A stretch of DNA of 64,000 bases. Origin: an uncultured Verrucomicrobiota bacterium (GTDB lineage: Bacteria; Verrucomicrobiota; Verrucomicrobiia; Limisphaerales; UBA9464). Shown in pieces: positions 1-64,000 of the stretch. Position 1 is the first letter of the stretch. Every line of letters starts with the position of its first letter. The notes below the pieces were generated by a model. That model was not told the DNA's origin and made no database searches. It saw only the letters and a program-made list of their open reading frames with translations. Made by a program: the position numbers and the translations under genes. The DNA lies in assembly GCA_903907995.1 (NCBI GenBank), contig CAIVQH010000018.1, forward strand, positions 56,755 to 120,754, given 5' to 3'.

Positions 1-1
1 C

Positions 2-346
2 ATCATCAACCAGATCAACAGCACCCATGCGGTGTTCCATCTGGATGCGGAAACCATCATCCGCCTCAAGAACTCCGGGGTCAGCCAGAACGTGATCGCC
101 TACATGCTCGGCACCGCCAACGCCGTTGCCACGCAGGCGCCGCCCCCGCCTCCTACGGAGACGGTGGAGGTCGCACCCGGGCCCGATTATGTCTATGAAC
201 GGGGCGAATGGGTTTGGAACGGCGCGGCCTGGGTCTGGGTCGGCGGTCGCTGGGTGGTACCGCCGTATCGTCATGCCGTCTGGGTGGAGGCGCATTGGGT
301 TGCCGGCCGGCACGGCTGGTACCGTGTTCCAGGGCATTGGCTGTGA
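2..346 (+). CDS. YXWGXW-repeat-type protein, C-terminal part (5' end outside window)
   Basis: Frame is open from base 2; W/G-rich tail YVYERGEWVWNGAAWVWVGGRWVVPPYRHAVWVEAHWVAGRHGWYRVPGHWL resembles YXWGXW repeat proteins. Confidence 0.7.
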   Translation: MINQINSTHAVFHLDAETIIRLKNSGVSQNVIAYMLGTANAVATQAPPPPPTETVEVAPGPDYVYERGEWVWNGAAWVWVGGRWVVPPYRHAVWVEAHWVAGRHGWYRVPGHWL

Positions 347-655
347 TCTTAGGGAGATGCGCCGGGCCGGAGGGCCGACCGGTTGCACGGCCCGCTGAAG
401 CCTGTCAATCAGGGTGATACAAACATGAATTTTTTCACCTTCAGAAGCAGGAATCATTTGACGTCGGGCTTCCACGTTTACAAAGTAAAAATGCGCCTGC
501 GACGTCGGAAGAAATTCCGGGGGTTCCTGGCGCCGCCGCTCCGAAATTAGCCGGTCCGCTAAAATGCACCGGAGCGGCGAAGTTTTTCCTGGAGCTCCCA
601 AGCTATCGTGTAACCACCGAGGACGCTTTAGCGTCTGCGCAAAAAAGTCACCGGA

Positions 656-952
656 ATGTCCCTGAAAATTGCCATCGAAAGCATCCTCAAACACCGTGAA
701 CCCGTGCCGTTCTCCCATGTCCGAGCGGTGGGTGGCACCACGGTGGGTGGGGGCCGGTGGCTGCTGTTGGAACGTCAGGCGATCACCGCGATTGAAAATC
801 AGCGGAGCACGTTCTTCGTCCTTAAGGACGGCCGCGAGGTGGCCGTGGTCGTGGGCACCTCGCCCACGGGCATCAAGTATCTCACGACGGCGGCCGATGG
901 TGAAATCCCGGAGGCACTGCTGGGCTTGCCGGACCATTATACCAGGCCTTGA
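656..952 (+). CDS. Small conserved protein, possibly DUF3892-like
   Basis: 98 aa ORF; ...VAVVVGTSPTGIKYLTTAADGEIPEALLGLP resembles the DUF3892 tail pattern; assignment tentative. Confidence 0.5.
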   Translation: MSLKIAIESILKHREPVPFSHVRAVGGTTVGGGRWLLLERQAITAIENQRSTFFVLKDGREVAVVVGTSPTGIKYLTTAADGEIPEALLGLPDHYTRP

Positions 953-1061
953 GCCGCGAATTAGTTCCCCGCGGAAACACGGGCACCACCCGTACGGGCG
1001 ATCTTGTGAACAATTCGGGCTTGCCGACTGACAGTACTCTTATATCAATGCGCCCGAGCAC

Positions 1062-1433
1062 ATGGACCCCAAGCAGGAAAAAGCCGGCGTTGACTGGGAA
1101 TCGTTCCAGTTCGCCGCGCTTTTGTGCGCCTTCGGGATCGTCCTGCTGCTGGTGGTCTTTCTGACGCCGGATGCCGCCCACCGCAATGTTCGCGCGCTGC
1201 TGAGCGTGGCCAGTGGCTCACCCTGGCGGCGTTGGGGTGATTGGCCGGCTGCCTGGTGCAGCTTGAAAATCATCCTGCTCAGCCTCGCCGGATTCCTCAT
1301 TCTGTTCCCCCATGCGATGGTGTTGCGCCTGCAACAGCGGCACACGCTGTCCAACCTGATCATGGCGGCCACGCCCTTCCTGTTTCCGGTCTACCTGATC
1401 GGGGTTTACTGTCTCATCAAGTCGCTCCTTTGA
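1062..1433 (+). CDS. Hypothetical membrane protein
   Basis: 123 aa, three hydrophobic stretches (FAALLCAFGIVLLLVVFL, IILLSLAGFLILF, FLFPVYLIGVYCLI). Confidence 0.6.
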   Translation: MDPKQEKAGVDWESFQFAALLCAFGIVLLLVVFLTPDAAHRNVRALLSVASGSPWRRWGDWPAAWCSLKIILLSLAGFLILFPHAMVLRLQQRHTLSNLIMAATPFLFPVYLIGVYCLIKSLL

Positions 1434-1473
1434 AGGGCCTTCGCCGTGTCGGCGAGAATCCGCCCGATGCCCA

Positions 1474-2424
1474 TCAGGCGGGCGGGGTGAGCAGATTTTC
1501 GAGCAGCGTATGCGCCGTCCGGCGCACCTGTTCCGAGCGGGCTTCAAGGCGCTGGTAGAGCTCGCTCCAGCCGGGATGCACCTGGTTCCGTTCCCGCCAG
1601 AGTGTCTTGAGCACGCGCTCCGTGCGTTCCACCTGCTGAATGGCCGACGCCAGCGATTCGCGGCCCTCGGGCAGGTCGGAAACCTGCCCGACGAAGAAGC
1701 GGCTGATACGCCGGTCGTCGAACACCGCGTGCAGCAGCGTTACCACGGTCTGCTCGTAGGCATACCAGCGGCGGCGCAGCATCTGTCCGAGGAATTCGTG
1801 GCCGAGGGCGAAGAATTCGGAGCGCGGCCGCTCGGTGTATTCGCGGATTTCCTGAGCTTCCGCGGGGAACCAGTTGTAGAGCAGCGCAAAGGTTCCGTAG
1901 GTGTCGATGAGCTGCTTGGAATGCCCGTGACCGGTCTCGATCTCACCGATGCAGACGTCCTGGCCGAGTTCGAGGATGATTTCCGGCAGGTCGGCCAGCC
2001 GGGAAAGCACTTCGCGGCCGGCGGCGGTGCCGTAATTGAAGTCGCCCGGGATGAGCCAATAGACGTCACCGGGCTGGCCGCGTTCGTAGGCAAGGCCGAG
2101 GCCGGAGTACCACATCTGGCAGGTATCCACGCACCACGCATCTACCAGGTCGGAGCCGGTAGCCACCGTCAGCTCGCGAAAACGGTGAAACCGGGCGTCG
2201 TCCGCCATCGCGTAATGCGTCTTCCGATCCATCACGGTCAGCGGACGGGCGTAGGCGTTGGGCCGTCCGGCGAGTTGCGCCACCAGCCGGTACAGCTCCT
2301 CCAGATCGGCGTAATCGTCGGGCTGGCGATACGGATAGATCACGACGGGATGGATACGGCCCTTGCGGGCGGCAGTGGACTTACCACCGACACGGTGGGC
2401 CGTGCGGGCTGTGGTCTTGGCCAT
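1474..2424 (-). CDS. Conserved hypothetical protein; N-terminus taken at MAKTTARTAHRV rather than the ORF-track TTG start
   Basis: Long ORF with good coding composition; upstream ORF extension lies in a dispersed repeat. Confidence 0.65.
   Translation of the reverse strand: MAKTTARTAHRVGGKSTAARKGRIHPVVIYPYRQPDDYADLEELYRLVAQLAGRPNAYARPLTVMDRKTHYAMADDARFHRFRELTVATGSDLVDAWCVDTCQMWYSGLGLAYERGQPGDVYWLIPGDFNYGTAAGREVLSRLADLPEIILELGQDVCIGEIETGHGHSKQLIDTYGTFALLYNWFPAEAQEIREYTERPRSEFFALGHEFLGQMLRRRWYAYEQTVVTLLHAVFDDRRISRFFVGQVSDLPEGRESLASAIQQVERTERVLKTLWRERNQVHPGWSELYQRLEARSEQVRRTAHTLLENLLTPPA
1668..1690. repeat. Perfect 9-bp-stem inverted repeat inside a CDS (CGGGCAGGT-cggaa-ACCTGCCCG)
   Basis: Read directly; encodes GQVSDLPE on the minus strand. 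Confidence 0.8.
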
Positions 2425-2508
2425 AGGTCTTACGGATCTGGGATTGGGCGCAGCATGCCCAACCCACAGCCGACAACAACCCGGAAATTGCTGGGAGGCT
2501 TCAACCGC

Positions 2509-2642
2509 CAACATCCAACTTTGAACGTCCAACGTTCAATGGAGGCGGTCGCAGTTTGAAGCCGCCCGCGCGGCAGCACCCGGATTATGAAGAACCAGAG
2601 GCTTCCGGCGTTGAACGTTGAAAGTTCAGCGTTGGACGTTGG
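2509..2642. repeat. Inverted doublet of dispersed repeat E (AAC(A/G)TCCAACTTTGAACGTCCAACGTTCAA)
   Basis: Left arm 2509-2539, inverted related arm 2611-2642. Confidence 0.7.
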
Positions 2643-2677
2643 TCGTTCAAAACATGGCCACCGATTGCCCTGAAGGC

Positions 2678-4000
2678 CTATTGCTTGGTCAGACGGTAAA
2701 ACACGGGCGTTCCCGAAGCAGGGGCGGTAAAGGTGAAATGATCGCCCGTCTGCGTGATGCCGGAAGTGATGGCTGACCACGAAGCATTGGCTTCCAGGGA
2801 GGAGGAGGTCTGCAGCCCGAAGCCGGTTGCCGTCGCGGTGAGCCAAGTGAGCACGACCTGATCACCGGAAAGCGCCTGCTCCAGCAAAGGGGAGGCAAGG
2901 GTGAGAAATTCGCCGGACTCCGAGGTGAGCGTCGCGCCGCTGGCGGCATCCGGGGTCAGGTTGAAGTGCAGCGTGTGCTCGAAATCCGCCATGGTGTTCA
3001 CCTGGGCGTAAACTGAACCACCCAACCCCTGGCTGGGATCGCTGCCGCCGCCGTTATTCAACGACTGGCTGGCGTAGAAGTAAAAATCACCCTTGGGCAC
3101 CACAATGGTCACGTTGAATGGCTCGTGGATGGTCAGCGAGTCGCCGGGGCCCGCATGGCGGTCAAGGCTGACACCGCCGAGATAGGTTCGTTCGATGGTG
3201 TCATAGCCGCCGAATTCGCCCTCACCGGGATGATGGACCGTACGGGGTGCCGAGTAGATGCTGATCTCCATGTGCGCGAAGGCCTGGGCCAGCGTTGGGC
3301 CGGTCGCGATCACGGTCGGGGATGAGACCGAGGTCGGCAAAAAGGACCCGGGCGGATTGGCGCTGATCTGGCCGTGCCAGACCCCCGAAAGGGTCAGGGT
3401 GGTGTCGGCCGAAGTGGTGACATAGTCGGCAATTTCCGAACTGGAAGTGGCCGACCCCTGCGCGCCGAAGCCGCTATAGGGCGGGGCGGGCGTCTTGGCG
3501 ACGCCCGGGCCACCCAGGCCGTAGGCCGACGAGTTGCGCAGGATGCCCGTGGCGAGGTTGGCGGCCGCATGAGTTGTGCCCGAGTAACCGATCCCCACTC
3601 CAACCGTCCCTCCGCCATCAATTGGAAACGATCCATTGTAGCCCGTCGTGTTCACGCCACCCGAATCGCCATGTTCCTGCGCGACCTGCGTACCCGTACC
3701 GACCTCGATCATGGGAATGAACGGGCGCACGGAATAGTAGCGGGTGTTCCCGCCGTTCTCGTAGTAGTAGGCGGAAATGGTGGCGTCAAGGATGCTGATG
3801 GCGCGGGCGCCCGCGAAGTGCGCGCCCTGGCTGGGATCTTGCAGATACTGGGCGTCCAGCTGCTCGAGCGTGAGCGTCCGGTCACCGAGCGGACCGGTGG
3901 CGGGTGCGGCCAGAGCCTGGCCGGCGGTCAGCGCCGCCAGAATCACGGTTGCAGGCAGAAAACAGGACGGTCGGGCGGCGACGGAGAAGAATTTCATCAT
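2678..4000 (-). CDS. Secreted hypothetical protein
   Basis: Signal peptide FLPATVILAALTAGQALA; C-terminal LEANASWSAI...GTPVFYRLTKQ typical of Verrucomicrobiota secreted proteins. Confidence 0.7.
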   Translation of the reverse strand: MMKFFSVAARPSCFLPATVILAALTAGQALAAPATGPLGDRTLTLEQLDAQYLQDPSQGAHFAGARAISILDATISAYYYENGGNTRYYSVRPFIPMIEVGTGTQVAQEHGDSGGVNTTGYNGSFPIDGGGTVGVGIGYSGTTHAAANLATGILRNSSAYGLGGPGVAKTPAPPYSGFGAQGSATSSSEIADYVTTSADTTLTLSGVWHGQISANPPGSFLPTSVSSPTVIATGPTLAQAFAHMEISIYSAPRTVHHPGEGEFGGYDTIERTYLGGVSLDRHAGPGDSLTIHEPFNVTIVVPKGDFYFYASQSLNNGGGSDPSQGLGGSVYAQVNTMADFEHTLHFNLTPDAASGATLTSESGEFLTLASPLLEQALSGDQVVLTWLTATATGFGLQTSSSLEANASWSAITSGITQTGDHFTFTAPASGTPVFYRLTKQ

Positions 4001-4260
4001 CCTCCGTTCGTCCTAGGTCGGGCGGCCTTTTCAGAAATCTTTCGGATTCGCTTGATTGACTGTCTTGATCGGCTTGCGGGCCAGATAAACAGCGTGAGAA
4101 ACCGTGAAATGCAGACGATTTGATGTAAAGCGGCCCAATTTTTCTCGTACTGCGCCCATGCCCAAGATTCCTGAAGGGAATCCAGCCATCAGCCAAGGGT
4201 TGGGGCGAAGCATCTACCTGGGAGGTCATTCGGAAAGAAGATCAACCGCAACGCGGTTGC

Positions 4261-4440
4261 AGGGCCTCGTACCCCAGTTGCTGCGATCCCTTCAGGGTCG
4301 AAACGCCATGGGCATTGACGCCCAGCGTAGGCGATTCCATCGCCAACACTGGGCTGAATGATCCCATCCTTTCAGGATGGCGGAAGGCGATGCATTGATC
4401 CCGCGCACCTAGACGTTCGGGCTGTCACTTGCGCGGGCAC
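4261..4440. repeat. Multi-hairpin intergenic element, locus K1
   Basis: CCCAGCGTAGGCGATTCCATCGCCAACACTGGG stem-loop followed by CTGAATGATCCCATCCTTTCAGGATGG; same order at 38043-38100. Confidence 0.65.
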
Positions 4441-4468
4441 CAGCCAGGTCTGGTTTGAAACTTCCTGC

Positions 4469-5752
4469 TCACGCCGAAACCGCGTCGCATTCCGCCTTCG
4501 CCTCCCCCAGCGGTTCCCCATAGGGCAGATCATCCGGTAGGGGCACCAGTTCGCGGATCCAATCCCAGAGCTGGGTGAAGTCCTTGTTCACATCGCCGGA
4601 AAGGCAGTCGGTGATCAGGCCGGCGGCTTCCGGATGGCGCTCGATGACTTCGCGGAAGGAAAACGCGGGCTCGTAAAAGGCGTACACCAGCTTGCGCATG
4701 TTCTCGACGCCTTCGCGCAGCATCCGTCCGTAGGGCGCAAACTGTTCCGCAGAAACATCGCCTGTGGCCAGGGCGGTGTGGACGGCTTCGCCGGCGAGCT
4801 GACCGCTCTTCAGCGCCAGCATCACACCGCTGCTGAACACGGGGTCGAGGAACGCGAAGGCGTCGCCCACCAGCAGCAGGCCCGGCGAGGCGCAGTGGCG
4901 GGAGTGGCGGCTGTACTCGCTCATGACAAAGTATTTCCCCACCGGCTCACCGACCGAGAGGTGTTCCCGGATCCACTCGTTCTGATTGACCTCGCGGTGG
5001 AAGATGTCCTTCGGCTCCCTGAGCCCGTCGCGGGTGAGATACTTGCCTTCGGCCACCACGCCCACGCTGACCATGTTGTTGTGCTGGGGAATATGCCAGA
5101 ACCAGCCCTTGTCCGGCACGTAGGCCACCGTGGTGTCGCCTTCGTCGATGCCTTCCCCGCGCTTCGAGCCCCGGTAGTAGGTCCAGACCGCGACCTTGTT
5201 GAGGTACGGGTCCGATTTGCGCCACCCGCGTCGGTTGGCGGCGAAGGCTTCCTTGCCGCTGCAATCGAGAGTGATGGGGGCGCGTACCTCATACGTCCGG
5301 CCGGACTTGTCCGTCGCCTCGACACCCACGACGCGGTCGCCCTCCATGAGCAGGCGGTTGACGGTGGTTTCTTCGCGCACCTCGGCGCCCTTTTCGCGGG
5401 CGTTGTCGAGCAGCAGCTGATCGAACTCGGAGCGCAGCACCTGCCACGTCTGCGCCACAGTCGCGCGGTCGTAGCGATTGAAGAAGTAGAACGGCTGCGA
5501 GCGCCGGCCATCCCGCTGCACGAACGTGACGCTGTACTTCTTCACGAAGCCCGAGGAGCGCATCTTGGGAATCATCCCGATTCGTTCGAGCGGCCCAAAC
5601 GTGAAGGGAATGAGCGATTCGCCGATGTGGTAGCGGGGGAACTTCTCCCGCTCGAGGATGAGGACCTTGTGGCCGTATTCGGCGAGGATGGCGCCGGCAC
5701 AGGAGCCGGAGGGACCGCCGCCGATCAGGATTGCGTCGTAGTTTTCAGTCAT
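4469..5752 (-). CDS. NAD(P)/FAD-dependent oxidoreductase, flavin-dependent halogenase / geranylgeranyl reductase-like
   Basis: N-terminal GGGPSGSCAGAILAEYGHKVLILERE (FAD-binding GxGxxG), GDAFAFLDPVFSSGV, and GWFWHIP matching the halogenase GWxWxIP motif. Confidence 0.85.
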   Translation of the reverse strand: MTENYDAILIGGGPSGSCAGAILAEYGHKVLILEREKFPRYHIGESLIPFTFGPLERIGMIPKMRSSGFVKKYSVTFVQRDGRRSQPFYFFNRYDRATVAQTWQVLRSEFDQLLLDNAREKGAEVREETTVNRLLMEGDRVVGVEATDKSGRTYEVRAPITLDCSGKEAFAANRRGWRKSDPYLNKVAVWTYYRGSKRGEGIDEGDTTVAYVPDKGWFWHIPQHNNMVSVGVVAEGKYLTRDGLREPKDIFHREVNQNEWIREHLSVGEPVGKYFVMSEYSRHSRHCASPGLLLVGDAFAFLDPVFSSGVMLALKSGQLAGEAVHTALATGDVSAEQFAPYGRMLREGVENMRKLVYAFYEPAFSFREVIERHPEAAGLITDCLSGDVNKDFTQLWDWIRELVPLPDDLPYGEPLGEAKAECDAVSA

Positions 5753-5812
5753 AAGATCAATTGCTAGGCGGCGGGAAACAGTCGTCGGCGCAGCCGGCGC
5801 CGACGGGCCGGT

Positions 5813-7210
5813 TCAGGCCGCCGGTTGCAGCGCCCCACGGAGGACGCGTTGCCGGGCAAAGAGGGTGAGCAGCGGGCCGGTCATCATGGTGGTCGTAAGG
5901 GCCATGATCACGAGCATCGCGAAGATGCGCGGCGAGAGGATGCCGAGATCGTAGCCGATGTTCAGCGCGATCAGCTCCATCAGGCCGCGCGTGTTCATGA
6001 GCGCGCCGAGTTGCAGGGACTCGCGCCAGCTCATCCCGGTAAATCGGGCCGTGACGGCCGTGCCGCCCAGCTTGCCGAGCGTCGCAACGCCGATGACGGC
6101 GAGGCAGACCGACCAGTCCTGCCAGCCGGACAGCAGGCCGATCTGCGTGCGGAGGCCGATAAAGGCGAAGAAAATCGGCAACAGCAGCACCGAGCTGAAG
6201 TTCTCGATCCGCAGTCCGAGCTTGTGCCGGAACTGGTGGGTGTCGGGCATGATCGTGCCGGCCAGGAACGAGCCGAACAGGGCGTGGATGCCGATCAGTT
6301 CGGTGCTCAGGGCCGCGAGAAGCAGGACGACGATGACCGTCGCCATGGTGCCCCGCGAAAGATCCTCCGCCGCGAGCCGGCTAGCTCCAAGGTGGCGACC
6401 GAGCAGGGGTTTGACGCCCCAGATCATTGCGGCGATGAAGCCCAGCACCAGCAGGATGCTCCAGGCCCAGCCGCCGAGGCCGACGGATCGCACGGTCGCC
6501 ACCACAAAGGCAAGGATGGTCCAGGCGGTGACATCACCCACCGCCGCGCACGTCAGCGCGGTGCTGCCCAGCGGTGTCTGCGTGAGGCCGCGTTCCTGCA
6601 GGATGCGGGCGAGCACCGGAAACGCCGTGATGCTCATGGAAATGCCCATGAACAGCGCAAACGCGGTAAAGCCCGCCCCGGGTGCCGCCAGCGTGCTGTA
6701 AAGGAACCACGCGGTGACCACGCCCATGACGTAGGGAATGACGATGCTGGCGTGGCTCACCATCACGGCCACATGCGCGCGATTGCGCACATGGCTGACG
6801 TCGAACTCCATGCCCACGGTGAACATGAACAGGCACACGCCGATCTGGCTCAGCAGCTTGAGCACGCCCAGGGAACCGGTGGGAAAGACGGACGCGAAAG
6901 CATCCGGCGCCAACACGCCAAAGAGTGAAGGCCCCAGCAGGATGCCGGCGACCATTTCGCCGACGACCGAGGGCTGGCCGATGCGGGTGAACAGCCAGCC
7001 GGTCAGCCGTGACACGATGAGGATGACGAGGAGCTGCACAAACAGCCGCGTCAGATCGGAGGCCGCGGCAGGACCGGCCGCACCACCCTTGCCGGCCGCC
7101 AGCATTTCGCCGCCCGGGAGCGGCAGGGCGTTGCCCAGATGGATCACCCACGCAATGACGGCTCCCGCCATGGCGAGGGTTGCGAGGTAGAAAATGGAGG
7201 CGCGCTTCAT
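5813..7210 (-). CDS. Cation:proton antiporter (CPA2 / Na+/H+ exchanger family)
   Basis: IGQPSVVGEMVAGILLGPSLFG, multiple TM segments, 465 aa. Confidence 0.85.
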   Translation of the reverse strand: MKRASIFYLATLAMAGAVIAWVIHLGNALPLPGGEMLAAGKGGAAGPAAASDLTRLFVQLLVILIVSRLTGWLFTRIGQPSVVGEMVAGILLGPSLFGVLAPDAFASVFPTGSLGVLKLLSQIGVCLFMFTVGMEFDVSHVRNRAHVAVMVSHASIVIPYVMGVVTAWFLYSTLAAPGAGFTAFALFMGISMSITAFPVLARILQERGLTQTPLGSTALTCAAVGDVTAWTILAFVVATVRSVGLGGWAWSILLVLGFIAAMIWGVKPLLGRHLGASRLAAEDLSRGTMATVIVVLLLAALSTELIGIHALFGSFLAGTIMPDTHQFRHKLGLRIENFSSVLLLPIFFAFIGLRTQIGLLSGWQDWSVCLAVIGVATLGKLGGTAVTARFTGMSWRESLQLGALMNTRGLMELIALNIGYDLGILSPRIFAMLVIMALTTTMMTGPLLTLFARQRVLRGALQPAA

Positions 7211-7333
7211 CAGGTGCCGCAGGGGACGGTCGCGTCGTACCGCATTCCGATCCGTAGCAACACTATCCGTTTGTGTCTTGTAACGGAAATAGCATTTGGC
7301 TATGGCATTGATAGCGATTCGCGATAAGAGATC

Positions 7334-8245
7334 ATGGACCTACGCCACTTCCGCTATTTCCAGGCCATCGCCGAGGAACTGAGTTTCACTGGCGCGGCGC
7401 GGCGGCTCAATGTCGTGCAGCCGGCCCTGAGCCGCGCGATCAAGGAGCTGGAGACGGAGCTGGGCGTGGAACTGTTCGCCCGCACGCGCCGGTCCGTCGC
7501 CCTCACCTCGGCCGGGCGGGTTCTGCTGGGCGAGACGGGACTGATGTTCGAGCGGCTGGACCAGGCCGTGCGCCGCGTCCGTCGCGCGGCCACGGGGGAG
7601 AGTGGTGAACTGCGTCTGGGATATATCGGGCCACCGACGCAGCGGTTCCTCGGGCGCCTGCTGGAGGAATACCACCGGCGGTGCCCGGAGGTAACGGTCC
7701 ATCTCGAGGAGCGCACGCCGGAACGCGTCTGGGAAATGGTGGCGAAAGGGCGCCTGGATGCGGGCCTGACCCGGCCGGTCCTGGCCCACACCGCGCTGCG
7801 CATGGAGACGCTGAAGCTGGGCGACGAACGGCTTTGTGCCGCCGTACCCCACGGCCACGCGTGGAGCGCCCGGAAGTCGCTTCCGTGGAGCCGTCTAGCC
7901 GCCCAACCGCTCGTGGTGCTCGCGCGGCGCGAAGGCGCGGGGCTGCACGACGAGATTCTGGCGGCGTGTCGGCGTGCGGGCTTCACCCCGCGGCTCGCAC
8001 ACACGCCCAGCCTCATCAGCACCGTGCTGCGGTTGGTCGAAAGCGGCGCCGGCATCGGCCTCATTCCCGACTGCCTGGCTGAAACCGATCCCTGCCTCCG
8101 CTGGAAGCCCGTCCAGCTCACGCCTGCGCGAACCATTCCGCTAGTCCTCGTCTGGAAGCAGGAACACGAGGAACCGCCTGCCAGCGCCTTCCGCACGTTG
8201 GTAGCGGAGTGGCTCCGGTCGGGTGAGCTGTGGCGGACGAAATGA
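7334..8245 (+). CDS. LysR family transcriptional regulator
   Basis: MDLRHFRYFQAIAEELSFTGAARRLNVVQPALSRAIKELETELGVELFART; divergent from antiporter. Confidence 0.92.
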   Translation: MDLRHFRYFQAIAEELSFTGAARRLNVVQPALSRAIKELETELGVELFARTRRSVALTSAGRVLLGETGLMFERLDQAVRRVRRAATGESGELRLGYIGPPTQRFLGRLLEEYHRRCPEVTVHLEERTPERVWEMVAKGRLDAGLTRPVLAHTALRMETLKLGDERLCAAVPHGHAWSARKSLPWSRLAAQPLVVLARREGAGLHDEILAACRRAGFTPRLAHTPSLISTVLRLVESGAGIGLIPDCLAETDPCLRWKPVQLTPARTIPLVLVWKQEHEEPPASAFRTLVAEWLRSGELWRTK

Positions 8246-8299
8246 GGCAAGCGGAACCGTCCGTACCCACCGGCCGTCCCACCGACGGGCCCTTGCCTA

Positions 8300-9940
8300 C
8301 TATCCGGCCAGCGCCTCCGTCACCAGCGCCTGCGCCTCGGTCACGATGCGTTGCAGGTGCGCTTCGCCCCGGAAGCTTTCGGCGTAGAGCTTGTAGATGT
8401 TCTCGGTGCCGCTCGGGCGGGCGGCGAACCAGCCGTTCTCGGCCACGACTTTGAGGCCGCCGATTTCGGCATGGTTGCCGGGGGCACGGGTGAGCTTGGC
8501 GGTGATGGGTTCGCCGGCGAGCGTGGTGCCTTTGACCGCCTCGGGGGAGAGCTTCTTGAGCTTGGCCTTCTGGGCCGGGGTGGCGGGCGCGTCGAGGCGG
8601 GTGTAGCTGGGCGCGCCGAGCTGCGCGGTGATTTCGGCGTAGTGCACGCCGGGGTCCTGGCCGGTCACGGCGGTGATCTCGGCGGCGAGCAGGCCGAGGA
8701 GCAAGCCATCCTTGTCAGTCGTCCAGGCGGTGCCGTCGCGCCGCAGGAAGCTCGCGCCGGCGCTTTCCTCACCGCCGAAGAGGCACGTGCCCTCGTAGAG
8801 TCCGGGCGCAAACCATTTGAAGCCCACGGGCACCTCCATGAGGCGGCGTCCCTGCTGGGAAACCACCCGGTCGATGAGGCTGCTGCTGACCAGCGTTTTG
8901 CCGATGACGGCCGCACCGAACCACTGCGGCCGGTGCTTGAGGAGGTAGCGGATGGCGACCGCGAGGTAATGGTTCGGATTCAGCAGGCCGGCGCTGCGGG
9001 TCACGATGCCGTGGCGATCCGCGTCGGGATCGCAGCCCCACGCGATGTCGAACTGGTCTTTCAGCCTCACGAGACTGGCCATCGCGAAGGGGCTGGAGCA
9101 GTCCATGCGGATCTTGCCGTCGTGATCCAGCGTCATGAAACTGAACGTCGGGTCCACGACCTGGTTCACGATGGTCAGGTTCAGCCCGAAGCGGTCCGCG
9201 ATGGGCTGCCAGTAGGGCAGGGAAGCGCCCCCCAACGGGTCCACGCCGATGCGCAGCCCGGCACTCTTGATGGCTTCCATGTCAATGACCGAGGCGAGGT
9301 CGCTGACATAGGGCGTGATGAAATCGTGCGCGTGCGTGGTGGCGGCCTTCAGCGCGCTGGCGAACGGCGTGCGTTTCACATCGCGGTTGCCACCGCGCAA
9401 CAGGTCGTTGGCGCGGTTTTGCACCCAGCCGGTGACGTCCGTGTCGGCGGGGCCGCCGTTGGGCGGGTTGTATTTGAAGCCGCCATCCTGCGGCGGATTA
9501 TGCGAAGGCGTGATGATCAGGCCGTCAGCGAGGCCGGCGGTCCGACCGTGGTTGAAACCGAGAATGGCATGGGAAACAACCGGCGTGGGCGTGAAGCCGT
9601 CGTTGGCCGCGATGAAGGTCTCGACGCGGTTGGCCGCAAGCACCTCCAGCGCGGTGCGTTCGGCGGGGCGAGAGATGGCGTGGGTGTCCTTGCCGACAAA
9701 GATCGGACCCCGATTGCCCTGCGCCTGCCGATAATCGCACACGGCCTGCGTGATGGCAGCGATGTGCGCGTCGGTAAAAGAGCCGTCAAACGGGGTGCCG
9801 CGGTGGCCGCTGGTCCCGAAGGAGACGAGCTGGTTGGGGTCGCCCAGATCGGGAGTGCGGTCGAGGTAGTCCCGCTCCAGGGCGGCAAGGTCAATGAGCA
9901 GGTCCTTCGGGGCGGGTTGGCCGGCTAGCGGGTGTGGCAT
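8300..9940 (-). CDS. pgm: Phosphoglucomutase (alpha-D-glucose phosphate-specific)
   Basis: [79 protein letters not shown] at 9940. Confidence 0.92.
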
Positions 9941-10009
9941 TCCCGCGAAACTACCGTAGGGAACTGGCGGAAGCCAAGCGGGCAAGCGGGGAACGAGAGG
10001 GGGAAAATC

Positions 10010-10040
10010 GAACGTCCAACTTTGAACGTCCAACGTTCAA
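10010..10040. repeat. Solo copy of dispersed repeat E
   Basis: GAACGTCCAACTTTGAACGTCCAACGTTCAA, near-identical to 2509-2539. Confidence 0.7.
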
Positions 10041-10050
10041 CCGCCTGCGT

Positions 10051-10752
10051 TCAGGCCACCTCGGTGACCGTCGCGGCCTTCTTGGCGGCTGCTTGGCGGC
10101 TGCGGCGCCAGGCGAAGAAGCCGGCCCCGACGAGGAACGCGCCCGCCGCGTACGTGCCCGGCTCCGGCACGAGGCGGATGTCGTCGATGGCGAAGTCGTT
10201 GCCGCCGGCGACGGTGTTGCTGTCCACGAGGCGGATCGTGGCGCTGTTGGTGCCGGTGCTGGTCCAGTTGAGGGAGAACTGCTGCCAGGTGGCCGCGCTG
10301 CTAGGAGCGGTGAACGTGGTGGTTTGCAGCGTGTTGTTAATATACACTTGCAGGACCGCAGGCGTACCCGCGACCGCGCTGGCCATCCACAGGCTGAACG
10401 TGAAGTTGCGACCGGCAGTGACCGAGACCGTCTCCTGCCACAGGGACTTGCTGGCGACCGTCGAGCCGTTGACCACCATCATGTTGCCCGAACCCGTCGT
10501 GTGGTCCCCAAAGCTGGAGAACCCGGAGTGGGTGTTGTTGGGGTTGGTGGAGACGTAGTAGTTGCCCTCGCCGCCGCCGCCGTCGCCGCCCGAGGAAAGA
10601 CTGGAGCTGTAGCTGTAGCCGGAAGTGAACCCCGTGTTGCCCGAGCTGAAGTCACCGTTGACGATCAGGTTCTGCGCCATGGCCGCAACCTGGCAGAGGC
10701 CCAGCAGGGCCAGTCCACCGGCGGCGATCTTCATGGAGCGGTATAGGTTCAT
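10051..10752 (-). CDS. PEP-CTERM sorting domain-containing protein
   Basis: Signal peptide, NLIVNGDFSSG..., FAIDDIRLVPEPGTYAAGAFLVGAGFFAWRRSRQ. Confidence 0.92.
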   Translation of the reverse strand: MNLYRSMKIAAGGLALLGLCQVAAMAQNLIVNGDFSSGNTGFTSGYSYSSSLSSGGDGGGGEGNYYVSTNPNNTHSGFSSFGDHTTGSGNMMVVNGSTVASKSLWQETVSVTAGRNFTFSLWMASAVAGTPAVLQVYINNTLQTTTFTAPSSAATWQQFSLNWTSTGTNSATIRLVDSNTVAGGNDFAIDDIRLVPEPGTYAAGAFLVGAGFFAWRRSRQAAAKKAATVTEVA

Positions 10753-10846
10753 CCGTTACGGGACAAACCCTCGCCGGTTTTCGCCGCACCCAACAACCCG
10801 GACACGGTTAAGCGCAGGACTTACCGGGGGATGATTGCCGACAGAC

Positions 10847-10882
10847 TTCCCTAGGAGGTGCTGAACGGGCCTCCTTAGGGAA
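10847..10882. promoter_or_regulatory. Inverted repeat upstream of PEP-CTERM gene
   Basis: TTCCCTAGGAGG-tgctgaacggg-CCTCCTTAGGGAA. Confidence 0.4.
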
Positions 10883-11268
10883 CTGCCGGACCCAATTTCC
10901 AGGACAACTGTTCGGGTACCTAGGCAGGTGTTTCGGAGGCGGAGGTCGGTTGGGACAACCGGGTTGCCGGGGCTGTGCCCCAGCTTCCGCTAGAGAAAAT
11001 CGAAGCGGAACGGTGGAGACCAGCGTGGATTTCGCTGCTAAATACTGATAATAAGCAGGTTAGGAAATGAAGAAACGCCTTTTAAGCGCGGTTTGCCAAG
11101 GCCGCAGGAAGGAAACCGTGAGACCACGAGAACGACCGAAAAGCTAGGCAGCTTCCGCGTTAAATCCGAAGCCCCAGAGGGTCTCCTCTAAGGTGGGAGG
11201 CGGACCTCCAACGAAGCGGAAAGCGTTGCCGCTGACAAGCTAACCCGGCACCCGGCTCGGACCGCCGG

Positions 11269-11856
11269 CTACTTCTTTTCCTTTTCCGCAGCCGCAGCGG
11301 CGGCCGCGTGCTCCTTCTTCACCTGCTCCACGAGGGTGTTGTAGTCCGTGACGGCCTTGTTGTAGTCCTCGGCCAGCTTGTTGTACTTGGCCGCGAGTTC
11401 CGCGCGGTCGTCGGCGATTTTCTTGATCGCCTCATTCTGCTGCTTCACCGACTCGTTTTGCTGGCGGATGGCCTCGTTGGCCTTGTCCAGCGCGTCCTTG
11501 TAAACGGTGACCGAGTTGGTGGCCCGGCCGAGGTCGAATTCGCTGCGCTTGAGGTCGGCCTTGAGGCGGCTGACCTCGGCCTTGTTGGTCTTCACTGACT
11601 CGTCCAGATCCTTGCGGAGGGCTTCGAGGCGGGCGATCTCATCCGCATAGCGCTTGTTGGCCTGATCCTTTTCCGCGAGCTGCACGTCCACGTCGCGCTT
11701 ACTCTTGCGCTCATCCTCCACCAGCTTGCGGAGGCGGGCAGCATCCCACCACTGGAAGACGCAGAGCGCGCAGAGGGCGGCAGCGAGCGTGATGAGGATG
11801 CCAACGCCGATGCTGGCGTTTTCGCGGCGGCGGGCGGATACGGCTACGGCTTTCAT
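11269..11856 (-). CDS. Membrane-anchored coiled-coil protein
   Basis: N-terminal TM (GVGILITLAAALCALCVF) then heptad-rich QQNESVKQQNEAIKK...AAKYNKLAEDYNKAV. Confidence 0.7.
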   Translation of the reverse strand: MKAVAVSARRRENASIGVGILITLAAALCALCVFQWWDAARLRKLVEDERKSKRDVDVQLAEKDQANKRYADEIARLEALRKDLDESVKTNKAEVSRLKADLKRSEFDLGRATNSVTVYKDALDKANEAIRQQNESVKQQNEAIKKIADDRAELAAKYNKLAEDYNKAVTDYNTLVEQVKKEHAAAAAAAEKEKK

Positions 11857-11929
11857 CCAGTATTTGATTGGTAGTCCAGGTCGAGGGTCGCGACCAACGG
11901 ACTCACGCTGGCAACAGAAGCGCCCTTTG

Positions 11930-12454
11930 TCAAAATCCGGTTGCGGCGGGTGACACTTTGGCAACGGTCCCTCCAATGGCCGGGAAGCGTTCCGCCAGCT
12001 TCTGTTGCCGGTAGCGGAAGATACGGGCCACGTCGTGGCGCACGAAGAGCCAGTTCACCAGGGCTCCGCCGGGCACGCGGTATTCCACCCGGTCGCGGCA
12101 GAGTGTGCCACCATCCTGTTCCTCAAACGTATGCCAGTGCCGCCAAAGCCGATACGGGCCCCTGCGTTGCTCATCCATGAACCGGAATGGCGGTTCCCAG
12201 ACCACAATCTCGGTCTGCCAGCGCAGGGGCAGGCCGTGAATGCGCAGCTGGTAATCAATCAGGGTGCCCGGAGCCATTATAATGGGCTGGGGCGTCAGAA
12301 CCCCGAAGCGGACCCAGGGCGGAGTGATGGCCTCCAGATTTGCGGCGTCCCCAAAAAAAGGAAACACCTCCGCTCGCGGACGGGGCAGCCAGAGTTCGGC
12401 GGTAAACAGGTGCGTTCCGGGCGGGGCGGGTTCGGCAAGATCTGGGCGGCTCAC
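11930..12454 (-). CDS. SRPBCC family protein
   Basis: ELWLPRPRAEVFPFFGDAANLEAITPPWVRFGVLTP... typical ligand-binding SRPBCC start. Confidence 0.8.
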   Translation of the reverse strand: MSRPDLAEPAPPGTHLFTAELWLPRPRAEVFPFFGDAANLEAITPPWVRFGVLTPQPIIMAPGTLIDYQLRIHGLPLRWQTEIVVWEPPFRFMDEQRRGPYRLWRHWHTFEEQDGGTLCRDRVEYRVPGGALVNWLFVRHDVARIFRYRQQKLAERFPAIGGTVAKVSPAATGF

Positions 12455-12535
12455 TGCCTACCTGTAGCCGGGAATGCTCCCAAGGCAAATCGGTCGGATG
12501 GTCGGGATTTACGGACAGGATGTCCTCAAATGACC

Positions 12536-12567
12536 GATCGTCCGGCGAGGGTGCTCGCCGGACGATC
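12536..12567. terminator. Perfect 14-bp stem hairpin downstream of the Gfo/Idh/MocA gene
   Basis: GATCGTCCGGCGAG-ggtg-CTCGCCGGACGATC; no clear U-tract. Confidence 0.4.
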
Positions 12568-12587
12568 CGCGCCTCAGGCAGAGGTTT

Positions 12588-13742
12588 TCAGATCCCCTTG
12601 ACCTGTTTCACCTTGGCCCACTTCTTGGTCTTCGCGGAAGCGAGCACGGCATCCACCACGTAATCCGTGGCGAGGCCGTCCTTGAAGTCCGGCTTGCAGC
12701 CCTTGCCGCTCTCGAGGCCGCGGACGAATTCGACCATGGCGTGCACGAAGCTGTGTTCGTAACCGAGCTGGAGGCCGGGCACCCACCAGTTGCCACAATA
12801 GGGATGGTCGCCGTCGGAGACGTGGACGCTCTTCCAGCCGCGCTCCTGGCCCTCGTCGCTGTAGTCGAAGATCTGCAGGCGGTGCAGGTCATGGAGGTCC
12901 CACTTGAGGGACATCTTCTCGCCGTTCACTTCGAAAGTGTAGAGCGCCTTGTGGCCGCGGGCGTAGCGGGTGGACTCGAAGAGGCCGAGGGAACCGTTGT
13001 TGAAATGGCAGTGGAAAAGGCAGGCGTCGTCGATGCTGACCTTCTCGACCTTGCCGGTAACGTTGTGCTTGCGCTCCTTCACGAAGGTCTCGGTCATCGC
13101 GCTCACATCCTTGATGCCGCCGTTGAGCCAGAGCGCGGTGTCAATGCAGTGCGCGAGCAGGTCACCCGTGACGCCGGAGCCGGCGACCTTGGCGTCCAGC
13201 CGCCACAGGCCGGTGCCGCCCTGCGGCAGCTCGGGGTTGATGGTCCAGTCCTGGAGGAAGTTGGCGCGGTAGTGGAAGACCCGGCCGAGCTTGCCGGAGT
13301 CGATGATGTTCTTGGCCAGGACGACGGCCGGGCAGCGGCGGTAGTTGTACCAGACCATGTTCGGCACGCCGGCCTTCTCGATGGCCTTGAGCATCTTCTC
13401 GGCTTCCTTGGCATTCAGGCCTAGGGGCTTCTCGCAGAGGATCATCTTGCCCGCCTTGGCGGCGGCGATGGCCTGCTCGGCGTGCATGTTGTTCGGCGTG
13501 GCGATGTCGATCACATCGATGTCGTCGCGCGCGATGAGCTTGCGCCAGTCGGTCTCGATGGACTTGTAGCCCCACTTGTCCGCGAACTCCTGCACCTTGG
13601 CGACGTCGCGGCCGCAGACCGCCTGCGGGATCACCTCGTAGCTGGAGGGGAAGAAGTGGTTGACCTGGTGAAAGGCGTTGCTGTGGGCGCGGCCCATGAA
13701 GCTGTAGCCGATGAGTCCGATGCGAAGTTGTTTCTTGGCCAT
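12588..13742 (-). CDS. Gfo/Idh/MocA family oxidoreductase
   Basis: [57 protein letters not shown]. Confidence 0.9.
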
Positions 13743-13908
13743 AAACGTGTGATGCGGTGAAGCGCCCAAACGGTTTCCAGAACGCAGCGGCGGGGCAAGC
13801 GCGAAGTCAGGGGTCTTGATTCCTAATTCATCATCCGTAATGCCTCCTTCATCCTTTTTCCCGCCGCTTGCCTTCCGTGGTCCGCGTCGGGGAGGCTCGG
13901 CCGTCTCT

Positions 13909-15075
13909 GTGAAACCGCTGTCCATCATGGTCGTTGCCGGGGAACCGAGCGGCGACCAGCTCGCGGCCGAGCTCGTGCGCGCCCTGCGGGCCGAGGCTGC
14001 TCCGTTTGCGCCGACCTTTTTCGGGGCCGGCGGCGAACGCATGGCGGCGGCCGGTGTCGAGCTGGCCCTGGATCTGACTCGGCACGCGGTGATCGGCATT
14101 CCGACGCCGGGCCAGTACGCGAAGTTCCGGCACTTCCGTGATGACCTTGTGGCCCTCGCGGCGGCGCGCACCCCGGACATCGTGGTGTGCGTCGATTTCT
14201 TCGCCTTCAACGGCAGCCTGGCGGAGCGCATCCGGGCCGAGTCGATGAAGCGGGCGGGGATTTTCCAGAACTGGCGGCCCAAGTTGGTGCAGTACGTCTC
14301 GCCTCAGGTGTGGGCCTCCCGCGCCGGTCGGGCGAAGCGGCTGGAACACACGCACGACCTGCTCCTGAGCATCCTGCCCTTTGAGGCTGCCTGGTACGCC
14401 CGGCATGCGCCCGGGTTGCGTGTGGAATTTGTGGGGCACCCATTGGTGGAGCGGCACGCGGCCCGCAGACTGAACGCCTCGCCTGACGCGAAGCCGGAAG
14501 CGGCTGCGTCCCCGGAACTGCTGCTGCTGCCCGGCAGCCGGGCAGGGGAACTCCGCCGGCACTTGCCGGTGATGCTGGCGGCGGCGAAGCGAATCGAGGC
14601 GGAGACCGGCGCGAAGCTGCGCATGGTCCTGCCCGCCGCGACACTCGCGAAGCAGACGGAGCCCCTGATTGCAGACGTACCCGGCCTGACGCTCCAGATC
14701 GGCGGACTGCCCGAAGCGCTGGCGCGGGCCACGGTCGCGCTCGCCTCGACCGGCACCGTGACGCTGGAGTGCGCGTGGTTCGGCGTGCCAACCGTCGCCC
14801 TCTACAAGACCTCGCCGCTGACCTATGCGATCGGCAAGCGCATCGTGACGGTGAAATTCCTGGCCATGCCGAACCTCCTCGCCAACGAGGCGGTGATGCC
14901 TGAGTTCATCCAGCATGAGGCCACACCCGAAAACCTCGCGAATGCGGTCATCGCGCTCCTGAAAGATGCTCCCCGTCGCGCCGCCGTGCGCGGCCGTCTG
15001 GCCTCAGTCGTAGCTTCCCTCGGAACCCCTGGTGCCAGTCACCGTGCCGCCCACGCCATCCTCTCGTTGGCATAG
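13909..15075 (+). CDS. lpxB: Lipid-A-disaccharide synthase
   Basis: [72 protein letters not shown]; start uncertain (GTG 13909 or ATG 13927). Confidence 0.88.
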
Positions 15076-15116
15076 GCGGGGGCGCGCCGTTCGAAATTCG
15101 GAACTCGAAATTCTCC

Positions 15117-16349
<1,233 letters not shown>

Positions 16350-16504
16350 CTAAGATGCTTTCAATCAGCAGTTTAAAATATTCTAAATCAGGTGTATTGC
16401 TTTCCTTGGCAACCCGTCCACGCAATCGAAATCCATTTGCGAAACTCTAGGTTTGACTGCGCTGTATGGTAGGACGATAACTCTTCCGTCCACACGATAT
16501 ACCT

Positions 16505-17416
16505 ATGCAAAAATTGATTTCCAAAACCCGCACGCTGCCACGGCGCGGATTTACGCTGATCGAACTGCTGGTGGTGATTGCGATCATCGCGATCTTGGCC
16601 GGCATGCTCCTGCCTGCTCTGTCCAAGGCCAAGACCAAGGCGATGCAGACCCAAGTGCTCAATAACGACCACCAGCTGATCCTGGCACTTCATCTCTACG
16701 CAAGCGACTACACTGATTTCCTCCCCCCGAATCCCGACGACGGCAATAGCACTCCCGGGTACAACTGGTGCCCAGGAAATGTGTCCATCGGTTCGGCGGA
16801 TGAGGGCAATGTCGACCTCCTCAAGGATCCGAAGCGGTTCCTCCTTCTTCCATATATTGGAAACAACATCGCCATTTTGAAGAGTCCGTTTGACAATCGG
16901 AAGGTCAAACCCCCCTTTAAGTCAAAAGACGGTACGACCTACACGCAGGCCGCGCGGTCAATGTCCATGTCCCAAGCGGTGGGAACCAATCCTTACAAGG
17001 CCAATTCGCGGGTGCCTGTCGACGGTCCCTGGCTGGATGGCAATCATGGACACACCGCCAACAAGACCTATTTCTGCTATGGCAAGATGGCGGATTTCAA
17101 TTCTCCCGGGGCTTCCCAAACATGGATATTCCTCGATGAGGATCCGTATAGCATCAATGACGGCGGATTCGCAGTCGCTGCGGAGACTCCGTCATGGATT
17201 GACTGGCCCGCAACCTTCGCCTTGAACGGCGCTTCATTCGCATTTGCGGATGGACATGGTGAAATCCACAAATGGGCTTCTGGTGAAACCAAGGTGATAA
17301 ACGGCAACGTGGGTCAGCGCGCTCCCAAGACTGCCCAAGGCAAAGCGGATCGGACTTGGATCAGCGCCCGCACCTCGGCACGTGTGGATGGCCAGCCGCT
17401 CAAGCCCTTCAACTGA
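16505..17416 (+). CDS. Prepilin-type N-terminal cleavage/methylation domain protein (pseudopilin)
   Basis: [35 protein letters not shown]-terminal [14 protein letters not shown]. Confidence 0.9.
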
Positions 17417-17560
17417 CACCAGGAGCATATTCCGCGCATCTCTAGCGCTTCCACGTGCCAAGGCTTCGGCAAGGGCGAATGGTGAGACAAGAGGTGCAGC
17501 CAAGAGCGAGATCCAGTGGCGCACCTATGGCAAGGACGCCATGGCCGTCAAACCCTCCTA

Positions 17561-17858
17561 AGCTTGGCTTTTTGCGGAGGTGCAACCTGACAGCATCAAC
17601 GACACCGGTTTTTCCAATGCAAAGGCCGGCGCGGAAAGGCCACACGTGACCAACGGTCAGATCATCGACCCGTCCGCCTTCACTCATCGCGAGATGCGTT
17701 CGGCTTTCCCTTTTGCCGCTGGGCAATCGGAAATCCATCGTTGCGATCGCAGCAAGATCGGGCTAGGTGCCAAACATGTGACGGCTGAAGTACAGCCCAG
17801 TGTCCCGGCCGGTGATGCGAGAAGGATGTTTGCCGGTTTTTTCAGGACACCGCAGTGA
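17561..17858 (+). pseudogene. Possible degraded C-terminal remnant of a second pseudopilin gene
   Basis: QPDSINDTGF and FPFAAGQSEIHRC parallel SINDGGF and [13 protein letters not shown] of the upstream intact gene; no N-terminal prepilin motif. Confidence 0.5.
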
Positions 17859-17891
17859 GCGTTTCGGACAGCCGAACCATTCCAATCCACG

Positions 17892-17919
17892 AAACCGCCG
17901 CCCTCAACGGCGGTTTTTT
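17892..17919 (+). terminator. Rho-independent terminator
   Basis: AACCGCCGccctcaaCGGCGGTTTTTT stem plus U-tract. Confidence 0.65.
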
Positions 17920-17928
17920 GTTTCCAGC

Positions 17929-18936
17929 GTGCCATCACCTACCCATACTCAACGGGGCCGTGCGTCCCAGATTCTGATCTTCTGCTGCGCCTGCTGGGCT
18001 TTCAGCTTCCCGGCGATGAAGGCGCTGGCGCTCGTGGGCGCCCGGAATGCCCCAGGGAGCGGCACGGTGTTCCTGGCCGCCCTTTGCGTGGTCACGCGAT
18101 TTACCGTGGCGGCCTTGCTGCTGGGCCTATTTTCTGCGCGGTCATTGGCCGGGTTGACGCGGAACGAGGTGAAGCAGGGCGCCGGACTGGGTCTCTTTGG
18201 CGGGATGGGGCTCGTGCTCCAAATGGACGGGATGAGCTATACCCATGCCTCGACCGCCGCGTTCCTGACCCAGGGCTATTGCATCTGGATTCCCCTGTGG
18301 TTCGCCTTGCGCCACGGCCGAATGCCCGCGCTGACCGTGTGGGGCAGCTCCCTGCTGGTGCTGATCGGCGCGGCGCTGCTGGCCGGGGTGGACTGGCATC
18401 ATTTCGCGCTGGGACGCGGCGAGTGGGAGAACCTCGGCGGTTCGGTGCTGTTTGCCGGCCAGATTCTCTGGCTGGAACGCAAGGATTTCGCGGGCAACGA
18501 TGTGAGGCGCTTTACCCTGGTGATGTTCGTGGTGATGGTGCTCACCAGCCTGCCGCTGGCCTTGGCCACCGCCGCGAAGCCGTCGGATCTGTTCCAGGCC
18601 TACGCCTCCGTTCCTGCGCTGGGATTGCTGGCCCTGCTCGTGGTGGTCTGTACGCTCATCTCGTTCCTGCTGGCCAATCGCTGGCAGCCGGAGGTGCCGG
18701 CGACGGAGGCCGGGCTGCTTTACTGCACCGAACCGGTGTTCACGAGCCTGGTGACGCTGTTCCTGCCGCAGATCATCTCCCGGTTTTCGGGCATTGATTA
18801 CCCCAACGAGCGGCTGACCTGGAATCTGCTGGTGGGCGGCGGGGTGATCCTCGCCGCCAACGTGTGGTTGCAGTTGCGGACAGCGGCCGGTGGAACAGGG
18901 GAGAAAGGTAGCGGGGGAGCGGGGGAGAGAGGGTGA
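17929..18936 (+). CDS. EamA/DMT superfamily transporter
   Basis: About ten TM segments; CCACWAFSFPAMKAL..., GMGLVLQMDGMSYTHASTAAFLTQGYCIWIPL; GTG start proposed. Confidence 0.8.
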   Translation: MPSPTHTQRGRASQILIFCCACWAFSFPAMKALALVGARNAPGSGTVFLAALCVVTRFTVAALLLGLFSARSLAGLTRNEVKQGAGLGLFGGMGLVLQMDGMSYTHASTAAFLTQGYCIWIPLWFALRHGRMPALTVWGSSLLVLIGAALLAGVDWHHFALGRGEWENLGGSVLFAGQILWLERKDFAGNDVRRFTLVMFVVMVLTSLPLALATAAKPSDLFQAYASVPALGLLALLVVVCTLISFLLANRWQPEVPATEAGLLYCTEPVFTSLVTLFLPQIISRFSGIDYPNERLTWNLLVGGGVILAANVWLQLRTAAGGTGEKGSGGAGERG

Positions 18937-18959
18937 GTGAGCCACTCCGTCAGTTCCCA

Positions 18960-19250
18960 GCTTTCGGCGAAGGAAAGGGGTCGGACAGGGTGAAAATCAT
19001 CCGCCTCACTTTGAAGGCCAAAGGCCTGGTCACAAGCCAGCCCAAGGCAAAGTGAGGCACGAGCGACGCCTTGGGGTGATGCCCAGAAGGGGCGAGGCAT
19101 GCCGGGCCGGTACAAAGAACCTTGCCGCGCTGAGTGCACCGCCCTTTTAGGGCTTGAACCATCGCGCGACTGAGAACCCAGGGCGACGCCAGACTTCGTC
19201 CAGCTTGCCCTGGGCTGGTTTGTGGCCGGGCCTTTGGCCCCTTAGCAGAG
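18960..19250. repeat. Multi-hairpin intergenic element, locus K2
   Basis: CCCAGGGCGACG...CTTGCCCTGGGCTGG (19177-19217), GCCCTTTTAGGGC, GGGCCTTTGGCCCC mini-hairpins. Confidence 0.5.
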
Positions 19251-19276
19251 TCTCGTTCGTTGAACTACCCTTGTCC

Positions 19277-20479
19277 TCAGTTCGCGCCGGGCAGGTTGAG
19301 CTTCAGCGGGTCGATCACCGTGGCGGGCGTGTCGCCGGCCGGATTCGGGTTCGGGGCGGCGCTCTTATCCACGAGCAGCTCGCTGCGCTTCTTCAGCAGG
19401 GAATCCAGCGTCCATTTGCCCACCGTGAAAGTCCATTTGGAGAGCGCCTGTTCCGCCTTCAGCTTCTCCTGCTGTTTGGCGAGCTTGTCGGCGAATTCCT
19501 TGTCGAGTTTGGCCTTGTCTTCCGGCTTCTCGTCCTTGCCCGGTGTCCGCTCCTTCACCAGCGAGGCGTCCACGCTGACCTGGACGGGATAGCTGTCCTC
19601 GCCCTGCGGTTTGCCGATGTGGAGTTTGTAAGCAAAGCCGGTCGCCGTCCTGACCAGGGCCTCGACCGGCTGGTCCAGACCCAGCGCCTTGAGGTCGGGA
19701 TTCACCAGCACGTCGTTGAAGCTGGGGCCGTTCAGCAGGCTGCTGAAGGGCGTGAGCTTGTTCTTGTCCGCCTCCTCGCCGGCCTTCAGGTCGGCCAGCG
19801 TCCAGTCCGCGAATTCGTTGGTGCGCGTCAGCTGGAAGCTGTTGGTCGGCTCGCTGGCGGTCACCTGGACAAAGACGGGCTGCTCCACCTTGAAGAATTC
19901 CTTGGCCACCCATTCTTCGGGTTTCGGGTTGGCGTTGCTCAGCGGATCGGTGACGACGGCGACGGAGGACAGGTCGTTCCCCACCATCACATAACGGCCG
20001 TCCGGCATGGCTCCCATGCCGAAGGGCGAATTGTCCTCCGCACCGCCCTTGCTGTGCTTTTTGCCCAGCAGGATGGTCTTCAGCGCCTTGCCATCGCTGC
20101 CGAGCAGTTCGACGACGGTCGCGGTATCCCTGGACAGCTCCAGCATACCCAGGCGGGAGGCCCCGACTCGTTGCGGCTGGGCCACCTTGAGCTCGGAGAG
20201 CTTGCGGACGAGTTCGGCAACCTCCCCGAAATTGGCGGGATAGCCGCCCCGTTCCTTCACGGTCCAGCCATCGCCGGATTTCACCACGTTGAGCACGTTT
20301 GTGCCCTGGCTCAGGCGCAGGGCAGTCACGGCATTGACGTCAAACGTGCCCAGCAGCTTCCCCCCCATGTCGGTGGTGGAGCGGTTATAATCGGCCTGGC
20401 GGTTCTTGAGGACCATCAGCCCGCCGCCTCCGAGGGCAATGGCGGCAATCACCAACAGCAGCAGTTGCTTCGACTTCAT
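19277..20479 (-). CDS. DUF4340 domain-containing protein
   Basis: MKSKQLLLLVIAAIALGG...; lipoprotein/periplasmic organisation, gene order after GldG-like gene. Confidence 0.75.
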   Translation of the reverse strand: MKSKQLLLLVIAAIALGGGGLMVLKNRQADYNRSTTDMGGKLLGTFDVNAVTALRLSQGTNVLNVVKSGDGWTVKERGGYPANFGEVAELVRKLSELKVAQPQRVGASRLGMLELSRDTATVVELLGSDGKALKTILLGKKHSKGGAEDNSPFGMGAMPDGRYVMVGNDLSSVAVVTDPLSNANPKPEEWVAKEFFKVEQPVFVQVTASEPTNSFQLTRTNEFADWTLADLKAGEEADKNKLTPFSSLLNGPSFNDVLVNPDLKALGLDQPVEALVRTATGFAYKLHIGKPQGEDSYPVQVSVDASLVKERTPGKDEKPEDKAKLDKEFADKLAKQQEKLKAEQALSKWTFTVGKWTLDSLLKKRSELLVDKSAAPNPNPAGDTPATVIDPLKLNLPGAN

Positions 20480-20505
20480 AGGTTCCGGTCAGGAAAGGGT
20501 TGGAA

Positions 20506-22374
20506 TCACTTGGCGGCGACCTTCTTGCGGCGGGCGACGGCCAGCCCGATGCCCGCGACGGTGACGAGCACCGGCATGGCGGCGATGTTGAGCCACTTGA
20601 GGCGGCTTTCGAGGGCGTTCACATCCTGGTTCAGGTTGCGGCGCTCGACACGCAGCTCCTTCTTCGTCCGGGTCTGCTCCTCGCTGAACTGCTTCAGCGC
20701 GGCCTGCTGTTCGGGCGACAGGATCACCTTGGAGACGTTGCCCTCCTTCTTGACCTGCATTTCGCTCAGCTTGGACTGGAGGTCCGTCAGCTTCTTATCG
20801 AGCCCCTCGATCTTGGCCTGATAGCGCATGCGGGCCTCAGTCTCCATTTTCTGCACCACGGTGAAGGGCCGGCGCAGGGAGGCGCGCCCACGGGCACCGA
20901 TCAGGTTGGCGTCGCCGCCGGCCTGTTCGACGAGGTTCTGGATGAGGTTCAGATTGCCGTTGCGCGGGGTGGCGATGCGCAGCATCTGGTTCACCTCGAC
21001 GCAGTAGGGATCGTAGAGGAAGTCGGTGTCACCGAAGAGATACACCACGCCATCGCCCTTGGATTCCTTGAGATAGCCGCCGGCGGGCGCGTTGGTCTCG
21101 CCGGGTTTGCCGTCGGGGAAGGCGGTCTTGAACTTGCCGGTCAGCCGCAGGGCGAGTGTGTAGTTGGTCCCGCTGGCCTTGAATTCATCGACGATTTTCT
21201 GCCCGTTGAGCTGGGCGGTGACACCGTCCACGAGCTGGGATTTTTCCGTCGTCTTCAGCAGCACATCCTCCTTGAGGCCGTCCACCGGCTTGCCGGTGAA
21301 AGCCCCGGCGAAGGGAATCCACAGGTCATCGGACTGGGCGGTGACCGCGTCGTCCTTGTTGATGCCGACCGGGGTCATGAAGAGGAACGACGGCACGAGC
21401 TGCGGCCGGCCGTCACGGCCGCCGAGCTGCTTCATGTAGTTGAGGTCGGCCACGACTTTGGTGGTGTCGAATTCAAGGCCCCAGGCCTTGAGGAGCTTGG
21501 GCAGGGAGGAACCGCCGCCGAGATTGAAGCCCATCGGATTGGGCTTCTGGTTGTCGGAGAGGCAGAGCGCATCCAGCAGGCCGATGAGCTTGCCGCCGCG
21601 CAGAACGAACTGGTCGAGCGCGAACTGCGCCTTGTCCGTGATGTCCTTCGGGTGCATCACGATCAGCACCTTGATCTTCTCGTCGATGCTGTCCACGTCC
21701 ATGCCCACCTGCTGGACTTCAAAGTCCTGCTTCAGCTCATTGATGAACACCCACGGCTCGCTGCCCTGCTGGCGGCCCATCTGCATCATCATCGGGTTCA
21801 TCGGCTGGCCGAAGACCTGCAGCGGTGACATCACACCGATGACCGGCTTGTTGGTGGCCAGCACCTGGGAAAGCGCGCGGGCGAGATCGTATTCGAGCAG
21901 CTTCTCCCGGTCCGGGCTGAGGAAGGGCAGGGTGGCCTTTTGCGGCGCGTACTCGATGGCCACTCCGAGATAGACCTGCTCGCCGTTGCGGAGCAGCTGC
22001 GGCTCGACGCCGTCCAGCTTGGCGGAATCTTCAGCCTCTGAATCCGGCTCGGGATCGAACTTCTTGATCTCCAGGTTGCCCCTGGACTGCGCCTTGAACT
22101 CCGCCAGCAGATCCTCGACGGACTGCGCGTAGGTCTTGAGCACGGCGGGCATGGTGTCCTTGCCCTGGCTCATGTACAGGCGCACCTGGATCGGCGCATC
22201 GACACGCGCCAGGATGGCCTTCGTGCCGCTGGAGAGCGTGTGGAGCTTTTCCGCCGTCATGTCCACGCGGGTGCGGACCGGGCTGAAGAGGAGATTGGCC
22301 CCGACAATGGCGATGAACACCAGGCCCACCCCGGCGGCGGAGAACAGGATCGTTTGCAGCTTCGACTGTTTCAT
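20506..22374 (-). CDS. GldG-family ABC transporter auxiliary protein
   Basis: NLLFSPVRTRVDMTAEKLHTLSSGTKAIL...; C-terminal TM; operon context. Confidence 0.85.
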   Translation of the reverse strand: MKQSKLQTILFSAAGVGLVFIAIVGANLLFSPVRTRVDMTAEKLHTLSSGTKAILARVDAPIQVRLYMSQGKDTMPAVLKTYAQSVEDLLAEFKAQSRGNLEIKKFDPEPDSEAEDSAKLDGVEPQLLRNGEQVYLGVAIEYAPQKATLPFLSPDREKLLEYDLARALSQVLATNKPVIGVMSPLQVFGQPMNPMMMQMGRQQGSEPWVFINELKQDFEVQQVGMDVDSIDEKIKVLIVMHPKDITDKAQFALDQFVLRGGKLIGLLDALCLSDNQKPNPMGFNLGGGSSLPKLLKAWGLEFDTTKVVADLNYMKQLGGRDGRPQLVPSFLFMTPVGINKDDAVTAQSDDLWIPFAGAFTGKPVDGLKEDVLLKTTEKSQLVDGVTAQLNGQKIVDEFKASGTNYTLALRLTGKFKTAFPDGKPGETNAPAGGYLKESKGDGVVYLFGDTDFLYDPYCVEVNQMLRIATPRNGNLNLIQNLVEQAGGDANLIGARGRASLRRPFTVVQKMETEARMRYQAKIEGLDKKLTDLQSKLSEMQVKKEGNVSKVILSPEQQAALKQFSEEQTRTKKELRVERRNLNQDVNALESRLKWLNIAAMPVLVTVAGIGLAVARRKKVAAK

Positions 22375-22396
22375 GTTCGTGCGAGAAAAAAGGGAA

Positions 22397-23149
22397 TTAG
22401 GCGCCGCGCAGGTTGCGCAGGATGACGCTGGTGGTGAACAGGCTGAAGACCATGACGCTGACGAAATAAACCAGGTCGCGCAGCTCCACGACGCCGCGTT
22501 GGAAATTCATGAAATGAGGCATCACGCTGAAGGCCGCGATGGTGTTCACAAGCCAGTCGGGGGCCCAGCGGACCGCCAGGCTGGTCACCTGTTCCCAGCC
22601 CGCGAAAATGAGGAAGAAGCAGATGACCACCGACATGATGAAGCTGATGACCTGGTTACGAGTGAGCGCCGAGGTCATCACCGTCACGGCGAGGTACGCG
22701 CCGGCCAGCAGCAGGCTGCCGAGATAGCCGGCCACCGTGGCGCCGACATCCGGTGAGCCCAGATACATCGCGGTGGCCACGACCGGGAAGGTGAGGGCGA
22801 GCGCGATGGCCAGGAAGACCCAGCAGGCGAGGAACTTGCCGACGATGGCCTCCCAGGCCGCCACCGGCATGGTGAGAAGAAGTTCCAGGGTGCCGGTACG
22901 GCGCTCCTCCGACCACAGCCGCATGCCGGCGGCGGGCACCAGGAAGAGATAGAGCCACGGATGCCAGTTGAAGAAGGGTCGCGCCAGGGAGGCCTCACCA
23001 ATCTCGAAGAACCCGCCCAGCATGAACGTGAAGAAGCCGTTCAGGAGCAGGAAGATCACGATGAACACGTACGCGACCGGCGAGTTGAAGTAACCCATCA
23101 GCTCGCGCTTGGCGATGGTCCGGATGTTGCGAATGGAATCGGAGAGCAT
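22397..23149 (-). CDS. ABC transporter permease (GldF/ABC-2 type)
   Basis: TIAKRELMGYFNSPVAYVFIVIFLLLNGFFTF..., six TM segments; start at MLSDSIRN. Confidence 0.88.
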   Translation of the reverse strand: MLSDSIRNIRTIAKRELMGYFNSPVAYVFIVIFLLLNGFFTFMLGGFFEIGEASLARPFFNWHPWLYLFLVPAAGMRLWSEERRTGTLELLLTMPVAAWEAIVGKFLACWVFLAIALALTFPVVATAMYLGSPDVGATVAGYLGSLLLAGAYLAVTVMTSALTRNQVISFIMSVVICFFLIFAGWEQVTSLAVRWAPDWLVNTIAAFSVMPHFMNFQRGVVELRDLVYFVSVMVFSLFTTSVILRNLRGA

Positions 23150-23159
23150 GGTGAAAAAG

Positions 23160-23247
23160 GGGATGCTGGGTGCTGGTTGCCGGAGGCTGGACCGTGGCGG
23201 GCCGTCCACCTTCTGGCATCCGGCATCCGCTTCCAGCTTCCGGGCTG
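23160..23247. repeat. Inverted doublet-like repeat H (GGATGCTGGGTGCTGG.../...GGCATCCGGCATCCGCTTCCAGCTTCC)
   Basis: Low-complexity, partly complementary arms between permease start and ATPase stop. Confidence 0.4.
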
Positions 23248-23248
23248 G

Positions 23249-24211
23249 CTAGTCGTTCCTGGCCTTGACGGTGTCGGGGAGGGTGATGGCGCGGAAGACG
23301 TCGTCGAGGCGGCCTTCCTCGGTGTGCAGTTCATCGAACTTCCAGCCTTCCTTCACGGTGAGTTCGGCGACCGCTTTGGCCAATTCGCCGTTCACATGCC
23401 TGTCGCGCGGGAACACGCGGGCGCTGACCGCATTGTTGGCCGAGCTGACTGAAACCTTGCCGGCGACCATCAGGCTGCCGAGCCGGGATTTCACGGTCTC
23501 CGCCGCGGTGCCGAACACCCGGAGCGTGACACTGCCGGCCCCCTCGGCCTTCGCCTTCAGCTCCGCCGGGGTGCCGTTGGCGACCACGGTGCCGCGATCG
23601 ATGATCATCGCCCGCGAGCAGACCGCCTCGACCTCCTCGAGGATGTGCGTGCTGAAGATGATCGCCTTCTTCTCGCCCATGCGCTTGATGAGCTGCCGCA
23701 CCTCGTGCTTCTGGTTTGGGTCCAGGCCGTCGGTCGGCTCATCGAGCACGAGCACCTCGGGATCATGGATGATGGACTGGGCGAAGCAGGTGCGATGGCG
23801 GTAGCCCTTGGACAGGGTGTCCACCGACTGGTGCAGCACGCCTTCCAGAAAGCAGAGGCCCGCGACGCGGTTGACCGCGTCGGCGATGGCTCCGCCGCTC
23901 AGGCCACGCATCTCGGCGCAGAAGGCTAGAAACCCCCGCACGGTCATGTCGCTGTAGCAGGGGGCCGCTTCCGGCAGGTAGCCGATGAGTTTCTTGGCGG
24001 CGATCGGGTTTTCGGAAATGTCGTGGCCGCCGATGGCCACCTTGCCGGAGGTGGGCGGGAAGAAGCCGGTGAGCATGCGCATGGTGGTGGATTTCCCCGC
24101 ACCATTTGGCCCGAGGAAGCCGAGGATCTCCCCGCGCTGGACGGTGAACGTCACGTTGTTGACGGCCTTCTTTGGGCCGAATTCCTTCACCAAATTCTCG
24201 ACAGTAATCAT
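23249..24211 (-). CDS. ABC transporter ATP-binding protein
   Basis: Walker A GPNGAGKST, Walker B VLVLDEPTDGLDP; start MITVENLVKEFGPKKAV. Confidence 0.92.
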   Translation of the reverse strand: MITVENLVKEFGPKKAVNNVTFTVQRGEILGFLGPNGAGKSTTMRMLTGFFPPTSGKVAIGGHDISENPIAAKKLIGYLPEAAPCYSDMTVRGFLAFCAEMRGLSGGAIADAVNRVAGLCFLEGVLHQSVDTLSKGYRHRTCFAQSIIHDPEVLVLDEPTDGLDPNQKHEVRQLIKRMGEKKAIIFSTHILEEVEAVCSRAMIIDRGTVVANGTPAELKAKAEGAGSVTLRVFGTAAETVKSRLGSLMVAGKVSVSSANNAVSARVFPRDRHVNGELAKAVAELTVKEGWKFDELHTEEGRLDDVFRAITLPDTVKARND

Positions 24212-24249
24212 GGTTCTGATGGCGCTACCGCGTAGCTGCTTCCTCTGGA

Positions 24250-24380
24250 CGGGCCGTGAGGAAAGCCAGAAACCTGCCACCCCGTCAAGGGGTGCAGGCC
24301 CCGGCTTCGCCCGACCCGGGGGAAGTTGTTCGAATGACATTCGCCCCTTGGGGCATGTTCGAAAAATTGTTCAACCGCGG
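24250..24380. repeat. Multi-hairpin intergenic element, locus K3
   Basis: CACCCCGTCAAGGGGTG and CGCCCCTTGGGGCATG mini-hairpins. Confidence 0.45.
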
Positions 24381-24401
24381 TCCGCAGGATTCGGGCCAGC
24401 A

Positions 24402-24434
24402 AAGAAAAGGGCGGCAACATTCGGTTGCCGCCCT
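24402..24434 (-). terminator. Rho-independent terminator of the Gfo/Idh/MocA gene
   Basis: Minus strand AGGGCGGCAAC-cgaat-GTTGCCGCCCTTTTCTTT. Confidence 0.7.
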
Positions 24435-24462
24435 GCAACTGGAGCCGGTGGATGAGCCGGAA

Positions 24463-25893
24463 TCAGTATTCGTGCTTCTGTTTCAGTCCGGGCATCGGGA
24501 CCGGGTAAATCCCGTTGGCATCCGCCAGGAGCGGGGGCGGTGAGTCCATGGTGAACTTGTCCGTGTTCGGGCTGAATTCCTGGTCGGAGTTCAGCATGTC
24601 GTCCCAGGTGATCTCCTGGGCGGTGTGTGCGGCCATCCGGCCCATGGAGGTGGCAACACTGGCATCGACGCCACGTTTGACCTCGTTCCAGGGCTTGTCT
24701 CCGCGGATCGCGGCGATGAGCCCGTCCCATTCATTCTGGTAGGGACTGGACGTGTCAGTGCTCTGCCAGAGCATCTTGGCCCGGTCGGGACTTTGCCCGG
24801 AATAGATGCTGGAGGGAGGATCGCAATCGTTGCGCTTCGCGATGATGGCCGAACCCTTGGTGCCGTGCGCGTAGCTGTGGTACATCGGCGCCGCGCCGAC
24901 CATGCAGCGGCCATCCAGCAGGAGTTTGGTGCCGTCGGGGAAGGTGTATTCGACGCTGTAGCTGTCGAAATTCTGGTCCACATTGCCGCCGCGATAGTGC
25001 CGGCCGCCGAGCGCCTGGGCCTTGACTGGCCAGGCGTTTTTCATCCAGCAGCAATGGTCGATGTGATGGATGTAGAAGTCGCTGAAGCAGCCGCCGCTCG
25101 CCCAGATGAAGCTGTGGAAACGGCGGATCTGCCAGAGCAGCTCGGTCTCCGTGCCTGGCCACTTTTCCGAAAAGGCGGACCCCAGCGGCCCGGCCATGCG
25201 GTAGCCGCGCATGAGGATCAGTTCGCCGATTTCGCCATTCTGGATGCGGTCGTGCAGTTCGATGAGTGCCTTGCTGTGCCGCGACATGAGGCCGACGCCG
25301 ACCTTGAGGTTCTTCGCCGCAGCCTGCTCGCCGAGCGCATACATTTTCTTGGCGCTCGGCCCGTCGGCGATCAGCGGCTTCTCCATGAACACGTTCAGCC
25401 CCTTCTCGATGGCGTAGGTGAAGTGGACCCAGCGGAAGGCGAGCGGCGTGGTCAGGATGACGACGTCGCCCGGCTTGAGGGCGTCCATCGCGTGCTTGTA
25501 GGCGTCGAAGCCGATGAACTTGCGCTCGGGCGGCACATCCATCGTGGCGGCGTACTCCCCGCTGAGGCCCTCGAAGGTGGCCTTGAGGCGGTCCTCCAAG
25601 ACATCGGCCATGGCGACGAGCTTCACGGGTCCGTTCTTGACGCTCATCGCGTTGCCGGCAGCGCCGCCACCCCGGCCGCCGCAGCCGACGAGGGCGACCT
25701 GGATGGTGTCGGTATGCTCCGCATGGGCCGCATTGGCGGCGGTGAGGGCGGTGGCGGTGGCTGCAGCCGTCTTGGACTGGGCGTTGATGACGGTGCGGCC
25801 GGCCAAGATGCCGGCAATGCCGCCGGTGCCGGCGGCAGCGGTCTTGAGAAAGCCGCGCCGTGACGTGACGAGGATACGAGACTTGGAGGACAT
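24463..25893 (-). CDS. Gfo/Idh/MocA family oxidoreductase with Tat-like signal
   Basis: SRRGFLKTAAAGTGGIAGILAGRTVINAQ; QVALVGCGGRGGGAAGNA; EKPLIADGPSAKKMYALG. Confidence 0.9.
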   Translation of the reverse strand: MSSKSRILVTSRRGFLKTAAAGTGGIAGILAGRTVINAQSKTAAATATALTAANAAHAEHTDTIQVALVGCGGRGGGAAGNAMSVKNGPVKLVAMADVLEDRLKATFEGLSGEYAATMDVPPERKFIGFDAYKHAMDALKPGDVVILTTPLAFRWVHFTYAIEKGLNVFMEKPLIADGPSAKKMYALGEQAAAKNLKVGVGLMSRHSKALIELHDRIQNGEIGELILMRGYRMAGPLGSAFSEKWPGTETELLWQIRRFHSFIWASGGCFSDFYIHHIDHCCWMKNAWPVKAQALGGRHYRGGNVDQNFDSYSVEYTFPDGTKLLLDGRCMVGAAPMYHSYAHGTKGSAIIAKRNDCDPPSSIYSGQSPDRAKMLWQSTDTSSPYQNEWDGLIAAIRGDKPWNEVKRGVDASVATSMGRMAAHTAQEITWDDMLNSDQEFSPNTDKFTMDSPPPLLADANGIYPVPMPGLKQKHEY

Positions 25894-25997
25894 GCCCTGA
25901 GCGTCCGCCTACGCGGAAAGCACTGTCAACCATGCAGTCGGCCACTTTGCGAAAAATATTTTGAATGCAGGCGGCGGGTGCCGGGAGAGAAAATGAG

Positions 25998-26079
25998 CAA
26001 CCAAGAAACAAAGGAACGAAGACGGACAGAGGCTTCCGGCAATGGACACGTGCCTTGGTTTCTTCGTTCCTTGGTTGTT
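25998..26079. repeat. Inverted repeat doublet G
   Basis: CAACCAAGAAACAAAGGAACGAAGAC (25998-26023) versus CCTTGGTTTCTTCGTTCCTTGGTTGTT (26053-26079). Confidence 0.65.
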
Positions 26080-26160
26080 CCACACTGCCTTCGCTGCCAC
26101 TCAACGAGCCTCCAGAAAATAGCCGAAGGCTGAGCGCACCACGCGTTGGAGGGAAGAAAT

Positions 26161-26250
26161 TGGCGGAAGGGGAGGGATTTGAACCCCCGGTAGGCTTGCA
26201 CCTACGCCTGATTTCGAGTCAGGTGCCTTCAACCACTCAGCCACCCTTCC
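26161..26250 (-). tRNA. tRNA-Ser(CGA), CCA encoded
   Basis: GGAAGGGTGGCTGAGTGGTTGAAGGCACCTGACTCGAAATCAGGCGTAGGTGCAAGCCTACCGGGGGTTCAAATCCCTCCCCTTCCGCCA; anticodon CGA, long variable arm. Confidence 0.95.
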
Positions 26251-26410
26251 GCCCGAAGCGCAGTGAGTATCCGAGCGTGGCGGCCCATGGCAAGTGCGCG
26301 CTTACGTTTTGAGACGGAACGAGGAGCGCGACAATCGCGTGACAGCAACGAAGTGGCAGCAAATCTGTAGGGCCGGCCGGATTTGCAATTCAGCCGGCAT
26401 TGGCCCTGCG

Positions 26411-26541
26411 AAGTAGGACGGGGCGTCTCGCCCGTCCTCCAATTGTTTCCGTCGAAGCCAAGATGTCATCTGAGCCTTTCGCGAGCGGGAGCATCGTGAG
26501 GGGAAAAAGTCAGAAGACGGGCGGGACGCTCCGTCCTACTT
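26411..26541. repeat. REP-like inverted doublet C
   Basis: AAGTAGGACGGGGCGTCTCGCCCGTCC ... GACGGGCGGGACGCTCCGTCCTACTT. Confidence 0.8.
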
Positions 26542-26551
26542 TGGAAGCCTG

Positions 26552-27979
26552 CTACCCCGCATTCCCGTGGCGCGGGCGCAGGCCGAGTTGGGTGAGTTTT
26601 TCCCGCAGCGTAAGCCGCGAGATGCCCAGCCAGCGGGCGGCCTGGGCCTGGTTGCCCCGGGCCAGCTCGATGGCCTGGGTGAGGACTTCCTTTTCCGCCT
26701 CTTCCAAGAGGCGGGCGTAGGCGTCGGTGAGTTCTCCCCGCTGCGCGCGGGCCAGGAGATCCGCCGCCAAGGAGTGGAGCGAGCCTGATTGGCCGGCTTC
26801 CTCGCCCTTGGGGTTTTGCAGGGATTGGCGGACCTGTTCGGGCTGGATCGGCAGGCCGCGCGCCTGCAGCAGCAGCCGGCGGATCACGTTTTCCAGCTGG
26901 CGGATGTTGCCGGGCCAGGGATCGGCCTCCAGCAGCCGGATCGCCTCGGTGCTCAGGCCGGGCTCGGGCACCTCGTATTCGGCGGCGTATTTGCGGAGAA
27001 AATGGCGCGCCAGCACGGCCACATCCTCGCGGCGCTGGCGCAACGGCGGCAGGTGGATGGTCACGACGCTGAGCCGGTAGAACAGGTCCGCGCGAAATTT
27101 GCCCTCGGCCATCATCGCCTCCAGATCGCGATGGGTGGCGGCGATGACGCGCACGTCCACGGAGAGGGTCTCGTTGCCGCCGACGCGCTGGATGGTCCGC
27201 TCCTGCAGCACGCGCAGGAGCTTCACCTGGATGCCGGGGCTGAGGTCGCCGATCTCGTCGAGAAACAGCGTGCCCCGGTCGGCCTGCTCGAAGCGGCCGA
27301 TGCGCCGGTGATCCGCTCCGGTGAAGGCGCCGCGTTCGTGGCCGAACAGCTCGCTCTCCAGCAGGTTCTCCGGAATCGCCGCGCAGTTGATCGCGATGAA
27401 CGGCGCGCCGGAGCGTCCGCTGTGCTGGTAGATGGCCCGCGCGATCAGTTCCTTGCCCGTGCCGGTCTCTCCGCGCAGCAGGACCGTCACCGGCTTGGCC
27501 GCGACGCGCCCGATCTCCTTGCAGACCTCCTGCATCGCGTTGCTGACGCCCACCAGCGCGGTGCCGGGGCGTGATGTTTCCGCCAGCGCCACCGGTTCGG
27601 ACATGAGCGTCCCGGCGGCCACCGAGTGGTGCAGCAGTTCCAGCAGGCGCTCCATCTCGAACGGCTTTTGCAGGTATTCGTAAGCGCCCAGCTTCGTAGC
27701 CTCGATGGCCGTCTCGATGGTCCCGTGTGCCGTCATCAGGATCACGGGTAGGCGTGGCTTGGAGATATGGAGCCGGCGGACCAGTTCCAATCCGCCCAGG
27801 CCGGGCAGCCGAAGATCGGTCACGACAACTTCGAATTCCTCGGACTCCGCCCGGCGCAGGCCCTCATCGCCCCGGGCGCTGTGGGTGACCGCGTAGCTTT
27901 CATCCTCGAGCACCTGGCGCAGATTCGCGGCGAGGCTGATGTCATCCTCAATGAGCAGGATACGGGCGGCAGGCGACAT
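26552..27979 (-). CDS. Sigma-54-dependent response regulator, NtrC family
   Basis: Receiver ILLIEDDISLAANLRQVL...VVTDLRLPG; AAA+ RGETGTGKELIARAIY and GAFTGA motif; Fis-type HTH QAQAARWLGISRLTLREKL. Confidence 0.95.
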   Translation of the reverse strand: MSPAARILLIEDDISLAANLRQVLEDESYAVTHSARGDEGLRRAESEEFEVVVTDLRLPGLGGLELVRRLHISKPRLPVILMTAHGTIETAIEATKLGAYEYLQKPFEMERLLELLHHSVAAGTLMSEPVALAETSRPGTALVGVSNAMQEVCKEIGRVAAKPVTVLLRGETGTGKELIARAIYQHSGRSGAPFIAINCAAIPENLLESELFGHERGAFTGADHRRIGRFEQADRGTLFLDEIGDLSPGIQVKLLRVLQERTIQRVGGNETLSVDVRVIAATHRDLEAMMAEGKFRADLFYRLSVVTIHLPPLRQRREDVAVLARHFLRKYAAEYEVPEPGLSTEAIRLLEADPWPGNIRQLENVIRRLLLQARGLPIQPEQVRQSLQNPKGEEAGQSGSLHSLAADLLARAQRGELTDAYARLLEEAEKEVLTQAIELARGNQAQAARWLGISRLTLREKLTQLGLRPRHGNAG

Positions 27980-28036
27980 GACGGGAAACGGTAGCTCGGA
28001 TGGCCGGCAATGGCAGCCCGGAATTGTTTTTCGTAA

Positions 28037-28060
28037 CCACCACCCATCGGGTGGTGTGGT
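28037..28060. promoter_or_regulatory. Candidate upstream activator site (palindrome)
   Basis: CACCACCC-atc-GGGTGGTG about 100 nt upstream of the candidate -24/-12 element. Confidence 0.4.
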
Positions 28061-28158
28061 GCGATTGCTTACCATCGGCTGGTCAGCCACTTACCACTCC
28101 TGCCGGATGAGCGGTTCGATTTCTGAGCATTTTTCGAAAAACCGCTCCCAATGGCCGC

Positions 28159-28174
28159 TGGCATACCGGTAGCT
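28159..28174 (+). promoter_or_regulatory. Candidate sigma-54 promoter
   Basis: TGGCATACCGGTAGCT; GG and GC spaced as in TGGCAC-N5-TTGC consensus. Confidence 0.55.
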
Positions 28175-28215
28175 CCTAGGGGGCCATGGTTTGTCATCTC
28201 AATCGCGCCGTCCGA

Positions 28216-28542
28216 ATGGGCAGTGGATTGTTCGGCCTCCTGTTGCTTGCCCTGGGCGCCTCGCCGGCGCAGGCGGCCCCGCGTCCTGTTCCGGAGTGGT
28301 TCGCCGGTCAATTTGTGTACGCAAAGGTCGGGGGCAGCGAACTGGTCCTGCGCGATCCAGCCGCTTCAGTGGAGCTGCATTTCAGATGGGACAAACACAC
28401 TGCGGTGTTCTTTCACCCGGGCCAGAAGAAGCCGGCCCGGTTTGATGCCAGGGCCGCCGAACAGCTGAAGGTGGGCGCACCATTGCGGGTGCTCTATGTG
28501 AAGCACGGCAACTCTCTGCTGGCCCGCCGCGTGGTAGAATGA
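28216..28542 (+). CDS. Small exported protein of unknown function (ORF extends to ATG 28186)
   Basis: Signal peptide MGSGLFGLLLLALGASPAQAAP; no recognised domain; just upstream of efflux genes. Confidence 0.65.
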   Translation: MGSGLFGLLLLALGASPAQAAPRPVPEWFAGQFVYAKVGGSELVLRDPAASVELHFRWDKHTAVFFHPGQKKPARFDARAAEQLKVGAPLRVLYVKHGNSLLARRVVE

Positions 28543-29891
28543 GAACGTCCCCGATGACCTTCTATCAATTTGAGCGTCGGCTGGTCCAGCTGGCCCGGGT
28601 AATTCTGGGCCTGGGTTCGGTCATTGTGCGTCTGGCGTATGCCGAGGACGCATCCACCAATGCACCGGGCCCAAGTTTGCAACTGGCCGACGCCAAACGG
28701 CTCGCGTTCGAGCGGAACTGGGACCTGCTGGCGGCCAAGGCCGACGTGGACATCGCCACGGCGCAGGGGCTGGTCTCCAAGGAATTTCCGAACCCGGTGG
28801 TCGGGCTGACGGTGATGAAGATTCCCACGGACGGCCAGCCGTCGTCCACGGTGCTCGGCAACAGTTTCTTCCACCGCAGTTACGACACGATCGCGTCGTT
28901 CAACCAGCTGATCGAGATCGGTGGCAAGCGTACCGCCCGCAAGACCTCGGCGAAGGCGGGCGTGGAAGGGGCCACCGCCCGTTTCGCGGATGCCCGGCGT
29001 CTGCTCGATCTGGCCGTCACGAGGGCCTATGTCGCGTCGCTCCTCGCCGACGAGCAGGCGCACGTGCTGCACGCCTCGGCGGAATCCCTGAGGCGCGAGG
29101 CCGGGATTGCCGAGACGCGGTACAAGGCGGGTGACATTTCCCGGGCGGACCGGGATCAGATTGTGATTTCTGCCGATCGTCTCGAGCTGGATGCCAGCCG
29201 GGCGGAGTCGGATGCGCATGCGGCGCGCATCCAGCTGGAGGTCCTGCTGGGAACTCCGGAGGCAAAAGGTGATTTGGCGCTGGGCGGTTCTCTCACGGAG
29301 TTGACGAGGGAAACGATGGCAAGGGTTAGGAGGCCGTCCAGCGCCTCCGTTGATATTGCCGAACGCCCGGATGTCCGGGCGGCGGCCGCGGCCGTGAAGA
29401 AGGCGGATGCCGACCTGCGCCTGCAGAAGGCGCAGCGCGTGCCCGATCCGACCTTCCTGGTGCAGTACGAGCGGGAACCGCCCGACAAGAACGACACCGT
29501 GGGCTTCGGCGTCTCCTTCCCGCTCCCGCTGTGGAACTGGAACCGGGGCAACATTGCCGCCGCCGCCGCCACGCGGGTGCAGGCGGAAGGTCACGTGCGC
29601 CAGGCCAAAGCCACTGCCTACGCCGAGATCGCGACCGCCCAGCGCGAGCTGGATACGGCGACCGAGCGGAGCCGGCGCTACTCGACCCAGATCGTGCCGA
29701 ATTCGGCCGCCATCACCGAGACCGTGCGCTTTGCCTACCAGAAGGGCGGGGCCTCGCTCCTCGACCTGCTCACCGCCGAGCGCAACGACAACGATGTGCG
29801 GCTTGCCGCCGCGACTGCCGAGGCGGACGCCGCAAATGCCGCCGCAGCCTTGCAGGCGGCCTTGGGCGACAACCCGGCGGCCAAACCCTGA
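28539..29891 (+). CDS. TolC/CzcC-family outer membrane efflux protein
   Basis: Duplicated OEP pattern; FPNPVVGLTV..., FGVSFPLPLWNWNRGNIAAA. Confidence 0.88.
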   Translation: MRTSPMTFYQFERRLVQLARVILGLGSVIVRLAYAEDASTNAPGPSLQLADAKRLAFERNWDLLAAKADVDIATAQGLVSKEFPNPVVGLTVMKIPTDGQPSSTVLGNSFFHRSYDTIASFNQLIEIGGKRTARKTSAKAGVEGATARFADARRLLDLAVTRAYVASLLADEQAHVLHASAESLRREAGIAETRYKAGDISRADRDQIVISADRLELDASRAESDAHAARIQLEVLLGTPEAKGDLALGGSLTELTRETMARVRRPSSASVDIAERPDVRAAAAAVKKADADLRLQKAQRVPDPTFLVQYEREPPDKNDTVGFGVSFPLPLWNWNRGNIAAAAATRVQAEGHVRQAKATAYAEIATAQRELDTATERSRRYSTQIVPNSAAITETVRFAYQKGGASLLDLLTAERNDNDVRLAAATAEADAANAAAALQAALGDNPAAKP

Positions 29892-29901
29892 TCATTTTTC
29901 C

Positions 29902-31053
29902 ATGAAGACGCTCCTCTCCCTGACCCTGCTGGCCGCACTCGCGGCGGCCGGCTGCAAACCGCAAAAAGCCGCCGAAGAGCCCGAAGCCACAGCCAAGGTC
30001 TCCGGTGACAAAGTGACCCTGCCGCCCCACAGCCCGCAACTGAACACACTCGGGGTCGAGCCGGCGGAGGTGGGCCACAGCCCGACGCTTCATCTGAACG
30101 GCCGTCTCGTCTGGGACGACACGGTGACCGTACGCGTTTTCACCGCGTTTGCCGGCCGGGTGACGAAGATCCTGGTGGAACCGGGTCAGACCGTGAAGAA
30201 GGGTGATCCGCTGGCCATCGTGGCGTCGTCCGACTATGGCCAGGCCAAGGCCGATGCCCGCAAGGCCGACGCTGATTTTGCTCTCGCCGAGCGCACGCAG
30301 AACCGGGTGCGGGAGCTGGCCGAACACGGGGCGGCGGCGCAAAAGGACGTCGAGGCGGCGCAGGCCGACTACGCGCGCACGCAGTCGGAGATGCAGCGGG
30401 CGCGGGCCCGGCTGGAATTTTACGGCGGCAGCGCCGACAGCGCCGACCAGACCTACGAACTGAAGAGCCCGCTGGACGGCGTGGTCGTCGAGAAGAACCT
30501 GAATCCGGGACAGGAGATCCGCCCCGACCAGATGCTGGCCGGCACCGACCGCCAGGCCGCTCCGCTTTTCACCATCACCGACCCGGCCCGGCTCTGGATT
30601 CAGCTTGATGCCAGCGAAGTGGAACTGCCGCTGCTCCGGGCCGGTCAGCCGTTTGAACTGCACACCCGGTCACTGCCGGGGCAGAAGTTCACCGGGCAGA
30701 TCGAGGCCGTTTCCGAGTTTCTGGATCCCGCCACCCGGACGATCCGGGTTCGCGGCAGCGTGGACAATTCCCAGCGGCGCCTGAAGGCCGAGATGTTCAT
30801 GACCGCGGAAGTTGGCTCCGGTCTTCCCACTTCAGGCACGGACGTGCCGTCCAAGGCCGTCTTCCTCGTGGGCGAAAAGCATTTCCTGTTCGTGGAGGAG
30901 AACCGCGGTGAGTTTGTCCGCCGCGAGATCAAGGCGGGGCCGGAGCATGACGGCAAGGTGCTCGTGCTGGATGGCCTCCGGCCGGGTCAGAATGTGGTGA
31001 CTGAAGGCTCCCTGCTTCTCCAGCAGATGCTGCAGACACCTCAGGGAGGCTGA
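29902..31053 (+). CDS. CzcB-like RND periplasmic adaptor (lipoprotein signal)
   Basis: LLAALAAAGCKPQ lipobox; GRVTKILVEPGQTVKKGDPLAIVASSDY, SPLDGVVVEKNLNPGQEI. Confidence 0.9.
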   Translation: MKTLLSLTLLAALAAAGCKPQKAAEEPEATAKVSGDKVTLPPHSPQLNTLGVEPAEVGHSPTLHLNGRLVWDDTVTVRVFTAFAGRVTKILVEPGQTVKKGDPLAIVASSDYGQAKADARKADADFALAERTQNRVRELAEHGAAAQKDVEAAQADYARTQSEMQRARARLEFYGGSADSADQTYELKSPLDGVVVEKNLNPGQEIRPDQMLAGTDRQAAPLFTITDPARLWIQLDASEVELPLLRAGQPFELHTRSLPGQKFTGQIEAVSEFLDPATRTIRVRGSVDNSQRRLKAEMFMTAEVGSGLPTSGTDVPSKAVFLVGEKHFLFVEENRGEFVRREIKAGPEHDGKVLVLDGLRPGQNVVTEGSLLLQQMLQTPQGG

Positions 31054-31243
31054 ACCAGAACCCCATGACGCAGTCGGCAGCACCCGCTTTCGGGAGCTGA
31101 AGACTGGAACGGCGTAGGCCTCCATGCCTCAGGCACTGACCGTTCCTGCACCACACCTCACACGGGTTGTGACTTTGCCTGCGCCAATTTGTCCCGAGGT
31201 CCCCAGTAAAGCCCCTCTGAATCGAGCCAACCAGTTTTGACGC

Positions 31244-34200
31244 ATGATCGGATCGCTGACCAAGTATTCGTTGCGGCATCGCGCCATCGTGATGGTGCTC
31301 CTGCTGATTTTTGTATTCGCCGGACTGAACGCCTTCCAGCGGCTGCCCGTCGAGGCCTATCCCGACGTGACCAACGTGCAGGTGCAGATCATCACGCTCT
31401 TTCCGGGTCACGCGGCCGAGGAGGTGGAGAAGCTGGTCACCGTGCCGGTCGAGAACGAGATGAACGGCATACCCAAGCGGGTTTCGATGCGTTCGGTTTC
31501 CCTCTTCGGGCTTTCGGTCGTGACCATCGTCTTTCAGGACGACGCGCAGAGCGACTTCGTGCGCAACCAGGCCTTCCAGCATCTCTCTGCGGTCAGCCTG
31601 CCGCCGGGGGCGCAGGCCAGCCTTTCCCCGGATGCGACCCCCGTGGGTGAAATCTACCGCTACACCCTGCGCGGCCCGAAGGGGATGGCCCCGGTGGAGC
31701 TGAAGTCGCTGGAGGACTGGGTGGTGGAACGCCGTCTGCGCACGGTGCCGGGCGTCGTGGATATTGTCGGTTTCGGCGGCCCCACGAAGCAGTACCAAGT
31801 GCAGGTGGATCCGGTGAAGCTGCGGTCCTACAACCTCAGCCTCGCCCAGGTCTTCACCGCCCTGGCCAACGGCAACAAAAATGCCGGCGGTTCCTACATC
31901 GAGCACGGCTCCGAGATGTATGTGGTGCGCGGCCTGGGCTTCGTGCATGACGTCGAGGACATCGCCGCCATCGCCGTGGACACCCGTAACGGCACGCCGA
32001 TCCGCATCGGCGATGTCGGCGAGGTCGTCATCGGGAACGCCACCCGCCTGGGCCGGGTCGGCATGAATGTTCCGGGCGAGTTTGACCACGATGATGTGGT
32101 GCAAGGGATCGTGCTGCTGCGGAAGGGTGAGAATGCGCTCGCCGTGCTCCAGAACGTCATCGCGAAAGTGGAGGAGATCAACGCCCACGACCTGCCGCCG
32201 GGAGTGAAGGTGGTCCCCCATTACAACCGCACCGAGCTGATCGACCGGACCCTCCACACCGTCCGCCACAACATGGTCGAGGGCATCACCCTGGTGCTGG
32301 TCGTCCTCATCCTCTTTCTCGGCCTCGGCAACTGGCGTTCCGCGCTCGTCGTCGCCGCCGTGGTGCCGCTGTCGCTGCTCGGCGCCTTCCTGCTGCTCGA
32401 TCTGCGCGGCATTCCGGCGAACCTCATCTCGATGGGGGCGATCGACTTCGGCATCATCGTGGACTCGGCGGTGGTGATCATCGAGAACCTGCTGCATCTG
32501 CTGGAGAAGCGGAAGGACCGGACGAGACCGATCACCTCATACATCGTCGAGGCCGTCACGCAGATGGGCCGGCCGATTCTCTTCTCCAAGGCCATCCTGC
32601 TCACCGCGTTCATCCCGCTCTACACCCTGCAACGGGTGGAGGGGAAGATTTTCCGCCCGATGGCGCTCACGCTCACGTTCGCGCTCATCATGGGCACGCT
32701 GCTGGCGCTCACCATGGTGCCGGTGCTGGCCAGTTTTGCCGTGAAGAACCGGATCGCGGAGGAGGAATCCTGGCTCGTACGCTGGTTGCTCAGGATCTAC
32801 CGCCCTCTGCTGGCCTTGGCGCTGCGCTGGCGCCTGGCCGTGCTGGCCGTCGCCGTGGCCAGCCTGGCGGGCGCGGGCGTGCTGCTCGCCTTCATCGGCT
32901 CGGAATTCCTGCCCAAGCTCGACGAGGGCTCGCTCTGGGTGCGGGTCCATTATCCGCAGTCCATCTCGCCGGCCGAGGCGGCCCGGCTCACCACCCAGGT
33001 GCGCGTCATCCTTTCCTCTTTCACGGAGGTCAGGACGATCGTGAACCAGATCGGGCGCCCGGACGATGGCACCGATGTCAACGGCTTCGACACCGCAGAG
33101 CTTTTCGTGGATCTCAAGCCGCGCGACACTTGGCGGGTTCAGCGCAGCCGGGAGGCGCTGGTGGACGCCATGAACGAGCAGCTCGCCATCATTCCCGGCC
33201 TTGACGTGCAGTTCAGCCAGGTCATCGAGGACAACGTCAACGAGGCCGTCTCGGGCATCAAGGGCGAGCTGGGCATCAAGATCTTCGGGGAAAATCCTGA
33301 CACGCTCCAGCTGCTGGCCAACCAGATCGTGGAGGTGCTCAAGAAGGTGCAGGGCACGGCCGATGTCGGCAGCGAACAGCTGCTGGGCCAGCCCCAGGTT
33401 CAGATTGCGATCGAACGCGCCGCCATCGCGCGGTATGGCCTGAGCATTTCGGACGTGCAGTCAGTCATCGAGACCGCGCTGGGCGGCTCGGTCGCCTCGC
33501 AGGTGCTCGAGGGGGAGCGCACGTTTGATCTCGCTGTCAAACTGGCACCGCAGTTTGTCACGGACCTCGACGCGATCCGCCACATCCCGGTTTTCGGCGG
33601 CAACGGCGAGCGGCTGACGCTCGGGGCGGTGGCGACCGTCGAGGTGAAGCCGGGCTTTGCCCGCATCTACCGTGAGGAAAACGCGCGCCGCATCGCGGTG
33701 AAACTCTCGGTGCGTGGTCGCGACCTCGGCTCCCTGGTGGCCGAGGCGCGCGGCAAGGTGGACTCCGTCGTCAAGCTTCCGGCCGGCTATCATCTGGAAT
33801 GGACGGGCTCCTTTGAGAACCAGCAGCGGGCCGTGAAGCGGCTGGCGCTCATCGTGCCCATCACGCTGGTGGCCATTTTCTTCCTGCTGTTCACCGCCTT
33901 CGATTCGGCGCGGCTCTCCACCCTGATCCTGCTCAATGTGCCCTTCGCCGCCGTCGGCGGGCTGGTGGTGCTGCCGCTGGCAGGACTCAGCCTGTCGGTT
34001 TCCGCCCTGGTCGGCTTCATCGCGCTTTTCGGTGTGTCGGTCCAGAACGGGGTGCTGCTCGTGGAACGCATCCGTGAGCTTCGTCGCGAGGGCTCGGCGC
34101 TGGCCGATGCCATCCGCGAGGGAGCGATGTCCCGCGTGCGGCCGGTGGTGATGACTGCCACCATGGCGGCAATCGGCCTGCTGCCGGCGGGGCTTTCCCA

Positions 34201-34375
34201 TGCCGTTGGCGCGGAGACGTCCCGGCCCTTCGCCGTGGTCATCATCGGAGGGCTGGTCACAGCCACGCTGCTTACCCTCTTCATCCTGCCCATCCTGTAT
34301 CCCTGGTTTGAGGAGCGGGACGACCGGCTGACTGCTGATCGTGTTGGTGCCGCGCTGCACCGCCCCGCCGTTTGA
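31244..34375 (+). CDS. CzcA/CusA-family heavy-metal efflux RND pump 1
   Basis: 1043 aa; RLPVEAYPDVTNVQVQIITLFPG, DFGIIVDSAVVIIEN, 12 TM organisation. Confidence 0.92.
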   Translation: MIGSLTKYSLRHRAIVMVLLLIFVFAGLNAFQRLPVEAYPDVTNVQVQIITLFPGHAAEEVEKLVTVPVENEMNGIPKRVSMRSVSLFGLSVVTIVFQDDAQSDFVRNQAFQHLSAVSLPPGAQASLSPDATPVGEIYRYTLRGPKGMAPVELKSLEDWVVERRLRTVPGVVDIVGFGGPTKQYQVQVDPVKLRSYNLSLAQVFTALANGNKNAGGSYIEHGSEMYVVRGLGFVHDVEDIAAIAVDTRNGTPIRIGDVGEVVIGNATRLGRVGMNVPGEFDHDDVVQGIVLLRKGENALAVLQNVIAKVEEINAHDLPPGVKVVPHYNRTELIDRTLHTVRHNMVEGITLVLVVLILFLGLGNWRSALVVAAVVPLSLLGAFLLLDLRGIPANLISMGAIDFGIIVDSAVVIIENLLHLLEKRKDRTRPITSYIVEAVTQMGRPILFSKAILLTAFIPLYTLQRVEGKIFRPMALTLTFALIMGTLLALTMVPVLASFAVKNRIAEEESWLVRWLLRIYRPLLALALRWRLAVLAVAVASLAGAGVLLAFIGSEFLPKLDEGSLWVRVHYPQSISPAEAARLTTQVRVILSSFTEVRTIVNQIGRPDDGTDVNGFDTAELFVDLKPRDTWRVQRSREALVDAMNEQLAIIPGLDVQFSQVIEDNVNEAVSGIKGELGIKIFGENPDTLQLLANQIVEVLKKVQGTADVGSEQLLGQPQVQIAIERAAIARYGLSISDVQSVIETALGGSVASQVLEGERTFDLAVKLAPQFVTDLDAIRHIPVFGGNGERLTLGAVATVEVKPGFARIYREENARRIAVKLSVRGRDLGSLVAEARGKVDSVVKLPAGYHLEWTGSFENQQRAVKRLALIVPITLVAIFFLLFTAFDSARLSTLILLNVPFAAVGGLVVLPLAGLSLSVSALVGFIALFGVSVQNGVLLVERIRELRREGSALADAIREGAMSRVRPVVMTATMAAIGLLPAGLSHAVGAETSRPFAVVIIGGLVTATLLTLFILPILYPWFEERDDRLTADRVGAALHRPAV

Positions 34376-34682
34376 GTGGCTACTCCTGACCCAATCCGGC
34401 GTGCGCGCTCGCTTCCCATTTAGGGAGCGAGCGTTTCTGTCCTGCCCCGGTCGGTGCGGATTTCTGCCCGTGCCGTGCGCTTCTTGCTGCCCCATTGGCG
34501 GGCACCGCGCCGAAGCCATTCAGTGCCGCCGCCGCGCGTTCCCCCCCTATTTGCGAGCATCAATAGCTCAGGAAATCATAAGGTGACCTCTACTGAACAA
34601 TGAAATGAGTTGAACTCCTCTGCCCGGGCCTCAATTTGCGCCAAGTCTACCCCAACACCGACCCAGGGGGTGGCAGAATCAA

Positions 34683-37600
34683 ATGATCCGAAGACTCATC
34701 GCATTCGCCCTGCACCAGCCGATGTTCACGCTGCTGCTCCTGGTCCTGTTCATCGGGGGTGGGGTGGCGGCGTTCAAAGGTCTTCCCATCGAGGCCTTTC
34801 CGGATGTTTCGGACATCCAGGTCAACGTGGTTGCGCTCTATCCCGGTCGGGCAGCCGAGGAGGTGGAGAAGCAAGTCACCATCCCGCTGGAGATCGCCCT
34901 GAGCGGCCTGCCGCATCAGGTCCGGCTCTTTTCGCACACGCAGTTCGGCCTGTGTTTCATGATGCTGACCTTCGACGAGAAGGTGACGGATTACTTTGCG
35001 CGGCAGCAGGTTTTGGAGCGTCTGCAGCAGGCGGAACTACCGCCGGGAGTCCAGCCGCAGCTCGGCCCGCTCTCCACCGCCATCGGTGAAATCTTCCGCT
35101 TTCGCCTCAAGGGCGACGGGCTTTCCTCCCGCGACCTGCGGTCCATCGAGGATTGGACCGTGGAGCGGCAGCTCCGGATGGTTCCGGGCGTGGCCGACAT
35201 CGTGACGCTGGGCGGCCTCATCAAGACGTACGAGGTGAACCCCGACCTGGCCAAGCTGCGTTACTATGACCTGACGCTGGCGCAACTGTACACGGCGCTG
35301 GGACGCGGCAATGCGAACGTCGGCGGCAGCAAGGTCGAGCAAGGGGTCCAGCAGTACCTAATCCGTGGCATCGGCCTGCTTCGCTCCAAGGACGACATCG
35401 GGACCATCGTCGTCGCGTCGCACAACGGCACGCCCGTGTTCGTGAAGGATGTGGCCGAGGTGACCATCGGCGCGGTGCCGCGCGAGGGCGTGGTGGGGCA
35501 GGACGACGATGACGACATCGTTTCCGGCATCGTGCTGATGCGGAAGGGAGAAAACCCCTCCGATGTGCTAACGGCGCTGAAGGCGAAGGTCGAGCTGCTC
35601 AACAAGTCGGTGCTCCCGAAGGGCGTCCAGGTCGTCCCCTACTACGACCGCACCTGGCTGATCGGAACCACCCTGCACACCGTCTTCCACAACCTGCTGG
35701 AAGGCGCGCTGCTGGTGACCGCCGTGCTGCTGCTCTTCCTCGGCAACCTGCGCGCGGCCCTGATCGTCGCGCTCATGATCCCGCTGTCGCTGCTGGCCAC
35801 CTTCGTCGGCCTGACGTGGCGCGGCATCCCGGCGAACCTGCTTTCACTGGGTGCGATCGACTTCGGCATCATCGTGGACGGCGCGGTCATCGTGGTGGAG
35901 AACATCTTCCGGCATCTCAGCGAGGGGCAGACCGACTACAAATCGTCGCCGGTGAAGTTCCGCGAGGCCATCCAGCGCGCGGCGGCCGAGGTCGGCAAGC
36001 CGACCTTCTTCTCGATGCTCATCATCATCGCGGCGCATGTGCCGATCTTCACGCTCCAACGGCATGAGGGCCGCATCTTTGCGCCGATGGCGTGGACGGT
36101 GACCAGCGCCCTGGTCGGTTCGCTGATTTTCTCCCTCACCATCGTGCCGCTGCTCTGCTACTTCCTGCTGCGGAAGAAGCTCCCGCACGAGGACAACTTC
36201 ATCGTCCGCTGGGCCAAGCGCGCCTACCTGCCGGTGCTGGAATGGAGCCTCGCCCGGTGGAAGACGGTACTCGCCCTGGCCGTCACGGCGCTGGTGCTGG
36301 CCTTTGGTGTCGCGACGCGGCTGGGCACGGAGTTTTTGCCGGAGCTGAACGAGGGCACGATCTGGGTGAACACCACCCTGCCGGCGGGCGTTTCCATCGC
36401 GGAGGCCCAGAAGCGCTGCGCCCAGATGCGCAAGCTGATCCGTTCGGTGCCGGAGGTGAACACCGTCATCTCCAAGGCGGGACGCCCGGAAGATGGCACC
36501 GACCCGAAGCCGATCAACATGCTCGAATGCTTTGTCGATCTGAAGCCGGTGGACCAGTGGCGCAAGGGCATCACGAAGGAGAAGCTTCTGGAAGAGATGG
36601 ACCATGCGCTGGATGCGCTGCCCGGCCTGGAGACGAGTTTTTCGCAGCCGATCCGTGACAACGTGCTGGAGAGCATCTCCCAGATTGACGGCCAGGTGGT
36701 CATCAAGGTCTTCGGAGAGGATGCGCCCACGTTGCAAAAGGAGGTGGACCTGATCATCCGCAAGGTCACTGGGATACCGGGTGTCGCGCGGGCGTTCGTG
36801 GATCGCGCGGGCGAAGTGCCGCAGTCGGTCATCGAGGTGGACCGCGCCGCCGCGGCCCGTCACGGCCTGAACGTGCAGGATGTCGAGGATGTCATCGAAA
36901 CCGCGCTGGGCGGCAAGGCGGCGACCGAGCTTTGGGAGGGGGAGAAGCATTTCAGCGTGGTCCTGCGTCTGCCGGAACCCGAGCGGGCGCTCAGCAGGCT
37001 GGAAGGCATTCTCGTGGATACGCCGGCCGGTCCCCGGGTGCCGCTCAGCGAGCTGGCCAACTTCAAGCTCACCAGCGGCGCGATGAACATCAGCCGTGAG
37101 AACGGCACCCGCGTGAAGGCGGTAGGCGTGTTCATCCAGGGGCGCGACATGGGCAGTGTCGTGAAGGACATGCAGGCCAAGGTCAAAGAGCTGACCATGC
37201 CGCCGGGCTACCTGGTGACCTGGAGCGGTGAATTCGAGAACCAGCAGCGCGCCATGAAGCGCCTGAGCATGATCGTGCCGATCAGCGTGTTCATGATCTT
37301 CCTGCTCCTCTTCAACACCTTCCAGTCGGTGAAGAACGCGCTGCTGATCCTGCTCAACGTGCCGTTCGCGATCATTGGAGGCATCCTGGCGCTCTGGCTG
37401 ACCGGCATTCCGCTGAGCGTGAGCGCTGCCATCGGGTTTATCGCGCTCTTCGGCCAGGCCGTGCTCAACGGCGTGGTGATGGTGAGTTGCTTCAACCAGC
37501 TGGTGGAGAGCGGCAAGTCGCCGCTGGAAGCCGTGCGTGAAGGCGCGAGCATCCGGCTGCGGACCGTGCTGATGACCGCGATGCTGGCGATGCTGGGCCT

Positions 37601-37793
37601 GTTGCCGATGGCGCTTTCGCACGGCATCGGCTCGGAGACGCAGCGTCCGCTGGCGCTGGTCATCATCGGCGGTCTCGTCAGCGCGACGCCGCTGACCCTG
37701 CTGGTGCTGCCGACGCTGTACCTGCTCTTTGCGCGGGAGAAGCCGGCGAGCGCTTCTCCGACCGCTCCGACCGCAGCGCCGGTGCATGCCTGA
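34683..37793 (+). CDS. CzcA/CusA-family heavy-metal efflux RND pump 2
   Basis: 1036 aa; GLPIEAFPDVSDIQVNVVALYPGRAAEEVEKQVT, DFGIIVDGAVIVVEN. Confidence 0.92.
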   Translation: MIRRLIAFALHQPMFTLLLLVLFIGGGVAAFKGLPIEAFPDVSDIQVNVVALYPGRAAEEVEKQVTIPLEIALSGLPHQVRLFSHTQFGLCFMMLTFDEKVTDYFARQQVLERLQQAELPPGVQPQLGPLSTAIGEIFRFRLKGDGLSSRDLRSIEDWTVERQLRMVPGVADIVTLGGLIKTYEVNPDLAKLRYYDLTLAQLYTALGRGNANVGGSKVEQGVQQYLIRGIGLLRSKDDIGTIVVASHNGTPVFVKDVAEVTIGAVPREGVVGQDDDDDIVSGIVLMRKGENPSDVLTALKAKVELLNKSVLPKGVQVVPYYDRTWLIGTTLHTVFHNLLEGALLVTAVLLLFLGNLRAALIVALMIPLSLLATFVGLTWRGIPANLLSLGAIDFGIIVDGAVIVVENIFRHLSEGQTDYKSSPVKFREAIQRAAAEVGKPTFFSMLIIIAAHVPIFTLQRHEGRIFAPMAWTVTSALVGSLIFSLTIVPLLCYFLLRKKLPHEDNFIVRWAKRAYLPVLEWSLARWKTVLALAVTALVLAFGVATRLGTEFLPELNEGTIWVNTTLPAGVSIAEAQKRCAQMRKLIRSVPEVNTVISKAGRPEDGTDPKPINMLECFVDLKPVDQWRKGITKEKLLEEMDHALDALPGLETSFSQPIRDNVLESISQIDGQVVIKVFGEDAPTLQKEVDLIIRKVTGIPGVARAFVDRAGEVPQSVIEVDRAAAARHGLNVQDVEDVIETALGGKAATELWEGEKHFSVVLRLPEPERALSRLEGILVDTPAGPRVPLSELANFKLTSGAMNISRENGTRVKAVGVFIQGRDMGSVVKDMQAKVKELTMPPGYLVTWSGEFENQQRAMKRLSMIVPISVFMIFLLLFNTFQSVKNALLILLNVPFAIIGGILALWLTGIPLSVSAAIGFIALFGQAVLNGVVMVSCFNQLVESGKSPLEAVREGASIRLRTVLMTAMLAMLGLLPMALSHGIGSETQRPLALVIIGGLVSATPLTLLVLPTLYLLFAREKPASASPTAPTAAPVHA

Positions 37794-37854
37794 TCAGGTC
37801 CGTGGGTGGAATCAATTTATCCGGAGCCGGCACGTCAAAAGTTGTGTGGCATTT

Positions 37855-38120
37855 GGAAACGGAGACCGGCGCACTTTTTTGAATCCCAATGGGATTCCAT
37901 CATTCAGCCCGGGGTTGGACCGCATCGCGGGACTGCCCCGGGTCCTCCGAGAAAATGATCTTCAACCCCAACGTGGGTTGCATCGACTGGCCTGGGCTTT
38001 GATTCATCTCCTTCAGAGATGGCCACAACTTCTGCCGTTTACCCCAGCATAGCCGATCGGATCGGCAACGCTGGGCTGAATGCTGCAATCCCTTTGGGAT
38101 ATCGTCGGCGTTCCGCGACG
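37855..38120. repeat. Multi-hairpin intergenic element, locus K4
   Basis: AATCCCAATGGGATT, CAACCCCAACGTGGGTTG, ATCTCCTTCAGAGAT, CCCAGCATAGCCGATCGGATCGGCAACGCTGGG, ATCCCTTTGGGAT in series. Confidence 0.75.
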
Positions 38121-38149
38121 CGAACAGGCCACCAATACTCCAGGAGTGA

Positions 38150-39547
38150 CTATTGCTTGGTCGGTGCCGGCACCAGCGGCAGCACGATACCGAACGTCGT
38201 GCCGCGCCCGATGCGGGTCTGGTAGAGCAGCGCGCCGCCATGCTTTTCCACGATGCGCCCGGCAATCGGCAGGCCCAATCCGGTACCTGATTCCTTGGTG
38301 CTGAAGAACGGGTCGAACAGCCGCTCCTGCACTTCCGTGGTCATGCCCTGGCCGTTGTCCGTGACTTCCAGAATGGCCACGTCGGTGGGCCGGCCAGCGA
38401 GATTCACCCGGTCGCGCCGGGCCCGCAGGGAGATGAGTCCGTCCGAGCCGATGGCATCGGCGGCGTTGCGGACGAGGTTGATGAGCACCTGCTTGATCAG
38501 GGCGGCGTCCACCGACACATGCAGTTCGGGCGAATTTTCCAGCACGAGCCGCACCTGCTGTTTTTCCAGCGCCGGCGCCATCAGCAACTGCACATCGCGC
38601 AGTGGGGCAGAGGCCAGAACGACCTCGGACTGCGGCTCCGCCGGTTTCGCGAACTGCAGCACGTCCTGCACGATCCGTTCGAGGCGGTCGATTTCCGCGC
38701 TGATCAGCCCCGCATCGGCGGACCCCGCCTGGTTGCCCCGGATATGCTTTCCGAGCGTGTACAGGCGGGCCTTGATCGAGGTGAGCGGGTTCCGGATCTC
38801 GTGGGCGATGCCGGCGGCGAGCATGCCGAGGGAGGCGAGCTTCTCCTGCCGCTCAAGCAGCACGGCGCTGTGCACCAGCTTGACCTGCAGCGGCGCGATG
38901 AAATCGCGGTGCAGCACGATCGCGAGTCCCGCTGCCAGCGCGAGCAGCAGGCCGACGCCGACGTAAAGCATCACCCGCAGGTGATCGAGGGAGGTGTTCG
39001 CCCGTTCGAGGAAGGATTCCTGGGCCTCACGGTGGGCATCGGCGAGCTGGATGCCGAGCTGCAGGAGCCGCTGGGCCTGCCGCTCAAACTCGGCGAGCTG
39101 CGAGAACGACGAGGCGGAAACGGTGGGCGGCTGCTGGTTGGAATGCACCCCCCGGGCGGCGCGCAGGTAATCGTCGTAGGCGTCGTTCAGCTGCTGCATC
39201 AGCACGCGTTCGCGGTCGGTGTTCAGTTTGGGGTTCTGCTCGTCGATCCAGCGGTCGAGCTGCTTGCCGGCCCGCTCGAAATCATCCCAGGTGCTGTTCT
39301 CCCGCAGCGCGGTGAAGCGCAGGATCGAGGCATTGAGGCTGAGCACGCTCTGCTGGAAGTGGTCGGCCAGCCGGAAGGTTTCCAGATGCCCCTCGGTGAG
39401 GCGGCCTTCCAATTCGGAAATCTGCCGCCAGGCGGTGGTCACGCCCCAGGCGGTCAGGGCGGCCATCAGCGCCAGCGCGGCGAGCAGCAGCAGCAGGCGC
39501 AGGCGGACGCCGAGATTGAACAACGTGGCTGGCTGTTTATCAGTCAT
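38150..39547 (-). CDS. Sensor histidine kinase (NtrB-like)
   Basis: H-box GIAHEIRNPLTSIKARL, N-box NLVRNAADAI, G-boxes DNGQGM and GTGLGLPIAGRIVEKHGG; two TM segments. Confidence 0.92.
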   Translation of the reverse strand: MTDKQPATLFNLGVRLRLLLLLAALALMAALTAWGVTTAWRQISELEGRLTEGHLETFRLADHFQQSVLSLNASILRFTALRENSTWDDFERAGKQLDRWIDEQNPKLNTDRERVLMQQLNDAYDDYLRAARGVHSNQQPPTVSASSFSQLAEFERQAQRLLQLGIQLADAHREAQESFLERANTSLDHLRVMLYVGVGLLLALAAGLAIVLHRDFIAPLQVKLVHSAVLLERQEKLASLGMLAAGIAHEIRNPLTSIKARLYTLGKHIRGNQAGSADAGLISAEIDRLERIVQDVLQFAKPAEPQSEVVLASAPLRDVQLLMAPALEKQQVRLVLENSPELHVSVDAALIKQVLINLVRNAADAIGSDGLISLRARRDRVNLAGRPTDVAILEVTDNGQGMTTEVQERLFDPFFSTKESGTGLGLPIAGRIVEKHGGALLYQTRIGRGTTFGIVLPLVPAPTKQ

Positions 39548-39830
39548 GCGGTAAGTGCTTGACCAGAGTTTCCATCAGGCTAGCCCGGACGCCGCTCCAG
39601 GTCTTCGCAAAAGCGCTCGGATATGCGGTGGCAGGTGGAAAGGCTCGGCGAGTTTGCCGCAGCGTAGCGGAACCCATGCCGAATGGACAGACGGTCCTTG
39701 TTGCACGGAAAATCGCGGGTGTTCGTCAATCCACGAGGTCGTTCGGGTGTTCTGGCGATGCTTGCATTATGGCGGCCGAGCGCCACTTTCGCGGCCTGCC
39801 TGGTTACCCGTTGGTCTGCACCGCACCTCC

Positions 39831-41393
39831 ATGATTATGAGCCACTTTTCCCGAAATCTCACTGGCTGTTTGGGACATTGGAAAGCCGCGACCTTGGCGA
39901 TTGCAATGATGCTGGGGACACCCGCTCTGTTGCTGGCCGCCGAGGCCTACGGGCCTTTTGAAGGCGAGAAGTCCGCGTGGCATGATGGCTTCGACCGTTA
40001 CGACTACGTGATGGACGAGGCGACGCTGGCCATCAGGCCGTTCAAGGCCCCGGAAGGTGAGCGCTTCGGCGTGCGCGATCCCGAGAAGGGCCAACGCCGG
40101 TGTCTCGTGATCGTCCCCAAACAGGCTGCGCCCGGCAACCCGTGGTCATGGCGGGGATGCTATTGGGACCATCAGCCGCAGACCGAGGTGGAGCTGCTCC
40201 GGCGCGGCTTTCACATCGCCTACATTTCCGCCAATGCGACCTTGCGGCCGGGCCGTGAGTGGGATGCCTGGTACGCCTTTCTCACGGAACAGCACGGCCT
40301 TTCCCGGAAACCCGCCTTCATCGGCATGAGCCGGGGCGGCGAGTATTCGTACACCTGGGCCACGGCGCATCCGCAGCAGGTGTCCTGCATCTATGCCGAC
40401 AACCCGGGCGGCAATCGCGAGATGCTGACGCGGCTTGGCGATCTGGCCACGAATGACGTGCCGCTGCTGCATGTCGTCGGGAGCATCGATCCGCTGCTGG
40501 GCCGCTTCTCCTCGACCATCGAGAACATCTACCAGCAGTACGGCGGACGCATTTCGGTGATGATGAAGGACGGCGCGGCCCATCATCCCCACAGCCTGCA
40601 CGATCCCACCCCCATCGCGGATTTCATCGAGCAGAGCGTGCGGGCAACCCCGAGTGCGGCGCCGGATTATCTTGCGGGACGGATCACGCACACCTCGTTT
40701 TACAGCACGGAAAATTATTACCGCGACTTCCCGAAGGAAGGGACCGACATCACCTGTCGCGGCGCGATCTTCTCCGCATGCTACGACCGCTATTCGTTCG
40801 AACTGGCGGGCGTGGAAGGAGCCATCACGGTCACGATCCCGAAGATGCCCGCTCCAGGAAAACCGTGGGTGTTCCGCTCTGAATTCGTAGGGCGCGACGC
40901 CGTGGTGGATCTGGCGCTGCTGGCCAGGGGCTTTCACATCGTCACCGGGCCGGTCTCCTACAACATGGATGGGCCCTCGCTGGCGCATTGGAACGCCGCG
41001 TACCAGTACCTGGTCGCGCATGGCTTCTCGCCGAAGCCGGTGCTGGAAGGCGCCGGCCGCGCGGCCGGCGACGCCTACGCCTGGTCCGTGGAAAATCCGG
41101 ACAAGGTGTCCTGCATCTATGCGGAAAATCCCGTGCTCCGCAGCTTCATGTCGAAGACGCCGCTGATCGACCGGCTCAACGTCTTGGCCGGAGCCAAAGT
41201 GCCGCTGCTCCACGTGTGCGGGAGCCTTGATCCCGCCTTCACGACGCAAACCGGCGAAGTCAAACGCCGATACGAAGGGATCGGCGGATCAATCCGCGTG
41301 ATCGTGCAGGAAGGGCAGGGCCACTATCCGCTCGCGCCGCGTGACCCGAATCCCGTGGTGGATTTCATCACGGGTACAATCGCTTCCAAGTGA
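39831..41393 (+). CDS. Secreted tandem-domain alpha/beta hydrolase-like protein
   Basis: Signal peptide; repeat 1 GMSRGG...HVVGSIDP...GAAHHPHS and repeat 2 GAGRAAG...HVCGSLDP...GQGHYPLAP. Confidence 0.75.
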   Translation: MIMSHFSRNLTGCLGHWKAATLAIAMMLGTPALLLAAEAYGPFEGEKSAWHDGFDRYDYVMDEATLAIRPFKAPEGERFGVRDPEKGQRRCLVIVPKQAAPGNPWSWRGCYWDHQPQTEVELLRRGFHIAYISANATLRPGREWDAWYAFLTEQHGLSRKPAFIGMSRGGEYSYTWATAHPQQVSCIYADNPGGNREMLTRLGDLATNDVPLLHVVGSIDPLLGRFSSTIENIYQQYGGRISVMMKDGAAHHPHSLHDPTPIADFIEQSVRATPSAAPDYLAGRITHTSFYSTENYYRDFPKEGTDITCRGAIFSACYDRYSFELAGVEGAITVTIPKMPAPGKPWVFRSEFVGRDAVVDLALLARGFHIVTGPVSYNMDGPSLAHWNAAYQYLVAHGFSPKPVLEGAGRAAGDAYAWSVENPDKVSCIYAENPVLRSFMSKTPLIDRLNVLAGAKVPLLHVCGSLDPAFTTQTGEVKRRYEGIGGSIRVIVQEGQGHYPLAPRDPNPVVDFITGTIASK

Positions 41394-41451
41394 GAGCGAA
41401 ACTTGCCGGTACGGGCTGAAACCCTGACGAGCTTCACGATTTTTCGACCGG

Positions 41452-41814
41452 TCACGCACGGGTTCCCTTTTCCCATTTCAACCCCCAATCACGCATCTCC
41501 TTCAGCATGGGCCCAAGGGCTTTTCCCTTCGGGGTGAGCTGATACGCACGGTGTTTGGTGCCATCGGCGGCGGGGATCTGCGCGATGATCTCGTGCTGCT
41601 GGAGGCGGACGAGACGTTCGCTCAGGATGTTTGTGGGAATGCCCTCGGGCGAGGCGCTGAAATCCTTGAAGCGCGTGCGCCCCAACAGCAGGTCACGGAT
41701 GACCAGCAGCGACCAGCGGTCGCCGAGGATGTCGAGCGAGCATGCTACGGGGCAGGGGGAGCGCCGTGCGGCGCTGTCCGGTTTGCGTGAACGGGTTGGC
41801 TTGGTTTTGGCCAC
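41452..41814 (-). CDS. HxlR family winged-helix transcriptional regulator
   Basis: CPVACSLDILGDRWSLLVIRDLLLGRTRFKDFSASPEGIPTNILSERLVRLQQHEII; GTG start. Confidence 0.92.
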   Translation of the reverse strand: MAKTKPTRSRKPDSAARRSPCPVACSLDILGDRWSLLVIRDLLLGRTRFKDFSASPEGIPTNILSERLVRLQQHEIIAQIPAADGTKHRAYQLTPKGKALGPMLKEMRDWGLKWEKGTRA

Positions 41815-41837
41815 GCAGCGAAGGTGGCAGAACAGTC

Positions 41838-41876
41838 ACTTGCAATCTACAAGTAAAATGCTTGCTGAATGCAAGT
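41838..41876. promoter_or_regulatory. Candidate HxlR operator
   Basis: ACTTGCA-N25-TGCAAGT with internal ACAAGT and GCTTGC half-sites, between divergent genes. Confidence 0.5.
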
Positions 41877-42492
41877 AACTTGGCATTCTCGTCGCGTGCG
41901 ATCAAAAACCAAAAATGCCGAACCCCGATTGGCCCCGCCCGGGGCCGGGCTGCCCAAGCCCGAACTGCTCATCGCCCGTCTGCTGATGGAGTGGCAGCGA
42001 CGGACGGGTAGCCGCGAGTCCTTCAGCCGCCGGTTCCAGCAGGAGCGCGAGGCGATCCGGCAACTGGTCCATTCATGCGATGAAGCGGCGGCGACGAAGC
42101 GCGTGCTGATCCGGCGACCGCCCGGTTTGGAGGACAGCAGCCGCTACTGGTCCGTGTGGATGACGCTGGATCACCTGCGGATTGTGAACACTCAGATCGC
42201 GGGGGTGATCCGGTCGCTGGCGCGGGGCGTTGTTCCGCCCGGCGTGGCCAGCACCGCGGCGGTGAAACCGGGTGCGGAACTGACGGCGGATGTCGTCAGC
42301 GCCTACGAAAAAGCCTGCGATCTTGTGGAAACCACCGTGGCAGCGGCAACCGACCTGAAGACCGGTGTCCGCTTCCCCCATCCGTGGTTTGGACCTTTGG
42401 ATGCCCTGGGATGGTATGCGATGGCCGGCACGCACATGGGGCTCCACCGGGGACAGATCGAGCGAATCTTGCAGGGGCTACCGGGAAAATGA
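41869..42492 (+). CDS. DinB-superfamily protein
   Basis: YWSVWMTLDHLRIVNTQIAGVI ... WYAMAGTHMGLHRGQIERIL; start uncertain. Confidence 0.7.
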   Translation: MQVTWHSRRVRSKTKNAEPRLAPPGAGLPKPELLIARLLMEWQRRTGSRESFSRRFQQEREAIRQLVHSCDEAAATKRVLIRRPPGLEDSSRYWSVWMTLDHLRIVNTQIAGVIRSLARGVVPPGVASTAAVKPGAELTADVVSAYEKACDLVETTVAAATDLKTGVRFPHPWFGPLDALGWYAMAGTHMGLHRGQIERILQGLPGK

Positions 42493-42579
42493 GGGCGGTG
42501 CCGGCCCTGCAGCGGCATTCGCTGCGGCGGCTCTGACATTACCCTGGTGGAAGCCGGCCCAGGTCGATCAGCTCCGGGA

Positions 42580-43041
42580 TTAGCTCTTGGGCGGCCACAC
42601 CGCTCCGGCAAGTTCCTTCGGCAATTGCTTCGGGTCCACCGGATAGATCAGCGACATGTCGGGCTTGCTCGTGGCACCGGGCAGGAACTCCGTCTCTTCC
42701 GGAGCACCCAAAATGAGCCAGAGCACCTCGGAATCGGTGTCGTTGAACACCTGGCGCAGTTCGCCCGGACCGACCAGCAGGCCACCATGCTTCGGCACGG
42801 TGAGCGTCTGTTCGCCCACGCGGATGCGGCCGGTGCCTACCAGCACGAAGTAAAATTCCTCTTGCCGGATGTGCTTGTGGAGCGTGTTGGCGCTTTTCGG
42901 CGGCATCCGCCAGAGCCGCGCGCTGAGGTTTTCGCTGCCCGTGCGCTCCAGAAAATCCGCGTTGGGAATTCTCATCAGGTTGGAGAGCCGCCAGGTGAGG
43001 TCTTCCGGCCGGATCAGAAAATGGCCTGCAATCGGTTTCAT
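42580..43041 (-). CDS. Cupin domain-containing protein
   Basis: LHKHIRQEEFYFVLVGTGRIRVGEQTLTVPKHGGLLVGPGELRQVFND. Confidence 0.9.
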   Translation of the reverse strand: MKPIAGHFLIRPEDLTWRLSNLMRIPNADFLERTGSENLSARLWRMPPKSANTLHKHIRQEEFYFVLVGTGRIRVGEQTLTVPKHGGLLVGPGELRQVFNDTDSEVLWLILGAPEETEFLPGATSKPDMSLIYPVDPKQLPKELAGAVWPPKS

Positions 43042-43160
43042 CTCGGCCCGATTTCAAACCCGTGGAAACCGGCGGACAAGCGTGATCGGAAGGGTGCGAT
43101 CCCAAGGTTAATGTCGCAAAGGGATTGCGGGCAGACCGAGAAGGGCGAGAGTCGGCAGCC

Positions 43161-44411
43161 ATGGATGTCCGTGAACTCGTTCCTGCGCTCGAAACCCGGC
43201 TGCCGGCCACGCTGGATCTGCTGAAGCAGATGGTGGACCTGAACAGCTGGACGGAAAACCGCGACGGCGTGAACCGGCTCGGCCGGCTCACGGCGGACGC
43301 GTTCGCCAATCTGGGCTTCACCGCCGAATTCGTGCCGTCCGTGAATCCGGCCTATGGCGACCACGTGTTTCTGTGGCGGCCGGGTAATTCCTCCAAGTCC
43401 GTGGCACTGGTGGCGCATCTGGACACGGTGTTCCCGCCCGACGAGGAGGCGCGGAATGATTTCCGTTGGCGGCCGGAAGGCGACCGCATTTACGGGCCGG
43501 GCACCGAGGACATCAAAGGGGGCACGGCGCTGATGTGGCTGGTGCTGCATGGGCTGCGCGAGCGCGATCCGGTGGCCTTTGACGACATGAACTGGCGGTT
43601 GTGCTGGAATTCGTCGGAGGAAGTGCTGTCGGCTGATTTTGGCGCACTATGCCGCCAGCGCTTCGGAACGGAAACCTTGGCCGCGCTTGTCTTCGAGGCG
43701 GAGGGAAGGGCCGGTGCGGAACGGCGGGTGGTCGTCGCCCGTAAAGGCCGGGGGACGTGGAAGCTGGCCGTGGCCGGTCGCGGCGCCCATGCGGGCGGGC
43801 GGCACGCGACGGGGGCCAATGCCATCGTGCAGCTCGGGACCACCGTCCAAAAGGTGGCCGCACTGACGCATTACGCCCGGCAGCTTACCTTCAATGTCGC
43901 AGCCGTATCCGGTGGCGGCGGGCTGAACCGGGTGCCGCACGCGGCGACGGCGGCGGGGGAGTTCCGCGCGTTTGATCCCGAAGTCTATGCCTCAGCCAAG
44001 GCGGCCTTGCTTGCTCTTGGCGGACCCGGCGAGGTCCGGAGCGTGGAGGACGGCCACGCCTGCGAAGTGACCGTCGAAGTCACCGACGAAAGTTCACCCT
44101 GGCCGCGCAATGCCGGGACGGACCGTCTGCTCGCCCTCTGGCAGGAGGCGGGTGAGGTGGTTGGCGTGCCGGTGGGCAGCGAGTCGCGGGGCGGCCTGAG
44201 CGATGGCAACCAGCTCTGGGACTTAGTGCCCACGCTCGACGGGCTCGGTCCCACCGGGGACAACGCCCACTGCTCGGAACGGAGCGCCGACGGCTCCAAA
44301 CTGCCGGAGTACGTGGAGCCCGGTTCCTTCGTGCCCAAGGCGGCCGTGAACATCGTCGCCCTACAGCGGCTGATCGCGGGAGCGGGCTCAGGACGGAGCG
44401 CGGCTCCGTGA
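43161..44411 (+). CDS. M20 family metallopeptidase
   Basis: VALVAHLDTVFP, YGPGTEDIKGGTALM, WNSSEEVLSADF, GRGAHAGGRHATGANAI. Confidence 0.9.
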   Translation: MDVRELVPALETRLPATLDLLKQMVDLNSWTENRDGVNRLGRLTADAFANLGFTAEFVPSVNPAYGDHVFLWRPGNSSKSVALVAHLDTVFPPDEEARNDFRWRPEGDRIYGPGTEDIKGGTALMWLVLHGLRERDPVAFDDMNWRLCWNSSEEVLSADFGALCRQRFGTETLAALVFEAEGRAGAERRVVVARKGRGTWKLAVAGRGAHAGGRHATGANAIVQLGTTVQKVAALTHYARQLTFNVAAVSGGGGLNRVPHAATAAGEFRAFDPEVYASAKAALLALGGPGEVRSVEDGHACEVTVEVTDESSPWPRNAGTDRLLALWQEAGEVVGVPVGSESRGGLSDGNQLWDLVPTLDGLGPTGDNAHCSERSADGSKLPEYVEPGSFVPKAAVNIVALQRLIAGAGSGRSAAP

Positions 44412-44502
44412 GCCGCAGCAACTTTCCTGACATGGCAGGCTGGAAAAACGCGAACGCATCCGGCTACGCAGCCTGCTGCGGCTCACAGAGCCGCGCTCCG
44501 TC
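44391..44502. repeat. REP-like inverted doublet B, overlapping the 3' end of the M20 peptidase
   Basis: GGACGGAGCGCGGCTCCGTGAGCCGCAGCA ... TGCTGCGGCTCACAGAGCCGCGCTCCGTC. Confidence 0.85.
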
Positions 44503-44591
44503 TGCTGCCGGGTCGCTTGCATCTGCCGACTGAGACCGCAGTTTTCCGCCATTGACGCGGGGACGCACGACGCAAAACCTCCGCGCCTCCT

Positions 44592-46139
44592 ATGGCGAAA
44601 ATTACGCGCGCACTGCTTTCCGTTTCCGACAAGACCGGCCTCGTTCCTTTCGCCCGGGTGCTGGCCGAGGCCGGCGTGGAGCTGGTCTCGACCGGCGGCA
44701 CGGCGAAGGCGCTGCGAGCGGAAGGGCTGAGGGTCATCGAGCTGAGCGATTACACGGGCTTTCCCGAGATGCTGGATGGCCGGGTGAAGACGCTGCACCC
44801 CAAGGTCCACGGCGGCCTGTTGCACATCCGGGACAACGCCGAACATGTGGCCACGGTGGGGAAACACGGCATCCCGCCGATCGATCTCGTGGTGGTGAAC
44901 CTCTACCCGTTTGAGCAGACCGTGGCGAAACCGGATGTGTCACTGCACGACGCCATCGAGAACATCGACATCGGCGGGCCATCCATGCTTCGCAGTGCCG
45001 CGAAGAACCACGACTCGGTCACCGTCATCGTGGACCCGGCGGACTACGCGCCCGTGGCCGAACAGGTGAAGGCGTCCGGCGAGACCACTCTGGAGCTGCG
45101 CCGCAAGCTGGCGGCCAAGGTCTATGCCCGCACGGCAGCCTACGACGCAGCCATCGCGGCCCATCTGACCAAGGCGTTCTCGGGCGGGACCGAACCGCTC
45201 CCGACGCTCGCGATCAGCGCGCCGCTCGCGCAGCCGCTGCGCTACGGTGAAAACCCGCACCAGAAGGCCGCGCTTTACGGCAAGTTCCGCGACTACTTCA
45301 CGCAGCTCCACGGGAAGGAGCTTTCGTACAATAACATCCTGGACCTCACCGCCGCCGCCGCGCTCATCGCGGAGTTCACGGGCGACGCGCCGACCCTGGC
45401 CATCCTCAAACACTCCAACCCGTGCGGCGTGGGGCAGGGCGGCTCACTGCGCGAGGCCTGGGACCATGCCTTTGCGACCGACCGGCAGGCACCTTTCGGT
45501 GGCATCATCGCGGTGAACCAGACCCTCGACCGCGCCTGCGCCGAGGCCATCGCGGAAATTTTCAGCGAGGTGATCGTCGCCCCGGACTTCACGCCGGAAG
45601 CCCTCGCGCTGCTTCAGCAGAAGAAGAACCTGCGCCTGCTCAAGGTGCTGAAGAACCCGGTCACCGCCCTGCCGTTCGATGTCCGCAGCGTCGGCGCAGA
45701 GTCGTACCTCTGGCAGGAGCGCGACCTCAAGACCACGACCGCAGCGGATTTGAAGGTCGTGACCAAGCGCGCGCCGTCGGAGGCCGAGCTGAAGGCGATG
45801 CTCTTCGGCTGGCGGGTGGTGAAACACCTGAAGTCGAACGCCATCGCCTATACCGCGAGCGACCGCACGCTGGGACTCGGTGCCGGCCAGATGAGCCGCA
45901 TCGATTCCAGCCGGATCGCCGTGTGGAAGGCGGGCGAGGCGAAGCTGGCGCTGGCGGGCAGCGTGGTGTGCAGCGACGCCTTCTTCCCATTCCCGGACGG
46001 ACTCATTGCCGCAGCGGAAGCCGGCGCGACCGCGGCCATCCAGCCCGGCGGCTCGGTCCGTGATCCGGAAGTCATCAAGGCCGCCGACGAGCGCGGCATG
46101 GCGATGGTCTTCACCGGTCATCGGCATTTCCGGCACTGA
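44592..46139 (+). CDS. purH: Bifunctional AICAR formyltransferase/IMP cyclohydrolase
   Basis: [70 protein letters not shown]. Confidence 0.95.
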
Positions 46140-46158
46140 AAGTGCGGATACGTGCAGT

Positions 46159-46542
46159 ATGAGTGTGCCGAGTTACAAACGCCTGACGGTTGCGCTCGGC
46201 ATCCTGTCACTTGGACTGCTGTTGGTGTCTGGCGGCCTCTTTTGGAATTACGGCTGGCTTAAGGTCCGGGTCGCATTTGCCAGTGACCAGATGGAAATCT
46301 TTGACGATATGCGCACGAAAGCCCTGCAGAGCGAGCCGGTGGAGGCGGCCGGCTTTCTGGAGTATGCCGTCTGGTATTATCCTTCCGGAACCAAGCAGGA
46401 GACCGGCTCAAGGCTGGATCGCCTGGTTGAGAACAGGCGGTCGGAAGTCGTGCGCGACATTCTCGCCCATCTTCGTGCCAAAACCGCTGAAGATTTGGGA
46501 TCAGTTCCCGAACCCTGGATTCTGAAGTACGCGAAGAAGTAA
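46159..46542 (+). CDS. Hypothetical membrane-anchored protein
   Basis: 127 aa from ATG 46159, single N-terminal TM. Confidence 0.55.
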   Translation: MSVPSYKRLTVALGILSLGLLLVSGGLFWNYGWLKVRVAFASDQMEIFDDMRTKALQSEPVEAAGFLEYAVWYYPSGTKQETGSRLDRLVENRRSEVVRDILAHLRAKTAEDLGSVPEPWILKYAKK

Positions 46543-46577
46543 CGGTGCCAGCGCGCGGACGAGGACGCCCGTGCGCC

Positions 46578-47030
46578 TCATTCAGCGGGTGGAACGAGTT
46601 GCGGCGCGTTGTCGGCCTGCAGCGGGTTCACGATGAAATCCTGCGATACGATCCTCCCGCGCCAGTTCCCGATGAGAATGAGCGCGCTGGTGACATCGAA
46701 GCTTTCATGCCGGGCCGGGTACTGGCGGAGGTTCGCCTCAGCGAGATTGAACAGCGCCACGGAAGGCCGGAGCCGCTGCTTTTGCAGGTGCACGAAGGCG
46801 CCGGCGAGCTGGATCAGCCCCTTGTAGTAGGCGTAGTTAGCGCCTGTCTTTCCTTGGGCGAGCCAGAGCTCCTCCAGCACATCGTGCGCCTCGTAGAAAA
46901 GTTGGGTGTTGAAACAGTCGAAATAGCCCAGATAGTGCGCGTCGAAGCCGCGCCCCTCGTTTCCGGCGATGAGGGCGGCGATCTTGGCGGATTTCTTCGA
47001 CACGCGGCGGAGCGTAAATTCAAAACTCAA
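46578..47030 (-). CDS. DUF309-like protein
   Basis: YFDCFNTQLFYEAHDVLEELWLAQGKTGANYAYYKGLIQLAGAFVHLQKQRLRP. Confidence 0.8.
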   Translation of the reverse strand: MSFEFTLRRVSKKSAKIAALIAGNEGRGFDAHYLGYFDCFNTQLFYEAHDVLEELWLAQGKTGANYAYYKGLIQLAGAFVHLQKQRLRPSVALFNLAEANLRQYPARHESFDVTSALILIGNWRGRIVSQDFIVNPLQADNAPQLVPPAE

Positions 47031-47113
47031 AATTCAAAATTCAAACCGGATGCGAAAGGCATTCGATGTGCCTGTCCTGGAACTTCCCGCCTTTGAACTT
47101 TGAGCTTTGAGCT
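47017..47113. repeat. Inverted doublet of A/T-rich repeat F
   Basis: AAATTCAAAACTCAAAATTCAAAATTCAAA ... CTTTGAACTTTGAGCTTTGAGCTT. Confidence 0.6.
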
Positions 47114-47147
47114 TCCCATCCTCTTTCCCTTACAAACACCGCTCGAG

Positions 47148-48056
47148 ATGTCCGCCAAAACCGCTTCGAACGCGTTCGATCTTTCCACCTGGGTTGCCAG
47201 CCGCTCCAAAACCGTGGATGCGGCGCTGGACCGCTTTCTGCCCAAGGCCAGCGCCAAGCCCGCCACCATCCACAAGGCCATGCGCTATTCGCTCTTCGCG
47301 GGCGGCAAGCGGATGCGCCCCGCGCTGGTGCTGGCTGCGGCCGAAGCCTGCGGCGGTAAAGAGGAGGCAGCGCTGCCGCTCGCGTGCGCGGTCGAGTGCA
47401 TCCACACCTATTCGCTGATCCACGACGATCTGCCGGGCATGGACAACGACGATTTCCGCCGGGGCAAGCCGACGAACCACAAGGTCTTCGGCGAAGGCAT
47501 CGCGGTGTTGGCCGGCGACGCGCTGCTCACGCAGGCCTTCGAGATCGCGGCGCTCGCGAAGGGCTGGCCGCGCTATTCCCACCGTGACCTAGTGTTGGAG
47601 ATCGCCAAGGCCTCGGGATCGCTTCAGCTCATTGCCGGGCAGGTCGCCGACCTGGAAGGCGAGGGGAAGGATCTGTCCGTGCCGCAACTGCGCTACATTC
47701 ATGAGCGCAAAACGAGCGCGCTGCTGTGCTGCTCGGTGCGGCTCGGCGGCATGAGCGCGAATTGCACACCGGTGCAGCTCCAGGCGCTGACCGACTTCGG
47801 CTACAACGTGGGACTGGCCTTCCAGGTCATCGACGACATTCTGGATGTCACGCAGTCCTCCGAGAAACTGGGCAAAACCGCCGGCAAGGACGTGGCCGCG
47901 CAGAAGGCCACCTACCCGCGTCTCGTCGGGTTGGAGAAATCCAAGAAGATTGCGGCGCAGCTCACGCAGAAGGCCTATGCCGCGCTGAAGCCCTTCAAGG
48001 GCAAAGCCGTGGCGCTCGAGGCGCTTGCCCGCTACCTGCTGGAACGGGACCGCTGA
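47148..48056 (+). CDS. ispA: Polyprenyl synthetase (farnesyl/geranylgeranyl diphosphate synthase family)
   Basis: GGKRMRPALVLAAAEACGG, HTYSLIHDDLPGMDNDDFRRGKPTNHKVFGEG, DDILD. Confidence 0.92.
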   Translation: MSAKTASNAFDLSTWVASRSKTVDAALDRFLPKASAKPATIHKAMRYSLFAGGKRMRPALVLAAAEACGGKEEAALPLACAVECIHTYSLIHDDLPGMDNDDFRRGKPTNHKVFGEGIAVLAGDALLTQAFEIAALAKGWPRYSHRDLVLEIAKASGSLQLIAGQVADLEGEGKDLSVPQLRYIHERKTSALLCCSVRLGGMSANCTPVQLQALTDFGYNVGLAFQVIDDILDVTQSSEKLGKTAGKDVAAQKATYPRLVGLEKSKKIAAQLTQKAYAALKPFKGKAVALEALARYLLERDR

Positions 48057-48086
48057 GGCTCGCCGTCCGGCGGGTTTTCCAGGCAG

Positions 48087-48155
48087 AGCGCCGATCTCCG
48101 ATCCGGCGCGGGGTCCCTTTTCAATCTTATCCGCGCCGGGTCGGAGACCGGCGCT
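48087..48155. repeat. REP-like inverted doublet D
   Basis: AGCGCCGATCTCCGATCCGGCGCGG ... CCGCGCCGGGTCGGAGACCGGCGCT. Confidence 0.8.
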
Positions 48156-48172
48156 CCTACCACGGGGCAGCT

Positions 48173-48451
48173 TCAGGCGGTGGGCGGGGTGCCGACCAGT
48201 TCGGTGATCTTAATGCCGAAGCGGTTTTCGACGACGACCACTTCACCGCGGCCCACGAGCTTGCGGTTTACAAACAGCTCGACGGGGGCGTCGGCTACCT
48301 TGTCCAGCTGCACGACGGAGCCGGTGTTGAGCTGCAGCACATCGCGCATGGGCAGATGACAGGAGCCGAGCTCGACGGTGACCTGGACGGGCACGTCCAT
48401 GAGGATGTCGAGGTTGGCGATGGAATTGGGAGAAATGCTCATGGGTTGCAA
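48173..48451 (-). CDS. fliN: Flagellar motor switch protein FliN
   Basis: LDILMDVPVQVTVELGSCHLPMRDVLQLNTGSVVQLDKVADAPVELFVNRKLVGRGEVVVVENRFGIKI. Confidence 0.95.
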   Translation of the reverse strand: MQPMSISPNSIANLDILMDVPVQVTVELGSCHLPMRDVLQLNTGSVVQLDKVADAPVELFVNRKLVGRGEVVVVENRFGIKITELVGTPPTA

Positions 48452-48456
48452 AAGGG

Positions 48457-49476
48457 TCAGGTTTTCATCACCTGCGTGACCTCAACGGCCCACTTGCCAC
48501 CACGGCTCCCCAGTCGTCCGGAGAACTTGTGCAGGTCGGCCAGGCGAATCTGGACATGGTTTAGCAGATCGCGATCAAAATCCAAGGTGTCACCGATCTT
48601 GAGCCGGGTAAGCTGGCCGGTGGTCATGGTGCGGCTGGGCAGCTCGGCGGTGACGGGAATTTCAATGTCTTCCATTTCCTGCCGCCAGCGGGGTGGGACA
48701 AGCGTGGCCGAGGCGGCCTCATCAAAGCTGGGATCCACGCTCCTGTTCAGCAGGCGGACCAGCGGTTCGATGGTGGGGTAGGGAAAGCCGAACTGGATCT
48801 GTTCCGTGCAGTCGCCGATGCGCGCCTCCAACGACAGGCACAGCATCACGCAGTCCCAGGGGGAGGTGTTGAGAAAGCGGGCGTTGCTCTCGTGGGCGAG
48901 CACGGTATGGCGCATGTCCATGGTGCCGGCCCAGTGGCTGCACCATTCGCCCAGGATGATCTGCACCACCTGGTCGAGCAGCGCGACCTCGATCTCGCTG
49001 AGGTCGCGTTCGGCCTTCATGGAATGGCCCGGGCCGCCCATCAGGCGGTCCACGACGGTCAGTCCCAGACGCGAGTTCACGTGCAGGATGCTGATGCCGC
49101 GCAGCGGCTCGGTCTTGAAAAGGACGATGTGGGAGGGATTGGGCAGCGACTCGGTGAACCGCTGAAAAGTCAGCGTGCTGAGCTGCGACATCTGGAGCGA
49201 AAACTCGACGCGCAGGTGGATGGACAGCCGCGCCGCCAGCGAGCGGATGAACTCCTCGTGGTGCAGGCGCAGCTTCCGCAGCTCCAGCGCCGTCAGATAG
49301 ACCGGATGCCGGAAATCATAGGGCTGGATGGCATCCTTGGACTGCTGGCTCTTCGCACCATCGGCCTGGTGGATGACCGTCTTCGACTCCGACTCGGCCA
49401 CCTGGGCGAGCAGGTTCTCGACCTCGCTTTGCGAGAGAACCTCCTGTCCGGCGGCGATGTTGTCGGTCGAATCCAT
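48457..49476 (-). CDS. fliM: Flagellar motor switch protein FliM
   Basis: VLSQSEVENLLAQV, YDFRHPVYLTALELRKLRLHHEEFIRSLAARLS, DRLMGGPG. Confidence 0.93.
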   Translation of the reverse strand: MDSTDNIAAGQEVLSQSEVENLLAQVAESESKTVIHQADGAKSQQSKDAIQPYDFRHPVYLTALELRKLRLHHEEFIRSLAARLSIHLRVEFSLQMSQLSTLTFQRFTESLPNPSHIVLFKTEPLRGISILHVNSRLGLTVVDRLMGGPGHSMKAERDLSEIEVALLDQVVQIILGEWCSHWAGTMDMRHTVLAHESNARFLNTSPWDCVMLCLSLEARIGDCTEQIQFGFPYPTIEPLVRLLNRSVDPSFDEAASATLVPPRWRQEMEDIEIPVTAELPSRTMTTGQLTRLKIGDTLDFDRDLLNHVQIRLADLHKFSGRLGSRGGKWAVEVTQVMKT

Positions 49477-49477
49477 G

Positions 49478-50065
49478 TTATTGGATGGCGAATTCGGGCA
49501 GGTAGATTTCGCTGACCGGGTTGCCCCCCAGCACGTTGTTGAACGCGGCAATCAGCTCCGTGCGGATCATGTTCCGGGCGCCGGGTTTTTCCAGGTCAAT
49601 GATGGTCTTGCTGGCCAGTGTGCTGGCGGCGGCATCGCGTAACTGGGCGTCATGCTTTTCCACCTCGTCCTTCAGGGAGGGGCTTTCACCCACCAGGGTG
49701 ATGCTGACCATCAGGTAACGCGTCCCCATGGTGCCGGAGACGTTGACCAGCACCTTGTTGCCCAGCGATACGGCGACCTTGCCATCGGTGGCTTCGCCGG
49801 CCTTGCCTTCCTTCTTTTCGGCGGCCGGCTTGGCCGCGTGCTCCCCGCCTTCCTTGGCGGCCGCATGTTCCTCGGGGGCTGCCGAAGCGCCGCCGGAATT
49901 CAGCTTGGGCAGGAGCACGAACACCGCCACGCCATAGGCGATGGCCGGCATCAGGATCAGGTTGGCCAGCAGTGGCAGCCAGGCCTTGAAGCCACCGCCC
50001 GAGGCGGGTGCTGCGGCGGCTCCGCCATCGGCGGGTGCGGCAGTTGCGCTGGAAGCGTCTTTCAT
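49478..50065 (-). CDS. fliL: Flagellar basal body-associated FliL family protein
   Basis: Single N-terminal TM, C-terminal RDAAASTLASKTIIDLEKPGARNMIRTELIAAFNNVL; position next to fliM. Confidence 0.85.
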   Translation of the reverse strand: MKDASSATAAPADGGAAAAPASGGGFKAWLPLLANLILMPAIAYGVAVFVLLPKLNSGGASAAPEEHAAAKEGGEHAAKPAAEKKEGKAGEATDGKVAVSLGNKVLVNVSGTMGTRYLMVSITLVGESPSLKDEVEKHDAQLRDAAASTLASKTIIDLEKPGARNMIRTELIAAFNNVLGGNPVSEIYLPEFAIQ

Positions 50066-50086
50066 GGCAGGGAGGGATGGGCGTTA

Positions 50087-50905
50087 TCAGCGCTTCAGAC
50101 CGACGATTTCCTGGAGGATCTCATCGCTGGTGGTGATGACCCGGGCGTTGGCCTGGAAGCCGCGCTGGGCGGTGATCATGTTCACGAATTCGGACGGGAG
50201 ATCGACATTGGAGGATTCCAGCACGCCGCTGCGGATGCTGCCCAGGCCCTGAGTCCCGGGGGCGGCGGCACCGGCCGCACCGGCACCGCCCAGCGGACCG
50301 GCCTGGACCAGGCCTGAGTACAGATTGTTGCCCACCTTCTGCAGCGCCTGGGGCGTGTTGAAGTTCTGCAACAGGATCTGGCCCCGGTCGGCGCTCGTAC
50401 CGTCGGAGAGTTTCACGGTGATTTTGCCGTCCTGTCCGATGCTGTAGCTGGTCCGGGTCGTGCCGTCGGCGGGGTCGAGCTTCAGGTCGCCCTTGGTGGT
50501 GCCATCCGTGGAGCCCTGCACCCGTTCGCCCGTTTCCGTGACCAGATAATTCTGGGAGTCCAGGTGGAAATTGCCCGCGCGTGTGGCGAACTCCTCGCCA
50601 GTGGTTGAGTTGCGCACGACAAAGAAGCCGGTGCCATCGACCGCCAGGTCACTGTCGAGGCCCGACTGGAAGCTGCCCTGGGTGAAATTGCTTTCGGTCG
50701 CCGAAGTGGCAACGCCGGTTCCCACCTGCACGCCGGACGACCCGTTGCTGGAGGCCTCCAGCGTCTGGCTGAACGTGTCCTCAAAGGTGGTGCGGCTGGA
50801 CTTGTAGCCGACGGTGTTGGAGTTGGCGATGTTGTTGCCGACGGAGGTGAGCTGTCCCTGGAACGCCTCGAGGCCGCTGATTCCGGTATTGAGTGAGGAA
50901 AGCAT
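50087..50905 (-). CDS. flgE: Flagellar hook protein FlgE (short)
   Basis: [45 protein letters not shown] ... [41 protein letters not shown]. Confidence 0.85.
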
Positions 50906-50911
50906 GATGTA

Positions 50912-51373
50912 TTAGGGATTGGTGGTTTGCGGGGTGGTGGTTTGCGGGGCGGCGGGAGTCACGCTCAGCACCTGGCTGAGATCGTAACCCACGCCGTTCA
51001 CGACGATTTGCGGCTTCCCTGCCTGGATGTTGACGGCCTGTACGGTGCCCTGGGCAGTCGTGTTTGCATCTGCCTGCACGCTCACACTCTGACCGATCAG
51101 CGAGTAAGCCTGCGAAATATCCTGCTGGTCGCGCAACCCAGTCACGTCCTGACCCATGGTTTTGGACTGTTCCAGCGTGCTGAACTGCGCCATCTGCGCG
51201 ATGAAGTCGGTGTCCTTCTGCGGTTCCAGCGGATCCTGCGACGTCATCTGGGCCACGAGCAGCTTCAGAAAATCGTCCTGCCCGAGCGTCTTCACCGGGG
51301 TGCGCGCCGTGGGGTCGGTGGTGGTGGTGTCACCCGCGATGGCGGGGGCGGAGATGGCGGAAATGGCGGACAT
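50912..51373 (-). CDS. flgD: Flagellar hook capping protein FlgD
   Basis: [40 protein letters not shown]. Confidence 0.92.
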
Positions 51374-51380
51374 ATAAATA

Positions 51381-52949
51381 TCAGGCCCAGGAATCCAGCA
51401 GGCCGAGACGTTTGATGAGTTGGCGGACGGTCAGATTGTTGGCGGTGCTCGCCGTGATGGGGAGGGAAGACGGTTGGGGAGCGGGCGACCCATTTTCCGG
51501 AGTCTGGGGCAGTTCGCGGCGGGCGGCCCCTTCGCCCTGCGCGCCGGTTCCCATCGCCAGAGCTTCACCACCGGAAAGCGGCAGCAGCCGGATGCCCTGT
51601 TGCGCAAGGGAATCCTGCAGCTGAGTCCAGTTGGAACCCAGCTGCTGCAGGTCACCACCGGTCACGTGCGCGCGGGCCTCGGTCTGTCCGTCGCGGGTGG
51701 CGAACTCCAAGCGGATCTCCGTCTGCGGATCGGGCTTGAGCACGACCGCCATCGAGTTCAACCCGGAGCTTTTGAAGTGGATCGCCTGTTCAGCGATATG
51801 GGCGGCCAGTGGGACCGGAGCTGCCGCCACCTCCTTGGCGTCGGCTGAAAGTTCGTTGAGCGTGCCGGACACGGCAGGATTGCCGGCGGACAGCGCCGAA
51901 ATATCGTCCGCTTCGGAACCCGCACCATGCCTGGTGCGCCAGCCAGTGCTGATGACGGCCTGTACCCGTCGGCCGTCACCGGGGGAATTTTGCCGGGTAA
52001 GGAACCCTCGGCCAAACCACCCGGCAATTTCGGACTGTTCGCGCCCTGATTTCATCGTGCTTTCCTGTTGAGCACCGGGCGTGCCACGCATTTCAACCGA
52101 CTCAACTGGCGGTTGTTGGGCCTCACTTGCCACTGGGACGGACGACTCGGCCACCGGCTCAGACTTTGCGGGTTCAGACACTTCTTCCCAGCCGGGGGGC
52201 AACGTCAGAGGCTTGGTCTCCGACGCGGCGGGTGCGGGCTTGGACGTCGCTTCCACGGGCAAGTCTTTTGCTGGAGTCGGGGCACTGGGGCGCAGATGGG
52301 AAGGGCTCTCGGCGGTGACCACTTTTTGGTTGGCGGTGGCTTGCGGTATCACCGGTGCGGACCGGGCGAGCAGCTGGGTCAGCGGCATTTTTCCCATCCC
52401 GAATTCCGGCCCAGCATCGCCAGCCGGCGGCAGTTGGATTTCTGCAGCTACGCCCGACGCACAGAGGGTGTCCGTCGGGATTTCATGCGACTGATCGGCG
52501 GCACCGGCTGGGACAAATGTTTCCGGAGGCAGCGGCTTGGGGATCGGCTGGAACGGAAACGCCAGCATGAACGCGGTCGCTGTCGGGGCTTTTTCTTCCG
52601 AATCCGAGCGCTTGAGCCGTGTCTTGGCCTGGCCTGTCGTCTTGCCGGATGGCAGATCTTCCTCGCCCGATACGTCTTGGTCGGGCGGTGTTTCGCAATC
52701 GGTGGCGAAGGATTGAAAAGAGGACGTCGGTTGCTGGCCCTGCGGCTGGGCCGCGGCGCCTTTGATTTTCCCTGCCGGGAAGGCTGCCGCTTTTTCCGAG
52801 GGCGACGGGCCGGCGCTTTCGCCCGCCTGCATCTGGCGGGTCAGCAGCTCATGCCAACTGGCCGGCGATGATCCGGGAGTAATCGTCGGGCCGGCTTGTC
52901 CGCCGGACCTCGGAGTGGCGGAGCCTGGGGCTGACGCCGGAATGTTCAT
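51381..52949 (-). CDS. fliK: Flagellar hook-length control protein FliK
   Basis: Long P/A/S-rich region and C-terminal [52 protein letters not shown]; context. Confidence 0.82.
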
Positions 52950-53572
52950 TTTGCTTTCGCGGCGGCCGCGTTGGATGAAACCCGCAGACGCTCAGAAAGG
53001 CCGGCGGCCCGCTTGGCCTCGGGGGCACCCTGCTTGGCCATGGCTTCCAGGACCGCGGCGGACTCCGCTTCTTTCATGAGCAGAAGAATCTTCCCGACGG
53101 AATCGTCATCCAGTTCGCGGAAAATCTTGGCCGCGCCGTCCGGTGTCATGGTCGAATACATCTTCGCCAGCCGCTTCAGGTTGCCGACCTCATCGCCCTT
53201 GACCTTGGTCAGACTTTTTTCGAAGTCCGTCTGCATCCGCTGCACCTCCTGGATGACGCGGTCGATTTCCTGCCGCTCCACCTGCAGGCGGGAAGCCAGT
53301 TCGTTCAGCCCGTTTTCCCGCGTGGCCAACGATTCCTTCTGCTCACGCAACTCCTTCACGAGCTGCTCGACTTCCGGATTCTGCGGGTCCCAGACCAGCT
53401 TCGGTGCGGCCGGAGTTCCAGCCTTGTGAGGTGCAGCCTTTGTCTTTCTTGCCGTCGGAGCGGGGGCGGCAGCCTGGACGGGCTTAAGGCTGCGCAACTC
53501 CCAGAACGTCGTCCCAAGATAGAGGAGCGCGCCCAGCACGGAGGCCAGCATCGGTGATTGCAAAATCTTCAT
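52946..53572 (-). CDS. MotE-like coiled-coil flagellar chaperone (MgtE-N-like C-terminus)
   Basis: N-terminal TM, coiled coil, KMYSTMTPDGAAKIFRELDDDSVGKILLLMKEAESAAVLEAMA. Confidence 0.75.
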   Translation of the reverse strand: MKILQSPMLASVLGALLYLGTTFWELRSLKPVQAAAPAPTARKTKAAPHKAGTPAAPKLVWDPQNPEVEQLVKELREQKESLATRENGLNELASRLQVERQEIDRVIQEVQRMQTDFEKSLTKVKGDEVGNLKRLAKMYSTMTPDGAAKIFRELDDDSVGKILLLMKEAESAAVLEAMAKQGAPEAKRAAGLSERLRVSSNAAAAKAK

Positions 53573-53583
53573 GGCAGTCGTGG

Positions 53584-54030
53584 TCAGGCGTGGGCGGCGA
53601 GGCTGGGCCGCGGTGCAAGATCATCCAGCCAGCGCTGATCCTCACGCTGGAGGTCGCGCTGGTATTCCTGGCGGCATTTGACGTGGTGTTTTTCCACCGC
53701 CTCACGTTCCTGCCGGGCCTTCAGCAGGGCGTGAAAGTGCTGCTGGACGATGCGTTCGGCGTTCTGCAAATCGGCGGCGCACTGGCTGCGGCGTTCCTGG
53801 ATGACCAGGCAGAACTGCTGCCGGCGGCTGACCTGGTGGGCCGGGCAGCCGGCGGTCACAAGCTCCTGGATCTCGAAACGCGCGAGGCTGAGCTCGTGCT
53901 CCACGTCCTCCAGCCGCTTCTGTGCCTGGGCGCGCCGGGCGAGGACGAGGGCGTATTGCTCGCCCGCCTCGTGTTCGCGCCGTTCCCGGAGCATCTGCAC
54001 GGCCTGCAATTTGTAGCGAAACGGTTTCAT
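53584..54030 (-). CDS. fliJ: Flagellar export protein FliJ
   Basis: KPFRYKLQAVQMLRERREHEAGEQYALVLARRAQAQ; position next to fliI. Confidence 0.85.
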   Translation of the reverse strand: MKPFRYKLQAVQMLRERREHEAGEQYALVLARRAQAQKRLEDVEHELSLARFEIQELVTAGCPAHQVSRRQQFCLVIQERRSQCAADLQNAERIVQQHFHALLKARQEREAVEKHHVKCRQEYQRDLQREDQRWLDDLAPRPSLAAHA

Positions 54031-54045
54031 GGTCTCAGAGGGTCA

Positions 54046-55419
54046 TCAGTTTTTCCGGGGCGCGGGTGCAGCCGGCTTTTCGCGGTCGGCGGCCTTCATC
54101 ACGTCGGCGAGCAGCTGCCAGCTTTCACGGGCGGAAACGCCCTGTGACACGGCCTGGCGGAGAAAGAGGTTCAGCGGCTCATGCAGGCGGATTGAGCGGT
54201 CCACCGCCGCATTGCTGCCGGGCGGGTAGGCGCCAATGCTGATGAGGTCCTGGTTCTTGCGGTGCACCGCGAGGGCTTCCCGCGCACCGCCGGCCAGGGC
54301 CTGCTGCTCGGTGCTGGTCAGGTCGCGCACGAGGCGGCTGACGCTTTCGAGCACATCAATCGCGGGATAGTGGTTCTGCGTGGCGAGCTCACGCGTGAGC
54401 ACGATGTGGCCATCCAGGATGGAGCGCACCGCGTCGGCGATGGGCTCGTTCATGTCGTCGCCCTCGACCAGCACGGTGAAGAGCCCGGTGATCGAGCCCT
54501 GTTCGCCGGTGCCCGCCCGCTCCAGCAACTGGGGCAGGAGTGAAAACACCGAGGGCGTGTAGCCGCGTGTGGCCGGCGGCTCGCCGACGGCCAGGCCGAT
54601 CTCGCGTTGGGCCATCGCGAAACGGGTCACGGAATCCATCATCAGCAGGACGTTCTTTCCCGTGTCGCGGAAGTGTTCCGCGATGGTCATGGCGACGAAC
54701 GCCCCCTTGAGCCGGGCCAGGGCCGGGTCATTGGAAGTCGCCACCACGATCACGGATTTGCGGCGGCCCGCCTCATCCAGATCTTTCTCCAGAAACTCTC
54801 GCACCTCGCGCCCGCGTTCGCCGATGAGGGCGATCACGTTCACGTCGGCTTCGGCACGGCTCGCCATCATGCCCAGCAGGGTGGACTTGCCGACGCCGCT
54901 GCCGGCGAAGATGCCGAGCCGCTGGCCGCGACCGCAGGGAACGAAGGTGTCCAGCGCCTTGATGCCGGTCTGGAACGGCAGCTGGATGCGCTGGCGACGG
55001 AGCGGGTGGGGAGGCTGGACGTTGACGGGGATGTGCCGGTCCGCTTCCAGCGAGCCGCGTCCGTCAATGGGATTGCCCAGTCCGTCGAGCACCCGGCCCA
55101 GCAGTTTGTCCCCGACCGGTGCCTGCAGGGGCCGGCCCAGGGCGATGACTTCGCTTCCGGGCTGGATGCCGTGCGTTTCGCCCAGCGGCATCAGCAGCAC
55201 ATGCCGGTCGCGGAACCCTACGACTTCCGCCAGCGTGGAACCGTCGCGCCGCGCCGACTCGATGCGGCAGACCTCGCCGACACCGGCCAGCGGGCCTTCG
55301 GACTCGATGATGAGCCCGATCACCTGGGCCACGCGGCCGCGGTTTTGCAGCACGCGTGTGCCGCGCACCTTTTCGGTCAGTTGCTTCAGCCGGCTCGGAA
55401 ATGGAAGCGGGGCGGTCAT
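54046..55419 (-). CDS. fliI: Flagellum-specific ATP synthase FliI
   Basis: RLGIFAGSGVGKSTLLGMMA, VIALIGERGREVREFLE, PPATRGYTPSVFSLLPQLLERAG. Confidence 0.95.
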   Translation of the reverse strand: MTAPLPFPSRLKQLTEKVRGTRVLQNRGRVAQVIGLIIESEGPLAGVGEVCRIESARRDGSTLAEVVGFRDRHVLLMPLGETHGIQPGSEVIALGRPLQAPVGDKLLGRVLDGLGNPIDGRGSLEADRHIPVNVQPPHPLRRQRIQLPFQTGIKALDTFVPCGRGQRLGIFAGSGVGKSTLLGMMASRAEADVNVIALIGERGREVREFLEKDLDEAGRRKSVIVVATSNDPALARLKGAFVAMTIAEHFRDTGKNVLLMMDSVTRFAMAQREIGLAVGEPPATRGYTPSVFSLLPQLLERAGTGEQGSITGLFTVLVEGDDMNEPIADAVRSILDGHIVLTRELATQNHYPAIDVLESVSRLVRDLTSTEQQALAGGAREALAVHRKNQDLISIGAYPPGSNAAVDRSIRLHEPLNLFLRQAVSQGVSARESWQLLADVMKAADREKPAAPAPRKN

Positions 55420-56006
55420 CAGGGCTCCAAAGCTTGGCGCAGCATCTCCAGCTTGGTTTCACGGCGGCCATCAATCACCCCGAGCCGGGTCTGCACGAGG
55501 CAGCCGCCCCGGGTGACTTCGGAGGAGGGTTCCAGGCGCATGCGGTCGCCCCCGATGTTGGTGGTCAGCAACGGCGAGCCGGCCTGTTCCAGCAGGGCGA
55601 TATCCTCGGGATGCAGCAGCACCCGGATATTGGCCTTGTCCTCGATCTCGGCGAGCGACTCCTGCACGACTGCCGCAACCTGTTCCTCAGTGATGGGCAG
55701 GCCGGCGACCAGCTTTCGGGCGGCCGCGAGTGCGAGCGCGATGAGAGCCGTCTCGCAGTCACGGGCGACGGTGGTCACGCCTTCGCCCAGAGATTTCAGC
55801 ACACCATCACGGAGCCGGGCAAAGCCCGCCCGTTCCTGCTGCAACCGTTCGGCGGCGGCCTGTTCCGCCTCCTGCCGGCCACGCTCGTAGCTCGCCGCCT
55901 CGCGCTCGCGGATGCGCGCGTCCAGCGTCTCGCTGTGCCCGGGCTGGGCCAGCAGGGCGCCGTGCAGCGGCGAGGCGAGCGTGATGGACTGGCTGAGCTT
56001 TTTCAC
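55419..56006 (-). CDS. fliH: Flagellar assembly protein FliH
   Basis: YERGRQEAEQAAAERLQQE..., LALAAARKLVAGLPITEEQVAAVVQESLAEI; between fliG and fliI. Confidence 0.85.
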   Translation of the reverse strand: MKKLSQSITLASPLHGALLAQPGHSETLDARIREREAASYERGRQEAEQAAAERLQQERAGFARLRDGVLKSLGEGVTTVARDCETALIALALAAARKLVAGLPITEEQVAAVVQESLAEIEDKANIRVLLHPEDIALLEQAGSPLLTTNIGGDRMRLEPSSEVTRGGCLVQTRLGVIDGRRETKLEMLRQALEP

Positions 56007-57046
56007 GTGGCCGCCTTCTCATTGGGATCGCCAAGCTCGATCTCGCCCTCGCTTTCGAGGCGGCGGACGGTCTCGATGATGCGCATCTGGGCCGCCTCGA
56101 TGTCCCGCAGCTTGAGCGGGCCCATGAGGCTGATTTCCTCGGCGACCGTTTCGGCCGCACGCTTGGAGAGGGAGCTGAGGATGAGGTTCTTGAGCTTGTC
56201 GCTCGCCGTCTTGAGGGAGACTGCGAGGTCGCGGATATCCACCTCGCGGAGGACGCGCTGGACGGCCGAGGGATCGAGATTCGAAAGGTCCTCGAAGGTG
56301 AACATCTTCTGCCGGATGGCCTGGCTGAGCTCCGGGTTGCGTTCCTCGAGGGTGATGAGGAACGACTTGCTGAGATTCTTGTCGAGCGCGTTGAGCAGGT
56401 CGGCGGCAGACTTCACGCCGCCCGTCTGGTTGAGCGCGCGCGTGTGCTTGCCGCCCAGGCGCCGGTTGATGACCTCGACGATCTTTTCCACCACCTCGAT
56501 CGGGGTGGCGGAAAGGGTGGCCAGGCGTTCGATGACCTCCCCGCGCAGATCCTGCCGGAGCATGAGCAGGAGCTGCGACGCCTTGTCCGGGGGCAGGTAG
56601 CTGGTGATCAGGGCGATGGTCTGGGCCTGCTCCTGCTTGATCAGGTTGAAAATCTGGCGCGCCTCCAGGTCGACGATCTGCTGGATCGCGGCGACGGACG
56701 GGCGCTGCGGGGCCACGCGGCTGATGATGTTCGACGCCTTGAAGAGGCCCACGGCCTTTTCCAGCGTGGTCTGGGTGAACTCGATGCCGCCGCGGATCGA
56801 CGTGCTGGCCTGCACGGCCACATCGCTGAACTCGTTCAGGATCTCCTGCTGCAGCTCCTGCGTGAGCAGGGGCATCTTCGTCATTTCGCTGATGACCGCC
56901 TCCAGCTCGTGCTCGTCCAGCTGCTTCATCAGCTGCGAGGCGGACTCCTGGCCCAGGGTGATCAGCAGGGCGGCCAGCTTCTGCACCTTGGTGAACTTGG
57001 CAATGTCGGCAATGGCCGTTGTCTTGGCTTCCGAATGGGCTTCCAT
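56003..57046 (-). CDS. fliG: Flagellar motor switch protein FliG
   Basis: KLAALLITLGQESASQLMKQLDEHELEAVISEMTKM, EERNPELSQAIRQKMFTFEDLSNLDPSAVQRVLREVD. Confidence 0.95.
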   Translation of the reverse strand: MEAHSEAKTTAIADIAKFTKVQKLAALLITLGQESASQLMKQLDEHELEAVISEMTKMPLLTQELQQEILNEFSDVAVQASTSIRGGIEFTQTTLEKAVGLFKASNIISRVAPQRPSVAAIQQIVDLEARQIFNLIKQEQAQTIALITSYLPPDKASQLLLMLRQDLRGEVIERLATLSATPIEVVEKIVEVINRRLGGKHTRALNQTGGVKSAADLLNALDKNLSKSFLITLEERNPELSQAIRQKMFTFEDLSNLDPSAVQRVLREVDIRDLAVSLKTASDKLKNLILSSLSKRAAETVAEEISLMGPLKLRDIEAAQMRIIETVRRLESEGEIELGDPNEKAAT

Positions 57047-57048
57047 GG

Positions 57049-58674
57049 TCACTTGGATTTGCTCCGGTTCATCCACGAGCGGATGGCTTGGGCCATGTTA
57101 TTGGGGTTGTCGCGGATCAGCTGGTTCAGCACATCGACGGTCACGATGCCGCCGGGCAGGGGCGACTTGCCGTTTTCGAGGTGGCCGTTGGCCTTGCTTT
57201 CCGCGCCGGCGGTGGCGAAGTCCCCGATGGGAATCCCGAGCGGGATGTTCTCCATCGGCGTCTTCTGGAAGGTGCGCCAGAAGAGGCCCAAAATGGCGAG
57301 TCCAAGGACGGGATAGATCAGCTTGGTACCCAGCCCGATCCAGAACTGCTTGCGCTCATCCTTATCGAGCTTGTCGGTCAGCTCCACCGCCTGCTGGTCG
57401 TTGAAGGGCATTTCCTCCAGCGTGATCTCATCCAGCCGTTGGGCGTCGCCGCCCTCCTGGATGCCCAGTGCGCTCTGGACGATATGCTTCAGCTTCAGCA
57501 GCTCCTCGGGGCTGCGCGGGTTGGCGACCCGGTTGGTGGCCGTGGTCGTCATGCGCGCCGCCACGAACACGGCGGCGGAAACCCGCTTCAGGCCGCCGGC
57601 GGTCTGCGTGAGGCTGCTGGTGGACTTGTTGATCTCGAACTGGGTGTTCGCTACCTTCTTCCTCGTGTTGGTCCGGTTGGCGGTGAGGTTGGAGGTCGGG
57701 GAATTGGTCTCCGCGTTGGCGTTGACGGTCACGCCCGGCACGCCGGCGTTGGGCGTGGTGGTGGTGGTGTCGGTGTTTTCGTCGTTGAGCGTGGTGGTGC
57801 GGATCACCTGGCCCTCGGGATCAAACTTCTCCTCGGTCCGCGTCTGGCTGTCGAAGTTGATGTCGGCGGACACGCGGACCACGGCCTGGCCGGGGCCGAG
57901 CACCTTTTCCAGCATCCCCTCCGCCTTCTTGGCGAGGTAATGTTCAAGCTCCTTGCGCGCCCCGAGCTGGGTGGTGGTCATGCCCGCGAGCGAATTCTCA
58001 TCGGAATTCTCCGAAAGCACGTTGCCCTGGTTGTCCACGACCGAGACAAAGTTCGCCTGCAATCCCTCGACCGAGTTCGCCACCAGGAAGCGGATCGCAT
58101 TCACCGTCTGGGGCGGTAGCGTGGCATTGCCGCGCACGCGGACGAAGACGGAGGCGGTCGGCTTGCGGGTGTTGTCCACCAGCAGCCGGTTTTCCGGCAT
58201 GACGATCATCACCCGGGCGCTCTCGATGCTGTCCACCTGGCCGATGGTCCGGGCGAGTTCGCCCTGCACCGCGCGGAGGTAGTTGGCGCGCTGCACGAAG
58301 TCGGAGATACCAAACGCCGGCTTGTCAAAAATCTCGAACCCGACGCCGTCGCCGGCGCGCGGGATTCCTTTTGCGGCGAGCTGCATCCGCATCAGATGAA
58401 CCTTGTCGGCGGGCACCAGGATGGAACCGCCGGCACGGCTGATCTGATAGGGCACCTTGGCGTCATCCAGCGCGGCGACGACCTTGGCGGCTTCGGCCTC
58501 CTCGAGGCGGCCGTAGAGCAGGGCGTAATCGGTCCGGTTGGACCAGACGGCAATGCCCACGAGGCCGGCGACGAGCGCGAGGCCGGCCACCACCATGGTG
58601 ACGCGCTGGTTCAGGCCAAGCTGCTTCCAGATGGAGAGCAGCTGTTGGAGAATTTGTGCGGGAGAGTCTTTCAC
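57049..58674 (-). CDS. fliF: Flagellar M-ring protein FliF
   Basis: DYALLYGRLEEAEAAKVVAALDDAKVPYQI, FVQRANYLRAVQGELARTIGQVDSIESARVMIVMPE. Confidence 0.95.
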   Translation of the reverse strand: MKDSPAQILQQLLSIWKQLGLNQRVTMVVAGLALVAGLVGIAVWSNRTDYALLYGRLEEAEAAKVVAALDDAKVPYQISRAGGSILVPADKVHLMRMQLAAKGIPRAGDGVGFEIFDKPAFGISDFVQRANYLRAVQGELARTIGQVDSIESARVMIVMPENRLLVDNTRKPTASVFVRVRGNATLPPQTVNAIRFLVANSVEGLQANFVSVVDNQGNVLSENSDENSLAGMTTTQLGARKELEHYLAKKAEGMLEKVLGPGQAVVRVSADINFDSQTRTEEKFDPEGQVIRTTTLNDENTDTTTTTPNAGVPGVTVNANAETNSPTSNLTANRTNTRKKVANTQFEINKSTSSLTQTAGGLKRVSAAVFVAARMTTTATNRVANPRSPEELLKLKHIVQSALGIQEGGDAQRLDEITLEEMPFNDQQAVELTDKLDKDERKQFWIGLGTKLIYPVLGLAILGLFWRTFQKTPMENIPLGIPIGDFATAGAESKANGHLENGKSPLPGGIVTVDVLNQLIRDNPNNMAQAIRSWMNRSKSK

Positions 58675-58696
58675 GGGGATTTAGGGGTCGGCCGGT

Positions 58697-59149
58697 TCAG
58701 ACCTGCATGCGCATGAGTTCCTGATACGAATCGAGAAGCTTGTTGCGGACCTCGACCATCAGCTGAAAGGAAACGCTGGCCTCCTCCATGGAGATCATCG
58801 CCTGGTGCAGCGAGACGTTCTGGCCGCTGAGCAGCCCGGTGACCATGTCGGAGGAGGCGGCGCCCTTGCTGTTCACGTCCTTGACCATGTTCCCGAGCAT
58901 GTCCCCGAAGGAATCGCCGTTCGGGCCGGAGCTGGCCATCACGCGCGCCACGTCCGAATTGCCGCCCAGGGTGCTGGTGGGCAGGGTGGCCTGCGAGGCG
59001 AGGGAATTCCCCAGAGTCTGCAATTCCGCCAAAGGAATGTTTCCCGGCAGCTTGCCCAGCGCGTCTTTCGCCCCCGGCAGATTCTGCAGGGAGGAAAGAC
59101 CCTGCAGATCCTTCATGGGCAGGGACTGGATGGCGGAAAGCGGGCTCAT
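58697..59149 (-). CDS. fliE: Flagellar hook-basal body complex protein FliE
   Basis: SFGDMLGNMVKDVNSKGAASSDMVTGLLSGQNVSLHQAMISMEEASVSFQLMVEVRNKLLDSYQELMRMQV. Confidence 0.92.
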   Translation of the reverse strand: MSPLSAIQSLPMKDLQGLSSLQNLPGAKDALGKLPGNIPLAELQTLGNSLASQATLPTSTLGGNSDVARVMASSGPNGDSFGDMLGNMVKDVNSKGAASSDMVTGLLSGQNVSLHQAMISMEEASVSFQLMVEVRNKLLDSYQELMRMQV

Positions 59150-59177
59150 GCGTCGGGCGAATCATCCGGGCGGTTCC

Positions 59178-59612
59178 TCACCGCTTGCCGATTGAAAGCG
59201 TCTGCTGGGCGAGGTTCCGCGAGGTCTTGGCCACCGCGAGATTGGCTTCGAAGGCCCGCGAGGAGGTGATCATGTCGGCCATCTCCTCGTGAATGTTGAT
59301 GTCGGGCACTTCCACCATGCCGGTCTGCGGGTTCGCGTCGGGATGGCCCGGGCTGTAAATCAGGCGGGGCGGACGCTGGTCCTTGTCGATCCGCGCCACA
59401 TGCAGGAGCTGCACGCCGCTGCCGGGCAGGTCGCCCTGCTGCTGGTTCGACAGCACGGTCTCAAACACGACCTGGCGGCGCTGGAACGGCTTGCCGTCGA
59501 TGCCCCGCGTCGTGTTGGCGTTGGCGATGTTCTGCGAAACCACCTCCATGCGGATACGCTCGGCATTGAGGGCCGAAGCGGTGCTTTGCAGTCCGGGAAT
59601 GAGTTGGATCAT
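59178..59612 (-). CDS. flgC: Flagellar basal body rod protein FlgC
   Basis: STASALNAERIRMEVVSQNIANANTTR, YSPGHPDANPQTGMVEVPDINIHEEMADMITSSRAFEANLAVAKT. Confidence 0.95.
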   Translation of the reverse strand: MIQLIPGLQSTASALNAERIRMEVVSQNIANANTTRGIDGKPFQRRQVVFETVLSNQQQGDLPGSGVQLLHVARIDKDQRPPRLIYSPGHPDANPQTGMVEVPDINIHEEMADMITSSRAFEANLAVAKTSRNLAQQTLSIGKR

Positions 59613-59625
59613 AAATCTTAGGGGC

Positions 59626-60009
59626 TCAGGCGGAGTGACCGGTGATGGCCAGGCGGAGGCGGAGCAGGGAACCGGTGATCAGCTGGGTCTCCAGGGAATG
59701 CTCCATCGAGTTCTGGTTCATCTGGAGGAGTTCATTCTCCATCTGCACCGTGTTGCCGTCGCGGTTCGAGGCGGTGGCGGTGTAATCAACCCCGAGGGAG
59801 GGTTTCATGGCAGCCATGCGGTCGGTATCCCCGGCGGCGACGGCCTGCTTCAGCTCCGCCTGAAACGAGGGGGAGACATCAATCCGCTTGTAGTTGGGCG
59901 TTTCAAGGTTCGCCAGGTTGCTGGAGATGGCCTCGTGCCGGAGCACGGTGACATCCAGCATGGACTTGGCGGCCTGATACGTCGGCTGATCGAAAATGGC
60001 GTTGACCAT
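59626..60009 (-). CDS. flgB: Flagellar basal body rod protein FlgB
   Basis: LDVTVLRHEAISSNLANLETPNYKRIDVSPSFQAEL; ATG 60009 (GTG 60021 possible). Confidence 0.93.
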   Translation of the reverse strand: MVNAIFDQPTYQAAKSMLDVTVLRHEAISSNLANLETPNYKRIDVSPSFQAELKQAVAAGDTDRMAAMKPSLGVDYTATASNRDGNTVQMENELLQMNQNSMEHSLETQLITGSLLRLRLAITGHSA

Positions 60010-60039
60010 GATTTCCGGCACTCACCGGCAAGCCCCTTC

Positions 60040-60055
60040 AGCACCCGGTATGCCA
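60040..60055 (-). promoter_or_regulatory. Candidate sigma-54 promoter of flagellar operon
   Basis: Minus strand TGGCATACCGGGTGCT; GG/GC spacing fits -24/-12; about 30 nt upstream of flgB ATG. Confidence 0.6.
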
Positions 60056-60323
60056 TGCGGCAAAAATGGCCGGTTTGGGCCGGTTTCGAGGGGTGGCGGG
60101 TCAGATGGGGCAAATCCTTCCCGGTACCCCTAATGGCTGCTAGGCAAGGAACTCCGGCCAGGGATTGGGGTGTCCGCGATTGCCTACCGCACGGATTCGA
60201 GGTGCCCATCTGCCCACTCTCTCACTGAATGACGCACTGGTTTACTGGCTTACTGCCCCGCTCCGCGCTTCGCAGACTTTTCCCACTTCCCGCCACGCGG
60301 CCCTGCGTTAACTTCACCCGCAC

Positions 60324-61550
<1,227 letters not shown>

Positions 61551-61610
61551 GTTGCCTTACTTATCTGCGAGGCTCCTGTTCGAGAGCGACCAATAGCCAG
61601 AAGGGTGGTA

Positions 61611-61679
61611 GGGCGAGCGTCCCCGCGAGCCGTGCCGCCCCAGACCGAGGCCGCCTCGGCTCGCGCGGACGCTCGCCCC
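61611..61679. repeat. REP-like inverted doublet A upstream of RAYT
   Basis: GGGCGAGCGTCCCCGCGAGCCG (61611-61632) and inverted CGGCTCGCGCGGACGCTCGCCCC (61657-61679). Confidence 0.88.
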
Positions 61680-61689
61680 AGCGTGCGCT

Positions 61690-62349
61690 TTGCAAGTTTA
61701 TGGCTGCGTAACACAAATGAACGCCTCGTCTGGCGACAATCTTCCTCAGCGGCACAATCCAGCGACCGGTGTTCGCATCGATCTCGGCCAGCCGAACATG
61801 GTGTTGCTGACCGTGGCTACCAAGAAGCGTGACCCTTGGATCGCCAACGAGACCGCCTACCGACTGCTGCATGAGGCCTGGTCGGAAGCCACTGCTTGGT
61901 TGGTGGGAGATTACCTGCCGATGCCGGATCACTTGCACTGCTTCTGTGCACCGCATGATCTGAGCGTCGATATCGAGACTTGGATCGCTTATTGGAAACG
62001 AGAGTTTGCGCTGAAACGGAAGAGGCTCACGGGGAAGCCTGACTTGCCGGACGGTCTGGGTAAGACATCGGCTTCTATGGCTGTCGGGCCTCGGCTCGCG
62101 GGGACGCTCGCCCCACCCGGCGCCGGGTTAGGTGGGGCCGCCAACGTGCGGGGTGGCGTTGGGCAAAAGACGTTACCCGAATGGAAGTTCCAGTCACGCG
62201 GGTGGCATCATCGGTTACGTCATGGAGACAGCTATTCGGTGAAGTGGACATATGTGCAGGAAAATCCGGTGCGTAAGAATCTTTGCCAACGCATGGAAGA
62301 TTGGCCGTACAAGGGCAGGGTGTTCGACCTGTTCTGGTCCGGCCAATGA
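61690..62349 (+). mobile_element. REP-associated tyrosine transposase (RAYT / IS200-like Y1 transposase)
   Basis: HUH motif MPDHLHCF; RGWHHRLRHGDSYSVKWTYVQENPVRKNL (catalytic Tyr region); flanked by REP repeats. Confidence 0.88.
62092..62118 (-). repeat. REP A copy inside the RAYT ORF
   Basis: CGGCTCGCGGGGACGCTCGCCCCACCC, in frame as RLAGTLAPP. Confidence 0.88.
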
Positions 62350-62358
62350 CCCGGCGTC

Positions 62359-62385
62359 GGGTGGGGCGAGCGTCCCCGCGAGCCG
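62359..62385 (+). repeat. REP A copy downstream of RAYT
   Basis: GGGTGGGGCGAGCGTCCCCGCGAGCCG; degenerate inverted partner around 62409-62425. Confidence 0.85.
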
Positions 62386-62442
62386 TCAGCCATGCGGCAA
62401 TCTTCGTACCGCGAGCGTCCCCCTTTTGTCCTCCTGTTGCCG

Positions 62443-63837
62443 TCAAAACTCCAGCACCTGACCCCGCACGGGGACGATCACCTCGGCCTTGGGCCTCAGC
62501 TCCCGCAGCGTTTCGGCGAAGGCCAGAGACTGAGCCTCTTCGCCGTGGATCACGGTGATGCGGCGGATATCGCCGGTGAGCTGGTTCACGTACTGGCTCA
62601 GTTCCCGGCGGTCGGCATGGCCGGAGAAGGCATCCACGGCGGCCACCTGCGCGTGAACCACGTTCGGCTCGCCGAAGATGTTCACGGGATTGCGCCCGGA
62701 GCGGAGCTGCGCCCCGAGGGTGTTCTCCGCGCAATAGCCGACAAACAGGATCAGGTTCTTGGCGTCACCGAGGTTGTTCTTGATGTGGTGGCGGATGCGC
62801 CCGGCTTCGGCCATGCCCGAGGCGCTGATGATGATGCAGGGGATCTTCAGCTCGTTGAGCTTCTTCGATTGCGTGACCTCACGGATGTAGGTCAGGCGCT
62901 CCATGCCGAAGGGGTCGCCGTGCTCGTTGAGAAAGCGGGAGGTCTCCTCGTCATAGCATTCGGGGTGCAGCCGGAAGACCTCGGTGGCATTGACGCTGAG
63001 CGGGCTATCCACAAATACCGGCACCTGCGGCAGGCGGCCCGCGTCGGTCAGTTGCCGCAGTTCATAGACCAGCGTCTGCGTGCGGCCGACGGAGAAGGCG
63101 GGGATGATCACCTTGCCGCCTCGTCCCAAGGCCCCACTGACCAGCCGGCAGAGATCCTCGGTGGCATTGACCGGATCGTTATGGGTGCGCGCGCCGTACG
63201 TGCTCTCGATCTGGAGGAAATCCACGTCCGCCACGGGCTCGGGATCGCGCAGGATCATCTGGTTGGGCCGGCCGATATCGCCGCTGAACAGGTAGCGGAA
63301 CTTCCGGTCGCCCTCGCGCACGTCGAGCACCACCTGCGCCGAACCGAGGATGTGCCCCGCATCGCGGAAGGTGACCGTCACGCCATCGGTGACGGGCAGC
63401 GGCCGTCCGTAACCCACGGCGACAAACAGCCGGCTGGCCGCCTCGGCATCCTGGGCCGAATAGAGCGGCTCCACCGGCGGCAGCCCTTTCTTCGCCCGCT
63501 GTTTGGACACAAAATCCGCGTCCGAACGCTGCACGGCGGCGGAATCTTTCAGCATGATGCCGGCGAGATCGCGCGTGGCGTGGGTGGCGTAGATGTTCCC
63601 GCTGAAGCCCTGTTTCACGAGGTTGGGGAGGTTGCCGCAGTGGTCGATGTGCGCGTGACTCAGCACCACGGCATCCAGCGTGCGCGGGTCAAAGGGAAAG
63701 CAGCAGTTCCGCCGGATCGCCTCGTCGCGATGTCCTTGGTAGAGACCGCATTCCAACAGGAAACGACGCCCATTGACCTCCACCAGATACATCGAGCCCG
63801 TGGTGGTGCGGGTCGCCCCGAGGAAGTGGATTTTCAT
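62443..63837 (-). CDS. MBL fold / beta-CASP metallo-hydrolase (RNA-processing type)
   Basis: MKIHFLGATRTTTGSMYLVEVNGRRFLLECGLYQG, SHAHIDHCGNLPNLVKQGF, DAGHILGSAQV, FSGDIG, IISASGMAEAGRIRHHIKN. Confidence 0.93.
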   Translation of the reverse strand: MKIHFLGATRTTTGSMYLVEVNGRRFLLECGLYQGHRDEAIRRNCCFPFDPRTLDAVVLSHAHIDHCGNLPNLVKQGFSGNIYATHATRDLAGIMLKDSAAVQRSDADFVSKQRAKKGLPPVEPLYSAQDAEAASRLFVAVGYGRPLPVTDGVTVTFRDAGHILGSAQVVLDVREGDRKFRYLFSGDIGRPNQMILRDPEPVADVDFLQIESTYGARTHNDPVNATEDLCRLVSGALGRGGKVIIPAFSVGRTQTLVYELRQLTDAGRLPQVPVFVDSPLSVNATEVFRLHPECYDEETSRFLNEHGDPFGMERLTYIREVTQSKKLNELKIPCIIISASGMAEAGRIRHHIKNNLGDAKNLILFVGYCAENTLGAQLRSGRNPVNIFGEPNVVHAQVAAVDAFSGHADRRELSQYVNQLTGDIRRITVIHGEEAQSLAFAETLRELRPKAEVIVPVRGQVLEF

Positions 63838-63933
63838 GGGCGAAAGGTGTGCGCCCAGATGCCGGCGGGCAAGCGATGAACCATGGGACGGTGTGTGCCG
63901 GTCAATAGCAGCGGACGAAGCAAAGAGCAGTCG

Positions 63934-64000
63934 GGTGGGGCGAGCGTCCTCGCGAGCCGTAGCCACCCTCTCTAGGGGCTGCTGCGGCTCGCGAGGACGC
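63934..64000. repeat. REP A inverted doublet truncated by window end
   Basis: GGTGGGGCGAGCGTCCTCGCGAGCCG ... CGGCTCGCGAGGACGC. Confidence 0.85.

Follow-up and report, generated by a model that had tools for sequence, protein, structure and literature searches.

The window, that is, the whole stretch of 64,000 nucleotides analyzed, contains what by its sequence is a REPtron: one RAYT (TnpA_REP) gene accompanied by its cognate REP hairpins. A further REP copy lies in frame inside the gene, and we consider it likely that this copy is a tolerated linker insertion in a loop of the protein, supplied by REPs that multiplied around the RAYT gene. The features concerned are listed below.

60324-61550, + strand: trpB-like gene, the 5' neighbour of the RAYT gene (named from the protein, read by eye)
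61608-61677: upstream REP doublet, with a + copy at 61612-61632 (GTAG foot at 61608) and a - copy at 61657-61677, recognized from hairpin and matches
61717-62349, + strand: RAYT (TnpA_REP) gene, 210 aa from ATG 61717, with an alternative TTG start at 61690
61927-61938, + strand: HUH motif DHLH (H72, H74), from sequence and alignment
62023-62037, - strand: possible decayed REP relic, AGGCTCACGGGGAAG against CGGCTCGCGGGGACG, 12 of 15 bases identical, by eye
62026-62175, + strand: in-frame insertion of 150 bases (residues 104-153), from alignment with insert-less homologs
62092-62117, - strand: intact internal REP CGGCTCGCGGGGACGCTCGCCCCACC, an exact match, read RLAGTLAP(P)
62251-62253, + strand: catalytic Tyr codon (Y179, in YVQENP), from sequence and an invariant alignment column
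62349-62385, + strand: downstream REP, core at 62365-62385 and GTGG foot at 62361, with extra bases in common with the internal copy

The RAYT gene and its flanking repeats

Translation of the RAYT reading frame showed it to be open from TTG 61690 or ATG 61717 to the stop at 62349, and H72, H74 and Y179 align with the catalytic residues of related proteins. The alignment thus places an HUH motif and a single Tyr in the protein, and the Y1 transposase fold is taken from an insert-less relative, L063, whose model matched E. coli TnpA_REP best in structure (4ER8, E 1.9e-5). Only one family model matched the window protein, NCBIfam NF047646 ('REP-associated tyrosine transposase'), with 58 bits against a cut-off of 80; as insert-less members of the clade likewise stay below the cut-off (61-79.6 bits), this shortfall is clade-wide. 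A Pfam search of the ORF returned no match. Moreover, the 5.1 Mb home genome holds one match to the RAYT, unlike what is seen for an IS transposase. Identity between the window gene and L061 amounts to 78, 88 and 50% at codon positions 1, 2 and 3, respectively, which indicates that the core of the protein has been under constraint, while dN/dS is unusable for this pair because synonymous rates are saturated.

The REP core, GGCGAGCGTCCCCGCGAGCCG, is found in the window at 61612 (+), 61657 (-, one mismatch), 62092 (-, exact), 62365 (+, exact) and 63939 (+, one mismatch), and dinucleotide shuffles of the window gave no match to it. It folds as GGC-GA-GCG-loop-CGC-GA-GCC, preceded by a GTAG or GTGG foot, and inspection by eye of the core with its GTGG foot showed all six frames to be free of stop codons. 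Hairpins with a GT[AG]G foot that are repeated in the genome flank the gene, as expected for a RAYT. The earlier note on this DNA had described a RAYT gene between REPs with another copy translated as RLAGTLAPP inside its ORF; the sites at 61612, 61657 and 62365, the aligned HUH and Tyr residues, and the exact internal match in an open frame confirm both statements. It had also proposed counting the repeat genome-wide, which yielded 62 sites at up to two mismatches in the home genome, many of them in +/- pairs 45 bases apart, versus none for a reversed-pattern control. When 64 sites were examined with a crude hexamer coding score, none fell inside clearly coding sequence, a result showing only that intragenic REPs are rare in this genome and not their exact number, since the known RAYT-internal copy itself scores weakly.

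In addition, genomes G043, G258, G238, G275, G069, G071, G232, G257, G123 and G003, which span several families of the order, hold the REP core GGCGAGCGTCCNCGCGAGCC in multiple copies (12-68 sites); it is absent from the window's congeners G002, G006 and G007.

The inserted segment and its history

Judging from the alignment, the segment that holds the internal REP is an insertion absent from most relatives: in L063-L067 and most others, KHKR-like residues join W[RK]FQSRGWHH directly, with no 50-residue segment between them. The earlier note had suspected an insertion at residues ~130-155, and the insertion is real but reaches over about 50 residues (62026-62175), of which the intact REP accounts for only 9. 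That note had further considered that homologs without nearby REPs might share the segment, or that the ORF might lack catalytic residues; neither was found, as most relatives are without the segment and the alignment shows HUH and Tyr retained. The distance from HUH to Tyr in the window RAYT is 109 residues. As the AlphaFold model of this protein is poor (mean pLDDT 48), the loop position of the insertion rests on insert-less L063 (mean pLDDT 74), in which the insertion point falls after helix alphaC (79-94) and before strand beta4 (101-108).

Together with its surrounding bases, the internal REP agrees with the downstream copy at 36 of 37 bases (97.3%), the match extending past the REP core. 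That the linker should merely resemble a REP by chance is exceedingly improbable: it is indeed GC-rich, low in complexity and rich in proline, glycine and alanine, but the exact 21-base match, the agreement with the downstream copy, the lack of any match in the shuffles and the empty reversed control rule out a fortuitous resemblance.

The neighbourhood of the gene offers a view of how the insertion may have arisen. The gene trpB encodes the beta subunit of tryptophan synthase, and the trpB-like ORF of the window has tblastn identities of 84.7% in L061 and 84.5% in L068. RAYT sequence adjoins trpB in the window, in L061 (contig G275:C36) and in L068, so the three loci probably come from one ancestor. 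In L061, an inside-out REP doublet occupies the window's insertion point (KRKR/LAGTLAPP...GVPASL), and the loop was probably occupied already in the ancestor common to both. The possible relic at 62023-62037 coincides with the left edge of the window insertion, the position taken by the REP in L061 and L062, while the intact window REP is probably a later arrival, given how closely it matches the downstream copy. The earlier proposal that a REP invaded its own transposase gene without inactivating it therefore holds as regards the open frame and the catalytic residues, but not as a single recent event, since occupation of the loop is probably ancestral.

The third locus, L068, has the order trpB, one REP and the C-terminal half of a RAYT; the HUH half is missing, and the remnant carries His in place of the catalytic Tyr as well as a stop codon. 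This is most simply read as a deletion running from the upstream REP to a loop REP, but the breakpoint is unplaceable within the REP and the right-hand noncoding match is weak. Similarly, L112 (in G123) retains only the C-terminal half, which starts beside a REP-like hairpin. These two truncated genes give some weight to the idea of a dying copy, also raised in the earlier note, according to which the gene lost its activity through the insertion and the open frame survives only as a remnant. The idea fits L068 and L112, truncated as they are beside a REP, but is improbable for the window gene, where the ORF is open, all catalytic residues are kept, and the first two codon positions remain conserved relative to L061 despite saturated synonymous sites; on this combination of open frame, aligned catalytic residues and codon constraint we reject a frame-breaking or inactivating insertion there. 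The trpB-linked series, with a loop occupied, an extra copy gained and half a gene lost, offers a system for studying REP movement and the death of RAYT genes.

Internal repeats in related genes

We gathered 94 distinct RAYT loci, nearly all of the window's own class, of which 82 have both motifs, and counted a gene as holding an internal copy of its own flanking repeat if the match reached 32 bits. The HUH-Tyr spacing is 55-64 residues in 72 of the 82, and none of these carries such a copy. The other 10 have long spacings (69-122 residues), and 7 of them carry their own flanking REP, namely the window gene, L061, L062, L093, L106, L109 and L051; no internal copy was detected in the long-spaced L046, L047 and L049. 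In a control with mismatched genes and flanks, 3 of 240 pairs reached 36 bits. The inserts of the window, L061 and L062 belong to one REP family, and those of L093, L106, L109 and L051 are distinct both from this family and among themselves. According to the alignment, six of the insertions lie between alphaC and beta4, and one, an array in L109, before alphaC. On a tree calculated for 85 RAYTs with the inserts removed, and with truncated L068 and L112 also labelled as having a REP inside, this label requires 6 changes, at least 5 of them being forced by starred branches. The seven cases are not all independent, as the insertions of the window and L061 probably go back to a single event in their ancestor. 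Moreover, the copies of the inserted REP (up to three mismatches) lie at the RAYT locus itself in 5 of 5 cases in G116, 9 of 10 in G103, 5 of 5 in G020 and 3 of 5 in G166.

This distribution bears on whether the internal REP has a function. It might serve self-regulation, as a site in ssDNA or mRNA where the RAYT binds or cuts and so limits its own expression or copy number, the site being kept by selection. REPs of differing sequence do recur between HUH and Tyr in at least 5 lineages, and the internal copy of the window is an intact hairpin; nevertheless, 72 of the 82 relatives do without one, copy number, orientation and position vary (L062 has a single copy, L061 a doublet and L109 an array placed in a different loop), the window may hold an older copy that has decayed, and neutral tolerance predicts the same distribution. 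Self-regulation is thus unlikely. We also give little credence to the stronger proposal that these linker REPs are convergently selected self-targeting sites, through which the RAYT would act on its own gene by cleavage, repression or deletion of the HUH half; if true, such sites would cap RAYT activity.

Among the three options of the earlier note, tolerated linker insertion is the best supported. RAYT-linked REP copying or local duplication would repeatedly place REPs at the RAYT locus, and those landing in frame in a surface loop would be tolerated. The reasons we propose are that the REP core is free of stops in all six frames and that the loop is not part of the catalytic centre. Loop REPs would then persist, decay and gain new neighbours as passengers rather than working parts, and copies in or beside the gene may serve as deletion break points.

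Some loci showed further peculiarities. The array of L109 (G103:C68, 1678-2295; HUH-Tyr spacing 122) consists of in-frame repeats whose units read LGRSLALPG, LGGRLALPE, NLAPPG, GRATLPRS and GGNLALPD. In G116, a GGGTGAGAGTCCCCTCGAACCC hairpin lies inside the RAYT gene, and just 5 copies are present in that genome, each of them at the RAYT locus; the whole genome of G166 contains 92 copies of GGGTGAGAGTCCCCTCGAACCC, most of them exact and many at a distance of 20-300 bases from the start of a contig, perhaps as part of a longer repeat of recent origin at which the assembly broke off. In L107 (G133:C219), the RAYT frame after WRWQA is replaced from 2054 onward by a tandem repeat with VAVDSAGNVYVAD-type units in another frame, by gene truncation or an assembly join, and its self-match was set aside because the repeat has taken the place of the RAYT 3' end. 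The self-match of L075 was also set aside, as L075/L123 (G069:C479, 3-990) is a tandem RAYT pair in different frames, with repeats of ~157 bases and GTGGGGCGAGACTCCGTCGAGCCC hairpins. In L105 (G071:C118), the RAYT enters an N stretch after 2259, past ...GRAQWR and just beyond the linker position.

Comparison with known systems

REP self-insertion into RAYT genes is an already known phenomenon, as Quentin et al. 2018 (PMC6006769) reported in-frame REPs within tnpA_REP genes, generally in the HUH-Tyr interval, as a feature of subclass 2.4. They also found some REP insertions in subclass 2.8, and proposed that such insertions in general have little effect on activity. Subclass 2.4 is listed there for Cyanobacteria, Bacteroidetes and various phyla, and the main text of that paper does not contain the word Verrucomicrobia. 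The window locus resembles subclass 2.4 in having its own REPs both beside the RAYT gene and inside it, between HUH and Tyr and with the frame kept. However, the motifs of that subclass (NH[IFV]H, WQ and YIxNNP in Table 1 of PMC6006769) are DHLH, FQ and YVQENP in the window RAYT, and the subclass has its variable insertion after beta3 and before alphaC, whereas that of the window lies between alphaC and beta4 according to the L063 model and the alignment. Motifs and loop position thus rule out assignment to subclass 2.4, and only L109 has an insert before alphaC, on the side used by that subclass. What is new here is the Verrucomicrobia lineage, the loop used, the recurrence with different REP sequences and the truncated remnants edged by REPs. 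REP self-insertion into RAYT genes is therefore not confined to subclass 2.4 and recurs in Verrucomicrobia, mostly in another loop between HUH and Tyr.

Resemblances to other systems are less close. The E. coli TnpA_REP (4ER8) REPtron has the same fold, HUH-Tyr core and single gene flanked by REPs, with ~19% identity over the structural match. Palindromic elements of Rickettsia, as cited by di Nocera et al. 2013 (PMC3733652), are likewise translated in frame inside genes, but they are another repeat, and the account given there draws no RAYT link. The same authors described intragenic GTAG REPs, among others in the verrucomicrobium Opitutus terrae, which, as in the window, stand in frame inside protein genes and are thought to be tolerated in flexible parts of the proteins; their targets include replication and repair genes, whereas here the target is the RAYT itself.
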